Below are positions 1 to 64,000 of a stretch of DNA of 64,000 nucleotides, piece by piece. A program made the position numbers and the translations under genes. The notes beneath the pieces are model-generated. The model saw only the letters and a list, made by a program, of their open reading frames with translations. It was not told the DNA's origin and did no database searches. Every line of letters begins with the position of its first letter. Positions within the stretch are counted from its first letter, which is position 1. The stretch is from Opitutaceae bacterium (GTDB taxonomy: Bacteria > Verrucomicrobiota > Verrucomicrobiia > Opitutales > Opitutaceae): the NCBI GenBank assembly GCA_016794785.1, contig JAEUHC010000019.1, positions 868,001 through 932,000 on the forward strand, read 5' to 3'.

Positions 1-1
1 G

Positions 2-18
2 GCGGGTCATAGACCCGC
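2..18. repeat. Small palindromic repeat unit (half element)
   Basis: Perfect 7-bp arms GCGGGTC / GACCCGC around a 3-nt loop, 21 bases from the stop codon of the GTPase gene. The core (GCGGGTC-nnn-GACCCGC) is the same as in the paired repeat inside menC at 40237-40305, so this is probably one unit of the same dispersed REP-like family, cut by the window edge. It could also act as a transcription terminator for the GTPase gene, but no T-run follows. Confidence 0.55.
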
Positions 19-39
19 GCACGCATACGGTGCCACCGC

Positions 40-1452
40 TTACGCGAGGCAGGCTTGAAACGCCTCCGTCAGCTTTGCGCGGTCTAGGTTCTTGCCGATG
101 AAGACGAGGGTGTTGGCGCGCGCCTCGCCGGGCTTCCACTCGCGGTCGAAGGTCGCGTCGAAGAGCATGTGCACGCCTTGGAAGACGAGACGCTTGTTAG
201 AGCCCTTTACGGCGAGCACGCCTTTCATGCGGTAGATGTCGCCGCCCTGGACGCGGAGCAGCTCGCTGATCCAGTCGTTGAGTTTCTTGCCGTCGAGATC
301 GCCGGGCGCGGAGATGCCCACGCTCGTGACCGATTCGTTGTGCTCGTGCGCGGCGTGGAAATCCTGCTGCCAGCAGGGCCGCGCGGTCTCGCCCATGATG
401 CGGATGTGCAGCGGATCGTGGCCGCAGCTTTCGAAGACGAGGTGGAGACCCGGCTGCGGGATTTTCAGGGCGTAGCGGCCGTTGCCTTCCTTGAGGAGCA
501 GGCGATGGAGCGTGGCGCCAGGAGCGACGGTGTCGCCTTCCTTCGTGCGTGATTCCCAGTCGGCGAAGACGTGGATGGCCGCGGCGCGCGCTGCGTCGAG
601 GTCGGTTTCGGCCAGCGATTTTACGGGCAGAATCACGACATCAAGCTCGTCCGGGTTGCCGTGATGGTGGTGATGATGGTCGTGTTCGCCGTGGCTGTGG
701 TCGTGGCCTTCGTGCGAGTGGTCGTGGCCGTGGTGGTGATGATCGCAGTGGCCGATCTCGAGGGTGTGCGTGCCGGAGGGGAGGGCGTAGGCCCCGGCCC
801 ACTCAAAGGGATACTCGGGTTCGAGAAACTTGGGATCGAGCTCGGTGGCGCGGTGGAGGTTGAAGCCGCCGACATCGAGCACGCGGTCGAGCGGCACGTC
901 GCAATTTTTGGTGCGGTGGATCTTCGCGACGGCGTTGATGCGCTTGATGCGGGCCTCGAGGGCGTCGAGTTCGGCGGGGGTGACGAGGTCGATCTTGTTG
1001 AGCAGGATCACGTCGGCGAAGGCCACCTGCTTCAGCGACTCGTCGTCCTGGTCGAGGTGCTGGGCAAGGTGCTTGGCGTCGGCCACGGTGACGATGGCGT
1101 CGAGCTTGAAGGCGGCCTTGATCTCGTCGTCGGTGAAGAAGGTCTGCGCGACGGGCGCGGGGTTGGCGAGGCCGGTGGTCTCGATGAGGATGCCGTCGAG
1201 CTTGTCCTTGCGCTTGAGCAGGCGGCCCATGATGCGGATGAGGTCGCCGCGCACAGAGCAGCAGATGCAGCCGTTGTTCATCTCGAACAGCTCCTCCTCG
1301 CTCTGGATCACGAGCTGGTGATCGACGCCGACCTCGCCGAACTCATTCTCGATCACGGCGAGCTTCTTGCCGTGGTGCTCGGTGAGGATGCGATTGAGGA
1401 GCGTGGTCTTGCCGGCGCCAAGGAAGCCGGTGAGGACGGTGACGGGAATCAT
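40..1452 (-). CDS. COG0523 (CobW/YeiR/ZigA-like) metal-chaperone GTPase, His-rich
   Basis: A G3E-family P-loop GTPase of 470 aa, predicted to bind or deliver a divalent metal (probably zinc, possibly cobalt or nickel) in the cytoplasm. The Walker A motif GFLGAGKT is at residues 9-16, the family-defining CxCC metal motif (CICC) at 62-65, and an NKID guanine-specificity motif near residue 150. A dense histidine tract follows at roughly 235-265, and the C-terminal CobW_C domain fills the last ~120 residues. It is the last gene of a minus-strand run with a His-rich lipoprotein, an antiporter and a CBS protein, downstream of an RND metal pump. Metal identity cannot be read from sequence; the family is certain. 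Confidence 0.93.
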
Positions 1453-1500
1453 GCGGGATTTTGGAATTTCAATTGTCGATTGGCCGGTGCGGCGGGCGGA

Positions 1501-1971
1501 TCAACCCTTGCGCTTCGGCAGCTTGAAGGCGGCGGGGGCGAACTTCGTCCCGCGGATTTCGACGGCGCCGACCTCGCCGTTGAACTCGCCGGCGTCCTTG
1601 AGCCAGGGCGCGGCGCCCTCGAATTGAGAGGTGTTGCCCACGGTCTCGCCGGTGGCGGCGTTGGCGACGGCGGCGAGGGTGACGGTCTGGCGCTGGCCGG
1701 CCGCGTAGGCCGTTACGGTGATCGACGGGGCGGCGATGCGGACGAAGTTCTCGGCGTGGCCGTCGAGGAAATAGGCGGTGAGCTTGCCCGCGGCGTCGTC
1801 GCGCACGAGCTCGAGGTTGGCGGCGTGGTCGCCGAGCTCGACGAGGTGACCGCCGTGCGGGGCCTTGTGGACATGGCCGCCGTGATCGTGGCCAGCGTGG
1901 GGATCTTTTTTGCCGCAGGCGGAGAGCGCGGCGAGAGCCAGGAGGGCGAGGCAGAGGCGGAGTGGTTTCAT
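1501..1971 (-). CDS. Small His-rich lipoprotein
   Basis: 156 aa with a lipoprotein signal peptide ending in the lipobox LSAC, so the mature chain starts at Cys19. It is followed directly by a metal-binding-looking stretch rich in His, Gly and Asp (HAGHDHGGHVHKAPHGGH). The rest is predicted beta-rich. The segment APHGGHLVELGDHAANLEL resembles the PHGG.L...AF.LEL segment in the RND adaptor at 8904-10196, so the two share a small periplasmic domain often seen beside metal efflux systems. It lies 48 bp upstream of the GTPase gene on the same strand and probably shares its transcript. A periplasmic metal-buffer or sensor role is inference. Confidence 0.75.
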   Translation of the reverse strand: MKPLRLCLALLALAALSACGKKDPHAGHDHGGHVHKAPHGGHLVELGDHAANLELVRDDAAGKLTAYFLDGHAENFVRIAAPSITVTAYAAGQRQTVTLAAVANAATGETVGNTSQFEGAAPWLKDAGEFNGEVGAVEIRGTKFAPAAFKLPKRKG

Positions 1972-1998
1972 GGGATGGAGGGAAAGGGAAGATGAGCC

Positions 1999-4275
1999 TC
2001 AGGCCGCGGCATGCAACCAGCGGCGAAAGGTGCGGATTTGCGCGAGCGTGCCGGCGACGAGCACGTTGTCACCGGCTTCCAGTCGCTCGGCGCCGGAGGG
2101 CGCGATGATCCTCTCGCTGCCACGCTGGATGCCGACGATGCGTGTGCCGGTGAGCTGCGCGACGCCGAGGTCCGCCAGCGAACGCCCAGCGCGGGGGCCG
2201 GCGGGCACCCGGAAAGTCTCCAGCACGGACCCGCGGAACTCGACCGTCTGACCGGCGGCCGCGGGCGATTTGGTGAGGAACGCGCGCGCGCTGGCCAGCT
2301 GCTCGGCCCGGCCCATCAGCAGGAGCTTGTCGCCGGGGTAGAGCCGCAGCTCGGGCCGGATGGCGGTGATGACGTAGTTGTTGCGCTCGATCTCAAGGAT
2401 GGCGCAGCCGAAGCGCGTGGGCAGGGCGAGCTGTGAAAGGAGCTGGCCCGCGTAGCCGGCATGGTCGGGCACGACGCATTCGCCGAGCTTCACATCCCAC
2501 GAGCCGAGGTTCTGGGCGCGGCGGTCGCGCGCGGCCTCGGCCTCCACGGCCGTGGGATCGCCGGCGAGCACGGAGTTGACCGACAGCTGCCACTCGCTGT
2601 GCCAGTAGATGAGCCGGCGGGAGAAAAGGAAGACGACCAGCGCCGCCGCGAGCGCGATGCCGACCCAGCCCCACACGCCGAGCTGATTCGCCGGAATGAT
2701 CGCGTAGAGCCAGTAGCCCAACAGCACGGCCGCGATGCCGCGGATGCCGCCGCGCACCGTGCGGACCGGCAGGCGCGTGCTGCCGCCGGAGGCCTCCGCG
2801 AGGATCAGGCCGATGGTCTCGACGTTGCGCCAGATGGCGACGAGCGGGATGAGCGCCAGAAGCGTCACGGCGCCCCAGGCCACGTAGCGCACGGTGGCCG
2901 GTGCGAGCCCCGTGGCGGGCAGGTGATCGCCGATGAACGCGATGATCTGCCCGGAGAAAATCAGCACGCCCGTGACAAAGAGCATCTCGATCACCATCTG
3001 CACCAGCCGGCCCCGCGCGAGTTTCCACGTGCGCGAGGAGGCGGGCGAATTCTGCGCCTGCGCCAGCCATTCGTGGTAGGCCTCGAATCCGCGGGTCACG
3101 CGGCGAGGCTCGATGCGCTCAAAGAAGTTCAGGATCGGGTCCGCGTAGCGATTGATCACCGGCACCATCAGCACCGTGAAGAGCGAGACACCGACCGCCA
3201 GCGGGTAGTAATTTGGCGGCAGGACCTTGGCGCCCACGCCGAGCTGCGCGATGATGAAGGTGAACTCACCCAGCGGCCCGAGCAGCAGGCTCGCCCGGCG
3301 CGCATCGCGCGGCCGCGTGCCGCAGATGACCAAGGCGAGCCCCGTCGCCACTGCCCGGCCCACGATCGCAAAGACCCCGAGCCCGATGATCCAAGGCCAG
3401 ACCTCGAGCAGCAGCTTCACGTCGATCATCATGCCGATCGCCACGAAGAACACGCTGCTGAACAAATCGCGCATCCCCGTGAAGGCCTTTTCGACCGAGG
3501 TCCGCTGCGGGATCTCCGCCACGATCGCGCCGAGGAGGAAGGCGCCGAGCGCCAGCGAGTAGCCGGCCCGGGCGGCGGCGACGGCGAGGATGAAGAGGAT
3601 GCCCGCGACCGTCACGGTCTGCAGCTCGGGATCGGCGCGCGCCTCGAGCTTGCGCATCAGGCCCGGCACCATCACGAGCCCGGCGCCCACCAGCACGACG
3701 ACAAAGGCCGACATGCCCAGCAGCATCACGCTCACGCGGGTCGAGCCGCCGCCGGTTTGCGCCGTGAGCAGCGTGAGCAAAATGACCGCGACCACGTCCT
3801 CCAGCACCGTCACGCCCAGCGCGAGCTGCCCGGCGCGATCGTGGGTGAGGTTCATTTCGCCGATGATTTTTGAAATCACCGCCGAGGAAGAGACCATGAA
3901 CATGGCCGCGACGAAGAACGTGTGCAGGGCCGGCCAGCCGGCGGCGAAGCCCAGCAGCTTCGTGAGATCAAAGACGAGAAACGCCGCGAGGAAGGTCGCC
4001 ACCGGCGTGGCCCAGCCCATGCGCGCGAGCTTCGTGAGGCTGAGGCCCAGCCCGATCGCAAACATCAGGAAGACGAGCCCGATCTGCGACAGCGTCTGGA
4101 TGCGGTCCTGATCCTGGATGAAGGAGAACGGCGGCGTGTAGGGACCGATGATCGCGCCGGCGACGAGGTAGCCGACGATGACTGAAAGTCCGATCCGCCG
4201 GCACACCGCACCGGCCACGCCGGCGGCGAGCAGCACGATGGCCAAATCTTGAATGAGACTGACGCCGGGGTCCAT
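1999..4275 (-). CDS. CPA2-family cation/proton antiporter (KefB/YbaL-like) with TrkA-C domains
   Basis: 758-aa inner-membrane protein. Residues ~1-400 form the Na+/H+ exchanger domain with about twelve hydrophobic segments, including the typical motifs FLMFAIGLGL, SSSAVISKI and LGAFLLGAIVAEIP. Residues ~430-560 add four more membrane segments, unusual for plain KefB. Two cytoplasmic TrkA-C (RCK-C) ligand-binding modules follow (~590-670 and ~680-758). No RCK-N (NAD-binding) domain is visible, so it is closer to YbaL/GerN-like exchangers with regulatory C-domains than to classical glutathione-gated KefB. It lies between the CBS protein gene and the lipoprotein gene on the same strand. Transported ion (K+ or Na+) unresolved. 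Confidence 0.88.
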   Translation of the reverse strand: MDPGVSLIQDLAIVLLAAGVAGAVCRRIGLSVIVGYLVAGAIIGPYTPPFSFIQDQDRIQTLSQIGLVFLMFAIGLGLSLTKLARMGWATPVATFLAAFLVFDLTKLLGFAAGWPALHTFFVAAMFMVSSSAVISKIIGEMNLTHDRAGQLALGVTVLEDVVAVILLTLLTAQTGGGSTRVSVMLLGMSAFVVVLVGAGLVMVPGLMRKLEARADPELQTVTVAGILFILAVAAARAGYSLALGAFLLGAIVAEIPQRTSVEKAFTGMRDLFSSVFFVAIGMMIDVKLLLEVWPWIIGLGVFAIVGRAVATGLALVICGTRPRDARRASLLLGPLGEFTFIIAQLGVGAKVLPPNYYPLAVGVSLFTVLMVPVINRYADPILNFFERIEPRRVTRGFEAYHEWLAQAQNSPASSRTWKLARGRLVQMVIEMLFVTGVLIFSGQIIAFIGDHLPATGLAPATVRYVAWGAVTLLALIPLVAIWRNVETIGLILAEASGGSTRLPVRTVRGGIRGIAAVLLGYWLYAIIPANQLGVWGWVGIALAAALVVFLFSRRLIYWHSEWQLSVNSVLAGDPTAVEAEAARDRRAQNLGSWDVKLGECVVPDHAGYAGQLLSQLALPTRFGCAILEIERNNYVITAIRPELRLYPGDKLLLMGRAEQLASARAFLTKSPAAAGQTVEFRGSVLETFRVPAGPRAGRSLADLGVAQLTGTRIVGIQRGSERIIAPSGAERLEAGDNVLVAGTLAQIRTFRRWLHAAA

Positions 4276-4362
4276 GGATGCGGAGCATGGGCGGGTTCGC
4301 GGCGCGGGCTCCAGCCGAAATCCGGGAGCCGAGCCGGTCTTTATGGGTGCAGGCGGTCTGGA

Positions 4363-5682
4363 TCAGGGCGCGCCGGCGGGCGGGTTTTTGCGGACCACGA
4401 GGAGGACTTTGTCCACGCGGTGGCCGTCGATATCGATGACCTCGACCCGGTAGCCGTGGTGGATGAATGACTCGCCCTCCGCTGGCACATGGCCGAGGTG
4501 TTTGACGACGAAGCCGGCGAAGGTCTGGTAGTCGCGCGCGGGGCCTTGGTGCAGGGGGAAATCCGTCACGGTGCTTTCGAATTCCGCGGCGTCGAGCCTG
4601 CCGTCCACGAGCCACGAGCCGTCGTCGCGGCGCACGGCCTTGGGCTTGAGGCGGTCGCTGGGCGAGGGCAGATCCCCGACGATGGCCTCCATGATGTCGT
4701 GCAAGGAAATCAGACCGGAGATGGCGCCATGCTCGTCGCTGGCCAGCGCGACGTGCTTGCCGGTCGCCTTGAATTTTTCCAGCAGCGCCGTGGCCGACAG
4801 CGAGTCGGGCAGGACGAGCGCCGGAGTGGCCAGATCGCGCACGTTGACCGGAGCGCCGGCCGCGAGATTGGCGTAGATGGCCTTCACCGTCACGAGGCCG
4901 ATCACATTGTCGCGGCGGCCCTCGTAAACGGGAAACACCGAGTGCGCGCTGACGACGATGCGCTGCCAGACGGTCTCGTGGGCATCTGAGGCATTGATCC
5001 AAATTATTTTGGAGCGCGGGGTCATGAGATCGCGAATCGGCATGCGGTCGAAAGCCATCACGCTTTCGACCATGGCGGGCTCCTGCGGGTGGAAGACGCC
5101 GACGCGCATGCCTTCCCGCACGAGGAGGCGCACCTCGTCCTCGGTCACCTTCACCTCGGGCTCGGGCTTGATGCGGATTAATTTCAGCAGCGCATCGGTG
5201 GAGGTGCCCAGCAGGCTGACGAGCGGCGCGCCGAGGCGCGAGAACCGGTGCATCGGGCCGGCGAGCACGCGGGCGACGCCCTCGGGATTGGCGAGGCCGA
5301 CGCGCTTGGGCGCGAGTTCGCCGATGACGAGGGTGAAATAGGTGAGGATGAGCACCACGATGGCGAACGCGACCTCATCGGCGTAGGGCGCGCACCACGC
5401 GATTTCCCTCAGCTGCGCGGCGAGGGGCGCGGCGAGCGAGGCGCCGCTGAACGCCGCGGCCACGACACCGATGAGCGTGATGCCGATCTGGACGGTCGCG
5501 AGGAAGGTGTTGGGCGACTCGGCGAGATCGAGCGCGAGGCGCGCGCTCGCATCCCCGCCATCGGCGAGCGCGCGGAGCTTGGCCTTGCGGGCCGAGACGA
5601 TGGCGATCTCGGCCATCGAGAAGACGCCGTTGGCCAGCAGCAGGGCGAAGATGATGGAGACTTCGAGCAGGACGGAATTCAT
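4363..5682 (-). CDS. CorC/TlyC-family membrane protein (CNNM-CBS-CorC_HlyC)
   Basis: 439 aa with the standard three-part build. An N-terminal DUF21/CNNM membrane domain (about four helices, residues 1-190) contains the family motif GELAPKRVGLANPE. A CBS pair follows at ~205-335 with LMTPRSKIIWI at its start, then a C-terminal CorC_HlyC transporter-associated domain at ~350-435. Members of this family act in Mg2+/Co2+ export or Na+-coupled Mg2+ extrusion, with the CBS pair sensing nucleotide. It is first in a minus-strand run leading into the antiporter, lipoprotein and GTPase genes; the 87-bp gap to the antiporter gene leaves room for a second promoter. Older annotation as a hemolysin is misleading. 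Confidence 0.9.
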   Translation of the reverse strand: MNSVLLEVSIIFALLLANGVFSMAEIAIVSARKAKLRALADGGDASARLALDLAESPNTFLATVQIGITLIGVVAAAFSGASLAAPLAAQLREIAWCAPYADEVAFAIVVLILTYFTLVIGELAPKRVGLANPEGVARVLAGPMHRFSRLGAPLVSLLGTSTDALLKLIRIKPEPEVKVTEDEVRLLVREGMRVGVFHPQEPAMVESVMAFDRMPIRDLMTPRSKIIWINASDAHETVWQRIVVSAHSVFPVYEGRRDNVIGLVTVKAIYANLAAGAPVNVRDLATPALVLPDSLSATALLEKFKATGKHVALASDEHGAISGLISLHDIMEAIVGDLPSPSDRLKPKAVRRDDGSWLVDGRLDAAEFESTVTDFPLHQGPARDYQTFAGFVVKHLGHVPAEGESFIHHGYRVEVIDIDGHRVDKVLLVVRKNPPAGAP

Positions 5683-5718
5683 GGATGCAGCCTGAGGGTT
5701 TGAGCGGTGATACCGAAG

Positions 5719-10196
<4,478 letters not shown>

Positions 10197-10216
10197 GAGT
10201 GAAAGTGGGCGGAGGG

Positions 10217-11464
10217 TTACGAGTGGGCGGGGGCGGCGAGGAGGTGTTCGATCTCGACGAGGGTGGCGTGGTAGTCGGCGGCGGCTTGGATCTGCCGGCG
10301 GCGGGCGGCGAGGAGCGCCGTGCGCGCCTCAATTTGGTCGCGCGGATGGTAGCGGCCGGCGGCCTGCCCCGCCTCGATGGCGGCGAGCCAGGCGGTGGCG
10401 GCGGGGATGAGTTCGTCGCGGGCGGTGTCGTGCTCGATGCGGGCGTGCCCGAGTTCCTGATGCAGCGCGAACAGCGTGGCGCGCACGGTGAGCAGCGCCG
10501 CCTCGCCTTCGGCCATCGTGCGCTCGCGCTCGGCGCGGGCCTCGGCGGCGGAGGCGTCGCCGGCGGCGCGGTTGGGCAGGGCGTAGCCCAGGCCGAGGAC
10601 AAAGCCAAAGTCGTCGGTCGTCTCGACGCGGCGCAGGCCGGCGGACCAGCGGGCCTCGCCGCGGGCGGCCGTCCGGCGGGCGAGACGCTCCTCCGTGGTG
10701 CGCCAGCGGGCGAGCGCGGCGAAACGTGCCTGTGCCGGCGTGGCGCCGAGCCGCGCGACGAGCACCTCGTAGGCCGCGACGGGCGGCAACACGGTGAGGT
10801 CCGCGAGGGCGGTGGCGAAGTCGGCCGCGGGTGCGCCCCAGAGCGAGGCGAGCGCGTGCCGCGCGGAGAGGAGGAGGTGCTCGGCGTGCTCGCTTTCGAG
10901 CTTGGCGTCGGCCGCGGCGATGCGGGCGCGGGCCACGTCGCCCGGGAGCGCGACGGCGGCCTGCGCCTGGCGCGCGACAGCCTCCGCGGTGCGCTGCGCG
11001 AGATCGGCGCCGTCGCGCGCGGCAGTGAGCGCGGCCTGCGCGGCGACGACACGGATGAAGCGGCATGCGGCCTCTGCGTGCAGCTCGCGGCGGCGCTCCT
11101 CCCAGGCGAGCAGCTCGGCCTCGTTGCGCGCCGCCGCGACCGCGGTGCGCGCGGAGCGGCGGTCGGCGAGATCGATGGCGCGGCTGAGCTGGAGCGTGGT
11201 CTCGAGGCTGCGGGCGCCGCGGAGTTCGCCGGTGCCGAGCGCGTTTTCGAGCTGGAGCGAGATCTCCGCGGTGGGGCGCGCAGCGGCTTGGGCGGCACGG
11301 GCCGCGGCGAGGCGCGATTCGGCGTCCCGCGTGCGGAGCTGAGGATGACCCGCTTCGACCCGCGCGAGCGCGTCGGCGAGCGTGAGCGGGCGCTCCGCGG
11401 CAAGGGCGGGGAGAGCACTCACGCAGGCGGCAAGGAGAAGGACTAAAGCAGAAGATGAGTTCAT
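10217..11464 (-). CDS. TolC/CzcC-like outer-membrane factor
   Basis: 415 aa from the chosen ATG (MNSSSALVLLLAACV), which begins a clear signal peptide cleaved near ALA-AERPLTL. The frame is open 31 codons further up, but that leader has no signal-peptide character. The mature protein is an Ala/Arg/Glu-rich, long-helical, two-repeat outer-membrane efflux protein (OEP family). It starts with the typical LTLADALARVEAGHPQLR, and the coiled-coil tunnel segments dominate the remainder. It exports metal ions passed by the pump and adaptor encoded just downstream. Confidence 0.87.
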   Translation of the reverse strand: MNSSSALVLLLAACVSALPALAAERPLTLADALARVEAGHPQLRTRDAESRLAAARAAQAAARPTAEISLQLENALGTGELRGARSLETTLQLSRAIDLADRRSARTAVAAARNEAELLAWEERRRELHAEAACRFIRVVAAQAALTAARDGADLAQRTAEAVARQAQAAVALPGDVARARIAAADAKLESEHAEHLLLSARHALASLWGAPAADFATALADLTVLPPVAAYEVLVARLGATPAQARFAALARWRTTEERLARRTAARGEARWSAGLRRVETTDDFGFVLGLGYALPNRAAGDASAAEARAERERTMAEGEAALLTVRATLFALHQELGHARIEHDTARDELIPAATAWLAAIEAGQAAGRYHPRDQIEARTALLAARRRQIQAAADYHATLVEIEHLLAAPAHS

Positions 11465-11579
11465 GACAGCGAAGCAAAGCAGTGCAGGGATGTTTCCCGC
11501 CGTGGGCGCAGACGCGACCGGCAGGGCAAAACCGCGCGGACGGCGCGGGCAAACCATCAGGCCTCGCTAGGCGAGGCGC
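11465..11579. other. 115-bp intergenic gap with a stem-loop
   Basis: Between the outer-membrane factor gene and the small exported protein gene. It contains a perfect hairpin at 11561-11577 (GCCTCGC, loop TAG, GCGAGGC), 3 bases past the stop codon of the upstream gene on the minus strand. No T-run follows, so it may be an mRNA processing or attenuating structure rather than a terminator. Nothing else recognisable. Confidence 0.4.
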
Positions 11580-12014
11580 TCAGACGAGGGCGGAGGGAGC
11601 GCGCGCCGGCGGGGCCGCGCGCGTGATAAATTGCCAGCTTCGTCCCAGTTCCCGAGGCACGTCCGTGCGTTCGGGTGAAATTCTCGCGTCGGGCAGCTCC
11701 GAGGGATCGGGCAGCAGGGCGACGACGCACAGGGTGACTTCGCCGACGAGTTTCACGAGCGAGACCGGAGTGTAGGCCTCTCCCTCGATCGCATGGCAGG
11801 CGTCGTCGGTGCAATGCGACTCGGTCGCGGCCTGCGTCTCGTGATCGTGGCAGAGCAGGGCGATGTTGATGCCCGCCGCCTCCAGCGCGCAGTGCATCGT
11901 CGCCGGGAGCCAGAGGCTCAGCAGCAGCAGGGCGATGAGACGACGCGCGATGGGCACGCGCGCAATCAGCCGAGCGGTCCCGGATATGTCAAGCGGCCGC
12001 CCGGGTGAGGCCAT
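11580..12014 (-). CDS. Small exported His/Cys protein of the metal-efflux operon
   Basis: 144 aa from the chosen ATG (MASPGRPLDISG). The frame is open 19 codons further, but that part is basic and Pro-rich. There is one strong hydrophobic segment (LIALLLLSLWLPATMHC), then a short Cys/His-rich region (CALEAAGINIALLCHDHE, then ESHCTDDACHAIE) with four Cys and several His, and a second hydrophobic stretch (VGEVTLCVVALLP). Small proteins with this pattern commonly precede Czc/Cus-type operons in this group. It probably heads the operon and may bind metal in the periplasm; function is not established. Confidence 0.6.
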   Translation of the reverse strand: MASPGRPLDISGTARLIARVPIARRLIALLLLSLWLPATMHCALEAAGINIALLCHDHETQAATESHCTDDACHAIEGEAYTPVSLVKLVGEVTLCVVALLPDPSELPDARISPERTDVPRELGRSWQFITRAAPPARAPSALV

Positions 12015-12028
12015 GCAGGGACCGCCTT

Positions 12029-12910
12029 TCAAGGCTCCCCGAGGAGGGCGACCGCATCGATCGCGTTCCACCCGCGGACGCGCTTGGTGTCGAGAATCAC
12101 CTTTAGCTTTGTGACCGCGGGAGCCGGGGCTGGCAGTTTGATTTCAAGCACGCCGATCCGGCCGGCCGGATAAGTGGCGGTGTCGGGGCCGTGCCAGGTG
12201 GCTGCGACCGCCCCGGCGGCATCGATGAAATCGATCTGCACGATGGCGCCCGGGTTGAAGCTTTGGATGACGCGCGCCCCGGTGGCGCGCACGGGTGCGG
12301 CGTAGGTTAACTCGATCCACTCGGCGCCGGCGTTCTCGGTCTTGGGCGCCCAGGCGCTGCCGCTGTCGCCGTAGGCGCGGACGTTGGGCGCGCCTACGGC
12401 CTGGTTGGCGCCGTAGTTGGTCGCGCGGTATTCGCTGCTGGCCTTGGCGGCGACGGCCCATTGCAGGCCGCTGGCCGGAGCGCCCGGGCTCGCGGCGGGG
12501 CCGGTAGAGGGCGCACGCGAACTGGGCGCGGGAGCAGTAGGCCGCGGCGCAGCCGGGGTGGAGGCCGGCGCGGGGTGAGCGGCGACCAGACGGTCGAAAA
12601 GATCGCGGTGCCGGGCGAGGTGCGGCGCGAATGGCTTGGCGTCGGGCTGCAGCCGCCGCTGGGTCTCAAGCGCGCGGCCGGAGAACAGCACCGCGGCCGC
12701 AAGATCGCCGGCGCGCTCGGCGGCGACGCTGCGGAGGAAAAGCGCGGGCACATCGTCGGGCTGCGCGCGCAGATGCGGATCAAGCGCGGCGATGGCGGCG
12801 GCGTGATCGCCGCGGGCGAGCGCGGCCTGGGCGGTCTCGGGCGCGGTCTGGGCCGCCAGGCCCGCGGTCGCGAGGATCGCGGCGACAAAAAATGGGTGAG
12901 GCGAATTCAT
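12029..12910 (-). CDS. Secreted protein: TPR-like repeat plus discoidin-like domain
   Basis: 293 aa with a signal peptide (MNSPHPFFVAAILATAGLAAQ). Residues ~25-95 resemble a tetratricopeptide-type helical repeat (ALARGDHAAAIAALDPHLRAQPDD). A Pro/Ala/Ser/Thr linker covers ~105-140. A beta-sandwich at ~145-290 reads like an F5/8 or discoidin-type ligand-binding module (ASSEYRATNYGANQAVGAPN, then GSAWAPKTENAGAEWIELTY). Its ATG overlaps the TGA of the metallopeptidase gene (ATGA), implying coupled translation and a joint extracellular or periplasmic function. The 14-bp gap to the metal operon leaves open read-through into it. The partner and ligand are unknown. Confidence 0.7.
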   Translation of the reverse strand: MNSPHPFFVAAILATAGLAAQTAPETAQAALARGDHAAAIAALDPHLRAQPDDVPALFLRSVAAERAGDLAAAVLFSGRALETQRRLQPDAKPFAPHLARHRDLFDRLVAAHPAPASTPAAPRPTAPAPSSRAPSTGPAASPGAPASGLQWAVAAKASSEYRATNYGANQAVGAPNVRAYGDSGSAWAPKTENAGAEWIELTYAAPVRATGARVIQSFNPGAIVQIDFIDAAGAVAATWHGPDTATYPAGRIGVLEIKLPAPAPAVTKLKVILDTKRVRGWNAIDAVALLGEP

Positions 12911-15363
12911 CAGCGTTTCTTCGGCGGAATGGCGTCGTTGACGCAGAGCTGGCCAAGACAGTCGCCGCGGTTGGCGGCGGCCGGGCCGTAGCGCGGCTGG
13001 GGACGGCGATCCGGCGCGTTGATGCCGGTGCCATCGGCTGAGCGGCAAATGAAGCCGCCGATGGGCTCGGAGTGAGGTGAGACCCGGTAGTAGGTGCTCG
13101 GGTCGCCCTTCTTGGGGTAGATTTCGGAGAAATAATACCGCATCACGCAGGCGGTGTCGCCGGAGCCCTGGCCCTGCCACGCGCCGACGAGATGGCGCTG
13201 CATGGACCACTGGCGGACGACGTCGTTGATGGCGGCCTCGATCATCTGCTCGGCCGTGAGTTGAAACGTGTAGCCGGCACGTGCGGCGCGGGCTGCGTTG
13301 ACATCGGCGGTGATTGAGGCGCCGAAGAGATCGCGGGCCACGCGGCGCATCTCCTCCATCGCCGGGGCAATTTTCCGGGCGTAGTCGGTGCCATCCTCCT
13401 CGAGCATTGAGACGGGATCACGGACCCCCAGGCCGGTTTCCCAGAAACCCGGCGTCGCGCTGGGCGCACGCGGATCATCGGCGAAGCGATACTCGAGCGT
13501 GGTGCCGCCGTCGCCTTCGCCGTGGTGCTCGACGCCCACGGCATGCAGCAGCTCGTGGGCAATTGTCGCCTCGTGGAAGCCGGCGATCGATGTCACGCCG
13601 GGCGGGGCCAGGTTGCCCTCGGGCGGGATGCGGGGGCCCACGCGGATCTGTTTCACGAACTTCGGGCGGCCCGGCAGTTCGTTGGCGCGGCCGCTCACCA
13701 TGTCGGTCTGGCCGCCGCGCAGCGACGGGTCGGTGCGCAGCACGATGCCATGTTGGAGCACGCGGTGCGGGCCCTTGGCGCGGTTGGCGTTCATGGCGCG
13801 TTTGTCGGGGTCCATCTCCCCGGACTTGAGCCGGTGGACCCGCAGGCCGGTCATGACCTCGAAGGAATGCACCCCGTTCATGATGGCGGGCTCGCCGAGG
13901 TTGAGGACAAAGACTTCCTTTTTCTTCGGATCGCCGGAGACATGGCGGCCATCGACGACCCAGCCGCGGTATTCCTCGTAGAGCGTGAAGCCGTCGCCGC
14001 CGTGGCCGTCGCCGTCGGGTTGATTCTCATCGTCGGTGTTTTCCTCGCGCAGCCCGAGGCCGTTTTGCCTGATCCACGATTCGGCGATCCAGCCGTCGCC
14101 GCGGGAGTAGGGGAGATTGATCAGCGAAGCTGGCAGATTCTCGTGGCCGTCGAGTTCGCCGGTGACGAGCCGTCCGTCCATCAGGCGCGCGAAGACCTGC
14201 AAGGTCGCGTGGGCGCCGAAATCGAGCGAATCGACGTGGACGAATGCGCCGGACTCGCCGTCCGCACCGCCGGGCACGGGGCCGAGCTGGGCGAAGTTGG
14301 CGCGCTGGCCGTCTTCGACAATCGTGCCGCGGCTTTCGAACCCCGGCGGGAGCGCCAGCCGGAGATCCGGCGCGGTATCCTTGGCGCCGAGCGGCCAGTT
14401 GAGGCATACGCCCGGTTCGCGCGATGTGCCAAGCAGCACGAAGCTGAGTTCGCGAATCGCTGGCGGCGGCGGGTTGCCGCGGGCCTTGGAGCGGAGCACG
14501 GCGGTCACGGCCAGCGGCGCGCCACCGGGGCGGGCGGGATGCTCGATGTTGCCGCGAGGGCGCCAGGCCGCGTAGTCAGCGATGCGGACCTTCAGCTCGA
14601 CGTCGTCGAGCACCGGCCAGAACTCCGCGCGCGCCGTGATCCTGCTCGCGCCCGGGCCGCCGAGGCCGTCGAGACCCTGCGGGTAGTCGATCTGGCGCGA
14701 AGCGGATGTCCCGAAGGCGGCCGCGACGCGCGGTGCCGCGGCCTTGAGCACCGTGTGGCCGCCTAGCGAGCCGTTCCACGATTCCGTGGACGTGTCACCG
14801 GTGACCTTGTCCCAATCGCGGTGGTTGAAGGTCGTGGTCTGTGTGCCGGGAGAGAGGGGCTTGAGGTCGGTCGAGAATTCCCACTCGCCGTTGCGCAGGT
14901 TGAGCGCGAGTCCCGGCCGCGCGTGCAGATTGAGTGGGCCGGCAAACTCGCCCTCGGTCCGGCCCTGGTGCCGCAGGCGCGGCGTGCCGGTGATCTCGTA
15001 GGTGCTGGCCATGCCGCCTGCGCCCTGGGCCTGCACGATCCGCCAAACTCGTCGCTGCGGGCTCTGGGCCACGAGATCACGATCGAGTTCCAGCTCTACG
15101 CGGGCGCGAAACCACTCGGCCGAGGTGAGCTGGCGGCTCGAGGTTTCGGTCTGTTTCTCGCTTGCGCCTTCGAGCTGAAACGAAATCAGCCCGTGCATCC
15201 GGCTGACGGCCGTCCACGCCGCCCAGTCGGCCGGCAAGGGCTCGAGCGGGGCCGGTCGCACGGGCCGGAGCGGGGCGAGATCCTCGGCCCCCTGGGCGGG
15301 CAAGCGGACGGGTGCGGCGAGCAGCAAGGCCACGGCTGCGGCGGAGCGGGCGATGTCACGCAT
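12910..15363 (-). CDS. Secreted zinc metallopeptidase (HExxHxxGxxH)
   Basis: 817 aa with a signal peptide (MRDIARSAAAVALLLAAPVRLPAQG). The zinc signature HELLHAVGVEHH starts at residue 603, matching HExxHxxGxxH of metzincin-like peptidases. Upstream, around residue 450, an Asp/Gly-rich calcium-loop-like stretch ends in GDGFTLYEEYRG, as seen before the catalytic domain of several secreted bacterial proteases. The first ~430 residues are beta-rich without a recognised domain. The C-terminus carries several Cys (CVMRYYF, FICRSAD, DCLGQLC), consistent with disulfides outside the cytoplasm. It is the first gene of a two-gene unit with the discoidin-like protein. The open frame upstream to 18033 is antisense to the next gene and not real. 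Confidence 0.75.
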   Translation of the reverse strand: MRDIARSAAAVALLLAAPVRLPAQGAEDLAPLRPVRPAPLEPLPADWAAWTAVSRMHGLISFQLEGASEKQTETSSRQLTSAEWFRARVELELDRDLVAQSPQRRVWRIVQAQGAGGMASTYEITGTPRLRHQGRTEGEFAGPLNLHARPGLALNLRNGEWEFSTDLKPLSPGTQTTTFNHRDWDKVTGDTSTESWNGSLGGHTVLKAAAPRVAAAFGTSASRQIDYPQGLDGLGGPGASRITARAEFWPVLDDVELKVRIADYAAWRPRGNIEHPARPGGAPLAVTAVLRSKARGNPPPPAIRELSFVLLGTSREPGVCLNWPLGAKDTAPDLRLALPPGFESRGTIVEDGQRANFAQLGPVPGGADGESGAFVHVDSLDFGAHATLQVFARLMDGRLVTGELDGHENLPASLINLPYSRGDGWIAESWIRQNGLGLREENTDDENQPDGDGHGGDGFTLYEEYRGWVVDGRHVSGDPKKKEVFVLNLGEPAIMNGVHSFEVMTGLRVHRLKSGEMDPDKRAMNANRAKGPHRVLQHGIVLRTDPSLRGGQTDMVSGRANELPGRPKFVKQIRVGPRIPPEGNLAPPGVTSIAGFHEATIAHELLHAVGVEHHGEGDGGTTLEYRFADDPRAPSATPGFWETGLGVRDPVSMLEEDGTDYARKIAPAMEEMRRVARDLFGASITADVNAARAARAGYTFQLTAEQMIEAAINDVVRQWSMQRHLVGAWQGQGSGDTACVMRYYFSEIYPKKGDPSTYYRVSPHSEPIGGFICRSADGTGINAPDRRPQPRYGPAAANRGDCLGQLCVNDAIPPKKR

Positions 15364-15456
15364 GGGCGCGAAGTGTGCCGCGCGGCAGGGCCGGTGCAAG
15401 TTTCCCGGGGCTGAGCATTTTTCGCTGGGCAAGGCGGGCGCGGACGCGACACTTCG

Positions 15457-15474
15457 GAGCGGAATATTCCGCTC
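15457..15474. promoter_or_regulatory. 18-bp perfect palindrome in divergent promoter region
   Basis: GAGCGGAATATTCCGCTC is its own reverse complement. It lies in the 120-bp space between the divergent metallopeptidase and DUF1553 genes, ending 9 bp before the start used for the latter. Position and perfect symmetry suit a dimeric regulator site, though a REP-type repeat is possible. I noticed no second copy in the window. Confidence 0.5.
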
Positions 15475-15483
15475 GCACCCCCG

Positions 15484-18453
15484 ATGCACGCGCCGGCCCC
15501 AAGCAGGTTTTTGTTTCCTCTCCTGGCATCCATGGCGGCGGGGTTGCTGGCTGCTGGCGCGCTCGCGGCCGCCGAGCCGGCGCGCTTCGTCCGTGCGATC
15601 AATCTCAACGGCCCGGCGCTTACCCTCGACGGGCGCGCCTGGGAGGCGGGCGCGGCGGCGGCGGATTTCAAGGCGACGGGCAAGAAGTTCGCGAACCAGC
15701 GCGTCGTCCTGAAGCCCCCGACCGATGCCGCGCGCACCGAGATGATCCGCAGCAGCGTGTGGGGGGCGAAGGTGGACCTCGAAGTCAGCGGCCTCGCGCC
15801 CGGGCCGCACCAAGTCGTGCTCTACGTGTGGGAGGACAACCACAGCGAGCAGTTCGACCTGCTGGTGAACGGCAAGGTCGTCGCGGAAAAATTTCACAGC
15901 GGCGCCGCCGGCTCGTGGCGGCGCCTCGGCCCGTGGCGTGCGGAGCCGGTCGAGGGCAAGATCACCGTCGCCGCCCGCGGGGCGAGCCACGGCGCGTGCA
16001 ATCTCTCGGGCCTCGAAATTTGGACGGGCGAGGGCCCCGTGCCCGCGCCGGCCGCGGGGGAATTCGTGCGCGAGCCCACGCCTGATCAGATCGCGTTTTT
16101 TGAAGCCAAGATCCGGCCGGTGCTCGTCGAAAGCTGTTACGAATGCCACAGTGCCGGGGCGAAAAAAATCAAGGGCGGCCTCGTGCTCGACACCGCGGCC
16201 GGTGTGCGCGAAGGCGGCTTCACCGGCCCCGCGATCGCGCCGGGCGAAGTGGACGCGAGCCTGCTTGTGCAGGCGCTGCGGCACACCAGCGAAGACCTCG
16301 CGATGCCGCCGAAGAAGAAGCTGCCGCCGCACGTGATCGCGGACTTCGAGACCTGGGTGCGGATGGGCGCGCCCGACCTGCGCACCGGGGAGGTCGCGGC
16401 CGGCGCGAAGCAGAAAAGCGAGATCGACTGGGCCCAGGCCCGCGAGTGGTGGTCGCTCCGCCCGATCGCGCGGCCGGCGCCGCCCGCGGTGCGCGACGCG
16501 CGCTGGCCGGCGGGCGATCTCGACCGCTTCATCCTCGCGAAGATCGAGGCCGCGGCGCTCGCGCCCGCGCCCGACGCGGACAAGCGCGCACTGTTGCGCC
16601 GCGCGACCTTCGATCTCACGGGGCTGCCGCCCACGCCGGAGGAGACGGCGGCGTTTCTCGCGGATGATTCGCCCCAAGCCTTCGCGCGCGTGGTGGACCG
16701 CCTGCTCGCCTCGCCGCGCTACGGCGAGCGCTGGGGCCGGCACTGGCTCGACGTGGTGCGCTATGCCGACACCGCGGGCGACAACTCCGACTACCCGATC
16801 CCGCAGATGCACCGCTACCGCGACTGGGTGATCGCGGCCTTCAACCGCGATCTGCCCTACGACGAGTTTGTGCGCGACCAGCTCGCCGGCGATCTGCGTG
16901 GCGGGGCGACGCTCGCGGAGAAACACGACCGGCTCATCGCGACGGGGTATCTCGCGAACGCCCGCCGCTTCGGCTCGCGCGTGGACGACTACCCGCAGCA
17001 CCTCACCATCGAGGACACCATCGACAACCTCGGCCGCAGTTTCCTCGGCCTCACCATCAGCTGCGCGCGCTGCCACGATCACAAATTCGATCCCATCCCG
17101 ACGCAGGACTACTACTCGCTCTATGGCATTTTCCACAGCACGCGTTATCCGTGGCCGGGCATTGAGCTCGACAAGCGCCAGCGCGATTTCGTGCCGCTCG
17201 TGCCGCCCGGAGAGATCGCGACGGCCGCCGCGGCCATCAAGGCGCGCGGCGACGAAATCGTGCGCCTCAACAAACAGGTCGCCGATCTGCGCGCCAAGCT
17301 GAAGGAGATCGCCGGCGAGGCCGCCGCCGAGACGAAGGAAGGCGGAAAGCCCGAGGCGAAGAAGCAGGACAAGGCCACCCTCCAGGCCCGACTCAAGGAG
17401 GCGGAAAAGGCCGAGCGGGAACTGGGCAACACGCCGCTGCCCTTCGAGACCGCCTACGCCGTCGCCGAGGGCGCGCAGCCGGGCGACGTGCCGGTGCAGC
17501 TGCGCGGCGATCCCGCGAAGCCGGGCGAGGTCGCGCCACGGCGTTTTTTGGCCGCGCTGGGCGGTGCGGCGCTGCCCTCCGGCGTGAAGACGAGCGGGCG
17601 CGCGCAGCTCGCCGATTGGATCCTCGCGCCGGAAAACCCGCTCGCCGCGCGGGTGATGGCGAACCGCATCTGGCAGCACCACTTTGGCCGCGGGCTCGTG
17701 CCGACGCCCAACGACTTTGGCAAGCAGGGCAAACCGCCGACGCATCCCGAGCTGCTTGACTGGCTCGCGACGCGTTTCCGCGAGGGCGGCTGGTCGGTGA
17801 AGGCGATGCACCGCCTCATCCTGCTCTCGCGCACCTACCGGCAGGCCGCCGTGCGCAGCGCGGACGCAATCGCGCGCGATCCGGGCAACGAGCTGCTCGC
17901 GGGTTTCCCGCGCCGCCGCCTCGAGGCCGAGGCGATCCGCGACGCCCTGCTCGCGCTCGGCGGCAACCTCGATCTCTCGCCGGCTGGCGCGCATCCGTTT
18001 CCGCCCGCCCACGAGTGGAAGTTCACCCAGCACAATCCGTTCAAGTCAGTCTATGCGAGCGACCGCCGCAGTGTGTATCTGATGACGCAGCGCATCCAGC
18101 GCCACCCCTACCTCGCGATCTTCGATGGCGCTGATCCCTCGGCGAGCACGCCCGCGCGGCCGACGAGCACGACGCCGTTGCAGGCGCTCTTCCTGCTCAA
18201 CGATCCGCTCGTCCACGACCAGGCCGGCCGCGTCGCCGCGCGCCTCGCCGGCGAGACGCCGACCGAGCGCTCCCGGATCGAGCGCGCCTACGAGCTGCTC
18301 TTCGCCCGGCCGCCCTCGGCCGAGGAGCGCGCGGCGGCGGAGCGTTTCCTGGCCGACGCCCGGGCGAAGCTCGCGGCGCCGGACGAGAACGAAATCTGGC
18401 GCGCCTACATCCGCGTGTTGTTTCGGCTGAATGAATTCGTTTACCTCGACTGA
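15484..18453 (+). CDS. PSCyt1-DUF1549-DUF1553 secreted protein
   Basis: 989 aa, a family abundant in Planctomycetes and Verrucomicrobia. A signal peptide ends near ALAAAEP. Residues ~35-190 look like a malectin/carbohydrate-binding-type beta sandwich. A cytochrome c-like PSCyt1 domain carries one haem-binding motif CYECH at residues 218-222. DUF1549 follows (ARWPAGDLDRFILAKIEAA, then HWLDVVRYADTAGDN and CARCHDHKFDPI), then a Lys/Glu-rich coiled coil (~580-640), then DUF1553 (MANRIWQHHFGRGLVPTPNDFGKQG and beyond). The second CxxCH (CARCH) could bind another haem. The DUF1501 gene starts 10 bp downstream. Enzymatic role unknown; redox chemistry on polysaccharide or sulfated sugar has been suggested for the family. 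Confidence 0.9.
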   Translation: MHAPAPSRFLFPLLASMAAGLLAAGALAAAEPARFVRAINLNGPALTLDGRAWEAGAAAADFKATGKKFANQRVVLKPPTDAARTEMIRSSVWGAKVDLEVSGLAPGPHQVVLYVWEDNHSEQFDLLVNGKVVAEKFHSGAAGSWRRLGPWRAEPVEGKITVAARGASHGACNLSGLEIWTGEGPVPAPAAGEFVREPTPDQIAFFEAKIRPVLVESCYECHSAGAKKIKGGLVLDTAAGVREGGFTGPAIAPGEVDASLLVQALRHTSEDLAMPPKKKLPPHVIADFETWVRMGAPDLRTGEVAAGAKQKSEIDWAQAREWWSLRPIARPAPPAVRDARWPAGDLDRFILAKIEAAALAPAPDADKRALLRRATFDLTGLPPTPEETAAFLADDSPQAFARVVDRLLASPRYGERWGRHWLDVVRYADTAGDNSDYPIPQMHRYRDWVIAAFNRDLPYDEFVRDQLAGDLRGGATLAEKHDRLIATGYLANARRFGSRVDDYPQHLTIEDTIDNLGRSFLGLTISCARCHDHKFDPIPTQDYYSLYGIFHSTRYPWPGIELDKRQRDFVPLVPPGEIATAAAAIKARGDEIVRLNKQVADLRAKLKEIAGEAAAETKEGGKPEAKKQDKATLQARLKEAEKAERELGNTPLPFETAYAVAEGAQPGDVPVQLRGDPAKPGEVAPRRFLAALGGAALPSGVKTSGRAQLADWILAPENPLAARVMANRIWQHHFGRGLVPTPNDFGKQGKPPTHPELLDWLATRFREGGWSVKAMHRLILLSRTYRQAAVRSADAIARDPGNELLAGFPRRRLEAEAIRDALLALGGNLDLSPAGAHPFPPAHEWKFTQHNPFKSVYASDRRSVYLMTQRIQRHPYLAIFDGADPSASTPARPTSTTPLQALFLLNDPLVHDQAGRVAARLAGETPTERSRIERAYELLFARPPSAEERAAAERFLADARAKLAAPDENEIWRAYIRVLFRLNEFVYLD

Positions 18454-18462
18454 GCCCCGCCC

Positions 18463-19851
18463 ATGAAGACCCCCGTGCTCCACACCCGCCGCGAGATCCT
18501 GCGATCGCTCGTCGGCGGTTCGCTGCTGATGCCGGGCATCCTCTCCAGCCTGATGGCGGAGTCGGCCGGCGCCGCGGCGGATCCGCTCGCGCCGAAGGCC
18601 ACGCATTTTGCGCCGAAGGCCAAGCGCGTGATCTTCATTTTTTCCAACGGCGGCGTGTCGCAGATGGACACCTTCGATCCGAAGCCCGCGCTCTTCGCCG
18701 CCGATGGCAAGATGACGGGCGTGGGCGGCGGCCTTTCGAACCAGCAGCGCATGCTGCTGAAGCCCGGCTGGGAATTCCGCCCGGGCGGGCAGTGCGGCAC
18801 GATGGTGAGCGACCTCTTCCCGCACCTGCGGGAGTGCATGGACGACATCTGCCTCATCCGCTCGATGAAGGGCGACGATAACGAGCACTACAACGCGACG
18901 CTCGGCATGCACACCGGATCGTTCTTCTTCTCGCGGCCGAGCATCGGCTCGTGGGTGAGCTACGGCCTCGGCACGGAGAACCGCAACCTGCCCTCGTTTG
19001 TCGCGCTCGCGCCGCAGATGCCCTACGCGGGCACGCAGATCTTCAACAACGATTTCCTGCCGGCCTACCATCAGGGCGTGCGCGTGGTCGGCGGCAGGGA
19101 GCCCATCGCCAACCTCGACCGTCGCACGAAGCAGGGCGGCCTGCAGGAGCTCGAGCTCGGCCTGGCCGACGTGCTCAACAACCGCCACCTCGCCGCGCGC
19201 GCGGGTGACACCGATCTGGCGGCGCGCATCCGGACGTTCGAGACGGCCTTCCATCTCCAGACGGAGGCGCGCGAGGTGTTCGACCTCGACAAGGAGGACG
19301 ATGCCACGCTTGCGCTCTACGGCCTCAAGCGCGGCGAGACGCAGGGCTTCGGCTGGCAGTGCCTCGTCGCCCGCCGGCTGGCCGAGCGCGGGGTGCGCTT
19401 CGTCGAGCTCGTGGACGGCAGCTCCTCGAAAAACTGGGATCAGCACGGCGACATGGCGGAGCACGCCGTCCATGCGAAAAACATCGACCAGCCCATCGCC
19501 GGCCTGCTGCGCGATCTGAAGCAGCGCGGGCTGCTGGCCGACACGCTCGTGGTGTGGACGACGGAGTTTGGCCGCACGCCCGGCGTCGATGGCGTGAAGG
19601 GCCGCGGCCACCACAGCGCGTGCTTCTCGTCCTGGCTCGCGGGCGCGGGGGTGAAACCCGGCATCGCCTACGGCGCGACCGACGAGATCGCGTCAACAGT
19701 GGTGGAGAAAAAGGTCCACGTGCATGATTTCCACGCGACGATCCTGCACCTGCTCGGCCTCGATCACGAGCGCCTGACCTTTCGCCACGGCGGTCGCGAC
19801 TACCGGCTCACGGATGTGTTCGGGAATGTGGTGCATGACATTCTCGCCTAG
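18463..19851 (+). CDS. DUF1501 (sulfatase-fold) exported protein
   Basis: 462 aa with an RR-containing leader (HTRREILRSLVGGSLLMPG), suggestive of Tat export. The body matches DUF1501, which has an alkaline-phosphatase/sulfatase-like fold: VIFIFSNGGVSQMDTFDPKP near the start, SWVSYGLGTEN, then VVWTTEFGRTP and the C-terminal HVHDFHATILHLLGLDHERL. It is almost always encoded next to a DUF1549/DUF1553 protein, as here with a 9-bp gap, so the two very likely work together. Substrate unknown. Confidence 0.92.
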   Translation: MKTPVLHTRREILRSLVGGSLLMPGILSSLMAESAGAAADPLAPKATHFAPKAKRVIFIFSNGGVSQMDTFDPKPALFAADGKMTGVGGGLSNQQRMLLKPGWEFRPGGQCGTMVSDLFPHLRECMDDICLIRSMKGDDNEHYNATLGMHTGSFFFSRPSIGSWVSYGLGTENRNLPSFVALAPQMPYAGTQIFNNDFLPAYHQGVRVVGGREPIANLDRRTKQGGLQELELGLADVLNNRHLAARAGDTDLAARIRTFETAFHLQTEAREVFDLDKEDDATLALYGLKRGETQGFGWQCLVARRLAERGVRFVELVDGSSSKNWDQHGDMAEHAVHAKNIDQPIAGLLRDLKQRGLLADTLVVWTTEFGRTPGVDGVKGRGHHSACFSSWLAGAGVKPGIAYGATDEIASTVVEKKVHVHDFHATILHLLGLDHERLTFRHGGRDYRLTDVFGNVVHDILA

Positions 19852-19853
19852 CC

Positions 19854-19877
19854 GGGCGCCGACAACGCCCTGTTTTT
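19854..19877 (+). terminator. Possible rho-independent terminator
   Basis: Stem GGGCG / CGCCC around a 7-nt loop, followed two bases later by TTTTT, starting 2 bp after the DUF1501 stop codon. The stem is short; it may only attenuate transcription into the oxidoreductase gene. Confidence 0.4.
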
Positions 19878-19913
19878 CCCAGCCATTTCCTCCACAAAAA
19901 CCTCATCGCTCCC

Positions 19914-21197
19914 ATGAATACCCCGTCCGTCTCATCGATTGCCTCTCAGTCTGCGCTCTCGCGCCGTGATTTCGTGAAGCTCTCCGCTGTGGCTGGCGGC
20001 GCCGCCTTGGCCGCCGGTCTCGCCGCGCCGCGCGCGCTCGGGGCGCACGCCGGTTCGGATCGCATCCGCGTCGGTCTCGTCGGTTGCGGGGGCCGCGGCA
20101 CCGGCGCCGCCAAGGACTGCCTCGCCGCCGCGTCCGGGGTCGAGATTGTCGCGCTCGGCGATCTTTTCGAGCGGCAGGTGACGGGGGCCAAGACGCGGCT
20201 CAAGCTCGATCAGGCCGTGGGCTACTGGGGATTTGACGCTTACCAGAAGGTCCTCGCGAGCGACATCGACCTCGTGATTCTTGCGACGCCGCCGGGCTTC
20301 CGCCCGATGCACTTCGAGGCGGCGATTGCCGCGGGGAAGAACGTGTTTATGGAAAAACCCGTGGCGGTGGATCCCGTGGGTTGCCGGCAGGTCATCGCGA
20401 CGGCGCAGATCGCCAAGCAGAAGAAACTCGCCGTCGTCGCCGGCACGCAGCGGCGCCACCAAGCGAGCTATATCGAGACGATGAAACGCATCCACGATGG
20501 CGCGATCGGCGAACTTGTTGGCGGCCAGTGCTACTGGAACGGCGACGGCATCTGGTTTCGCGAAAAGACCGGCTGGCTGGCTGACGTGAGCGACTTCGAG
20601 TGGCAGTGCTGGAACTGGTATCACTGGGACTGGCTCAGCGGCGATCAGGTGGTCGAGCAGCACATCCACAATATCGACGTGATGAACTGGGCCTTTGGCG
20701 GGCCGCCGGTGAAGTTCTACGGCATGGGTGGTCGCCAGACTCGCGGCACGCTCGCCGGCAACATCTGGGATCATATCGCCACCGAACTCGAGTATCCCAA
20801 CGGCGCCCGCGTCACGAGCATGTGCCGTCACACGCCAAAGTCCTCGCAACGCGTGGGCGAGCGCGTGGTCGGCACCCGCGGCACGTCCGATTGCGCGACG
20901 TCCATCAAGGGTGCCCAAGCCTACAAGTATGAAGGCCCGAGCGTCAGCCCGATGGTGCAGGAGCACACGGACCTGATCGCGAGCATCCGCCGCGGCGAAC
21001 CGCTCAACGAGGGCGAACGCGTGGCGCTCAGCACCCTGACCGCGATTGGCTGCCGCATCTCGGCCTACACGGGCCGGGAGCTTTCGTGGAATTGGCTGCT
21101 GAACGGCTCGAAGCTCGACATCTTCCCGAAGACCATCGCCGCCGGGGCAGGCCACTACCCGATCATCCCGATGCCGGGGCAGGTCGAGCTGGTGTAG
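19914..21197 (+). CDS. Tat-exported Gfo/Idh/MocA oxidoreductase
   Basis: 427-aa NAD(P)-dependent sugar dehydrogenase-like protein. A Tat-type leader (SRRDFVKLSAVAGGAALAAG) precedes a Rossmann N-domain starting with RVGLVGCGGRGTG. The family motif MEKPVAVDP carries the conserved EKP lysine. The C-domain contains HIHNIDVMNWAFGGPP and ends in a typical verrucomicrobial/planctomycete fashion. Tat export implies folding with cofactor in the cytoplasm, as for glucose-fructose oxidoreductase. It is co-directional with the DUF1553 and DUF1501 genes, 62 bp downstream. Actual substrate unknown. Confidence 0.9.
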   Translation: MNTPSVSSIASQSALSRRDFVKLSAVAGGAALAAGLAAPRALGAHAGSDRIRVGLVGCGGRGTGAAKDCLAAASGVEIVALGDLFERQVTGAKTRLKLDQAVGYWGFDAYQKVLASDIDLVILATPPGFRPMHFEAAIAAGKNVFMEKPVAVDPVGCRQVIATAQIAKQKKLAVVAGTQRRHQASYIETMKRIHDGAIGELVGGQCYWNGDGIWFREKTGWLADVSDFEWQCWNWYHWDWLSGDQVVEQHIHNIDVMNWAFGGPPVKFYGMGGRQTRGTLAGNIWDHIATELEYPNGARVTSMCRHTPKSSQRVGERVVGTRGTSDCATSIKGAQAYKYEGPSVSPMVQEHTDLIASIRRGEPLNEGERVALSTLTAIGCRISAYTGRELSWNWLLNGSKLDIFPKTIAAGAGHYPIIPMPGQVELV

Positions 21198-21209
21198 GCC
21201 ACGGACTGA

Positions 21210-22298
21210 TCAATCGCGGAACAGCAGGTCCACCTTTTCGCCCGGGCGCAGCGCCATCTCGGGCGGCACGGTGACGTGGACGCGCAGGCCGAGCTCGGTC
21301 GGCACGGAGGTGACCGGCAGATTGAGGGCGGCTAGCAGCGTCGGGGTGATGGGCTCCAAGTGTGCGCCCACTTGCGCGATGACGGCGTTGCCGGTGCGGC
21401 GAGGGAGCGAGCGCGTGCGCACCTCGACAGCGGTGCCGGGCGAGGGCGTGGTGCCGCCGGGTTGGCGGAGAAAGCCGATGATGGTCTGCGTGCCTTCAGC
21501 CGTGATCTGGAAGATGGGTTCGCCCGCTACGACGAATTCCCCAGGCCGGCGCAGCACAAGCGTGACGATGCCGTCGATGGGCGCGACGAGCGGGATGGGG
21601 CGGAGCTGGGCCTCGGCGAGGCGAAGTTTTTCCTCCTGCAGCTTGATGGAAGCGCGCAGCGCGTGAGCGGGGGAGGGCGGCGGCTGGCTCTGATTGGAAG
21701 ACGTGCCCCCCTGGCGATCAGGATCGACCCGTGCGACCAGCTCGGTCTGGGACTGGACCTGCGCGAGGAGAGCATCGCGGTTGTTTTGCGCTTCCTCGAA
21801 GCGTTCCTCGGTCAGCAGTTTCCCGGCGTAGAGGGCCTTGGCTCGCGTGAGATTGCTCTCGGCCTGGTGCAACTGGGATTTGAGCGCGGCGAGCTTCACG
21901 CGTTCGCTCATCAGGTCGAGCATCAGGCGCTCGTAGTCCAGCAGCGTCCGCTGTTCCGTCGTCTGCCGCATGACCTCAATCTCGGCGCGAATGACTGCGA
22001 GGGAGGCCTCGAGAATCTGGGGATCGGTCGCCATGACATGTGCGACGGTCTCGCCGGCGCGCACGGGCTGAAATATCTTGGCCAGCACTTGGGTAAGCGT
22101 GCCGGCCTGGGCCGAGCGCACTTCGGCGCGGATCGTCTCCGCTTCGCCCACCAGCGAGGTGGGGGAGACGCCTTGTTGCCAGAGTATCGTCACCGCCGCG
22201 AGCCCGCAGATAAAGACGATGCCCGGGAGGAACTGCTGGCGCGCACGGCGCCAACCGTGCGCGGCGGGCGTGGGAATCGGGGGCAGAGCGTCGTCCAT
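21210..22298 (-). CDS. HlyD-type membrane-fusion protein
   Basis: 362 aa from the ATG at 22298 (MDDALPPIPTPAAHGW). An alternative ATG at 22319 would overlap the preceding gene by 17 bp. One N-terminal membrane helix (FLPGIVFICGLAAVTILW) is followed by a barrel-sandwich half (LTQVLAKIFQPVRAGETVAHV), a long coiled-coil hairpin (~95-215) and the second half (LVAPIDGIVTLVLRRPGEFVV). No matching ABC or RND pump is adjacent; instead the two upstream genes are DUF4956 and VTC-domain proteins. It is convergent with the oxidoreductase gene, 12 bp apart. It may serve as a periplasm-spanning structural element rather than a classic efflux adaptor. Confidence 0.82.
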   Translation of the reverse strand: MDDALPPIPTPAAHGWRRARQQFLPGIVFICGLAAVTILWQQGVSPTSLVGEAETIRAEVRSAQAGTLTQVLAKIFQPVRAGETVAHVMATDPQILEASLAVIRAEIEVMRQTTEQRTLLDYERLMLDLMSERVKLAALKSQLHQAESNLTRAKALYAGKLLTEERFEEAQNNRDALLAQVQSQTELVARVDPDRQGGTSSNQSQPPPSPAHALRASIKLQEEKLRLAEAQLRPIPLVAPIDGIVTLVLRRPGEFVVAGEPIFQITAEGTQTIIGFLRQPGGTTPSPGTAVEVRTRSLPRRTGNAVIAQVGAHLEPITPTLLAALNLPVTSVPTELGLRVHVTVPPEMALRPGEKVDLLFRD

Positions 22299-22302
22299 GG
22301 GC

Positions 22303-22986
22303 TCAGACCTCCGACTCATCCTCGGCTCTCATGCTGGAAACCTGATCGACACCGGGAAACTGGGTGAGCTCGCGGATGAGATCGGGCACACGCGAGGGGT
22401 CGCGGAGGAGCAGCCGGTAGGAGAGGTCAGTGCCGGTGGCGGCGGAGTCGAAATGCTGGTTGGCGCATTGCGCCCGGAAGCTGTGCCGGCGGAGGAGTCG
22501 CTCCAGCGCGGGGAGCTCCGCGGTGGCGCGCGACCAGTGCAGGTTGAGCACCAGATCGAAGCGGTGGCGCGAGCCGAACGAAGTCGCCCACAGGTAGAGC
22601 ATGACGGCGATGATGATGCCGGCGCCGACGATGGCGGTGGAGAATTTCTGCGTGCCGCAGGCCATGCCGAGCACAATCACGGCGAGCACATAGGAGGTGT
22701 CGAGTGTGTCGCGCAGGATATTGCGGAATCGCACAATCGCAAAGACGGCCATGAGGCCAAAGGCAGTGACGAGATTGTTGGACAGCACCATCAGCACGAG
22801 TGCGACGATGACCGGCATCAGGATCAGCGACACGACAAAGGAGCGCGAGTAGGAGACACCCGAGTGCGTGAACATGTAAACCCACGCGATCAGCTGGCCC
22901 ATGAGGAAGGCCAGCAGCAACGCGAGCATGACCGTCTGGAAACTCGTCGGCGAGGAGCCGAAATCACCTCGGAGAAACGAATCCAT
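22303..22986 (-). CDS. DUF4956 membrane protein
   Basis: 227 aa from the ATG at 22986 (MDSFLRGDFGSS). The frame is open further, but overlaps the VTC gene. Four to five hydrophobic helices occupy residues ~15-140, with the family hallmark GLMAVFAIVRFRNILRDTLDTSYV. A soluble ~85-residue C-terminal part follows (RFDLVLNLHW to the end) that looks ferredoxin-like. DUF4956 proteins are typically encoded next to VTC-domain proteins, as here 22 bp downstream of one. Function unknown; a link to polyphosphate or a cell-surface polymer is proposed by association only. Confidence 0.85.
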   Translation of the reverse strand: MDSFLRGDFGSSPTSFQTVMLALLLAFLMGQLIAWVYMFTHSGVSYSRSFVVSLILMPVIVALVLMVLSNNLVTAFGLMAVFAIVRFRNILRDTLDTSYVLAVIVLGMACGTQKFSTAIVGAGIIIAVMLYLWATSFGSRHRFDLVLNLHWSRATAELPALERLLRRHSFRAQCANQHFDSAATGTDLSYRLLLRDPSRVPDLIRELTQFPGVDQVSSMRAEDESEV

Positions 22987-23008
22987 GGGCCGGGAGGCGC
23001 GCCGGGGC

Positions 23009-23839
23009 TCAGACGGCGACCGCCACGGCCGAAGCGGTGGCTCCGGCTTCGCGCCGGGCGGGCGCGGCGATGGACGCCGGGCGAAGTCCCACTCCGAGGT
23101 TCGAGACCTTGTGCTCGCCCATGAGCAGGACGCCTTGGGCATATTTCGGTGCGCCGCCGCGGGTGAGATTGAAGAGCCGGATCATCTCGCCGCACCACGA
23201 GGGCAGCCGATCGGTGAACTTGAGTTCAAAGACCACCCGGCGGTCGAACACCCGGGTGGGATTCGTCAACGTGCCCTTGAGCGCGGTGCCAAACTCGGGC
23301 TCGCACACGACATCGCGATCGAAAGTCACCCTGAGGGCGTTGCCAATCGGGCTCATCCAGGCCTCGCGGCGGTAGGCGACATGCGAGCGGGGAACGGCAC
23401 GGAGGGAGTGCATCAGGCGGCAGAATTCCCGCAGGGCGGCGAGACCTTTGCCGTCGGGCTTCACGAGATCGGAGAGGGCGGGCGGCCGGCCGGCGAGCAG
23501 TGGCTGAACCGAGGCACGATGCACGGTCGCGCGGACTTTGGAGATGATTTCATTGGTGCGGCGTTTGATTTCGAAGAACACCGCTTGATCCTCCCCTGTA
23601 TAGTGGCGGATGCGGAGCTTGTAGCGGTTCTTCTCGCCCGTCTGCACGGCTTGGTAAGTCGTGAGGTCCGGCGAATCAAGATAGAGGGAGTGCACCGGGT
23701 AGGAATTGCCGGGCTGCGTCGCGGCGTAGTCGTCGGGCTTCAGATGGCAGGCCACGAATCGCCGAATCGCCTGCGCGCGCTCTTCGCTCACGAGATATTT
23801 GAGCTCGAAGCGTTGGTGCTGGAATCGATGATCAGCCAT
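23009..23839 (-). CDS. VTC-domain protein (triphosphate-tunnel fold)
   Basis: 276 aa from the ATG at 23839 (MADHRFQHQRFELKYLV). It belongs to the VTC family, related to the catalytic domain of yeast vacuolar polyphosphate polymerase. Tunnel-lining charged motifs are visible: RFELKYLV at the start, YKLRIRHY, then VFFEIKRRTNEIISK with the ExKRR pattern. The end matches the usual VFDRRVVFELKFTDRLP with a final basic/Glu strand. It lacks membrane helices and is the first gene of a three-gene operon with DUF4956 and HlyD-like proteins. Polyphosphate synthesis is possible, but bacterial VTC/DUF4956 pairs are not well characterised. Confidence 0.85.
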   Translation of the reverse strand: MADHRFQHQRFELKYLVSEERAQAIRRFVACHLKPDDYAATQPGNSYPVHSLYLDSPDLTTYQAVQTGEKNRYKLRIRHYTGEDQAVFFEIKRRTNEIISKVRATVHRASVQPLLAGRPPALSDLVKPDGKGLAALREFCRLMHSLRAVPRSHVAYRREAWMSPIGNALRVTFDRDVVCEPEFGTALKGTLTNPTRVFDRRVVFELKFTDRLPSWCGEMIRLFNLTRGGAPKYAQGVLLMGEHKVSNLGVGLRPASIAAPARREAGATASAVAVAV

Positions 23840-24052
23840 GTCGTTTGGCAATGACGCCTCCGAGGCGACTATGTTTCATTGTGACCATTCGGTTCATGGG
23901 GGTTTTTTACGGCTGCTACCATACTCAACTTTAAGACATTAACGCGAGCAGGAAGGCGTAGAAATGCTCACTGAGGCAGGCCGAAGCCAGGCCCCGCTAA
24001 AAATGTGCACGGATTGACGCTTCTTTCGCCTTAACTGCCATGGCGGAGGCGA
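23840..24052. other. 213-bp AT-richer intergenic region
   Basis: Lies between the VTC operon start (minus) and the methyltransferase stop (minus), so it must hold the VTC operon promoter. It is visibly less GC-rich than the flanks. A short perfect inverted repeat, CGCCTC-C-GAGGCG, lies at 23855-23867, close to the VTC start. No convincing -35/-10 pair or small ORF could be fixed. Confidence 0.4.
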
Positions 24053-25054
24053 TTAGCGCACGCCGTGCAGCACTTGGAATTTCTGCCCGAGGTGGGAGGG
24101 ATGGAGCAGCTGTTGCAGGGATCGCTTGCGGGGCGTGGTCACGGCGGCATCAGCCGCGCTGGCCGAGGCGATGTAGTCGCCGGCATGGCGGATGAGAAAA
24201 GCCTCCTGCGACTCCAAAGCAGGTCGGATGAATCCGGCGCGTTCGAGCGCGGCTTTCATCCAATCCCAGCAGATGTGACAGGTGAGGTCCTGCTCTCCGG
24301 GCCGGCCCAGAAGATCGTTGCTCTGCGTATGCCGCCAGTAGGCTCGGCCTGTGCCTTGCGGGGTGTGTTGCAGGAGTTCCGACTCGGACTTGCCATAGTC
24401 GAACGCGACAAAGAGCCCGCGCCACGCGGGCCGCACGATTTCCTCGCAAAGGCGGGCGGCGGCGACGGGTGCGTCGAGGCGATAGCCATCGACGGGCGGC
24501 GGAGGGCTGTCAACGAGACCGTCGGCGAGGAGGACCTCGGCGAACTGTGCGCCTTCGAGGCGAACGCCGGTCCGGCGCCAGTGGCCGCCCCGCGCCACCG
24601 CGCGAACGAAGGGCTGCGCGTCGAACAATTCGTTGGAGAACACCACGTAATCACCCGCGATCAGCAGCGGTTCATCGTCAGCGCGGCGGATCACCCGCGC
24701 GGCGGCGAAGGGATGTCTCACACCGTCCAGCACGCCCGCGCCCTCGGGCTCCGCTCCGATCTCGATGAAGGTGTGCGTGTCGGGCGTTCGGCCCGCCGCG
24801 CGGAGGAGCTTGGCGCAGGCCGCGGCGACCATTTCGCCGAATACCACGCCGCTTGTGCTCGCGGTGAAGAAATCCGTGCCGGGGGCGTAGCCCACGCGCG
24901 CCCGTGATTTTCGGTAGTAGCCGACCGCGGGGTGGTAGAGCGCGAGCTCCATGAAGCGCTCGAACGGCATCTCGCTGCGCGCGTCCATGTGCTCGCGAAA
25001 CACCGCGAGAAATTCCGGCGAGACGGAGGGCGGGGGCGCGGCAGACGAACTCAT
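24053..25054 (-). CDS. MidA/NDUFAF7-like SAM-dependent methyltransferase
   Basis: 333 aa of the Methyltransf_28 (DUF185) family. The family signature is clear: MPFERFMELALYHPAVGYY near the N-terminus, GTDFFTASTSGVVFGEM, and FSNELFDAQPF, the NELFDA motif at the core. In mitochondria the homologue methylates an arginine of a complex I subunit; the bacterial target is unknown. The SAM-binding glycine loop is weaker than usual (FIEIGAEPEGAG rather than ExGxGxG). Its start codon lies only 16 bp from the divergent protease start, leaving essentially no promoter space unless one start is further in. Confidence 0.82.
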   Translation of the reverse strand: MSSSAAPPPSVSPEFLAVFREHMDARSEMPFERFMELALYHPAVGYYRKSRARVGYAPGTDFFTASTSGVVFGEMVAAACAKLLRAAGRTPDTHTFIEIGAEPEGAGVLDGVRHPFAAARVIRRADDEPLLIAGDYVVFSNELFDAQPFVRAVARGGHWRRTGVRLEGAQFAEVLLADGLVDSPPPPVDGYRLDAPVAAARLCEEIVRPAWRGLFVAFDYGKSESELLQHTPQGTGRAYWRHTQSNDLLGRPGEQDLTCHICWDWMKAALERAGFIRPALESQEAFLIRHAGDYIASASAADAAVTTPRKRSLQQLLHPSHLGQKFQVLHGVR

Positions 25055-25070
25055 TTACAAGCCCGAGCCG

Positions 25071-26369
25071 ATGCCCACAGTGGCGGACATGTTCAAACGC
25101 ATTCTCACGCTGGCCGCAGGCGTTGCGCTCGGGCTGGCCCTCGCGGTGACGGGCCTGCGGGTCGCCGCAGCGTGGGGCTTCTGGCCCAATCGTGATCACT
25201 CGCGGGCCGCGGGCTACGTGAGGGATGTGATGCGACTCGTGAACGAGCACTATGTGGACGAAAAATCCGTGCCCTACGACCGGCTCGCGCGCGGCGCCTT
25301 GCACGGCATGGTCGAGGCGCTGGATCCTCATTCGGAGTTTCTGGAAAAGAAAGTCCACGAGGAGTTCGAGGAGGACATCGCGGGTGAGTTCGGCGGCGTG
25401 GGTCTCCAGGTCGAGACGCGAGCGGGCCGCGTCGTCATCATCACGCCAATCGCGGGCACCCCGAGCGAGCGGGCAGGCCTGCGCCGCGGCGACGAGATCG
25501 TGGCGATCGACGGCAAGCCCACTGATCTGGGCGACGGACTCGACAACGTCGTGAGCCGCCTGCGCGGCAAGCCGCGGACCAGCGTGCGGGTGGGCCTGTT
25601 TCGCCCGTCCGCCCAGGAGAACTTCACTGTCACGCTCGTCCGCGAAGTCATCAAGATCGAGAGCGTGCGCGGAGCGCGGCTGCTCGACGACGGCCTCGGC
25701 TACGTGCAGCTCACGGAGTTTTCGGAGCACACGGGCGTGCAGTTTCTCCGGGCCGTCGAGGGCCTGCTCAAGTCCGGCGCCACCGGTCTCATCCTCGATC
25801 TGCGCAACAATCCCGGCGGATTGCTCGAAGCGGCGGTCGATGTGGCCGAGCCCTTCTTCAAGAAGGGCGAGCTGATTGTCTATACGCAGGGCCGCCGGCC
25901 GGCGGACCGGGAGGATTTCCGCGCGCAGGCTGGCGAGCGCCCGCTCGTGCTGCCGATGGCGGTGCTCATCAATGCCGGCAGCGCCAGCGCCGCGGAAATT
26001 GTCACCGGCGCGCTCAAGGACACCGGTCGCGCCGTGATCGTGGGCGAGCGATCCTTTGGCAAGGGCTCCGTCCAATCGGTCTTCAAGCTGGATAACGGCG
26101 AGGGCCTGCGCCTCACGACCGCGCGCTATTACACGCCCAGCGGGGCTACGATTCACGAGAAAGGTGTCGCGCCGCACCTGGAGGTCATCATGACGCCCGA
26201 GGAGGATGCCAAGCTGGCCCGCCAGCGCTCGCGGCCCGACATCACGGACCCCGCGCAGTTCAAGGAGCGCTTCGGCTTCGAGCCCATCGTGGATCGGCAG
26301 CTCGAGGCCGCGGTGGCGATGCTCCAAGGCGTGCGCCTGCTCGGCGCCACCCCGCGCCCGGCGCAGTGA
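25071..26369 (+). CDS. S41 C-terminal-processing peptidase
   Basis: 432-aa periplasmic carboxyl-terminal protease. The ATG at 25071 (MPTVADMFKRILTL) starts a signal-anchor; a second ATG at 25089 is also possible. A PDZ domain (~95-175) contains EFGGVGLQVE and GLRRGDEIVAIDG. The S41 catalytic core includes LILDLRNNPGGLL, the serine in NAGSASAAEI and the lysine in RSFGKGSVQS, so the Ser-Lys dyad is intact. Substrates would be unfolded or tail-tagged envelope proteins. The stop codon is 1 bp before tsaD, so the two are coupled. Confidence 0.9.
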   Translation: MPTVADMFKRILTLAAGVALGLALAVTGLRVAAAWGFWPNRDHSRAAGYVRDVMRLVNEHYVDEKSVPYDRLARGALHGMVEALDPHSEFLEKKVHEEFEEDIAGEFGGVGLQVETRAGRVVIITPIAGTPSERAGLRRGDEIVAIDGKPTDLGDGLDNVVSRLRGKPRTSVRVGLFRPSAQENFTVTLVREVIKIESVRGARLLDDGLGYVQLTEFSEHTGVQFLRAVEGLLKSGATGLILDLRNNPGGLLEAAVDVAEPFFKKGELIVYTQGRRPADREDFRAQAGERPLVLPMAVLINAGSASAAEIVTGALKDTGRAVIVGERSFGKGSVQSVFKLDNGEGLRLTTARYYTPSGATIHEKGVAPHLEVIMTPEEDAKLARQRSRPDITDPAQFKERFGFEPIVDRQLEAAVAMLQGVRLLGATPRPAQ

Positions 26370-26370
26370 G

Positions 26371-27402
26371 ATGATCCTCGCACTCGAGAGTTCCTGCGAC
26401 GAGACGGCCGTCGCATTCTTCGATCCCGCGCGCGGGATCGCCGGTGAATGGGTGCACAGCCAGATCGCGATGCACGAAAAGCACGGCGGCGTGGTGCCGG
26501 ACCTCGCGACCCGCGAGCACCTGCGGACCTTTGGCCCGCTGCTTGCGCGCGCGCAGCGCGAGATCGGCTTTGAAGCGGTGACGCGCATCGCGGTGACCCA
26601 CGGCCCCGGCCTCGCGGCGTGCCTCGCGATCGGCGTGGCGGCGGCCAAGTCCCTCGGTCTCGCGCTGCGGGTGCCGGTCGTGGGCGTGAACCACCTGCGC
26701 GGGCACGTATGGTCGCCCTTCGTTGCGCTGCACGCGGAGGCGCCGGCGCAGTTCGCCGCGCGGCTCGCCGCGCTGCTGCCGCACCTCGGCCTCATCGTCT
26801 CGGGCGGCAACACGATCCTCTTCACCCTCGACGAGACGCGCCGCCTCGCCGTGCTCTCCACGACGCGCGACGACGCCGCGGGCGAGGCGCTCGACAAGGG
26901 CGCGAAGCTCCTCGGCCTCGGCTACCCCGGCGGGCCGCTGATCGAGAAGCTCGCCGCGGGCGGGCGGGCCGACGCGTTTGATTTCCCGCGCGGCATCGGC
27001 CGGCGCGACGAGCTGGATTTCAGTTTTTCCGGCCTGAAGACGAGCCTGCGCTACCTGCTCGAAAAAATGCCCGCCGCTGAAATCGAGGCGCGTCGCGCCG
27101 ATCTCTGCGCGAGCTACCAGCAGGCCGTGATTGACGCGCTCACGCGCAAAGCGCGCCTCGCATTGGAGCGCGGCGGTTTCAAAAGCCTCGGCCTATCCGG
27201 CGGCGTGGCCAACAATCGCGCCCTCCGCACGACGCTCGAAGCGGTGGCGAAGCGTGCGAAGGTCTCTTTTGTCGCCGCCCAACCCAAGCACACAGGCGAC
27301 AACGCGGGGATGATCGCTTTTGCGGCGTGGGTGGAGGCAAAGGGCGTTGAGCCTGCGGCGGGAATGGGGCTGGGCGTAGAGCCGAGTGCGGCGCTGGCTT
27401 AA
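26371..27402 (+). CDS. tsaD: tRNA N6-adenosine threonylcarbamoyltransferase TsaD
   Basis: 343 aa, usual family length. It starts MILALESSCDETAVAF, the near-invariant TsaD N-terminus. Other markers are GGVVPDLATREHL, HGPGLAACLAIG, the metal-binding VNHLRGH, LIVSGGNT, and DNAGMIAFAA at the end. It transfers the threonylcarbamoyl group to A37 of ANN-decoding tRNAs with TsaB/TsaE, which are not in this window. Start chosen at the ATG 1 bp after the protease stop. Its TAA overlaps, on the opposite strand, the stop of the nuclease-like gene (shared TTAA). Confidence 0.96.
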   Translation: MILALESSCDETAVAFFDPARGIAGEWVHSQIAMHEKHGGVVPDLATREHLRTFGPLLARAQREIGFEAVTRIAVTHGPGLAACLAIGVAAAKSLGLALRVPVVGVNHLRGHVWSPFVALHAEAPAQFAARLAALLPHLGLIVSGGNTILFTLDETRRLAVLSTTRDDAAGEALDKGAKLLGLGYPGGPLIEKLAAGGRADAFDFPRGIGRRDELDFSFSGLKTSLRYLLEKMPAAEIEARRADLCASYQQAVIDALTRKARLALERGGFKSLGLSGGVANNRALRTTLEAVAKRAKVSFVAAQPKHTGDNAGMIAFAAWVEAKGVEPAAGMGLGVEPSAALA

Positions 27403-28001
27403 CGAGCCCGAGCAATTTGTTCAACTGAAGCGGCGAGTTGAGAATACTCCAATCTGCCGCCAGATAGCTGCTCCAGCGATTTCAGAGTGATCGAATGCTG
27501 GCTGCGTTCGCGTTCGTCGAGGACTCGCGTCGGCAATGTGTAAAATTTCCACTGGTCCAAGTTCAAAGCATCTATGGTGGCTTTTTCTACATGTGCCAAG
27601 AGTGCGAAAACGTAAATGTCGGCCTGACGTTTTGAATCATTGCTGCCCCCGTTTGAGCCGGCGCTGCATGACCTGGTTTTCTTCGTGGAAAATACAATCT
27701 TGGACAAGCGTGCCTGGCTCCAACTTTGAATGTAGGCTGCAGACTTGACCTCAATCTTAACGCCCTCCGACGTGATGAGATCGTAAGCGGCCCATTCATC
27801 GCGAAACTCCCCGGTGCTTATGTTCAGAGCCCGTGCCACGATGAATTCTGCCAAACGGCCACGTGTTGCGTTGCTAACCAAATCGGATGCACTCCACCGC
27901 CAGAAATCCTGAAGGGTGAAAGGTAGTTTCACTCCAAGTTTGTGGAAGCTTTCGTTTCCACGGAGTGTGGCGACAGGCCTGCGCCCTAGATCCAAGGCCA
28001 T
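27399..28001 (-). CDS. Orphan PD-(D/E)XK nuclease-like protein
   Basis: 200 aa from the ATG at 28001. The frame continues upstream, but only over rpoN. The arrangement E52 (LAEFIVARAL), D74 (AAYDL) and E84-V-K86 (IEVKSAAYIQSW) fits the core of the PD-(D/E)XK restriction-endonuclease fold: helix with Glu, then Asp on one strand and ExK on the next. No methyltransferase, helicase or other restriction partner is nearby. DNA here (27403-28001) is clearly less GC-rich than tsaD or rpoN, which suggests acquisition. It could be a nuclease of a defence module or a stand-alone DNA-processing enzyme; specificity unknown. Confidence 0.6.
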   Translation of the reverse strand: MALDLGRRPVATLRGNESFHKLGVKLPFTLQDFWRWSASDLVSNATRGRLAEFIVARALNISTGEFRDEWAAYDLITSEGVKIEVKSAAYIQSWSQARLSKIVFSTKKTRSCSAGSNGGSNDSKRQADIYVFALLAHVEKATIDALNLDQWKFYTLPTRVLDERERSQHSITLKSLEQLSGGRLEYSQLAASVEQIARAR

Positions 28002-28012
28002 CGCAGTTGAGC

Positions 28013-29533
28013 CTACTTGTAATCCCGCCGCAGGTTGCTCGGCAGCAGGCCGAGTTCCTCGCGGTATTTGGCGACGGTGCGGCGGGCGATCGTGATGCCT
28101 TTTTCCTGCAACTTGGCGACGAGCTCCTGATCGCTCAGGGGCTTCGAGGTGTCCTCCATGTTGATCAGGTCGGCGATCATTTCCTTCACGCTGGTGTTGG
28201 AGACGGAGGCGCCGGTCTCGGACTGGTAGCCGGGGGTGAAGAAATACTTGAAGTCGAAGATGCCGTGCGGCGTCCGGATGAATTTGTTGGCGATGGCGCG
28301 GCTCACGGTCGTCTCGTGCACGCCCACGACTTCGGCGACCTGGTTCATCGTGAGGGGCTTGAGGCCGGTGACGCCTTTCTCGAAGAACTCGAGCTGGGCG
28401 TTGATGATCTCGCGGGTGATCCGCTCGATGGTGCGCTGGCGCTGCTCGATGGAGTCGATGAGAAATTTGCCGGAGCGGATACGCTCGCGCAGGTAGTCGC
28501 GCTCCTGCTTCGAGAGCGTGCCGCGCGCGATCATGTCGCGATAGGTGCTGGAGATGCGGAGGCGCGGGATGTAGTCGCCGTTGAGGTCGATCTTCCACTC
28601 GTCGCCGTCTTTCTCGACGGTGACATCGGGGACGACGACGCGGTTGTTGTCGTCGGCGAAGCGGCGGCCGGGGGCGGGATCGAGTTTGCCGATTTCCTCG
28701 ATGGCGGACTGGATTTCGTCGGCGTCGGCGTTGAGCTTGCGCGCGAGATCAGGGATGCGGCGGCGCGTGAGCAGATCGAAGTGATCTCGGATCATGCGCG
28801 CGGCGAGGCACTGGCCGCGACCGCGGGCGGTGAGCTGGATCAGCAGGCAATCGGGGAGGTCGGCCGCGCCGATCCCGGCTGGCTCGAAGGTGCGGAGGAG
28901 CTTGTGCGCCTCTTGGACGGCCGCGAGGTCGAGCCCGGTCTGGAGCGCGACATCGGCGGGCGATTGGGTGAGGAAACCGCGGTCGTCGAGACCGCCGACG
29001 AGGTGCTGCAGCGCCTCAAGCGCGGCAGGGGAGAGATCGTTCATCTCCGCCTGCTGCATGAGGTGCTGCTGGAGGGAGGTTTCGCTCACCAGCGAGTCGA
29101 AAAAGTGCTCCCGGCGCTCGGCGTCCTCGGTCGTATGGGGCTGGGTGCCACCGACACTGGCCATGTGGTCGCGCCAGTCCTGATCGAGTTTGCCGAGGAT
29201 CTCGAATTCCTTGTCTTGGGAAAAATCCATCTCGTCGCGCGGGGCCTCGTCGGTTCCGGCTTCGGGCGGGGTGGCGGGCGCCTCGCCGCCATCGGTGTCG
29301 CCGCCGTCGCTGCCGGAATCGCCTGTGGCATCGGACTCAGGTTTCTCAAGGCTGACATCCTCCATCGGGAGTTCCTCGAGCGTGGGGTTGCTCTGGAGTT
29401 CCTCCTGAATGACGGAACGCAGGTCGAGCGCGGCGACCTGAAGAATTTTAAGCGAGTGCCGCAGCTGCGGCGCGAGGACCAGCGACTGAGACTGGCGCTG
29501 GCGAAGATCTTGGCTGAATCCGGGCCCGCTCAT
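28013..29533 (-). CDS. rpoN: RNA polymerase sigma-54 factor
   Basis: 506 aa. Region I at the N-terminus is Gln/Leu-rich and includes SLVLAPQLRHSLKILQ. An acidic region II (~60-130, EDVSLEKPESDATGDSGSD and on) precedes the core-binding domain and the helix-turn-helix (VGVHETTVSRAIANKFI). The RpoN box appears as ARRTVAKYREELG near the C-terminus, so the protein is complete. It directs transcription from -24/-12 promoters with AAA+ activators. It follows the Ser/Thr kinase gene by 26 bp on the same strand. Confidence 0.96.
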   Translation of the reverse strand: MSGPGFSQDLRQRQSQSLVLAPQLRHSLKILQVAALDLRSVIQEELQSNPTLEELPMEDVSLEKPESDATGDSGSDGGDTDGGEAPATPPEAGTDEAPRDEMDFSQDKEFEILGKLDQDWRDHMASVGGTQPHTTEDAERREHFFDSLVSETSLQQHLMQQAEMNDLSPAALEALQHLVGGLDDRGFLTQSPADVALQTGLDLAAVQEAHKLLRTFEPAGIGAADLPDCLLIQLTARGRGQCLAARMIRDHFDLLTRRRIPDLARKLNADADEIQSAIEEIGKLDPAPGRRFADDNNRVVVPDVTVEKDGDEWKIDLNGDYIPRLRISSTYRDMIARGTLSKQERDYLRERIRSGKFLIDSIEQRQRTIERITREIINAQLEFFEKGVTGLKPLTMNQVAEVVGVHETTVSRAIANKFIRTPHGIFDFKYFFTPGYQSETGASVSNTSVKEMIADLINMEDTSKPLSDQELVAKLQEKGITIARRTVAKYREELGLLPSNLRRDYK

Positions 29534-29559
29534 TTCGTCGTGGGAAAGCGCATGCTACT

Positions 29560-30534
29560 TCAAACCGGCGGGCGCGTGGTGGGCGGCGGCACGTGGGGAT
29601 CGCGCACGCCAAAGAGGTCCTTGAGATAGACGCCGAGCTTTTCGTTGGTGGGGCCGTAACGGTCGCTGTAGAGGTAGAGTTCGAGATCGGTCAGCATTTC
29701 GCTCGCGGACTGGTAGCGGCGGTCGCGGTCGCGGGTGAGGGCGCGCTGAATGATGGCTTCGAGGCGGGGCTCGATCTCCGGACGCAGGGTGGCGAATTGC
29801 GGGATGGGGAGGGTGAGGATGTTGCGTCGCGAGTGGGCCCGGTCGGCGGCGCGGAAGATGTTTTTCCCGAGCAGGAGCTCAGTGAGCACGATGCCGAGGG
29901 GGAAGAGGTCGGCGCGGGCGTCGGTGATCGCGTAGTTGGCTTGCTCGGGCGAGAGATACTCGTCTTTGCCCGCGATGACCTTGCCTTCCTCGTTATACAT
30001 GAGGTCAAGGGCCTTCGCGATGCCGAAGTCCGTGAGCTTTACGTCGCCTTCATAGGCGAGCATGACGTTCTTGGGCCCGATGTCGCGGTGGACGATGTTG
30101 AGATGGCGGCCCTCGCGGTCGCACTTGGTGTGCGCGTAGGCGAGGCCCCGGGCGATGCGCGAGATGATGAAGGCCGCCAGGTCCACGGGAATGGGCCGGC
30201 CAAGCTTGCGGTGCTGCTCGAGGAACTGCTCGAGGTTCACGCCCCGCACAAATTCCATCACCATGAAATACTGGCCGCTGGTCTGCCCGAGGTGGTAGGT
30301 CTGGACGATATTGGTGTGGATGAGGTCGGCCACGAGCCGGGCCTCGCCGATGAAGTTGTTCTGGAACTCCTCAATGGCGGAATACTCCTCGCGAATGAGC
30401 TTCACGGCGACGACCTTGCGGAAATTGCCGGCCCCTTTCTGCTGCGCTTCGAAGACAAGGCCCATCCCGCCCTCGGCGATCTTCCGAGTCATCTCATAGT
30501 GTAGCTCGCTGAAGATGTGTTTGATCGACGCCAC
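29560..30534 (-). CDS. Soluble Ser/Thr protein kinase
   Basis: 324 aa from a GTG start (MASIKHIF). This is a Hanks-type kinase domain over nearly the full length: Gly-rich loop AEGGMGLVF (20-28), ATP lysine K45 in VAVK, catalytic loop HRDIGPKN (149-156, D151), and metal-binding DFG at 169-171. The usual catalytic-loop lysine (HRDxK) is replaced by Gly, a common bacterial variant. There is no membrane helix or sensor domain; only a short Pro/Thr tail (VPPPTTRPP). It lies directly upstream of rpoN, and co-transcription suggests, but does not prove, a regulatory link. Confidence 0.88.
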
Positions 30535-30613
30535 TGGCGGCCGAGAAAAGGTGCGGTGTGCATCGCTGGCAAGAGCGCATTCGGAAAACGGCGCGGAATT
30601 TGCTAGCAGAAAT

Positions 30614-30641
30614 TTGACAGATGTCGTCGCGGTTCTAGCCT
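30614..30641 (+). promoter_or_regulatory. Candidate promoter of the Fe-S carrier gene
   Basis: TTGACA (30614-30619), 16-bp spacer, then TAGCCT (30636-30641). Only 6 bp separate the -10-like box from the ATG at 30648, so the transcript would be leaderless or nearly so. No Shine-Dalgarno is visible. Confidence 0.45.
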
Positions 30642-30647
30642 CGGTTC

Positions 30648-30965
30648 ATGATCACGCTTACGCCGCGCGCCGCCCAGCAGGTGCGCACCATGCAGGCCGG
30701 GCTCAACGCGCCGGAAAAGCGGCTGCGCGTCCTCGTGGAGTCGGGCGGCTGCTCGGGTTTTCAATACGGCATGTCGTTCGACGAGCCCAAGGCTGAGGAC
30801 ACGCATCTCACGAGCGAAGGCGTCGAGTTCGTGATTGATCCGGCGAGTCTCGCCTACCTTTCGGGTTCGGCGATCGACTTCGACGATGGGCTCCACGGGA
30901 AGGGCTTTGAGATCAAGAATCCCAATGCCCAGAGCACGTGCGGCTGCGGCAAGTCTTTCAGCTGA
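30648..30965 (+). CDS. A-type iron-sulfur carrier (IscA/ErpA/HesB family)
   Basis: 105 aa, usual size. The three family cysteines are present: C35 in GGCSGFQYG and C98/C100 in the C-terminal TCGCGKSF. It starts MITLTPRAAQQV, the standard A-type N-terminus. It accepts and passes Fe-S clusters to apo-proteins. It is a single gene here, divergent from the kinase and convergent with ubiE/menG (15 bp). Sequence alone cannot distinguish IscA from ErpA; the stand-alone position slightly favours ErpA. Confidence 0.92.
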   Translation: MITLTPRAAQQVRTMQAGLNAPEKRLRVLVESGGCSGFQYGMSFDEPKAEDTHLTSEGVEFVIDPASLAYLSGSAIDFDDGLHGKGFEIKNPNAQSTCGCGKSFS

Positions 30966-30980
30966 ACCACCGCGGCCCGG

Positions 30981-31688
30981 TTAAGAGGCCGGTTTCCGGC
31001 CTGAATGCAACGCGACCGTGCCAAGCGTGAGCGGCACGGCCTGCACGTCCGCGAAACCGGCCGCCCTCATCTCGGCGGCAATTGCCGCCCGATCGGGAAA
31101 TTGCTCAATGCTGTCGTTGAGATACACGTAGGCCGCCCGATCGCCTGTCATCCAGCCCGCGACGCGCGGCAGCACGCGGCGCAGATAAAAATAATAGAGC
31201 GGCCGAAACCAAGCCCGGGGTTGCGAGAACTCCAACACCACGATCTGGCCGCCCGGTCGCAGCACACGCCGCATCTCGCGCAGGCCGCGCGCGCGATCGG
31301 CGAGGTTGCGCAGGCCAAACGAAATCGTGACGGCATCGAAGCTCGCGTCGGGCAGCGGCAGCGCGAGCCCGTCGCCTTGGCGGAAGGTGACATTGGGGTA
31401 GCGCCCGTCGGCCGCCGCCTTTTTGACCTCCGCCTGGTCGAGCATCGGCTGGCAAAAATCCAGGCCGAGGATGGCGGTTTCCCGGGGGAGCATCCGCGCG
31501 AGGGCAAACGCCACGTCGCCGCTGCCCGTCGCGAGGTCGAGCACATCGCGGGGATTACCCCGGCGGACCGCCGCCACCAGCCGCCGCCGCCACCACACGT
31601 CGAGGCCGCCCGAGAGGAGGCGATTCGCGACGTCGTAACGGACGGCGATGCGCCCAAACATGGACTGGACGGCGGCGGGATCGGGCAT
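30981..31688 (-). CDS. menG: Demethylmenaquinone methyltransferase (UbiE/MenG)
   Basis: 235 aa from the ATG at 31688 (MPDPAAVQSMFG); a GTG 8 codons upstream is an alternative. The class I SAM motif is DLATGSGDVAFALA, preceded by the family hallmark MFGRIAVRYDVANRLLSGGLD. ISFGLRNLADRARGLREM and LEFSQPRAWF are also typical of UbiE/COQ5. It methylates demethylmenaquinone, the last step of menaquinone synthesis. The classical menaquinone genes menC and menE lie ~8 kb away, so the menaquinone role is favoured over ubiquinone. Confidence 0.93.
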   Translation of the reverse strand: MPDPAAVQSMFGRIAVRYDVANRLLSGGLDVWWRRRLVAAVRRGNPRDVLDLATGSGDVAFALARMLPRETAILGLDFCQPMLDQAEVKKAAADGRYPNVTFRQGDGLALPLPDASFDAVTISFGLRNLADRARGLREMRRVLRPGGQIVVLEFSQPRAWFRPLYYFYLRRVLPRVAGWMTGDRAAYVYLNDSIEQFPDRAAIAAEMRAAGFADVQAVPLTLGTVALHSGRKPAS

Positions 31689-31733
31689 GATGAGAGAGGA
31701 CGGAACCGTCACGAGGACGGCCAGTCATAAGGG

Positions 31734-31763
31734 TTGACGCAATTAGAAGGGCGCAAGTAATTT
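31734..31763 (+). promoter_or_regulatory. Candidate promoter of the HU-family gene
   Basis: TTGACG (31734-31739), 18-bp spacer, TAATTT (31758-31763), in an AT-richer stretch. It leaves a ~30-nt leader carrying AAGGAG at 31792-31797, six bases before the ATG. This is the clearest Shine-Dalgarno I noticed in the window. Confidence 0.5.
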
Positions 31764-31803
31764 AAGGCCACAAACCCCACCCCGATTCCATAAGGAGATT
31801 ATC

Positions 31804-32169
31804 ATGTCCAACCTGTCCAACCTCACAAAACGCGAGATTGTCTTGGAAATCTATCGGAAGTCCGGCTTCCCGCAGAAGCAGATCGTCGACACGGTGCAGC
31901 AGACCCTCGACATCATCCAGAAGGCGCTAGCCAATGGCCGCAACGTCGAGCTGCGCAACTTCGGTGTGCTCGAAGTCCAGGTGCGCAAGCAGCGCATCGG
32001 CCGCAACCCGAACAAACCCGAGGCCGAGGTCGTGATTCCGCGCCGCGCCGTGGTGAAATTCAAGTCCGGCAAGATCCTCAAGCAGCAGCTCAAGAAAATC
32101 GACCTCGCGAAGCTCACGCCGAGCACCGCTTCGGCGGATGCCGACGGCGACGAGGGTGACGAGACCTGA
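31804..32169 (+). CDS. HU/IHF-family DNA-binding protein
   Basis: 121 aa. Residues ~8-98 match the bacterial histone-like fold: LTKREIVLEIYRKSGFPQKQ, then ELRNFGVLEVQVRKQRIGRNPNKPEAEV with the DNA-inserting beta-arm (RNPNKP), then VKFKSGKILK. A ~20-residue acidic tail (ASADADGDEGDET) is longer than in typical HU. It bends DNA and helps compact the nucleoid. A strong AAGGAG ribosome site decides the start. Confidence 0.93.
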   Translation: MSNLSNLTKREIVLEIYRKSGFPQKQIVDTVQQTLDIIQKALANGRNVELRNFGVLEVQVRKQRIGRNPNKPEAEVVIPRRAVVKFKSGKILKQQLKKIDLAKLTPSTASADADGDEGDET

Positions 32170-32199
32170 GTGACCGGCTGGTGGCGCATGCCGTCGGCG

Positions 32200-32224
32200 T
32201 GCGTGCGACCACGCAGGATTTTTT
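32200..32224 (+). terminator. Rho-independent terminator after the HU gene
   Basis: Stem TGCGTG / CACGCA with loop CGAC, then GGA and a run of six T, 30 bp after the HU stop codon. A second imperfect 8-bp stem (32185-32203) overlaps just upstream. Confidence 0.5.
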
Positions 32225-32267
32225 GATGTCGCCGTGAGGCGCGGCGTTTCGCCACGCTCCGGCTTCC

Positions 32268-33623
32268 ATGGCTTCGTTTCAGACCCTACCTGGCTTCCGC
32301 GAATTCTATCCCGAGGATTTGGCGCGGAGGAACCACATCTTCCGCCTGTGGCGGCAGACCGCCGGCACTTTCGGCTTCGCGGAATACGATGCGCCCGTGC
32401 TGGAGCCGCTCGAACTCTACAAGGCCAAGTCGGGCGACGAAATCGAGGCGCAGCTCTTCAGCTTCACCGACAAGGGCGGGCGCGACGTCGCGCTGCGCCC
32501 CGAGATGACGCCGACCGTCTGCCGCCTCGTCGGCGCCAAAGCCAACGCCCTCAAGCGCCCGATCAAGTGGTTCAGCATCGGGGAATTTTACCGCTACGAA
32601 CGGGCGCAAAAAGGGCGGCTGCGGGCTTTTTATCAGTTCAACGCCGACATCTTCGGCGAACCGGGCGTCGAGGCCGAGATCGAGCTGATCTCGATGCTCG
32701 TGCAGTGCCTGGCGGTTTTCGGGCTCACGAAGGACGACTTCTGTGTGCGCCTGAGTGACCGGAACCTGTGGTTCTTTTTTCTCGAAGCGCTCGGCCTTGA
32801 TGAGCCACGCGTCCGCGCGATGCTCACTGCGGTCGACAAACTCGAGAAGGCCGGCGACGACGCGTTTGCGCCCTACACCGCAGAGTTCGGTGTGCTGGAT
32901 CCCTCGCTCAAGGCGCGCATCAAAGGCTTCCTCGAAATCAAATCGCTGGCCTCTCTCGATCAGCTGCTCACGGCGCTCAATAACGATCCGGAAATCAACA
33001 AGGTTGCCGGTCCGGCCGATGCGGTGCGGCGTTTCGATGAGCGGGTGGTTGAGATGCGCCGGCTGGTCGACGGGCTCACTGCGATGGGGCTCGGTGACTT
33101 CGTCGCGATTGATCTAAGCGTGGTCCGCGGGCTCGCCTACTACACGGGCTTCGTGTTCGAGGCCTTCGACAAGAAGGGCGAGTTGCGTGCGCTCGCGGGT
33201 GGCGGCCGCTACAACGATCTCGTGAAGAAGCTAGGCGGGCCGGACCTGCCGGCGGTCGGCTTCGCCATCGGCGATGTCACGACTGGTCTGCTGCTCGAAC
33301 AGCGCGGCCTGATGCCCACGATGATATCGGCGCCCGATGTCTATTGCGTGATCGGGGGCGAGGCGGAGCGGCTCGCGGCCTTTGGCGACATCCACGCGCT
33401 GCGCGCGGCGGGTTTCCGCGTGGACTATCCGATGAAGGAGGTCGCGTTCGGCAAACAGTTCAAGGCCGCCGCCGAGTCGGGTGCGAAGCTCGCGCTCATC
33501 TACGGCGGCGACGAACTCGCCAAGGGTGTCGTGAAAATCCGCGACCTCACGGATCGCTCCGAGCGCGAAGTGCCGCGAGCGCAGGTCGCGGCCCAGGTGA
33601 GGGATTTTTTCTCGGCCAGTTGA
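32268..33623 (+). CDS. hisS: Histidyl-tRNA synthetase
   Basis: 451-aa class II aminoacyl-tRNA synthetase. It begins FQTLPGFREFYPED, the family N-terminus. Motif 2 is GEFYRYERAQKGRLRAFYQFNAD, the His-specific loop is RGLAYYTGFVFEAFD, and motif 3 is contained in ALAGGGRYNDLVKKLGG. The C-terminal anticodon-binding domain (~340-451) is present. It charges tRNA-His. It belongs to the longer, eukaryote/archaeal-like HisS type (RAFYQFNADIFG) rather than the E. coli type. Single gene flanked by its own terminator-bearing neighbour. Confidence 0.95.
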   Translation: MASFQTLPGFREFYPEDLARRNHIFRLWRQTAGTFGFAEYDAPVLEPLELYKAKSGDEIEAQLFSFTDKGGRDVALRPEMTPTVCRLVGAKANALKRPIKWFSIGEFYRYERAQKGRLRAFYQFNADIFGEPGVEAEIELISMLVQCLAVFGLTKDDFCVRLSDRNLWFFFLEALGLDEPRVRAMLTAVDKLEKAGDDAFAPYTAEFGVLDPSLKARIKGFLEIKSLASLDQLLTALNNDPEINKVAGPADAVRRFDERVVEMRRLVDGLTAMGLGDFVAIDLSVVRGLAYYTGFVFEAFDKKGELRALAGGGRYNDLVKKLGGPDLPAVGFAIGDVTTGLLLEQRGLMPTMISAPDVYCVIGGEAERLAAFGDIHALRAAGFRVDYPMKEVAFGKQFKAAAESGAKLALIYGGDELAKGVVKIRDLTDRSEREVPRAQVAAQVRDFFSAS

Positions 33624-33659
33624 TCCCTTGGTGCCGATGAGCTTCGAGCATTGGATGAG

Positions 33660-34481
33660 ATGAACACGCTGCGGCTCATCGGAGGCATCGTGGCCGTGCC
33701 GCTGGGCACCGCAGTGTTCGCGTGGCTGGTCTTGACCCTGGCCGCGCCCTGGCTGGCGCGCCGGCTGATGTTTCACCCGCCGCGCGAAGCGCCCCCGGTG
33801 CCGTCCGGCGTGCGCGAGTTGAAGACGAGTGAGGGCGGCACCGTGGCCGTCCTGCACCTGCCGAATCCGCCGGCGCGGTTCACGCTCTGGTATTTCCACG
33901 GCAACGCCGAGACCCTCGGCACGTGCGAGGCGTGGCTGCGCGAGGTGCACCGCGCAGGCTTCGCGGTGTTCGCGGTGGAATACCCCGGCTATGGCCTCAC
34001 CACCGGCCAGCCCTCCGAGGAGTCCATTTACGCGGCAAACCGCGTGGCGCGCGACTATCTGCGCCACGAACTTCGCGTGCCTGCCGCGCAGACGATCCTT
34101 TACGGCAACTCGCTCGGCGGCGGGCCGGCGGTGCAGGCGGCCACCGAGGAAGCGGTGGCCGGGCTCGTGCTCCAAGGCGCCTTCATGAGCGCCTACCGCG
34201 TGAAGACACACTGGCCGATCGTGCCCTTTGATCAGTTCAGGAATCTGGCGAAGCTGCCTGCGCTCCGGTGCCCCGTGCTCGTGATGCACGGGCGCGACGA
34301 CGACGTCATCCCGTTTGCGCACGGCCGGGCGCTGCACGACGCGGTGCGCGGTCCACGGCGGCATCTGTGGGTGGAGGGCGCGGGCCACAACAACTTGATC
34401 AATGTGGCCGGCGAATCCTACTGGCGCGTGCTCCGGGAGTTTGCCGAGCTTTGCGCGCGGCCGAACGCCGCGGCGCCTTAA
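33660..34481 (+). CDS. Membrane-anchored alpha/beta hydrolase (ABHD13/BEM46-like)
   Basis: 273 aa from the ATG at 33660; a TTG three codons earlier is less likely. An N-terminal membrane helix (GTAVFAWLVLTLAAPWL) precedes an alpha/beta-hydrolase fold. Visible elements are the oxyanion region YFHGNAETLG, the nucleophile elbow GNSLGGG, the acid in MHGRDDDVIPF and the histidine in GAGHNNLI, so the triad is complete. This group includes lipases, thioesterases and depalmitoylases; the substrate is unknown. Its TAA and the stop of cdd on the other strand share TTAA. Confidence 0.85.
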   Translation: MNTLRLIGGIVAVPLGTAVFAWLVLTLAAPWLARRLMFHPPREAPPVPSGVRELKTSEGGTVAVLHLPNPPARFTLWYFHGNAETLGTCEAWLREVHRAGFAVFAVEYPGYGLTTGQPSEESIYAANRVARDYLRHELRVPAAQTILYGNSLGGGPAVQAATEEAVAGLVLQGAFMSAYRVKTHWPIVPFDQFRNLAKLPALRCPVLVMHGRDDDVIPFAHGRALHDAVRGPRRHLWVEGAGHNNLINVAGESYWRVLREFAELCARPNAAAP

Positions 34482-34888
34482 CCAAGATCCCGCGGCCCAA
34501 ACGCCGCCGGCAGCAGCGCGTCGAGCGTGGTTTCGATCCGCTGCGCCGAATCGCACACGCTCACGACGAGGGCCTGCGGCCCGAATTCATTGATCACCTG
34601 CCGGCACGCGCCGCAGGGCATCGTCGGCAGCGGCGTGGGCGTGAAGACAGCGACCGCCCGCAGCGTCTTGTGGCCCGTCGCGACGGCGGAAAAAATCGCG
34701 GTGCGCTCGGCGCAGTTGCACAGGCCGTAGGAGGCATTCTCGACGTTGCAACCGGCGTAGATTTTTCCCGAAACAGTGAGGACGGCCGCGCCGACGGCGA
34801 ATTTCGAATAAGGAGAGTAGGATTTCCTCGCGGCGGTGCGCGCGGCTTTTTCCAGACGGCGGAGTGTGGCGGCGGGGATTTTGTTCAT
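34478..34888 (-). CDS. cdd: Cytidine deaminase
   Basis: 136 aa, typical of the homotetrameric type. Zinc ligands and catalytic glutamate are C59-A-E61, with C92 and C95 in PCGACRQV. The N-terminal SYSPYSKFAVGAAV and GCNVENASYG are family motifs. It converts cytidine and deoxycytidine to uridine forms in pyrimidine salvage. It may be co-transcribed with the upstream ogt gene on the same strand; the two are separated by a palindromic repeat. Confidence 0.95.
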   Translation of the reverse strand: MNKIPAATLRRLEKAARTAARKSYSPYSKFAVGAAVLTVSGKIYAGCNVENASYGLCNCAERTAIFSAVATGHKTLRAVAVFTPTPLPTMPCGACRQVINEFGPQALVVSVCDSAQRIETTLDALLPAAFGPRDLG

Positions 34889-34889
34889 C

Positions 34890-34950
34890 GTAGGTCGGGC
34901 TTTGCGCCCGACATCATCCGCAAGCGTGTCGCGCGTAAAGCCCGGCCTAC
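34890..34950. repeat. REP-like palindromic repeat pair between ogt and cdd
   Basis: Outer arms at 34890-34903 and 34937-34950 are inverted repeats matching 13 of 14 bases, bounded by GTAGG and CCTAC. Within the left half a smaller hairpin (GTCGGGC / GCCCGAC) is present. The overall build (GTAGG outer edges, GC-rich inner hairpins) mirrors the perfect repeat in menC at 40237-40305, with a different core. The right edge forms the TAG stop codon of the methyltransferase gene. Confidence 0.75.
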
Positions 34951-35480
34951 AAGAGCTGCGCGCCCTCGAGCGCGAGGAGACGGGCCTTGGTGTCCACGCC
35001 GCCGGGACCGGAGAAGCCTGTGAGGTTGCCGCTTGCGGCGACGACCCGGTGGCAGGGAATGAGGAGCGGCCACGGATTGATCCCGAGCGCGCTGCCGACG
35101 GCGCGGCTCGCGCCCGGCGGCTGGCCGAGGGCGGCGGCGAGTTCGCCGTAGGTGGCGGTGCGGCCGGATTTCACCGTGAGTGTCGCCTTGAGCACGGCGC
35201 GGACGAATTCGGGCACGCGGGAAAAATCGTAGCGCACGTCGGAAAAGTCCTGCGCCTCGCCTGCGAGGTGGCGCTGCACGCGCGCGATGATGGCCCGCAC
35301 CCAGTCCGGCGGATCCGCCTCGGTCTGGCCGCCGGCCGGCCGCTCGGGATCGGGCAGGAGGAAACGTGTGAGCCCGTGGTCGCCCCAGGCGATGGCGCAG
35401 AGACCGAGCGGCGTGCTGAAGGTGGCGTGGGGCACGGTTTGGAGTGAGGCGGAAATGTGGGAAAACAAAACGTTCCGCAT
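34947..35480 (-). CDS. ogt: Methylated-DNA-protein-cysteine methyltransferase
   Basis: 177 aa from the ATG at 35480 (MRNVLFSHISAS); a TTG four codons earlier is possible. The acceptor cysteine is in IPCHRVV (C143 with this start). The helix-turn-helix part GRTATYGELAAALGQPPGASRAVGSA is typical. It repairs O6-alkylguanine by suicidal transfer. The stop codon lies inside a palindromic repeat, so the last residues may have been altered when the repeat arrived. It is divergent from the dGTPase-like gene with a 60-bp shared promoter space. Confidence 0.93.
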   Translation of the reverse strand: MRNVLFSHISASLQTVPHATFSTPLGLCAIAWGDHGLTRFLLPDPERPAGGQTEADPPDWVRAIIARVQRHLAGEAQDFSDVRYDFSRVPEFVRAVLKATLTVKSGRTATYGELAAALGQPPGASRAVGSALGINPWPLLIPCHRVVAASGNLTGFSGPGGVDTKARLLALEGAQLL

Positions 35481-35540
35481 CCGGGAGGACAATCCGTGCT
35501 TTCACTTCTTCGGCTTCCCTCCTCACTTTGCCCTTGGTCC

Positions 35541-36809
35541 ATGCCCAATCGTTTCTACAACGCCTTCGACAGCGAGCCGCTCGGTGGGGGGCGCAAGCGC
35601 GACTACCGCACGCCGTTCCAGATGGACCGCGATCGGATCATTCACGCGCACGCCTTCCGCAAGCTGCAGTCGAAGACGCAGGTCTTCCTCTCGGGCGAAT
35701 ACGACTTCTACCGCACGCGCCTCACGCACTCGATGGAGGTCGCGCAGATCGGCCGCTCGATCTGCACGTGGCTGCTCTCGCGCGGCGCGCCTTTGCGGGC
35801 GGATTTCCACATCGACAGCGACTTGGTCGAGGCGGTGTGCCTGGCGCACGACCTCGGGCATCCGCCATTCGGGCATTCCGGCGAGCGCACGCTGCAGGAG
35901 CTGATGGCGAAGTGGGGCGGCTTCGAGGGCAACGCGCAGACCCTTCACCTCCTCACGGAGACCATCCATCAGAACGAGTCCGGCGTGCGCGGCATGGCGC
36001 CCACGCGCGCGCTCCTCGACGGCGTGCTGAAATACAAAAAACTCTTCCGCGAGTTTCCCGCGCCGCCGACCAACCACTTTCTCTACGATCCGCAGGAGCG
36101 GCACCGCGCCTTCGTCTTCGGCGATGCCGCGATTCCCGCCGAGCTGCACGCCGGCGAAAAACTCAACGCCCTCAAGAGCGTCGAGTGCCAGATTATGGAC
36201 TGGGCCGACGACGCGGCCTACTCGCTCAACGACATCGTCGATGGCGTGAAGGCCGGCTTCCTCACGGTCGAGCGCATCGAGGCCTGGGCGGCGCGCGAGG
36301 GGATCGACGCCGAGCGGCAGCACTGGCTCGACGAGCTGTTCGCGGCGATTCGCGGCGACCGGCTGGAGAACGTGTTCTCCCAAAAGATCGGGGATTTCAT
36401 CAAGGCGACTCGGCTGCGCGAGCGGAAGAACTTCATGTCGGCGCGCACGAACCGCTACCGCTTCGAGCTCGTCGTCGCGCCGGCCGCGGAGCGCGAGGCG
36501 GCGTTCTACAAAAAGGTGGCCAACGACATCATCTTCGAGAGCCCGCAGCTCCAACAGATGGAGCACAAGGCGCGGCGCGTGCTCTTTGATCTCTGGGACT
36601 CTTGCTGGCGCAACTACGTCGAGCCCGGCCCGCGCGTGATTCGCATCCTGCCGCCGCGCGTCGGCCGCCTGATCGACGCCGAGACGACCCCCGCCGCCAA
36701 GGCCCGCCAAATCTGCGACTGGCTCGCCGGCCTCACCGACGGCATGATCGTCCGCACCTACCAGCGCCTCTTCGACCCGCAGTTCGGAAGCATCCGGGAT
36801 TTGAGCTGA
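35541..36809 (+). CDS. dGTPase-family HD hydrolase
   Basis: 422 aa from the ATG at 35541 (MPNRFYNAFDSEPL). HD-superfamily metal motifs are visible: TRLTHSMEVAQIGR, LAHDLGHPPFGHSGE and MDWADDAAYSLNDI. These match deoxyguanosinetriphosphate triphosphohydrolase-like proteins (dgt group). It cleaves dNTPs to deoxynucleoside and triphosphate, controlling the dNTP pool; related enzymes also act in phage defence by depleting dNTPs. It lies just upstream of a mazEF pair and Abi_C-like gene. A weak stem (36810-36828) follows the stop. Confidence 0.92.
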   Translation: MPNRFYNAFDSEPLGGGRKRDYRTPFQMDRDRIIHAHAFRKLQSKTQVFLSGEYDFYRTRLTHSMEVAQIGRSICTWLLSRGAPLRADFHIDSDLVEAVCLAHDLGHPPFGHSGERTLQELMAKWGGFEGNAQTLHLLTETIHQNESGVRGMAPTRALLDGVLKYKKLFREFPAPPTNHFLYDPQERHRAFVFGDAAIPAELHAGEKLNALKSVECQIMDWADDAAYSLNDIVDGVKAGFLTVERIEAWAAREGIDAERQHWLDELFAAIRGDRLENVFSQKIGDFIKATRLRERKNFMSARTNRYRFELVVAPAAEREAAFYKKVANDIIFESPQLQQMEHKARRVLFDLWDSCWRNYVEPGPRVIRILPPRVGRLIDAETTPAAKARQICDWLAGLTDGMIVRTYQRLFDPQFGSIRDLS

Positions 36810-36883
36810 GGCACCCGCTGCGGGCGCCGTGCTGCGTCGGTCTGCCGGCTTGACGTGCTTTTTGGCGTGGGCACCGTAACCAC

Positions 36884-37150
36884 ATGCAAAGCCAGACGCT
36901 CAAGGTCGTCCGCATCGGCAACTCCCGCGGCGTGCGCCTGCCCGCCCCACTGCTCTCGCACTACCGCATCGGCCACGCCGTCATCGCCGAGCACACAGCG
37001 GAGGGGATATTGCTGCGCCCCAAGCATGACGGCCGGCTCTCGTGGGACGACACGTTCCGCGCCACCGGCACCGAGCAGCGCAAGCGCGGCGACGAGTTCG
37101 CGGACATGGATGCGACGAACGGCGACGGCCTGGCCTCGCTGGAACGATGA
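36884..37150 (+). CDS. mazE: MazE/AbrB-type antitoxin
   Basis: 88 aa. The swapped-hairpin AbrB/MazE DNA-binding motif is at residues ~8-25 (VVRIGNSRGVRLPAPLL). The C-terminal acidic half (FADMDATNGDG) would wrap the toxin. The stop overlaps the toxin start as ATGA, the usual TA coupling. It should bind its own promoter in the 74-bp gap after the dGTPase-like gene. Confidence 0.85.
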   Translation: MQSQTLKVVRIGNSRGVRLPAPLLSHYRIGHAVIAEHTAEGILLRPKHDGRLSWDDTFRATGTEQRKRGDEFADMDATNGDGLASLER

Positions 37151-37476
37151 CGCCGCTCCGCTACGGCATCTACCTCGCCGCGCTCGATCCGACCGTTGGG
37201 CGTGAACTGGCCAAGACGCGGCCGGTCGTCGTGGTGAGCATGGATGCGATGAACCGCCATGCCGAGACTGTCGTGATCTGCCCGCTCACGACCAAGCTGC
37301 ACCCGACGTGGCGCTCGCGAATCCAGACCCGCAGCGCTGGCAAGCCCGCCGAGATTGCCGTTGATCAAATCCGCACGATCAGCACGCAGCGGCTCGGGCG
37401 GAAGGTGGACGTGCTTGTCGCTGCTGACGCCGCTCGGCTACGGGAACTCATCGTCGAGATGTATGGGCTGCCGTGA
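37147..37476 (+). CDS. mazF: MazF/PemK-type endoribonuclease toxin
   Basis: 109 aa. Typical features are GIYLAALDPTVGRELAKTRPVVVVS (the LDPT.G.E..KTRP.VV core), the conserved VVICPLTTK strand and DQIRTISTQRLG near the C-terminus. It would cleave mRNA at short specific sequences when antitoxin is lost. It overlaps mazE by 4 bp and is convergent with the Abi_C-like gene 12 bp away. GC content matches the host, unlike the next gene. Confidence 0.88.
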   Translation: MTPLRYGIYLAALDPTVGRELAKTRPVVVVSMDAMNRHAETVVICPLTTKLHPTWRSRIQTRSAGKPAEIAVDQIRTISTQRLGRKVDVLVAADAARLRELIVEMYGLP

Positions 37477-37488
37477 GCGCGGAGGCTC

Positions 37489-38244
37489 TCAAGGCGTGCG
37501 TTGTGCATGCACCGGTAGACGCGCTTCCCAAGTCGCCAACAAAAATGTCGCCATGGTTCCAGCAAGATTCACGGCGAGTTCCGCATGACGTGCAGCCGGC
37601 TTCACGCCTGCTTTTCCTTTTCCGTGAGCGTCGCTGAGACGATTCCGCATTGCCCCAAGTCCTTCTACGACAGTTTGGCAGCCCCCAAGAATCTGTTTGA
37701 ATAACCGTTCGGTGTGCTGGCTGGGAGATAGATTCAACTGGCGAGAAGCTAGCCCGTAGAGTTTTGGCAGGTCGGCGTGGTCATCATAACTGATGTTGGA
37801 TTCATCCAAGATGTGCTTGCAGACTGACTCCAGTAGTGTGCGTGCTGCCGTAATCGCTCCCTCTGGATCAGTTCCTCTTCGATCAAGCGCCTTGCGCCAT
37901 GCCTCCTGCACGTTTGCCGAGTTTATCTTTGCAATGGCGGTTTTGATCGATGTGTCGCTTGGTGCGCGAGCATCGGACTCCAGCAACGTGAGCAGGGGAT
38001 CAAATTCCTTCCTGATGCGCTCACGGCGTTCAGCATATGTCGGCAGTTCACTGATAACTCCCCAAAATTCCATCAGCGTTCGACACGTATGAACGAAGCG
38101 AGGCAGATGCTCGGCAATCCTCGTAATTACGATCAGCTCACGACGTAGAAGCTGATATTCGTTGTCGCTTGGAAAAACTCCCGTGGCTCGGGAGACGAGC
38201 ATGTTCTTCAAGGACTCAACCTTTCTTATGAGTTCTTCGTTCAC
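37489..38244 (-). CDS. Abi_C-domain (abortive-infection C-terminal) protein
   Basis: 251 aa. The C-terminal third carries the Abi_C pattern: DPEGAITAARTLLESVCKHIL, then KLYGLASRQLNLSPSQHTE and GLGAMRNRLSDAHGKG (R-x(4)-H motif region). The N-terminal half is alpha-helical without a known domain. The gene is visibly less GC-rich than guaB and mazF on either side, which suggests transfer. Abi_C proteins are associated with phage exclusion, but the mechanism is not established. It may act alone or alongside the neighbouring TA pair. Confidence 0.7.
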   Translation of the reverse strand: MNEELIRKVESLKNMLVSRATGVFPSDNEYQLLRRELIVITRIAEHLPRFVHTCRTLMEFWGVISELPTYAERRERIRKEFDPLLTLLESDARAPSDTSIKTAIAKINSANVQEAWRKALDRRGTDPEGAITAARTLLESVCKHILDESNISYDDHADLPKLYGLASRQLNLSPSQHTERLFKQILGGCQTVVEGLGAMRNRLSDAHGKGKAGVKPAARHAELAVNLAGTMATFLLATWEARLPVHAQRTP

Positions 38245-38273
38245 TGCCGCTCCAGTTTGACCTGCTTACGTGC

Positions 38274-39854
38274 TTACCCGCTGCTCGCCCTCGTCGAGAC
38301 CTCGATCACATCGTGCGGCACGGCTTCCTTCTGGCCGGCGGGGCTCACGCGGACGTAGCGGGCCTTGGCGCGCAGTTCGGGGAGCGTCGCGGCGCCGAGG
38401 TAGCCCATGCCGCTTTGCACGCCGCCGATCAGGTTCGCGAGCACGTCGTCCACCGAGCCGCTCACTTCTTTGAGCGCCTCGATGCCTTCGGCGGCGACTT
38501 TGCGCGTGCGGTCGTTCTTGTCGTGGCCGTAGCGGGCGGCGCTGCCGGCCTTCATCGCGGCGTGGCTGCCCATGCCGCGGTATTGTTTATAGACCTTGCC
38601 GTTGATCTCGAGGATTTCGCCGGGGGCTTCGCGGCAGCCGGCGAGGAGGCCACCAAGGATCACGGCGTCGGCGAGGGTGAGGGCTTTCACGATGTCGCCG
38701 CTCTTGGTAATGCCGCCGTCGGCGATGAGTTTCACGCCGGCTTTCTTGGCGGCGGCGCCGGCGACGTGCAGCGCGGTGAGCTGCGGGATGCCGACGCCCG
38801 CGACGATGCGCGTGGTGCAGATGGAGCCGGGGCCCTGGCCGATCTTGATCGCGTTGGCGCCGCAGCCGGCGAGGTAGGTCACGCCGCCGCCGCTCGTGAC
38901 GTTGCCGGCGATGATCGTGAGGTGCTTGAAGGCGCCGCGCACGAGCTTCACGACCTCGCCGACGCCGGCCGTGTGGCCGTGGGCGGTGGAGACGGCGATG
39001 GCATCGACATGCTCATCGACGAGCTGGCCGACGTGCCCGATGATGCGGTCGCGGTCGAGGGAGCCGTCGGGCTTGCGCACGGGGGAGAGCGCGGCGCCGA
39101 CGACGAGGCGAAAATCCTCGTCGCGCGCGGGCTTCCGGCGGGACTTGGACTCGGCGTTGATGCGCTCCACATCGGAGGCGGTCACGAGGCCGCGCAGGCG
39201 GTCGTCCTCATCGACGACGAGCATCTTGTTGATGCCGACGTGGGCGGAGAAAAATGCGTCGGCCGCTTTGATCGGATCCTTGGCGACGGCGCGCTGCTTC
39301 TCGGTGATGAGCAGCTTTCGCGGCGTCATCACATCGGCGACTTTTTTGTCCTTGTAGCGTTCCTTGACGACGTTGCCGGAGAGCAGGCCGGCGAGTTTGC
39401 CGTCGGCGTCCACGACGGGGAAGGTGGAGAACGAAAAATTCTTCGCGGCGATCTTCGCGAGCAATTCGCCGATGAGCTGATCGGGCGTGACAGTGATTGG
39501 GTCCTGGATGAGGCCGTGGATGTGGCGCTTCACGCGGGCGACTTCCTTCACCTGCGCCTCGGCGGTCATGTTGTAGTGGATGAGGCCGAGGCCGCCGTTG
39601 AGCGCCATGGCGATGGCCATGCGCGATTCGGTGACGGTGTCCATGTCGGACGAGATTACGGGAATCGGGAGGCGGAGGGCATCGCTGAGGGCGGTGGAGG
39701 TGTCGGCGTCCTTCGGCAGAATCTCCGAATAGAGGGTGGCGAGCGAGACGTCGTCGAACGTGAGCGCGGTCGGGGCGCAGGCCCGGAAAAACGCGGCGGC
39801 GGGCAGGTAAAAATCCGCGTCGGCGGCGGAGCGGGTCGTGGCAACCTTGGTCAT
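38274..39854 (-). CDS. guaB: IMP dehydrogenase
   Basis: 526 aa from the ATG at 39854 ([15 protein letters not shown]). The frame is open 54 codons further, but that part has no homology-like features. It converts IMP to XMP, the first step to GMP. The catalytic Cys346 is in the loop GPGSICTTR; the mobile flap begins YRGMGS. Two CBS domains (~110-230) are retained. Divergent from menC across a 91-bp gap containing an inverted repeat. Confidence 0.95.
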
Positions 39855-39890
39855 GAGTTGCCATGAACGGAGTAAGGTCGCGCGCCGCGG

Positions 39891-39916
39891 GCGCAAACAG
39901 AAAGTCGGGTTTGCGC
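39891..39916. promoter_or_regulatory. Perfect inverted repeat between guaB and menC
   Basis: GCGCAAAC and GTTTGCGC, 8-bp perfect arms with a 10-bp spacer, centred in the 91-bp divergent gap. This is the spacing expected for a dimeric operator; it could also be a weak hairpin. Confidence 0.45.
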
Positions 39917-39945
39917 GTGGCGGCGGAGGCGTATGACGTGGGCGG

Positions 39946-41013
39946 GTGAAGCTCCGCCTCCAGTTCCGACGGTATCGCGCGTCCTTTCGCACGGCGGTGC
40001 GCACGGCGCACGGCATGTGGGCGGAGCGCGAGGGTCTGCTCGTGCGGCTGGAAAACGAGGCCGGTGCGGTGGGCTACGGCGAAGCGGCACCGATTCCGTG
40101 GTTCGGCACGGAGACTGTGGAGGAGGCCGAGGCAGGCGCACGCGTGCTAGGGGAGTGGACGACGGCGGAGCAAATCGCGGCGGTGCCGGCGCGGCTGGGG
40201 TGCTTGAAAAATGCTCTCGCGGCGGCTGTGTCTGAAGTAGGGCGGGTCTGTGACCCGCCCTCGGATGCGGCCAGCGCGAAAGGGCGGGTCACAGACCCGC
40301 CCTACTTGGGCGTCGCCGCGCTGCTGCCGGCGGGGCGCGCGGCCTTGGCGCAAATCGAGCCGCGGGCGGAGCTGGGGTTTCGGGTTTTCAAATGGAAGGT
40401 CGGCGTGGGCGATGCGGCCGATGAACTGGGGTTGCTCGACGATGTCTGCGCGGCGTTGCCGTCCGGCGCGAAGCTGCGGCTCGACGCCAATGGCGCGTGG
40501 GACCGGCGCACGGCGGAGCGGTGGCTGGAGCGCTGCGCGGAGCGGCCGGTGGAGTTTGTCGAGCAGCCTAGCTTCGCCGATGCGGCCCAAAGCGACGCGG
40601 CGCGACGCAAGGCCGACGATTGCCTGCTGGGGCTGGCCGGGGATTTCCCGACGCCGATTGCGCTCGATGAATCGGTCGTGGGCGCAGGTGACATCGCGCG
40701 CTGGATCGGGGCGGGATGGCCTGGCGTCTTTGTGATCAAGCCGTCGCTCATCGCCGAAGTGGGCGCGGCGATCGCGGCGCTCGAAAAGGCGAAGGCTCGG
40801 GTGGTTTTTTCCTCGGCGCTTGAGACGGCGGTGGGTGCGCGGACGGCGCTGCGCGTGGCGTTTGCTTGGAAAGGCGAGCCACGTGCGCTGGGCTTCGGCG
40901 TGTGGCCGCTGTTTGCGGATGCGCGCTTCGACGGGCCGATGGCGATGCCGTTTCTGCGCGCGGAGGATGTGGCGCGACTCAACCCGGAGGCCGTGTGGAC
41001 CGCGCTGAGCTGA
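39946..41013 (+). CDS. menC: o-Succinylbenzoate synthase with in-frame repeat insertion
   Basis: 355 aa from a GTG start ([14 protein letters not shown]). Enolase superfamily, menaquinone synthesis: the catalytic elements KWK (FKWKVGVGD), metal ligands [16 protein letters not shown] and ALDESV, and VIKPSL are all present, so the barrel is intact. Residues 98-120 ([13 protein letters not shown] and on to TDPPY) come entirely from a 69-bp palindromic repeat inserted without shifting the frame. It sits between the N-terminal capping domain and the barrel. It overlaps menE by 19 bp. Confidence 0.88.
40237..40305. repeat. 69-bp perfect palindromic repeat inside menC
   Basis: Two 24-bp arms (40237-40260 and 40282-40305) are exact reverse complements separated by 21 bp. 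Each arm is itself a hairpin (GGCGGGTC, 3-nt loop, GACCCGCC), and the edges are GTAGG / CCTAC. 69 bp is exactly 23 codons, and the element starts at codon 98, so the reading frame is preserved. The same core occurs at 2-18, and a relative lies at 34890-34950. Confidence 0.92.
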
Positions 41014-42116
41014 CGGCCCTCGTGCGCGCGACCGGCTGCGCCGTGGAGCGCGGCGGGGCGATTTTCCTGTGCGATCCGCTGGCTACGGCGGGCGAACGGC
41101 TGCAGATGGAAAACGTGATGGCGCGGACGGGCGAGTGGGGCGGAGACGACCAGGGCTGGCTCGGCGTGCGCACTGGCGGCACGGGCGGGGTGGTGAAATT
41201 CGCGCGTCACGATCAGGCGTCGCTCGGCGCGGCGGTGCGTGGGTTCGGCGCGCATTTTGAGCTGGGGCGCGTCAACGCGATCGACGTGCTGCCGCCGCAC
41301 CATGTGAGCGGGCTGATGGCACGGGTGCGCTGCGCGATGACGGGCGGCGAGCACCGCGCGTGGGATTGGAAACGACTCGAGGCCGGCGACACGCCGCCGC
41401 TTCGCGCGGGCGATTGGGTGCTGTCGCTCGTGCCGACGCAGTTGCACCGTCTCCTGCAAGCGCCGCGCACGGTCGAGTGGCTGCGCAGCCTGCGGATTAT
41501 TTTTGTCGGCGGCGGTCCGGTGTGGCCGCAGCTCGCGGAGGCGGCGGCCCAGGCGGGCCTGCGGCTTTCGCTCAGCTACGGGCTCACGGAAACGGCGGCC
41601 ATGGTCGCGGCGCTGCGGCCGGAGGAATTCTTCGCGGGCGCCCGCACCTGCGGTGCGGCCCTGCCGCACGCCCGCGTGAGCGTGGACGCCGAGGGCGCGG
41701 TCAGCGTCGCGGGCGAGTCGCTGTTCCGTGGCTACTGGCCGGAAAGGCGCGCGCCGGGCGCCTTCGCGACGGAGGACCTCGGCGCCATCGACACGCGCGG
41801 GCATCTGACGATCTTCGGACGACGTGACGCGATGATCATCACGGGCGGGAAAAAAGTCTCGCCGCTCGAAATCGAGGCGGCGCTCCGGGCGAGCTGCGAA
41901 TTCGACGACGTGGCCGTGATTGGCGTGGCCGATGTCGAGTGGGGCGAGGCGGTGGTGGCGTGTTTCCCGGCGGGGCGCGCCCCCGACGTCGCCCGCGCGT
42001 GCGCGGCGCTGGCACCGCACGAGCGTCCCAAGCGTTTCGTCGCAATTCCTGACTGGCCGCGCAACGCGCAGGGGAAGATCGACCGCGTTGCCTTGCGTCG
42101 GCAGGTTGCACCGTAG
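40995..42116 (+). CDS. menE: o-Succinylbenzoate-CoA ligase (short form)
   Basis: 373 aa from a GTG start overlapping menC by 19 bp. Acyl-adenylate-forming family. A reduced P-loop reads VRTGGTGGVVKFA, then LSYGLTETAAMV (motif A5), GRRDAMIITGGKKVSPLEIE (hinge), and the catalytic lysine in RNAQGKIDR. It activates o-succinylbenzoate to its CoA thioester in menaquinone synthesis. It is shorter than standard MenE (~450-500 aa), mostly at the N-terminus. Coupling to menC supports the assignment. Confidence 0.88.
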   Translation: MDRAELTALVRATGCAVERGGAIFLCDPLATAGERLQMENVMARTGEWGGDDQGWLGVRTGGTGGVVKFARHDQASLGAAVRGFGAHFELGRVNAIDVLPPHHVSGLMARVRCAMTGGEHRAWDWKRLEAGDTPPLRAGDWVLSLVPTQLHRLLQAPRTVEWLRSLRIIFVGGGPVWPQLAEAAAQAGLRLSLSYGLTETAAMVAALRPEEFFAGARTCGAALPHARVSVDAEGAVSVAGESLFRGYWPERRAPGAFATEDLGAIDTRGHLTIFGRRDAMIITGGKKVSPLEIEAALRASCEFDDVAVIGVADVEWGEAVVACFPAGRAPDVARACAALAPHERPKRFVAIPDWPRNAQGKIDRVALRRQVAP

Positions 42117-42122
42117 CCCGGA

Positions 42123-42152
42123 TTTTTTCGTGTATTTCATCAATTTCGTGGT
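42123..42152. repeat. Short near-tandem TTTCGTG-type tract
   Basis: Three imperfect ~9-bp units (TTTTCGTG, TATTTCATC, AATTTCGTGG) in the 51-bp gap before polX. It is a low-complexity tract unlike the GC-rich surroundings and possibly one of this lineage's dispersed repeats. Confidence 0.4.
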
Positions 42153-42167
42153 CTCCTGTCCGTCGCC

Positions 42168-43940
42168 GTGACCAAGAACGAAATTGCCGACGTCCTCACC
42201 GAGATCGCGACGCTCCTCGAGCTGAAGGGCGAGAATCCGTTCAAGGTGCGCGCCTACCAGACCGGCGCGCGGGCGCTTGAGGCGATCGAGGAGGCGGAGC
42301 TGGGACGGCTCATCGCCGAGGAAAAGCTCGGCACGGTGAAAGGCCTCGGCGAGGCGCTTGTGCAAAAGATCACTGAGCTGCACACGACGGGCCGGCTGAT
42401 TTTTTTCGACAACCTCAAGGCGTCGGTCGAACCGGGCTTGGTTGATCTGCTCCAGATTCCGGGGCTCGGACCGAAAAAAATCCAGGTGCTGAAGGCGAAG
42501 CTCGGCGTGACCGACATCGCCTCGCTCACCGCGGCGTGCCACGACGGCCGCGTCGCGGCGCTCGACGGTTTCGGCGAGAAGACGCAGGAAAAATTGCTCG
42601 CCGGCATCAAGAACCGCGAGGCCTACGGGAAGCGCCACCTCTGGTGGGACGCCGCCGCGATCGCCGAGCCGATTGTCACGGGGCTGCGCGCGCTGCCCCA
42701 GGTGCGTCGCGCCGAGGCGGCGGGGAGCCTGCGTCGCAGCATGGAGACGGTGGGTGATCTCGATTTTCTCGTATCGGCTACGGACGTCGCGCCGGTCGTC
42801 GCATGGTTTGTCGCGATGCCGGGCGTGAAGGAGGTCACGGCGCAGGGGGAGACCAAGGCCAGCGTGCGCTTCGAGAGTGGTTTGCAGGCGGACCTGCGCA
42901 TCGTGCCCGACGAGCAATTCGTGTTCGCGCTGCACCATTTCACCGGCTCGAAGGATCACAATGTGCAGATGCGCCAGCGCGCGCTCGCCCGCGGGCTCAG
43001 CCTGAGCGAGTGGGGCCTCGTGCCGGCGGACGGGGAGGGGACGGCGAAGGAAAAGGCGGAAAAGCGGAAAAGCGGAAAAGTGGAAAACGAATCCGAGCTG
43101 TTCGCCGCGCTCGGCCTGCACTTCATCCCGCCGGAGTTGCGGGAAGGGCTCGGGGAGATCGAGGCGGCGGAGCGCGCCGAGTTGCCGCGCCTCGTGGAGC
43201 TGGGCGATCTGCGCGGGGCGTTTCACAACCACACGACTGCGTCGGACGGCCGCAACACCCTTGCCGAGATGACCGCCGCCGCCGAGGCGCTCGGCTGGGA
43301 TTACCTCGGCATCGCCGATCATTCGAAGTCCAGTTATCAGGCCAATGGCCTCGACGAGGCGCGGTTGGCCAAACAGGTCGCAGAGATTCGCGCACTCAAC
43401 GACTCGAAGAAATTCAAGACGCACGTCTTTGCCGGATCGGAGGTCGATATCCTCGCCGACGGACGCCTCGACTACGACGACGCCACGCTCGCATCGCTCG
43501 ACTACGTCGTCGCCTCGGTCCACAACGCCCTCACGCAGGACGAGGCCACGATGACCGCCCGGATCATCCGGGCGATCGAGCACCCGCGCACGACGATGCT
43601 CGGCCACGCCACCGGGCGCCTGCTGCTCCGCCGCGAGGCCAGCCGCGTCGATCTGGCGAAGGTAATCGACGCCGCGATCGCGCACGGGGTGATCATCGAG
43701 CTCAACGCCAGCCCGTGGCGGCTCGACCTCGACTGGCGCCTGTGGCGCAAGGCCGCCGGCCGCGGCCTGCTCTGCGCGATCAACCCTGACGCGCACGAGA
43801 TTGAGGGCCTGCGCCACGTGCGTGCCGGGATCAACGCTGCGCGCAAGGGCGGTCTCACGCGCGAGCAAGTGCTCACCACGTGGCCGCTCAAGCGGGTGCG
43901 CGAATGGCTGGCCGCACGCAGCGCGAAAACGCCGGCGTAG
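42168..43940 (+). CDS. polX: Bacterial DNA polymerase X with PHP domain
   Basis: 590 aa from a GTG start ([21 protein letters not shown]). An N-terminal helix-hairpin-helix/8-kDa domain covers ~1-150. The Pol beta-like palm includes [19 protein letters not shown], with catalytic Asp in GDLDF and a third in QADLRIV. The C-terminal PHP phosphoesterase (~345-590) begins [14 protein letters not shown] and contains LGIADHSKS. It acts in base-excision/gap repair, with the PHP domain giving 3'-exonuclease. A Lys/Glu-rich insertion ([18 protein letters not shown]) encoded by tandem octamers separates the two halves. Confidence 0.93.
43056..43087. repeat. Four tandem octamers inside polX
   Basis: GCGGAAAA three times, then GTGGAAAA, in tandem, within the linker between polymerase and PHP domains. 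An 8-bp unit is not a multiple of 3, so a change in copy number would shift the frame and remove the PHP domain. Confidence 0.85.
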
Positions 43941-44057
43941 TTCACGGGGTTTTTTCACCGCGCGCCGTTATGGCGCTTGATGTTGGCGCCGGCCGGTTTT
44001 CATGATCGGGAACAACCTGCGTTTCCCGCGCACCCAATTGTCGCAACCACACCCGCC
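43941..44057. other. 117-bp intergenic gap after polX
   Basis: It contains a run of six T at 43950-43955 ten bases after the polX stop, preceded by the short palindrome CGCCGGCG, a possible weak terminator. The promoter of the NHL/Ig protein gene must lie here; none could be fixed. Confidence 0.35.
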
Positions 44058-46706
44058 ATGATGCTCACCACTCGCCGGATTCTTTCCCTTGTTTTCACCG
44101 TTGCGCTCGCGGCCGCCGCCACTGTGGGCGCGCTCCGGGCTGAAGATTATTCGCTGATAACGTTTGCCGGCGCGGCCAACAACACCAGCGGTGCCGATGG
44201 CACGCCGGGCTCATTTAACAATCCCTATGGCGTCGCGATCGACGCGGCAAAAAACATCTACGTGACCGACACGGTGAACTACACCGTGCGCAAGATCACG
44301 CCCGGCCGGGTCGTCTCCACGCTCGCCGGCACGGCCAAACAGCCTGGCACGGCGAACGGCACGGGTGCGGCGGCGCGCTTTACCTTTCCGGTCGGCATCG
44401 CGGTCGATGGCGCGGGCAATGTCTTCGTTTCGGATGCCGCCAGCGCGACCATTCGCAAAATCACGCCGGCTGGAGTCGTGACCACCTTCGCGGGCGCGGC
44501 GTTCCAAATCGGCTCGGCCGACGGCACGGGGGCGGCCGCGCGTTTCAGCCTGCCCTACGGCCTGGCGATCGACGGCGCGGGAGCCCTCTACGTCGCGGAT
44601 TCCGGCAACAACACCATCCGCAAGATCTCGGCCGACGGCGTAGTGACCACGCTCGCGGGTGGCGCGGGGCAAGCGGGCTTCACCAATGGCACAGGCACGG
44701 CGGCGCGGTTCAGCACGCCCTTCGGCGTCGCCGTGGATGGTGCGGGCAACGTCTTCGTGGCCGACAGCGCCAACCACGCCATCCGCAAGATCACGGCGGC
44801 CGGAGTCGTGACGACGGTCGCCGGCGGCGGTCCCAACGCCGCGGGCGCGATCGACGCACCGGGGGCGGCGGCGCGCTTCAACCAACCGCGGGGCGTGGCG
44901 GTCGACGGGGGAGGCAATCTGTTCGTGAGCGATTACGCCAATAGCACGATCCGCCATATCACAGCAGGTGGCGTGGTCTCCACGGTCGCAGGCAGCCCCG
45001 GCATCTTCGGCGAGGTCAACAGCGTCGGCGCCGCCGCTCGGCTTTACGAGCCCATCGGCATCCTCGTGGATGGCACCACAGTCTACGTGGCCGACACCTC
45101 CAACAACCAGGTGAGACGCGGTCAGCCTGCGAGCAGCGCACCGCTGCCCGTCATCTCGCTTCATCCGCTCGATCAAGAAGTGAGCGTGGGGCAGGCGGTC
45201 GGCTTTAGTGTCTCTGCGACCGGTTCAAGCTTAACCTATCAATGGCTTCGCAACAACGGCATCATTTCCGGTGCGACCAACGCCACCTACAACATCGCGG
45301 CCACCCAGAACACCGATCAGGCGGCCTACTCCGTGCGCGTTTCCAGCACGGGCGGTGCGATCGACAGCAACCAAGCGACGCTCACGGTCCTCCCGGTGGC
45401 CACCGGTTCGATCAATATCACGGCGCGCCCGGTCAGCATCAATGTGAACCCCGGCCAAGCCGCGGTGTTCACGGTCGCTGCCAGCGGCACTGGCCTGACC
45501 TATCAGTGGTTCAAAAACGGCGGCGTGATCAGTGGCGCCACCGCTGCGAGCTATACTATCGCGTCGGCTCAGCCGGGCGATGCTGCGACCTATTCTGTGC
45601 GGCTCACGTCGGGCACAACCACGGTCACACCCACAGCCAAGCTCACGGTCGGCGGCGCGACCGGATCCGGCATCTCCATCACGGCGCAGCCGCAGGGCGC
45701 GACTCGTGACGTGGGCCAAGGGGTGACGTTCACCGTCGCCGCCAGCGGCACGGGCACGTTGACCTACCAATGGCTTAAGGACGACAACACCATCAGCGGC
45801 GCTACGGGCACCAGCTACACGATCAACTCGGTGCAAGCCGCCGATGCCGGCAACTACAGCGCCCGAGTGAGCAACGGCTCGCAAAATGTGCTCAGTGCTT
45901 CGGCGCTGCTCGTCATCAACAATCCTCCGCCGCCCGGCCCGACCTCGCGCCTCGCGAATCTCTCCGTGCGCACCACGCTGGCGGCAAGCCAGACCTTGAG
46001 CGTGGGCTTTGTGATGAGCGGCGGTTCGCGCAATGTGCTCGTGCGTGCCGCAGGGCCCTCGCTCGCGGGCTTCGGCCTGCCCGGCGCGATGGTTGATCCG
46101 CGACTGGAGCTCTTCAGTGGCAGCACATCGGTTTTCACCAATGATGATTGGCCCGCGAATCTCGCGCCGACCTTTGCGAGCGTAGGTGCATTTGCCTTTC
46201 CCGCCAACAGCAAGGACGCCGCGTTTGTCCAGGGGCTCGATGGCCCGCGTTCCGTGCAATGTCGCGGCACCGGGCCGGGCGTGGTGCTGGTCGAGGCATA
46301 TGACCTGGGCGAGGGCAACTCGCCCCGCCTCATCAATGTCTCCGCCCTCAATCAGGTCGGCACGGGCGACGACATCCTGATTGCGGGCTTCAACCTCGCG
46401 GGCACCGGCACCAAACAGCTCCTCGTGCGCGCGGTGGGCCCCACGCTCGCGGACTTCGGTGTCGCCGGCACGCTCGCCGACCCCATCCTCGAACTCTACA
46501 GTGGCACCACCAAGATTGCGGAGAACGACAACTGGGCGCCGGCTCTCGCACCGACGTTTGTCTCGGTGGGGGCGTTTGCTCTTACAGCCGGAAGTCGCGA
46601 TGCCGCGCTCGTCACGAATCTGAGCCCCGGCACCTACACCGTGCAGGTGCGCGGCGCGGCGAACGGCACCGGACAGGCGCTGATTGAGGTATATGAGGTG
46701 CCGTAG
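44058..46706 (+). CDS. Secreted NHL-repeat / Ig-like repeat protein
   Basis: 882 aa from the ATG at 44058 (MMLTTRRILSLVFTV); signal peptide ends near ALRAEDYS. About six NHL propeller repeats occupy ~45-360, each of the form PYGVAIDAAKNIYVTDTVN. Three Ig-like domains follow (~370-640), each with a TYQWL/FK.NG.ISGAT core. Two copies of a ~120-residue domain end the protein (VRAAGPSLAGFG and VRAVGPTLADFG), a module common at the C-termini of large Opitutaceae exported proteins. It is likely a surface adhesion or scaffold protein. The internal repeats are well suited to copy-number change by recombination. Confidence 0.82.
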   Translation: MMLTTRRILSLVFTVALAAAATVGALRAEDYSLITFAGAANNTSGADGTPGSFNNPYGVAIDAAKNIYVTDTVNYTVRKITPGRVVSTLAGTAKQPGTANGTGAAARFTFPVGIAVDGAGNVFVSDAASATIRKITPAGVVTTFAGAAFQIGSADGTGAAARFSLPYGLAIDGAGALYVADSGNNTIRKISADGVVTTLAGGAGQAGFTNGTGTAARFSTPFGVAVDGAGNVFVADSANHAIRKITAAGVVTTVAGGGPNAAGAIDAPGAAARFNQPRGVAVDGGGNLFVSDYANSTIRHITAGGVVSTVAGSPGIFGEVNSVGAAARLYEPIGILVDGTTVYVADTSNNQVRRGQPASSAPLPVISLHPLDQEVSVGQAVGFSVSATGSSLTYQWLRNNGIISGATNATYNIAATQNTDQAAYSVRVSSTGGAIDSNQATLTVLPVATGSINITARPVSINVNPGQAAVFTVAASGTGLTYQWFKNGGVISGATAASYTIASAQPGDAATYSVRLTSGTTTVTPTAKLTVGGATGSGISITAQPQGATRDVGQGVTFTVAASGTGTLTYQWLKDDNTISGATGTSYTINSVQAADAGNYSARVSNGSQNVLSASALLVINNPPPPGPTSRLANLSVRTTLAASQTLSVGFVMSGGSRNVLVRAAGPSLAGFGLPGAMVDPRLELFSGSTSVFTNDDWPANLAPTFASVGAFAFPANSKDAAFVQGLDGPRSVQCRGTGPGVVLVEAYDLGEGNSPRLINVSALNQVGTGDDILIAGFNLAGTGTKQLLVRAVGPTLADFGVAGTLADPILELYSGTTKIAENDNWAPALAPTFVSVGAFALTAGSRDAALVTNLSPGTYTVQVRGAANGTGQALIEVYEVP

Positions 46707-46717
46707 TCGAAAAGGCG

Positions 46718-46747
46718 TGCAGCGGTGTTTGTGGGCAAAACGCTGCA
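46718..46747. terminator. Stem-loop between convergent genes
   Basis: TGCAGCG (46718-46724) and CGCTGCA (46741-46747) pair, with an inner TTTG/CAAA stem. It lies between the convergent NHL/Ig and LacI genes, so it may terminate both, though no long T-run follows. Confidence 0.4.
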
Positions 46748-46775
46748 GTCATGCGATGGGCATGGGCGCCGCATT

Positions 46776-47870
46776 TTAGACCTTGCGACGTGACGGCGTG
46801 AGCGGCGCGGCCTGACGGTATTCCGGCAGGCTGGAGCCGTCCACCCAGCGTCCTTCGACGAGGATTCGGCGGCAATACTGCGGGATGCCGCGTTCGTTAT
46901 GATGGATCAGTGCTGCGAGAGTCGTCATCGCGACCCGCCCGACTTCCATCGAATTCTGGTCCACGCCGGCGGTGAAGTGGCCGTCGAGCAGGCTGGTGGC
47001 GGCAACCCCGAGATCACGGGGCACCTGGCACCCGATGCCTTTAAGGAGTTCGGCGAGGTTGCCCGATGAGGTGATCACGCTGTCGGGACGGACTTTTTGC
47101 AGCCACGCCTTCAGCACCCGCATGTCTTCCGCCCGATCCTCCTCGGACAAGTGCAACGGGTCGAGATGGCGTCGCAGTGGCACGTGCTCGTCCTGCGCGC
47201 TGAGAAACCCGGCCCGGAAGTTTCCGCCCGTATTCAGATCGTGACGATAGCTCGCGATGTAGCCGATTCGGCGGTAGCCACGGGCCCACATGCGGGCGAA
47301 GGCCATGGCAGCGCAGTTCAGCTGGTCGCTGGTCACGATATGCACGCGCGGTTGTTTGACCGATGTGCCAAGGCGAACGACTGAGAACTTGGTCCAATCG
47401 AGTCCCGGCAAGGCAAGGCCCGCGGTGTGCGGCGGGAGCAGGATGCCGCGGATGTTGCGGGCGCCGAGAATCTGCTCAAGCCGCGCCGGCGTCACCTCGG
47501 GTTTGATCACGAATTCCTCCAGTCGGTAGCCCATTTGCGCGGCGGCATCGCGCGCCCCGCGCCAATACGCGTCGAATTCGTGATGACGTCGCAAATCCCG
47601 TGGATCCTTCCACTGGTTGAGCCAGGCGATCGTCGCTTGGATATCCGCCGGTCGCTTTCCCTGTCGGTAGGACGCCAACGACGAAAGCATCGGGTCTGGC
47701 TGGTAACCGAGTTGCCGGGCGACGCGCTCGACTTCCGTCCGGCGTGCCGTCGAAATGCGCGGATTGCCTCGCAGCGCGAGCGAGACTGTGACATGGGAAA
47801 CTCCGATTTTCCGGGCCACATCGCGCAGAGACACGCGGGAAGAGGAGACCGATAAATCATCCGGGGGCAT
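46776..47870 (-). CDS. LacI-family transcriptional regulator
   Basis: 364 aa. The N-terminal LacI helix-turn-helix is VSLRDVARKIGVSHVTVSLALRG (~13-35), with the hinge region RQLGYQPDPMLSSL. The periplasmic-binding-protein-like effector domain follows (RNIRGILLPP, RIGYIASYRHD). It most likely represses the adjacent polyuronate locus and is released by a sugar or uronate. It is divergent from the dehydrogenase gene; the 162-bp gap holds both a 12-bp palindromic motif and a 9-bp-armed inverted repeat. Confidence 0.92.
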   Translation of the reverse strand: MPPDDLSVSSSRVSLRDVARKIGVSHVTVSLALRGNPRISTARRTEVERVARQLGYQPDPMLSSLASYRQGKRPADIQATIAWLNQWKDPRDLRRHHEFDAYWRGARDAAAQMGYRLEEFVIKPEVTPARLEQILGARNIRGILLPPHTAGLALPGLDWTKFSVVRLGTSVKQPRVHIVTSDQLNCAAMAFARMWARGYRRIGYIASYRHDLNTGGNFRAGFLSAQDEHVPLRRHLDPLHLSEEDRAEDMRVLKAWLQKVRPDSVITSSGNLAELLKGIGCQVPRDLGVAATSLLDGHFTAGVDQNSMEVGRVAMTTLAALIHHNERGIPQYCRRILVEGRWVDGSSLPEYRQAAPLTPSRRKV

Positions 47871-47899
47871 CCGCCAATCGGCTCACAACTCCATGACAA

Positions 47900-47911
47900 T
47901 TACCAGTGTAA
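47900..47911. promoter_or_regulatory. Candidate LacI operator, site 1
   Basis: TTACCAGTGTAA, an imperfect palindrome (TTAC...GTAA), in the divergent gap of the LacI and dehydrogenase genes, 30 bp from the LacI start. Close matches lie at 51877-51888 and 57257-57268, and a diverged one at 62054-62065. Confidence 0.6.
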
Positions 47912-47936
47912 ACGTGGAAACACTCGTCACGTTTAC
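47908..47936. promoter_or_regulatory. Perfect inverted repeat with 9-bp arms
   Basis: GTAAACGTG (47908-47916) and CACGTTTAC (47928-47936), spacer 11 bp, overlapping operator site 1. It suits a dimeric or autoregulatory binding site for the divergent LacI regulator. Confidence 0.6.
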
Positions 47937-48032
47937 CTGCGTTCCCGAACGTCGCGAGACCCAATCTAGTTTCCACCTCTGTCCGCAATCCCGCTTTCGA
48001 CGACCCGTTTTCGGGTCTGAATCATCCTTACG

Positions 48033-49034
48033 GTGCCCACCCAGACCAACGCTGTCTTTCTGCTTTCTCACGAGGCCTTTGCCGCGGTTTACGATGAACC
48101 AGTGCAAGTGCGGATCCGGCGGCAGAGCAATCTTCTCGCGACCATCTGTCCGGGAGAAATGTGGCGTGACCATCGGCCGGCGCTCGCCCGGGCCGAAGTG
48201 ATTTTCTCCGGCTGGGGAGCCCCGCGCATGGATGAGGACTTCCTCAAGGCCGCGCCCGCCTTGAAAGCCATCTTCTACGCCGGCGGGACTGTGCGTTACT
48301 TTGCCACGGAGGCTCTGTGGGCGCGCGGCGTCCGCCTCACCACCGCCCAGGCCATCAACGCCATCCCCGTGAGCGAATTCGCCGCGTCCGCCATATTGCT
48401 CGGATTAAAACGCTTTTGGCACCATGCCGATGCGACTCGCCGCCACCGCACGTTCGCATCAAATCGCCCGTTACACGGCGCTTACGGCAGCCGGGTCGGC
48501 TTGCTCTCGTATGGCATCATTGCCCGTCAGACCCGGGCTCGGCTGCGTGCGCTTGAGATCGAGGTGCTCGTCTACGATCCTTATCTTGATGAGACCGAGG
48601 CTGCGGCGGAAGGGATCCGCAAAGTATCGCTCGACGACCTGTTTTCCGCCTGCGACGTGGTTTCCGTCCACACGCCTTTGATACCGGAGACCGTGGGGCT
48701 CGTCGGTCGCCGTCAGCTCGAACGCATGAAACCCGGCGCAGTTTTCCTCAACACCGCGCGAGGCGAGATCGTGAACGAACCGGAGCTGATCGCGGTCCTC
48801 ACGCTCCGGCCCGACCTGCAAGCCGTGCTCGATGTGACGGCTCCTGAGCCACCTCTTCCGGATTCTCCTCTCTATACGCTGCCCAATGTGGTGCTGACCC
48901 CGCATATAGCCGGGTCTGTCGGTCCGGAGTGCCTGCGGATGGGACACGCCATGGCTGACGAATTTGAACGCTATCGTGCCGGCGCCGATCTGCGCTGGGA
49001 AATCTCAGTCGATCGTTCCGCGCTCCTTGCGTGA
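48033..49034 (+). CDS. D-isomer-specific 2-hydroxyacid dehydrogenase
   Basis: 333 aa from a GTG start (MPTQTNAVFLL). NAD-binding domain in the second half; catalytic Arg in NTARGEIV, Glu near APEPPLPDSPL and His in LTPHIAGS are present. The usual GxGxxG reads RVGLLSYGIIARQTR, with the first glycines kept but the motif altered to SYG. Divergent from the LacI gene and first of the plus-strand locus; it may reduce a 2-keto uronate product, which is inference from context. Confidence 0.85.
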   Translation: MPTQTNAVFLLSHEAFAAVYDEPVQVRIRRQSNLLATICPGEMWRDHRPALARAEVIFSGWGAPRMDEDFLKAAPALKAIFYAGGTVRYFATEALWARGVRLTTAQAINAIPVSEFAASAILLGLKRFWHHADATRRHRTFASNRPLHGAYGSRVGLLSYGIIARQTRARLRALEIEVLVYDPYLDETEAAAEGIRKVSLDDLFSACDVVSVHTPLIPETVGLVGRRQLERMKPGAVFLNTARGEIVNEPELIAVLTLRPDLQAVLDVTAPEPPLPDSPLYTLPNVVLTPHIAGSVGPECLRMGHAMADEFERYRAGADLRWEISVDRSALLA

Positions 49035-49233
49035 TCCGTGGGGCCACTCCGGCCTCGCCACTGAAATCATCAGCACCGGGATCGGCGCCGCCTGCTTTTC
49101 GTCCCGACTCGCTTTCCGTTTTCCAATGTCCGGGGATACTGACCTTGGACTGTTGCGCCCCGATTCAGGCGCGCTCGCTTGACGTGCCGCTGCCAATATC
49201 CTCTCACGGATTGGCTGTTCATCCTATCCTCCT
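49035..49233. other. 199-bp intergenic region
   Basis: Between the dehydrogenase gene and the PQQ-like gene. A TTGACG hexamer occurs at 49179-49184, but no good -10 follows at normal spacing. No operator-like TTACCA motif and no ORF were found. Confidence 0.35.
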
Positions 49234-50445
49234 GTGAAACTCTCTGGGCTTTTGACTATTCCCGCGGTGGTTGCATTCGCTTTTCCCTCGCACGCCGCCG
49301 ACTGGCCGCATTGGCGCGGCCCTGCGCGCAACGGCATTTCCAACGAGACCGGCTGGCTCGACCAGTGGCCCGCCGGCGGTCCTGTGATCGCGTGGCGCGC
49401 GCAAGTCGGTCTCGGCCCCTCCTCCTTCGTCGTCGCGGACAGCAGGGCGTTCACGATGGGGCACGCCGATGGGCACGACACCGTGTTCTGCTTCGAAGCG
49501 GCGACCGGAAAGGTCATTTGGAAACACCGTTATCCCGCCGAGCTCGGCGATAAATTCTTCGAGGGCGGCACCACCGGCACGCCGACGGTGGACGGCGACC
49601 GCCTCTACGTGTTGAGCCGCTGGGGCGATGCGTTTTGCTTCGAGGCAGCCAGTGGCAGGATCGTCTGGTCCGTCAACGTGCGGAAGGAAACCGGGATCCG
49701 GGTTCCCGACTGGGGCTTCACGGGCGCGCCGTTGGTGTTGGAAGGACGCGTGATTCTGAACGTGGGCGAAGCCGGCGTGGCTCTCGACAAGAGCACGGGA
49801 AAAATCTTGTGGCAATCGGCGGACAAAAACGCCGGCTACTCGACGCCGATCCCCGTCGAACTCCAGGGCAGGACGCTGGTGCTGCTGGGTTCATCGCAGT
49901 CGTATCTCGCCGTGAATCCGAGCGACGGGAAGGAAGCGTGGCGGGTCCGCTGGGTGACGGAATACGGCGTGAACGCCGCCGACCCCATCGTCAGCGACGG
50001 GCGGTTGTTCGTCTCGAGCGGCTATGCCAAAGGCGCGGCGCTCTTTGCGCTCGGTGGCAGCGAACCCGAGGAGCTTTGGCGAATCCGATCTTTCCGCACA
50101 CAACTGAACGCGGCCGTGCTCCACGAGGGCCATCTCTACGGCGTGGACGGCGACACCACGTCGATCGGTTCGCTCAAGTGTCTGGAATTCGCGACCGGGA
50201 CGGAGAAGTGGGCGCACAAGGAGTTTCGCACCGGAGCGGTAAGCATGGCCGCCGGCCGTCTCATCGCGATCAGCGGCACCGGCACGCTCATGATCGCGCC
50301 GGCTTCTCCCACGGCCTTCACGCCGACGGCCACGGCGAAGGTGTTGGAAGGCAAATGCTGGACTGCGCCCGTGCTGGCGAATGGTTTGATCTACTGCCGC
50401 AACACCAGCGGCGACGTCGTCGTTCTCGATGTGAGAAAAAAATAA
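49234..50445 (+). CDS. Secreted PQQ-like beta-propeller protein
   Basis: 403 aa from a GTG start (MKLSGLLTIPAVVAFAF), signal peptide cleaved near SHAADWP. WPHWRGPARNGISNETG is the standard start of verrucomicrobial/planctomycete PQQ-like propellers. Repeats with the pattern FCFEAATGKVIWKH, CFEAASGRIVWS, ALDKSTGKILWQ, VNPSDGKEAW and EFATGTEKW form the blades. There are no obvious PQQ-cofactor ligands, so it is probably a ligand-binding or structural propeller rather than an alcohol dehydrogenase. It precedes the Gfo/Idh gene by 10 bp. Confidence 0.85.
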   Translation: MKLSGLLTIPAVVAFAFPSHAADWPHWRGPARNGISNETGWLDQWPAGGPVIAWRAQVGLGPSSFVVADSRAFTMGHADGHDTVFCFEAATGKVIWKHRYPAELGDKFFEGGTTGTPTVDGDRLYVLSRWGDAFCFEAASGRIVWSVNVRKETGIRVPDWGFTGAPLVLEGRVILNVGEAGVALDKSTGKILWQSADKNAGYSTPIPVELQGRTLVLLGSSQSYLAVNPSDGKEAWRVRWVTEYGVNAADPIVSDGRLFVSSGYAKGAALFALGGSEPEELWRIRSFRTQLNAAVLHEGHLYGVDGDTTSIGSLKCLEFATGTEKWAHKEFRTGAVSMAAGRLIAISGTGTLMIAPASPTAFTPTATAKVLEGKCWTAPVLANGLIYCRNTSGDVVVLDVRKK

Positions 50446-50455
50446 TTCCCGCCGC

Positions 50456-51778
50456 ATGAAAATCGATCGCCGTTCCTTTCTCCGCACTTCGACCGTGGCC
50501 GGTGCGGCGTTCGCCGCTGCGCCGTATATCCCGGCCGCGACGCCCGGACGCAAATTTCGCACTGCGCTGATCGGCTGCGGCTGGTGGGGCAAGAACATCC
50601 TCAAGGAGGCCATGGCCTCGGGACGCTGCCAGACCGTCGCCCTCGCCGACGTGGACGCGACGACGCTGGAAGTGGCGGCGGATCAGGTCAACGCGCTCAG
50701 CGGCGACACGCCGAAGGTCTACAAGGATTACCGCGAGCTGCTCGCGCGTGAAAAGCCGGACATCGCGATCATCGCCACGCCCGATCACTGGCACGCGTTG
50801 AACACCATCGCGGCGGTCAACGCCGGGGTGCATGTCTTCGTCGAGAAACCGACCGGTCACACCGTCAACGAAAGCCGCGCGATGTTACGAGCCGTGCGTG
50901 ACAGCGGGTGCGTAGCCCAGATCGGCCTGCATCGCCGGATCGGCCCGCACCATGTGAGCGGGATGCAGTTTCTGAAGTCGGGGGCGGTCGGCGAAGTGGG
51001 CATGGTCCGGGTCTTCGCGCACGGCGGTGGCGACGTGGAGAGGCCGACGGCCAACGAAGAGCCGCCCGAGGGGATGGACTGGAATTTTTGGTGCGGGCCG
51101 GCGCCGCTGCGTCCGTTCAACAAGCGCATCCACCCCGGCGGCTGGCGCAATTACCTCGATTTCGCCAACGGCCAGCTTGGCGACTGGGGCGTGCACTGGC
51201 TCGATCAGGTGCTCTGGTGGAGCGGAGAAACCGGACCCAAGCGCGTGTTCTGCTCGGGCGGTCGGCCCGTGCGAGGCGCGCCTATTCTGACCGCCAAGGA
51301 ACAGACCACTGATGCCCCCGATCATCAGGTCGCGACCTATGAGTTCGAGAAATTCACGTGTGTTTGGGAGCATCGCCGCTTCGCCGACAACAACAGCGAG
51401 AAACACAAAATCGGCGCCTATTTCTACGGCACCAAAGGCGTGCTCCACCTTGGCTGGCGCGATGGCTGGACGTTTTATCCGGCCGCCAAGAGCGGGAAGA
51501 TCGAACATACGGACGCTCAACTCCAGGAGCCCGACGGGCACAACCTCGCACTCCTGTGGACGGACTTCATGGAATCGATCGACCAACGCCGCGCGCCCAT
51601 CGCGGGCATCGAACTCGCGCACCGCGCCTCGGTGCTTCCGCTGCTCGGCATGGTTTCCTGGCGCGTTGGCCGCAGTCTTGCGTGGGACGCCTCGACCGAA
51701 CAAATCATCGGCGATCCTGAAGCGAGCCGCTTGTTGAGTCGTCCCTACCGCACGCCGTGGGTTTATCCGCAAGCGTAG
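50456..51778 (+). CDS. Tat-exported Gfo/Idh/MocA oxidoreductase
   Basis: 440 aa with a twin-arginine leader (DRRSFLRTSTVAGAAFAAA). Rossmann motif ALIGCGWWGKN, then VEKPTGHTV with the catalytic EKP lysine. The C-domain includes QLGDWGVHWLDQVLWW. It is the last gene before the TonB receptor and likely oxidises or epimerises a sugar in the periplasm. It is a second, distinct member from that at 19914-21197. Confidence 0.9.
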   Translation: MKIDRRSFLRTSTVAGAAFAAAPYIPAATPGRKFRTALIGCGWWGKNILKEAMASGRCQTVALADVDATTLEVAADQVNALSGDTPKVYKDYRELLAREKPDIAIIATPDHWHALNTIAAVNAGVHVFVEKPTGHTVNESRAMLRAVRDSGCVAQIGLHRRIGPHHVSGMQFLKSGAVGEVGMVRVFAHGGGDVERPTANEEPPEGMDWNFWCGPAPLRPFNKRIHPGGWRNYLDFANGQLGDWGVHWLDQVLWWSGETGPKRVFCSGGRPVRGAPILTAKEQTTDAPDHQVATYEFEKFTCVWEHRRFADNNSEKHKIGAYFYGTKGVLHLGWRDGWTFYPAAKSGKIEHTDAQLQEPDGHNLALLWTDFMESIDQRRAPIAGIELAHRASVLPLLGMVSWRVGRSLAWDASTEQIIGDPEASRLLSRPYRTPWVYPQA

Positions 51779-52028
51779 AGAAACGGGCGCAGCGCCGCTG
51801 AAGCGGGTGGTGAACGCGGCGGTTTTTCCGTCGCCCGTTGGAGAGAGGAGAAAGTCGGGTTGGTGGCGTCGGTTGCTTACCAGTGAAAGTTTCGACGACG
51901 TTGAAGCCGCGTCATGCACCGGTTCCTCGTCACGGCTGTTCGATCCCCACCATGACCCCGTTACCCGAGCACGCGTTGTCCGAACCGTAAGCGGCCGCGT
52001 CGCTGAGCCACAGTCTCCTGTTACTACC
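51779..52028. other. 250-bp leader region of the first TonB receptor gene
   Basis: Upstream region of the receptor gene. It contains candidate operator site 2 (51877-51888). The receptor frame is open through it, but the ATG at 52029 followed by a clear signal peptide is the likely start. No other structure found. Confidence 0.4.
51877..51888. promoter_or_regulatory. Candidate LacI operator, site 2
   Basis: TTACCAGTGAAA, matching site 1 in 11 of 12 positions, 140 bp upstream of the first TonB receptor gene. Confidence 0.5.
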
Positions 52029-55000
52029 ATGACCAACTCCTCCCTCCGTTCGTTTCGTTTCTTCCGGCCGGCCCTCGTCTGGGCCTTCATCGTCGGTGTC
52101 CTCACCTTCGGCTCACTCGCGCAAGCGCAGGACACCGGCTCCGTCACGGGTCGTGTCTTGAATGAGGCCACCGGTGACTACCTGAAGAATGCGATCATCA
52201 CGCTGGTCGGCGCCGAGCGCTCGACAGTGGCCGATGTCGGCGGGGCGTTTACGCTGACCGGCCTGCCTGCTGGCGTGGTTCGTTTGAGGGCGAGCTATAC
52301 GGGCCTTGATCCGGTGGAGGTGAGTGTCACGGTCGAATCCGGTCGCACCGTCGTCCGTGATTTCAGTCTCACCAGCAAAGAATATCAACGCACCGATGTG
52401 GTGAAACTCGGCGCGTTCGTGGTTGCCACCGAGAAGGAAGGGCAGGCCCGCGCGCTCATGGATCAGCGCGCGGCGTTGAATCAGAAGAATGTCCTCTCGA
52501 CCGATGTTTATGGCAACGTCGCCGAGGGCAACGTCGCGGAGTTTCTCAAATATCTCCCCGGCATGTCGCTCGACATGCGCGAGTCCGACGTGGCGTTCGT
52601 GCGCATCCGCGGTTTCGATCCGGTCTATGCGGGGCTGACGATGGACGGCAATCCGGTCGCCAGCGGCACCTCGAGCAATCTCATGGCCCAGGGCCGCGCG
52701 TTTGAATTCGAAGCGCTCTCGATCAACAACGTGGAGACGATCGAGGTGACCAAGGTGCCCCTGGCTGACGCGGACGGTTCCTCGGGCGCGGGCGTCATCA
52801 ACATGAAGAGCCGGCGCGCCTTCGATCGCAAAGGCCGCAATGTCGCGTTCAGCTATGCCCTCGTCGGCAATTCGCTGCTGCCGCTCACGCTCGGTGAGTC
52901 CGGCGCGCCGCGCAACAAGCTGAGCCATCCGCTGAAGCCCTCATATTCGTTGTCCTATTCCGACGTTTACTTCGACCGCCGCCTCGGCGTCAGCGCCGAC
53001 TTTGGCGTGTCCAACACCATCTCGATGATGCAGCGCGCCGGGGCGAGCTACACCTTCAACAATGATGTGACGGACAACGCCACCGAAGTCCCGCGCATCG
53101 CATCCGTGGAGTTCAAGGACGGCCCGAAGGAAACCACCCGTCGCAACGCCTCGATCAATATCGATTACAAGCTTTCGGATGCCGCGTATGTCGGCTTCCG
53201 CTGGTCTTACAGCGATTTTGACACCTGGGTTTATGATCGCCTCGTCGCGTTCGCCAGCGCCGGGTTCGACACCACGAAAACCAACACCCTTGGCGACCAG
53301 TATGCGGTCACCAACGCCAACACGTTTGCCCGGCTGCGCGGCGGTTTCTTCAACAAGATTTCGGACACCACCAACCTCTCGATTCCGTTCGGCTACAAGC
53401 GCGGCGACTTCACGCTCGACGGCTCGCTCGCCCAGTCGATCGGCCGCAACTGGTATTACATGTTCGACCATTCCGCCGGCAATCCGCCCGACCTGCTGCT
53501 GCGCAACATCAGCTATCGCGTCCAGAACTCGAATCCGACCGGCACGCCCTATTATACCTTCACGCAGCTCACTGGCCCCGGCAACGCACCCGTGACGTCC
53601 GCCAACTCGGTCTTCAAGGTCGGCAACTATCCTGATCCGCTGCCCTACGGCACGTTCGTCAACAGCCCGCGCTACGGCAAGGACACCATTTGGAGCGCCT
53701 CGGCCAACGCCCAGCTCGCGCGCAACCACTGGAAGATCCCCACCGTGATCAAGACCGGCTTCGCGGTCCGCCAGCGCGTCTACAACGAGGATCGTTTTCA
53801 ATACACCTACAATTACGTGCCGAATGACCGGGCCGTCACCAATCGTGCCGAGGACAAATTTCCGCTGGTCATCAGCAATCTCACCAACTTCGTCCCTGAG
53901 TTTCCGGATCGCTTCGCCATCATGGACTATGTCCGGTCCAACCTCGGCAATCCGACGCTCTTCACCCGCACGGCGGCCAATCTCGCGGCGGACGAGCAGG
54001 CGCGCCTGCAGGGCCTCCGGGATTTCAAGGAAGAGGTGGACGCCCTCTATGCGATGGCCACGCTCAAGTTCGGCCGGCTCGATGTGGTTCCGGGTCTCCG
54101 CTTCGAGCGTTTCATGACCGCCGGAAAGAGCTACCAGGACATTGGCGACCGGGCGGCCAAGGCGGCGGCCGGCACGACGGACACCAACTCCATCGCCTAT
54201 CGGCAGGCGCGTTACGGGCAGCGCATCGCGGGGGATTCGAGCTACTCCAATCTCTTCAGCAATCTGCAGACGCGCTACCGGCTCACCCCCAATCTCCGGT
54301 TGCTGGCGGCCTATCGCGAGTCCATCCAGCGCCCCTCGCCGGGCAATCTCCTGCCTGGCATCACCAGCGCCAACGACGCCGCCGTGCCGCTGCCGATCGT
54401 CACGATCAACAATCCCGACCTGAAGCCGGAACAGGGCAAAACCTTCAACATCGGCGGCGACTTCTATTTCGAGCCCGCCGGCGTGTTCAGCCTCTACTGG
54501 TTCCGGCAGGATTTTAAGAACAAGATCACCCGTCCGGTTGCGGCCAACCGGCCGGTGGCCGGCCCCGAGGGAGTGTTTGGCGAGGTGGAATACGCGGGCT
54601 GGGCCGTCGATACTCCCATCAACGTCGCCAATCCCACGCACATGTCCGGCATCGAGATGTCGTATCGGCAGCAGCTCTCGTTCTTGGGGCGGTATAGCGA
54701 ATACCTCCGCGGTCTCAGCATCGGCGCCAACTTCACCTACCTGCGTCCCGATCAGCTCGCGAACTTTACGAACACCCAACTCCGCACCGGTTCGGGCTCG
54801 CTCAACTACCGCTACAAGCGTTTCTCGGTCCTCAATAATTTCACGTGGCAGGGCGTCTATCCCAACGGCAACCCCAACGCCACGACCGGCATCCAGGGTT
54901 ATCGCGACTCCCGCTTCCAAGTGGACAGCACGCTGGCGATCGATCTCACCAAGAACCTCCAGTTTACCATTTTCGGGCGCAATGTGTTCAACGAACCCGA

Positions 55001-55091
55001 TGTGTATTTCCTATCGAAGGAGCGCCACATTGTGAACTCCTACATCCGCTATGGCACCTACTGGAGTTTCGGCATCCGTGGTCGCTATTGA
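52029..55091 (+). CDS. TonB-dependent receptor with carboxypeptidase-like N-domain
   Basis: 1020 aa from the ATG at 52029 (MTNSSLRSFRFFRPALVW). Signal peptide ends near AQAQDTG. Residues ~38-120 are a carboxypeptidase-regulatory-like domain (SVTGRVLNEATGDYLKNA), as in Oar/SusC-type receptors. The plug (~150-270) includes LPGMSLDMRESDVAFVRIRGFD. The barrel ends in the aromatic terminus YWSFGIRGRY. It should import large oligosaccharides across the outer membrane with TonB energy. No SusD-like partner is present, typical for this phylum. Next gene starts 39 bp on. Confidence 0.93.
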   Translation: MTNSSLRSFRFFRPALVWAFIVGVLTFGSLAQAQDTGSVTGRVLNEATGDYLKNAIITLVGAERSTVADVGGAFTLTGLPAGVVRLRASYTGLDPVEVSVTVESGRTVVRDFSLTSKEYQRTDVVKLGAFVVATEKEGQARALMDQRAALNQKNVLSTDVYGNVAEGNVAEFLKYLPGMSLDMRESDVAFVRIRGFDPVYAGLTMDGNPVASGTSSNLMAQGRAFEFEALSINNVETIEVTKVPLADADGSSGAGVINMKSRRAFDRKGRNVAFSYALVGNSLLPLTLGESGAPRNKLSHPLKPSYSLSYSDVYFDRRLGVSADFGVSNTISMMQRAGASYTFNNDVTDNATEVPRIASVEFKDGPKETTRRNASINIDYKLSDAAYVGFRWSYSDFDTWVYDRLVAFASAGFDTTKTNTLGDQYAVTNANTFARLRGGFFNKISDTTNLSIPFGYKRGDFTLDGSLAQSIGRNWYYMFDHSAGNPPDLLLRNISYRVQNSNPTGTPYYTFTQLTGPGNAPVTSANSVFKVGNYPDPLPYGTFVNSPRYGKDTIWSASANAQLARNHWKIPTVIKTGFAVRQRVYNEDRFQYTYNYVPNDRAVTNRAEDKFPLVISNLTNFVPEFPDRFAIMDYVRSNLGNPTLFTRTAANLAADEQARLQGLRDFKEEVDALYAMATLKFGRLDVVPGLRFERFMTAGKSYQDIGDRAAKAAAGTTDTNSIAYRQARYGQRIAGDSSYSNLFSNLQTRYRLTPNLRLLAAYRESIQRPSPGNLLPGITSANDAAVPLPIVTINNPDLKPEQGKTFNIGGDFYFEPAGVFSLYWFRQDFKNKITRPVAANRPVAGPEGVFGEVEYAGWAVDTPINVANPTHMSGIEMSYRQQLSFLGRYSEYLRGLSIGANFTYLRPDQLANFTNTQLRTGSGSLNYRYKRFSVLNNFTWQGVYPNGNPNATTGIQGYRDSRFQVDSTLAIDLTKNLQFTIFGRNVFNEPDVYFLSKERHIVNSYIRYGTYWSFGIRGRY

Positions 55092-55130
55092 GCACGGGCG
55101 TGCTTGAGTTCGCTGGCCCGCCGCCTGCCC

Positions 55131-57227
55131 ATGAAGCCACTGCCCCCTACGATTCTGCGCCCGCCGTGGTTCGGAATCATGGTCGCGGCGATTGCGCTAT
55201 GGCTGGGCCAGGGCCTGGCCGCAGCGGACGCGTCACCGTTCGTGCATCCGGGGCTCCTGCAGTCGCAAGCCGATCTCGCGGCGGTGAAACAAAAAATCCT
55301 CGCCGGCGAGCAGCCGTGGAAAGATGCGTTCGAGCGGCTGCGGACGCCGCGCGGCGGACGCGGCGGGGCGCCAGGCACCCCGTTGCTCGCATTCAAGCCG
55401 CAGCCTTTCACCCACGTCATTCGCGGGCCCTACGGCCGGCCGGCGATTGGCGCCAATGAGCTTTCGAGCAGTGCCGACGCGGCGGCCGATGCGGCCTTCA
55501 TCTGGTTCGTGACCGGCGACCGGGCCTACGCCGCCAAGGCTATCGAAATCATCAACGCATGGTCCGCCACGCTGTGGGACTTTGACGACAACGACGCCAA
55601 ATTGCTCGTGGGCTGGACCGGCCAGACGTGGTGCCACGCCGCCGAAATCCTTCGCAGCACCGATGCCGGCTGGCTGGCGGCCGACATCGAGCAGTTCAAG
55701 CGCATGCTGCGCACGGTCTATCACCCGCTGATCGGCAATTTCTTTCCCGAGGCGAATGGCAATTGGGACGCGGCGCTCATGGCGGCGGTAATCAGCATGG
55801 CCGTGTTTCTCGATGATCGCGCCATGTTCGATCGCGTCGTGAATCATTTCCTGCGCGGGCCGGGCAACAGCGGCATCACGAAATACATCTACCCGAGCGG
55901 CCAGTGCCAGGAGACGACACGCGACGCCGCTCACACGCAGCTCGGTCTCGGGTATCTCGCCACCGTCTGCCAGATCGCCTGGACCCAGGGCGTCGATCTC
56001 TACTCCGCTGCCGACAACCGTCTCGCTGTCGGACTGGAATATTCCGCGAAATATTTTTCCGGCGAGCCCGTGCCAATCAAGGGCATCCCCTCCGCGCCGG
56101 GACGCTTTGCCGACATCTACCACTCCGCCTACGCCCACTACCGCACGGTCAAGGGAATCGAGATGCCGTTCACCGCGAAGGCCGTCGAAGCCACCCTGGC
56201 GCGCTCAGGCCTCAAACTCCTCACCTCGTATCGCGTCCCGCGTCCGGCGCCGCCACCGCCGGCGGGAGTGCCGCAGCCGAGTGCAATCGCCACCAAGGCC
56301 GGCGCACGGGCGCAGCCGACCGCGACCCCGCCGGCCGGGGCAATCATGGTCGCGCCGGGCGAGTCGATCCAGGCGGCGCTCGACGCGCAGGCGGGGAAGG
56401 GCGGCTGGGTGGTCCTCGGCCAGGGCGTGCATACGCTCCCGGCCATGTTGAAAATGCGGAGCGGGGTGACGCTCGCCGGGCAGGGACGTGACACGATCGT
56501 TTTTCTCGATCCGAAGCTGACGGCGCAAATCGCCGGCACGGCGATCGTGAACGCCGAACCTGATCTCCACGACGTGACGTTGCGCGATTTTGTCATCGAA
56601 GGGGCCACGATCACCGCCCGCGCCACCTCGAACGATCCGAATCAGGACCGCCGGCAGCGTTCCTATCAGATGGCGCCGAGCCGGGCCGGCATCGCGTTTG
56701 CGGGCCAGCGCGAGGGGCAGATGAAGAACCTCCGCTTCGAGCACGTGACCGTGCGCAACTGCACGCACAATGGCGTGGCCATCCGCGGCGCGGCGGGCGT
56801 CGCGATTGTGGCGTGCGATTTCAGCGATTCAGGCGGCAGCGTCGTGCCGGGCGCGGGACTTCAGCACAATCTGCTGCTCACGCATGTGAGCGGCGCCGAA
56901 GTGCGCGACAGCCAGTTTGACACCTCGCCCTGGGGCAGTGGCATCGACGTGAGCTTCAGCCGCGAGTTCGCCATCACCGGCAATGAAACCGCGCGCAATG
57001 CCCTCCACGGCATCCGGGTCGCCGACAGCCGGAACGTTCGCCTCACGGGCAACCTCAGCGAGGGCAATGACGGTGACGGCATCGCGTTCGTCACTCTCAT
57101 GGACGGCTGCCGCCAAATCGAGGCGCGCGACAACGTGGTTCGCAACAACGGCGGGGCCGGCCTCGGGCCGCTGCCGGCCGGCGCCGGCACCCTAGCGGCC
57201 AATCGCTCCATCGATAACGGCCGCTAG
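55131..57227 (+). CDS. Alginate-lyase-family enzyme fused to a right-handed beta-helix
   Basis: 698 aa from the ATG at 55131 (MKPLPPTILRPPWFG), signal peptide to ~33. Residues ~40-355 match the alginate-lyase (alpha/alpha-toroid) family: FVHPGLLQSQADLAAVK, EANGNWDAALMAA with the NGNWD motif, and TTRDAAHTQLGLG containing a likely catalytic His. A Pro-rich linker (~365-395) leads to a beta-helix (~405-698) beginning APGESIQAALDAQ, with stacked repeats such as RFEHVTVRNCTHNGVAIRG. The helix lacks the DPHE motif of AlgE-type C5-epimerases, so it is a second lyase, an unusual epimerase or a binding module. Target: a polyuronate. Confidence 0.82.
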   Translation: MKPLPPTILRPPWFGIMVAAIALWLGQGLAAADASPFVHPGLLQSQADLAAVKQKILAGEQPWKDAFERLRTPRGGRGGAPGTPLLAFKPQPFTHVIRGPYGRPAIGANELSSSADAAADAAFIWFVTGDRAYAAKAIEIINAWSATLWDFDDNDAKLLVGWTGQTWCHAAEILRSTDAGWLAADIEQFKRMLRTVYHPLIGNFFPEANGNWDAALMAAVISMAVFLDDRAMFDRVVNHFLRGPGNSGITKYIYPSGQCQETTRDAAHTQLGLGYLATVCQIAWTQGVDLYSAADNRLAVGLEYSAKYFSGEPVPIKGIPSAPGRFADIYHSAYAHYRTVKGIEMPFTAKAVEATLARSGLKLLTSYRVPRPAPPPPAGVPQPSAIATKAGARAQPTATPPAGAIMVAPGESIQAALDAQAGKGGWVVLGQGVHTLPAMLKMRSGVTLAGQGRDTIVFLDPKLTAQIAGTAIVNAEPDLHDVTLRDFVIEGATITARATSNDPNQDRRQRSYQMAPSRAGIAFAGQREGQMKNLRFEHVTVRNCTHNGVAIRGAAGVAIVACDFSDSGGSVVPGAGLQHNLLLTHVSGAEVRDSQFDTSPWGSGIDVSFSREFAITGNETARNALHGIRVADSRNVRLTGNLSEGNDGDGIAFVTLMDGCRQIEARDNVVRNNGGAGLGPLPAGAGTLAANRSIDNGR

Positions 57228-57256
57228 TCCTGCTCGCGGCCCTGTTAGCAAGCTTG

Positions 57257-57268
57257 TTGCCAGTGTAA
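57257..57268. promoter_or_regulatory. Candidate LacI operator, site 3
   Basis: TTGCCAGTGTAA, matching site 1 in 11 of 12 positions, 73 bp upstream of the symporter gene, in a 114-bp gap that otherwise holds nothing recognisable. Confidence 0.55.
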
Positions 57269-57341
57269 TCAACCGCAAGTTTGCGGGCACGCTTCGCGGC
57301 TCGCCAATCTCCGCACGCCCTTCCGTGCTTTCTCCGACCCC

Positions 57342-59171
57342 ATGATTTCCGCCTACGATTACGTTGTCATCGCCTTCTACGTGGGCTTCATGCTGTGCCT
57401 CGGCGTCGTGTTTCGGGGGCTTAGCAAAAATACATCGGACTATTTCCGGTGCGGCGGTTCGATGCCGTGGTGGATCACGGGATCCTCGGCGTGGCTGGTG
57501 ACATTCTCGGCGTGGACGTTTGTCGGCGCGGCTTCGGAAGTCTACCGTTCCGGCCTGAAAGTGCTCCTGCTTTTCTACGCGGCGATCCCGGCCCTCATCG
57601 TCGTCGCGTGGATCACGGCGGTGCGGTTTCGCCGCATGCGCGTCGTCACGTGGATGGAGGCGGTGCGCGAACGCTTCGGGCCGGTGAGTGAGCAATTCTA
57701 CACCTGGATCAAAGTGCCCGTGGAACTCATGAAGGCTGGCATCGGGCTCATGACCATCGCGGTGTTCATGGCGGCGGTGTTCAACGTGCCGATCAACTGG
57801 GTCATCGTCATCCTTGGTCTCACGATCACGATTGTCGCCTATGCCGGCGGCGCGTTCGCCGTGCTCGCGAGCGATTTCGTGCAAATGCTGCTGGTGATGA
57901 CGATCACGCTGCTCGCCGTGATTCTCACCCTCGCCCAGCCGGAGATCGGCGGACTCGGCGGGCTGATCGAAAAAGTGGATGCGCAGAATCCGGGGCACTT
58001 CCAATGGTGGCTCAATTTCCGGCCGGCGATCCTCCTCGGCTGGGGCTTCGCGTTCACGTGCGTGAAATTCACCGAGCTGAACAGCATGGAGTATTCCACG
58101 ATGTATCTAATGCCGAAGAGCGAGCCGCACGCGCGCCGCATGGTGGCCATACCGCTGATCGGCGGCATCGTCGGGCCGCTGCTTTGGGTGCTCCCCCCGC
58201 TCGCGGCGACCGTGATGTTTCCCGATCTCGCGGCGGTCTTCCCCAATCTCTCCAAGCCTACCGAGGGAGCTTTCGTGGCCGTGGCGCTCAAGGTGATGCC
58301 GATCGGCCTCATCGGCCTGCTGCTGTGCGCGATGTTCGGCGCGACGCTCACGCAGATGGATGCGGCGGTGAACAAGTATGTGGGCGTTTTCGTCCGCAGC
58401 TTTTACCTGCCCGTCGTGCGGCCGGACGCGCCGGAAAAGCACCTGCTCGCCGTCGGCAAGCTCTGCACCCTCGGTTTCGGCGTGCTGATCATCGTGCTCG
58501 GGATCGTCATCAACACCTACCGTTCGACGGACGTGTTCACGCTGTTGAATCAGCTGATGGTCAGCGTGGGTTTGCCGCTCACTGTGCCGGTGTTCCTCGG
58601 GCTCTTTTACCTGCGCACGCCGGGCTGGTCGGCCTGGGGCACGGCCCTTGCGGGTTTCGCCTTTTCGGCCTGGGCCAATTTCATTTTCAAAGCGCAAATG
58701 GCGGCGCCAGATTTCCTCGCCCGGCTGCCGGATGCTGCGCGTGCGGTGCTGGGTAATCCTGAAAAAGCGCTCTCAGCTGCGGAACGATCCGACCTGCTCC
58801 TCGTCGTGACGGCGCTGGGCACATTGGCGGTGACGCTGGCCGTCTTCTTCGTCTCGGCTCTTTTCTTCGACCGCCCGGCGGCCGCGCCTGACCGCGCGCG
58901 CGCAGAGCGATTCTTCACCCATCTCCGCACGCCGCTCCGGCCGAAGGAGGACGCCGCTATGAGCGACGAGCCTGTTTACCGCATGCTCGGCGCACTCTGC
59001 ATGGTTTACGGTGCGTTCGTGCTGCTGCTGATGCTCATTCCCAATGGGCTCGTCGGCCGGCTCTGCTTCCTGTTTGTCGGCGGCGTGATCGGCGGTTCCG
59101 GTGCGGTGCTCTACCTGATCGCAAATAAGAAACGCGCGCAGGCGGCGCTTGAAGCAGCGCCGGCGCCATGA
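57342..59171 (+). CDS. Sodium:solute symporter (SSS family)
   Basis: 609 aa with ~13-14 hydrophobic helices from the first residues (YDYVVIAFYVGFMLCLGVVF). The SSS signatures include RCGGSMPWWITGSSAWLVTFSAWTFVG, and GAFAVLASDFVQMLLV. The C-terminal ~100 residues add two helices and a cytoplasmic stretch. SSS transporters are known uptake systems for alginate-derived unsaturated uronates, which fits the lyases on both sides. Probably co-transcribed with the second lyase and sulfatase. Confidence 0.9.
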   Translation: MISAYDYVVIAFYVGFMLCLGVVFRGLSKNTSDYFRCGGSMPWWITGSSAWLVTFSAWTFVGAASEVYRSGLKVLLLFYAAIPALIVVAWITAVRFRRMRVVTWMEAVRERFGPVSEQFYTWIKVPVELMKAGIGLMTIAVFMAAVFNVPINWVIVILGLTITIVAYAGGAFAVLASDFVQMLLVMTITLLAVILTLAQPEIGGLGGLIEKVDAQNPGHFQWWLNFRPAILLGWGFAFTCVKFTELNSMEYSTMYLMPKSEPHARRMVAIPLIGGIVGPLLWVLPPLAATVMFPDLAAVFPNLSKPTEGAFVAVALKVMPIGLIGLLLCAMFGATLTQMDAAVNKYVGVFVRSFYLPVVRPDAPEKHLLAVGKLCTLGFGVLIIVLGIVINTYRSTDVFTLLNQLMVSVGLPLTVPVFLGLFYLRTPGWSAWGTALAGFAFSAWANFIFKAQMAAPDFLARLPDAARAVLGNPEKALSAAERSDLLLVVTALGTLAVTLAVFFVSALFFDRPAAAPDRARAERFFTHLRTPLRPKEDAAMSDEPVYRMLGALCMVYGAFVLLLMLIPNGLVGRLCFLFVGGVIGGSGAVLYLIANKKRAQAALEAAPAP

Positions 59172-59208
59172 CGCCGGCTGGTTCGGCCCAGACTTTCTCC
59201 CCATCACC

Positions 59209-60405
59209 ATGAGTCACCGTTTCATCATCGCACGACCTGTCCTATGCTGTGCTCTCGTGGTCTTCGCGGCGTTCGCGGCTTACGCCGCCGAGCCCGCGGC
59301 GTCCGCCCGACCGTTCGTCCATCCCGGCGTTGTGCACAGCCGCGAGGAGTTGATCTTTGTAAAGCAGCAGATCGCGGCCGGAGCGGAGCCATGGAAAACG
59401 GCGTGGGCGACCCTGCGCGCCTCTCCGTCGGCTTCACTCGATCACCGGCCGCGCCCGCGCCACGAAGTAGTGCGTGGCACCAAGAATAATCCCAATATCG
59501 GAAGCTCGGATATGTCGGCCGACGCGGCCGCGGTCTATACCCACGCCCTGCAGTGGTGCCTGACCGGCGACAACGCCCACGCGCACAAGGCCGTCGAGAT
59601 TCTCAACACGTGGTCGGCCACCCTGAAGGTCATCTCCGGGCATGACACGAAGCTGCTGATCGGCATGACGGGGGTGCACTTTTGTGCCGCGGCCGAACTT
59701 ATGCGCCACACCTTCACGGGTTGGGCGATGCCCGACCAGGCACGATTTGAGCATCTCCTGCGGGAGGTTTTCTACCCGCTCATCAAAGATTTTTACCCGA
59801 GCGCCAACGGCAACTGGGACGCCTCCATGATCCAAACGATGCTGGCGATGGGAATTTTTTTGGACGATCGGCCGATGTTTGATCGCGCCGTGGCCTACTA
59901 CTTGAAGGGCGAAGGCAACGGCGCCATTCGGAATTATTTCAATGCCTTCGGGGAATGCCAGGAGAGCGGCCGCGATCAGGCGCACACCCAGATGGGTCTC
60001 GGTTTCCTGGGTTGCGCCGCTGAAATTGCCTGGAAGCAGGGCGTCGATCTCTATGGCGCGGCCGACAACCGCCTGGCATTGGGCTTCGAATACACGGCCA
60101 GATACAATCTCGGCCATGATGTGCCCTATGAGCCCTACCGCAGTTTTCAGGGCCGGTATTACTACCCTGCGATTTCTGAAATCAGTCGCGGGCGTTTTGC
60201 GCCCATCTACGAGCGAGCCGTCTATCATTACCACGGACGTCTGGGCTTGGACATGCCCTTTTCCCGCGAGGCGGCCAACAGGCCAAGGTCGGAAGGCCGT
60301 GGCGGGGGCGTCAGTGCGCATCTCCCGTGGGGTGAACTGATGTTCGCGGGATTGCCCAAGGCGCAAGCTCGCACTCCCGCGGAACCAGCCAAGGCCTTGC
60401 GATGA
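59209..60405 (+). CDS. Alginate-lyase-family enzyme
   Basis: 398 aa from the ATG at 59209 (MSHRFIIARPVLCCAL), signal peptide ending near AYAAEPA. It has the same family as the N-terminal half of the protein at 55131-57227, with matching motifs FVHPGVVHSREELIFVK, SANGNWDASMIQT and SGRDQAHTQMGLGFLG, but no beta-helix. It starts 37 bp after the symporter gene and overlaps the sulfatase start as ATGA. Two paralogous lyases of different architecture suggest complementary endo/exo roles on one polymer. Confidence 0.83.
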   Translation: MSHRFIIARPVLCCALVVFAAFAAYAAEPAASARPFVHPGVVHSREELIFVKQQIAAGAEPWKTAWATLRASPSASLDHRPRPRHEVVRGTKNNPNIGSSDMSADAAAVYTHALQWCLTGDNAHAHKAVEILNTWSATLKVISGHDTKLLIGMTGVHFCAAAELMRHTFTGWAMPDQARFEHLLREVFYPLIKDFYPSANGNWDASMIQTMLAMGIFLDDRPMFDRAVAYYLKGEGNGAIRNYFNAFGECQESGRDQAHTQMGLGFLGCAAEIAWKQGVDLYGAADNRLALGFEYTARYNLGHDVPYEPYRSFQGRYYYPAISEISRGRFAPIYERAVYHYHGRLGLDMPFSREAANRPRSEGRGGGVSAHLPWGELMFAGLPKAQARTPAEPAKALR

Positions 60406-61976
60406 ATCAGCCTATGACGACAAACGACACCACGCCAAGCTTCAGGTCGCTGCACTGGATCGCTCTCGGACTGATCTGCGCTCCGCTGATCGGACTCGGA
60501 GCGAGCGAGCCGGCGTCCCGGACCAGGCTAAATGTCTTATTTTTCGTCTCCGACGATCTCCGGCCGGAGCTCGGCTGCTACGGTAATCCGATCATCCAAA
60601 GTCCGAACATCGATCGGTTGGCCCGGCGCGGGCTGGTCTTTGAACGCGCCTATTGCCAGCAGGCGGTTTGCTCGCCGTCGCGCACCAGCGTGCTCACGGG
60701 CACGCGTCCTGACACGTCGAAGGTTTGGGATTTGAACACGCATTTCCGCAAGGCGCTGCCCGACGTGGTGACGCTGCCGGAACTGTTCAGGAAAAACGGC
60801 TATGTGAGCCGCGGCTTGGGCAAGATTTTTCACGGTGACGCCTCGACGCACAGCGGTCTTGACGATCTGCAATCTTGGTCCGATTCGGCTCCGGTCAAAG
60901 ACGCGCCCGCGGCCGGCAACGCGAAACAGGAAACGGCGAGCGCCGCGCGATCAAGAAAATCAGCCGCGACGAAGACCGCCGGTTCGGCGGGTGCAGCGGT
61001 GGGAAAAGCGGGAGTGCCCTTGACTAGCACCAACCGCGGCCCGGCGTTCCGGGCCACGGATGAACCACCCCATGGCGGCGGCGAGGGCCGGCTGGCCGAC
61101 GACGCCATCGCGGCCTTGCGGAAATTCAAGGCCGACTCGCAGCCGTTCTTTTTGGCCGTCGGCTTCCACAAGCCGCACCTCCCCTTCAACTCACCGAAAG
61201 CCTACTGGGATTTATACGACCCGGCGAAAATCCCCTTGGCCACCAATCCGTTTCTGCCGAAAGACGCCCCAGCCTACGCCCTCGTGGAGAAAGCCGAGAT
61301 GTGGAGCTACAGCGGCGTTCCCGATGTCAGCCAGATCCCCGACGATTACGCGCGGCAAGTGAAGCACGGCTATTATGCAGCGGTCAGCTACATGGACGCG
61401 CAATTGGGCCGCGTGCTCGACGAGCTAGATCGACTTGGTCTGCGCGACAACACCCTCGTCGTCCTCTGGGGCGATCACGGCTGGAAGCTGGGCGAACACG
61501 GCCGCTGGGCCAAGCACAGCAACATGGAGAACGATGCCCGCGCGCCGCTGATTCTCTCCGCCCCCGGCATGAAGCACGCTGGGCAGCACACTGCCGCACT
61601 GGTCGAGTTTGTGGACATCTATCCCACGCTCGCCGACTTGGCCGGGCTGCCGCTGCCGGCGCACCTGGAAGGCACGAGCCTCAAGCCGTTGTTGGACGAT
61701 CCGAAGAGCTCGGTTAAGTCCGCCGCCTTCAGCCAATACCCGCGCTCCGTCGCGGGTCGTCAGTTGATGGGCTATTCCATGCGCACGGACCTTTATCGCT
61801 TCACGCGGTGGGTGGATCGCGATGACCACACGAAAGTGGACGCTGTGGAACTCTACGATCATGCCACCGATCCGCAGGAAAACGTGAACATCGCCAACGT
61901 CCCGGCCAACCGCGCGCTTGTCGAGCAGCTCACCGCGCAGTGGTTGGGCGGCTGGAAAGCCGCGCGAGCCCACTGA
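60402..61976 (+). CDS. Sulfatase (iduronate-2-sulfatase-like, S1 family)
   Basis: 524 aa, start overlaps the lyase stop (ATGA). The membrane leader is at ~18-34. The formylglycine-forming cysteine is C90 in CSPSRTSVLTG. Metal ligands appear in FFVSDDLRPELGCYGN and LVVLWGDHGWKLGEHG. GFHKPHLPFNSPK is characteristic of the iduronate/uronate-sulfatase-like group. A low-complexity Ala/Ser/Lys insertion (~170-205) is unusual. It removes sulfate esters from the polyuronate. A formylglycine-generating enzyme is needed and is not in the window. Confidence 0.9.
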   Translation: MNQPMTTNDTTPSFRSLHWIALGLICAPLIGLGASEPASRTRLNVLFFVSDDLRPELGCYGNPIIQSPNIDRLARRGLVFERAYCQQAVCSPSRTSVLTGTRPDTSKVWDLNTHFRKALPDVVTLPELFRKNGYVSRGLGKIFHGDASTHSGLDDLQSWSDSAPVKDAPAAGNAKQETASAARSRKSAATKTAGSAGAAVGKAGVPLTSTNRGPAFRATDEPPHGGGEGRLADDAIAALRKFKADSQPFFLAVGFHKPHLPFNSPKAYWDLYDPAKIPLATNPFLPKDAPAYALVEKAEMWSYSGVPDVSQIPDDYARQVKHGYYAAVSYMDAQLGRVLDELDRLGLRDNTLVVLWGDHGWKLGEHGRWAKHSNMENDARAPLILSAPGMKHAGQHTAALVEFVDIYPTLADLAGLPLPAHLEGTSLKPLLDDPKSSVKSAAFSQYPRSVAGRQLMGYSMRTDLYRFTRWVDRDDHTKVDAVELYDHATDPQENVNIANVPANRALVEQLTAQWLGGWKAARAH

Positions 61977-62053
61977 GCGGAGACAGACGCCGAAACGGCC
62001 GCGCGCGCGTATGCTCGCTCTCCCGATGGTGGTCAGGCTCGTGGACAGTCCGT

Positions 62054-62065
62054 TTACCACGTTAA
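62054..62065. promoter_or_regulatory. Candidate LacI operator, site 4 (diverged)
   Basis: TTACCACGTTAA, matching site 1 in 9 of 12 positions, 125 bp upstream of the second TonB receptor gene. Together with flanking bases it forms TTTA...TAAA, a longer imperfect palindrome. Confidence 0.4.
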
Positions 62066-62072
62066 ATGAAAT

Positions 62073-62102
62073 ACCCTTTGAAAGGGTCGCCGGACCCGGC
62101 GA
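62073..62102. promoter_or_regulatory. Two adjacent perfect palindromes
   Basis: ACCCTTTGAAAGGGT (62073-62087) and TCGCCGGACCCGGCGA (62087-62102) abut each other in the region before the second TonB receptor gene. They may be regulator sites, or form the terminator of the sulfatase operon together, but no T-run follows. Confidence 0.4.
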
Positions 62103-62190
62103 TGGGTTGGTTCATTCCCGATTCGGCTCTCTTTGGCCGTTTCTCCTCCCCTGACTTTAGAGCTGTTCCTGCTTTTTCGCCAAACCCCTC

Positions 62191-64000
62191 ATGATTATGA
62201 AAAGACTGCCTCGCACGCTTGCCCACTTGGCCCTTGCCGGACTGCTGGTGATTCCAGGGCTGGCCCAAACAACCGCGCCCAGCGCCCCGGCGCCCGCCGC
62301 CGATCCCAAGGTAGTCGAACTCTCTCCGTTCACCGTGAGCGCGGAGGATGAGGCCGGCTATCGGGCCAAGCATACCCTGTCGGGCAGTCGCATGCGGCTG
62401 AACTTGGATGATGTCAGCATTCCAATGGACATCATCACGCCGGAACTGATGGAGGACTTTAACATCAACCAGCAGGAGGACCTCTTCAACATCGTCTCCA
62501 ATATGGAAAGCCGGCAGGACAATTTCCTCTCCGGAGTTTATGAGTCCGGCGCCTCCTACAGCATCCGCGGATTTGTCGGGGTGAAGAGCCTGCGGAATTT
62601 CGTGGCGAGCGGCATGCCGTTCGATCGCTACAATTCCTCCAGCTTCGTCGCGTCCAAGGGCCCCAACGCGATCCTCTACGGTTCCGGTCCGGGCGGTGGC
62701 TCCATCAGCTATTTTACCAAGCGCTACCTGTTGGGCGGCAAGGACCGCACCGACCTGAGAACGAGCGTGGACAGCGAAGGTTCGGCGCGCGGCGAAATCA
62801 GCCTCAACAAGGTCCTGATCCCAGACAAGCTGGGTCTGAATGTTTCCGCGTTCCGCGACTACAAACAATTCTACATCAAACCCGCCTACGAGGCCCGGAG
62901 CGGCTACTACTTGAACGTCGCTTTCAAGCCCCTGAAGAACACGCTCATCAACGCGAGCTACGAAAAGCGGAAGGACGATATTTTCCGGCCTGCCTCGGAC
63001 TACACGACGCTCATCGATTATAACACCGCGTGGACCGGCTTCGGTCAGCCCGCGGTCACGACTGCCAACCTCACCAACAACACCGCCGCCCTCCGGTATC
63101 CAGACGGAAGAACGGTCACCGGCGCGAATGTGACCCAATTTGGCATGGCCCGCCAATCGGCCCGGGCCCTGACCCTCATCGACGGCAAGATCGTCGATAC
63201 GTTCAACACCGCGGTCACAGACACGCCCTCGACGGCGAATTCGCCCCAAGGGCAGCGCAGTATTCCCCAAGCCATCAAGGATTATTGGCCAACCAATGTG
63301 GGGCCGACCGGACTCAATGGCGGCGCCGAAGCCCGGAGCGAAGCGTTCGACATCACGCTCGAGCAGAAAGTCACCGACCAGTTCTACCTGACCGCGGCGT
63401 ATGGAAAAACCATCACGCCGCGCATCCAGTATCAGCACCGGATTCGTGAATTGCGCCGCGACCCCAACTATTACGCGCCGGGCGGCAACGGGGCGCTGAA
63501 CCCGCATTTCGGGGAATACTATTTGGAGTTGGGCAACGTGAACTACTTTGATCGGAACAATGAGACCGAAACGACCTCGGTCATGGCCACCTACGAGCTG
63601 AACCTCGAACGCCACCAAAGATTTCTGGGCAAGCACAACTTCGCGGTGATGTATCAGAAATCCGCGGAGCTGAACACCAATGTCCGCCAATCCATGCGGC
63701 TTACGCAATCGCCCGACCCGACCTACCGATTGACCGACGTCAACAATGCGGCGACGGCGCTCTCCATCCGCCAGTATATCACGATCGGCGGGCACATGGA
63801 TGACTATCGTTACATCCGCACCAAAGGCTTCGAAAACGGCGGGTATAAATGGGAAATCCAGGACGGTGTCGGCGGCACCGGCTGGAACAACACCGAGACC
63901 TTTTCCAAGATGTTCGTGATGCAGAGCAGTTTTCTGAAAAACCGCCTCATCACCAACGTGGGCTACCGCCAGGAGGATGTTGACCAGTTCATCGTGAACT
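62191..64000 (+). CDS. TonB-dependent receptor (5' part, cut by window end)
   Basis: First ~603 residues from the ATG at 62191 (MIMKRLPRTLAHLAL); the gene runs off the window. Signal peptide ends near GLAQTTAPS. The region VVELSPFTVSAEDEAGYRA is the TonB-box-like start common in Opitutaceae receptors. The plug follows, with SYSIRGFVGVKSLRNFV and SKGPNAILYGSGPGGGSISYFTK, then barrel strands. No carboxypeptidase-like domain precedes the plug, unlike the receptor at 52029. It is probably the second import receptor of the same locus. Confidence 0.9.
   Translation, partial: MIMKRLPRTLAHLALAGLLVIPGLAQTTAPSAPAPAADPKVVELSPFTVSAEDEAGYRAKHTLSGSRMRLNLDDVSIPMDIITPELMEDFNINQQEDLFNIVSNMESRQDNFLSGVYESGASYSIRGFVGVKSLRNFVASGMPFDRYNSSSFVASKGPNAILYGSGPGGGSISYFTKRYLLGGKDRTDLRTSVDSEGSARGEISLNKVLIPDKLGLNVSAFRDYKQFYIKPAYEARSGYYLNVAFKPLKNTLINASYEKRKDDIFRPASDYTTLIDYNTAWTGFGQPAVTTANLTNNTAALRYPDGRTVTGANVTQFGMARQSARALTLIDGKIVDTFNTAVTDTPSTANSPQGQRSIPQAIKDYWPTNVGPTGLNGGAEARSEAFDITLEQKVTDQFYLTAAYGKTITPRIQYQHRIRELRRDPNYYAPGGNGALNPHFGEYYLELGNVNYFDRNNETETTSVMATYELNLERHQRFLGKHNFAVMYQKSAELNTNVRQSMRLTQSPDPTYRLTDVNNAATALSIRQYITIGGHMDDYRYIRTKGFENGGYKWEIQDGVGGTGWNNTETFSKMFVMQSSFLKNRLITNVGYRQEDVDQFIVN

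Follow-up and report, generated by a model that had tools for sequence, protein, structure and literature searches.

How does a palindrome come to be translated in the middle of an enzyme, and why in that place? We analysed 64,000 nucleotides of an Opitutaceae genome (contig JAEUHC010000019.1, positions 868,001 to 932,000 of the forward strand; hereafter the window), in which menC contains a 69-bp inverted repeat that is read as protein. An earlier note, made from the sequence alone, had interpreted the repeat as a mobile element of the REP/BIME type that entered the gene in frame and was tolerated. Features are collected in the table below.

A translated REP dimer in menC

The identification of menC as an o-succinylbenzoate synthase (OSBS) gene is well supported. 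Its product, translated from a GTG start codon, scored above the cut-offs of NCBIfam NF002739 and TIGR01927, matched Pfam MR_MLE_C and MenC_N, and had 2ozt and 3h7v, both OSBS, as its top Foldseek matches. The sequence and frame of the repeat were as the earlier note claimed, with 69 bp adding 23 codons from codon 98. It consists of GTAG with a 9-bp stem-loop, a 21-bp spacer and an inverted copy ending in CTAC, and it runs without a stop from codon GTA (residue 98) to codon TAC (residue 120): GTA GGG CGG GTC TGT GAC CCG CCC in the left arm, TCG GAT GCG GCC AGC GCG AAA between the arms, and GGG CGG GTC ACA GAC CCG CCC TAC in the right arm. The 24-base arms are perfect, and complementarity reaches 27 bp (40235-40261 with 40281-40307, 100% paired, 19 nt between). 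The predicted folding energy was −37.6 kcal/mol as single-stranded DNA (z = −10.4 against shuffles) and −62.5 kcal/mol as RNA (z = −10.3). When the forward phases of the left REP were read from the sequence, only the phase used by menC was free of stops, the other two containing TAG and TGA.

Table. Features of the window and REP families in the menC linker of Opitutae
Feature	Position or carriers	Strand	Basis
menC, o-succinylbenzoate synthase, 355 aa including the 23-residue insert	39946..41013	+	NCBIfam, Pfam, Foldseek
REPIN, head-to-head dimer of GTAG REPs, 69 bp, menC codons 98-120	40237..40305	+	sequence, pairing, copy number, fold
Left REP, GTAG + GGCGGGTC stem region, GTAGGGCGGGTCTGTGACCCGCCC	40237..40260	+	sequence, genome search
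REPIN spacer, the part differing between species	40261..40281	+	sequence, comparison with G054
Right REP, inverted; its last four bases, CTAC, supply codon TAC (Tyr120) of the P-Y-L-x-V motif	40282..40305	-	sequence, MenC alignment
Single family-I REP outside menC, truncated at the window edge; the complete copy begins at genome C1:867997	1..20	+	
REP I in menC linker	window genome, G054, also L068, L069		
REP II (GTAG-GGCGCGTTATCCCTAACGCGCC) in menC linker, intact or decayed	L063, L072, L075, L077, L084, L088, L101, L102, L103		
REP III (GTGG-AGCCCGATGTCCTCATCGGGCT) in menC linker	L076		
REP IV (GTAG-GCCACCTCGCTGAGGTGGC) in menC linker	L120; variant in L143		
REP V (GTAGGGCGAAGCCTCCGGCTGAGCC) in menC linker	L142; half-decayed in L057		

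The menC element is a head-to-head GTAG-REP dimer, or REPIN, of the genome's own REP family, here called family I. A search of the 6.12-Mb window genome (G000) with the 24-base arm, as the earlier note had proposed, gave 110 matches at up to 3 mismatches (56 forward, 54 reverse), and the reversed pattern gave 0, which excludes chance. The matches form 66 loci, the majority of them inverted head-to-head pairs, commonly of 69-75 bp, with GTAG outside and related spacers. Members of the GTAG REP superfamily have an unpaired GTAG, a 5-13-bp stem, a 2-20-nt loop and many genomic copies; the menC REP has GTAG, a 9-bp stem, a 3-nt loop and the copy number just given. REPINs are recognised as two inverted REPs with a spacer, of a preferred length and as the common unit, which describes most of the 66 loci, and by a REP-flanked RAYT gene. 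One of the four Y1-transposase matches in the genome, a 198-aa protein encoded on contig 18 (L032:1207-1803), was identified as NF047646, 'REP-associated tyrosine transposase', at 80.6 bits against a cut-off of 80. Copies of the family-I REP flank this gene, about 25 bp ahead of the start codon on one side and about 46 bp past the end on the other, an arrangement that usually marks a cognate pair. Copy number, paired loci and the RAYT thus bear out the reading of a REP/BIME-type mobile element tolerated in frame within menC.

Other intragenic copies were evaluated by codon usage trained on the window. Some frame was open across the element at 30 loci, and menC was the sole one of the 66 in which the best coding frame was the same on both sides, in frame within a gene. 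Two further repeats in the window had been linked to the menC element. The copy at 2-18 is of family I, with a single change in the loop, and its full element begins to the left of the window. The inverted pair at 34890-34950 (GTAGGTCGGGCTTTGCGCCCGAC ... CTAC) shares the GTAG...CTAC architecture and has a different stem, with only 4 genome matches at up to 3 mismatches; it was rejected as family I and is a rare second REP-type family, apparently intergenic.

In the AlphaFold model of MenC (mean pLDDT 90), a helix (85-100) ends at the insert, residues 102-115 have pLDDT <50, and a strand (120-123) resumes after it. The stretch 102-115, which lies between capping domain and barrel, is thus predicted to be disordered. 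Sequence alignment showed that the best solved relatives, 2ozt and 3h7v, are shorter at this site; together with the predicted disorder, this indicates that the insert lengthens a surface linker from capping domain to barrel. The loop had been described as Cys- and Pro-bearing; its location stands, but the Cys is not a stable feature, being Ser in the sister species G054.

That species, whose MenC is 92% identical, has the insert at the same codon. Between the two species, 0 of 42 stem codon bases had changed versus 7 of 27 in the other insert codons (p = 0.0008); five of the nine non-stem codons differed, four of them, including Cys to Ser, with a change of residue. The congener G006 had neither a family-I REP in its genome nor the insert in menC. 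Conservation of the 23 residues in organisms lacking the repeat family had been named as evidence against an insertion; when we looked for it, the MenC of relatives without the repeat also lacked residues 98-120. Among the 20 family-I loci of G000 that could be aligned to G054, 16 were occupied by a family-I dimer in that species and one by a partial copy, which makes the family look old and slow. One more had a different palindromic pair, and two (G000 C1:1000913 and C17:79601) were empty, with the junction sequence lost to divergence. The empty counterpart of C1:1000913 (L237, G054:C106:41479-41651) reads GTGAAAGTTGG, close to GTAG. At C19:111262, where G000 has a family-I REPIN, the same flanks in G054 (L246) enclose the different pair (GTGGGAGGGGCTTTATGCCCC ... 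GGGGCATAAAGCCCCTCCCAC), so that here, too, two element families occupy a single site.

Different REP families in one MenC linker

To determine how the linker varies among relatives, we aligned 92 MenC sequences and took the segment between 'CLRNAL' and 'VAALLPAG' as the linker. Its length ranged from 23 to 74 residues, with a median of 38 aa in sequences with a REP and 27 aa in those without (p = 2e-7). Five distinct REP consensus sequences were found in the linker across Opitutae genomes. For each consensus, at least one of the genomes with that REP in menC had multiple copies: REP I had 110 matches in G000, 152 in G054 and 144 in G043; REP II 46 in G061 and 51 in G063; REP III 162 in G069; REP IV 25 in G067; and REP V 74 in G077. 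REPs II-V had 0 matches in G000. Families I, II and V all begin with GTAGGGCG, and their final C-TAC falls on the P-Y-L Tyr in nearly all cases; from this sequence likeness they may be related, in which case the five families would amount to three unrelated ones. REPs III and IV sit a few codons upstream of this Tyr.

The REP in menC was not always the commonest family of its genome. In G059/G062, which share the same gene, there were 58 matches of family I and 6 of family II, yet menC contained family II. In G065 and G066 (L088, L103), the menC copy was the sole family-II match within 3 mismatches, and it could be a coding fossil or, alternatively, a transferred allele. Within one well supported MenC clade, the linker codon occupied by REP I in L069 is occupied by REP II in L088, L101 and L103; one mobile element may have replaced another there. 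In the single-contig genome G003 (5,957,605 bp), menC (L054) had no REP.

Y1 transposases were present in 15 of 15 genomes checked. A Y1-type transposase gene lies between inverted REP II copies (G061:C27:40411-40936) and another within a REP III cluster (G069:C32:10811-11923); these are the probable cognate RAYTs of REP II and REP III. Other linkers contain repeats of different kinds: the 74-residue linker of L095 has palindromes of another kind (GTGGCACAGGCATCGTGCC and relatives), and that of L093 is built of imperfect tandem repeats around CCGG (AAAACCGGAGGACCGGAAAGCCGGGAGGCCGG) rather than a REP. L095, L124, L093 and L067, with palindromic or repeat-rich linkers, were left out of the REP-bearing count, which was confined to verified families.

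On a quick MenC tree built without the linker columns, in which many forks were weak, REP-bearing MenCs did not form one clade (AU p = 4.2e-7). REP presence or family required at least 9 changes of state under the most cautious labelling and 12 under the fullest, losses and gains being counted alike. CTAC(C/T)T was present at the P-Y-L codons in 9 of 74 REP-free MenCs.

Proposed repeated entry and its alternatives

We consider it likely that REPINs carried by RAYTs land repeatedly in a tolerant MenC linker and persist when they are in frame. On this view, a REPIN from the genome's GTAG-REP family, a type that RAYTs mobilise in trans, would have entered menC no later than the common ancestor of the window species and G054, and a RAYT presumably performed the insertion. 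Selection would purge insertions into genes except where the reading frame is preserved, by phase as well as length, at a site that tolerates 20-odd residues. This one may have survived because the linker is disordered, because the sole stop-free forward phase of the left REP is the one in use, and because its length is divisible by three. In other Opitutae the same linker would have received REPs of several families repeatedly, the different families presumably representing separate insertions. Tolerance, perhaps helped by a bias towards the CTAC in the P-Y-L codons, would make the linker a hotspot.

A single ancestral insertion is an unlikely origin of the linker REPs. In this scenario the insert was inherited vertically, other REP families of each genome later replaced its sequence through gene conversion, and many lineages lost it. 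Such a history would account for the shared GTAGGGCG of families I, II and V and their end on the same TAC codon, for the clade of eight alignment rows (support 100) that holds both REP I and REP II, and for the unchanged stem bases between G000 and G054. However, REPs III and IV are unrelated in sequence and lie at a different position, spacers differ from genus to genus, and REP-free MenCs are interleaved with REP-bearing ones (L066 by the window and L065, L089 by L084 and L102, L130 by L075 and L077).

It is very unlikely that the insert was selected for, either through an mRNA hairpin that slows the ribosome at the domain boundary or through a role of the peptide. Although the RNA hairpin is very stable, REPs recur at a domain boundary, and the menC copy is the sole family-II match in G065 and G066, the majority of relatives do without the insert, the peptide is not conserved between REP families, and even between G000 and G054 most non-stem insert codons differ. 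An artefact of metagenome assemblies misjoined at repeats has a negligible probability: G054 and most relatives are metagenome-assembled genomes, but the insert separates two in-frame halves of a single menC, independently assembled genomes have the same site with different bases, and family V occurs in menC of Ereboglobus sp. PH5-10, whose record is not labelled a metagenome assembly.

Relation to known REP systems

The REPIN class, also in frame within genes and in this phylum, is already known. The earlier note knew of no description of the element in Verrucomicrobia; the class, including in-frame copies, is on record from Opitutus terrae, which according to the text of the 2013 survey of Di Nocera et al. 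(PMC3733652) had the most intragenic GTAG REPs. The same text describes translated REP dimers encoding 20-30 residues in frame within genes of Opitutus terrae and others, and these resemble the menC element in their GTAG end, short stem and loop, head-to-head dimers, reading frame and phylum. It also reports that recB of two Xanthomonas species contains different REPs at roughly the same place, which is the nearest precedent there for the recurrence in the MenC linker; apart from recB, REPs in genes of one category are described as sitting at different sites. One linker with several REP families across genera is not described in the main text of the survey. Our literature search, which covered the survey's main text and few subscription papers, returned no account of one linker with several REP families across many genera. 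The recurrence of different REP families in one MenC linker, which the earlier note had missed, is the new part.

The Pseudomonas fluorescens elements called REPINs by Bertels and Rainey (2011, PMC3116915) are likewise inverted REP doublets with a spacer, about 70 bp long, forming a hairpin and linked to RAYTs; they were analysed in extragenic space, whereas the menC copy is translated. Rickettsia palindromic elements (RPE; PMC10969869) are an older parallel as palindromic repeats translated in frame in housekeeping genes, but they are about 150 bp long. With GTAG/CTAC ends and 69 bp, the menC element has neither this length nor a CGTC end; the survey text places small rickettsial REPs in a CGTC superfamily without a dedicated transposase (PMC3733652). 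RAYTs are believed to move REPINs in the form of single-stranded hairpins; cleavage by TnpA-REP at CT beside the hairpin was shown in vitro for other species (PMC8266576).

A broader proposal is that different RAYT/REP systems all favour CTAC (GTAG on the opposite strand) at the Pro-Tyr-Leu codons, and that REP insertion and decay are a main source of linker length variation. We regard this as rather unlikely; if true, a conserved protein motif would act as a recurrent, sequence-guided entry site for mobile DNA. Movement of REPs and REPINs has hardly ever been seen directly. One orthologous site taken by different REP families offers a natural series of empty, intact, decayed and replaced states, which could reveal the target, direction and rate of insertion. 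MenC would also illustrate how the linker of a single enzyme can be lengthened by mobile DNA again and again.
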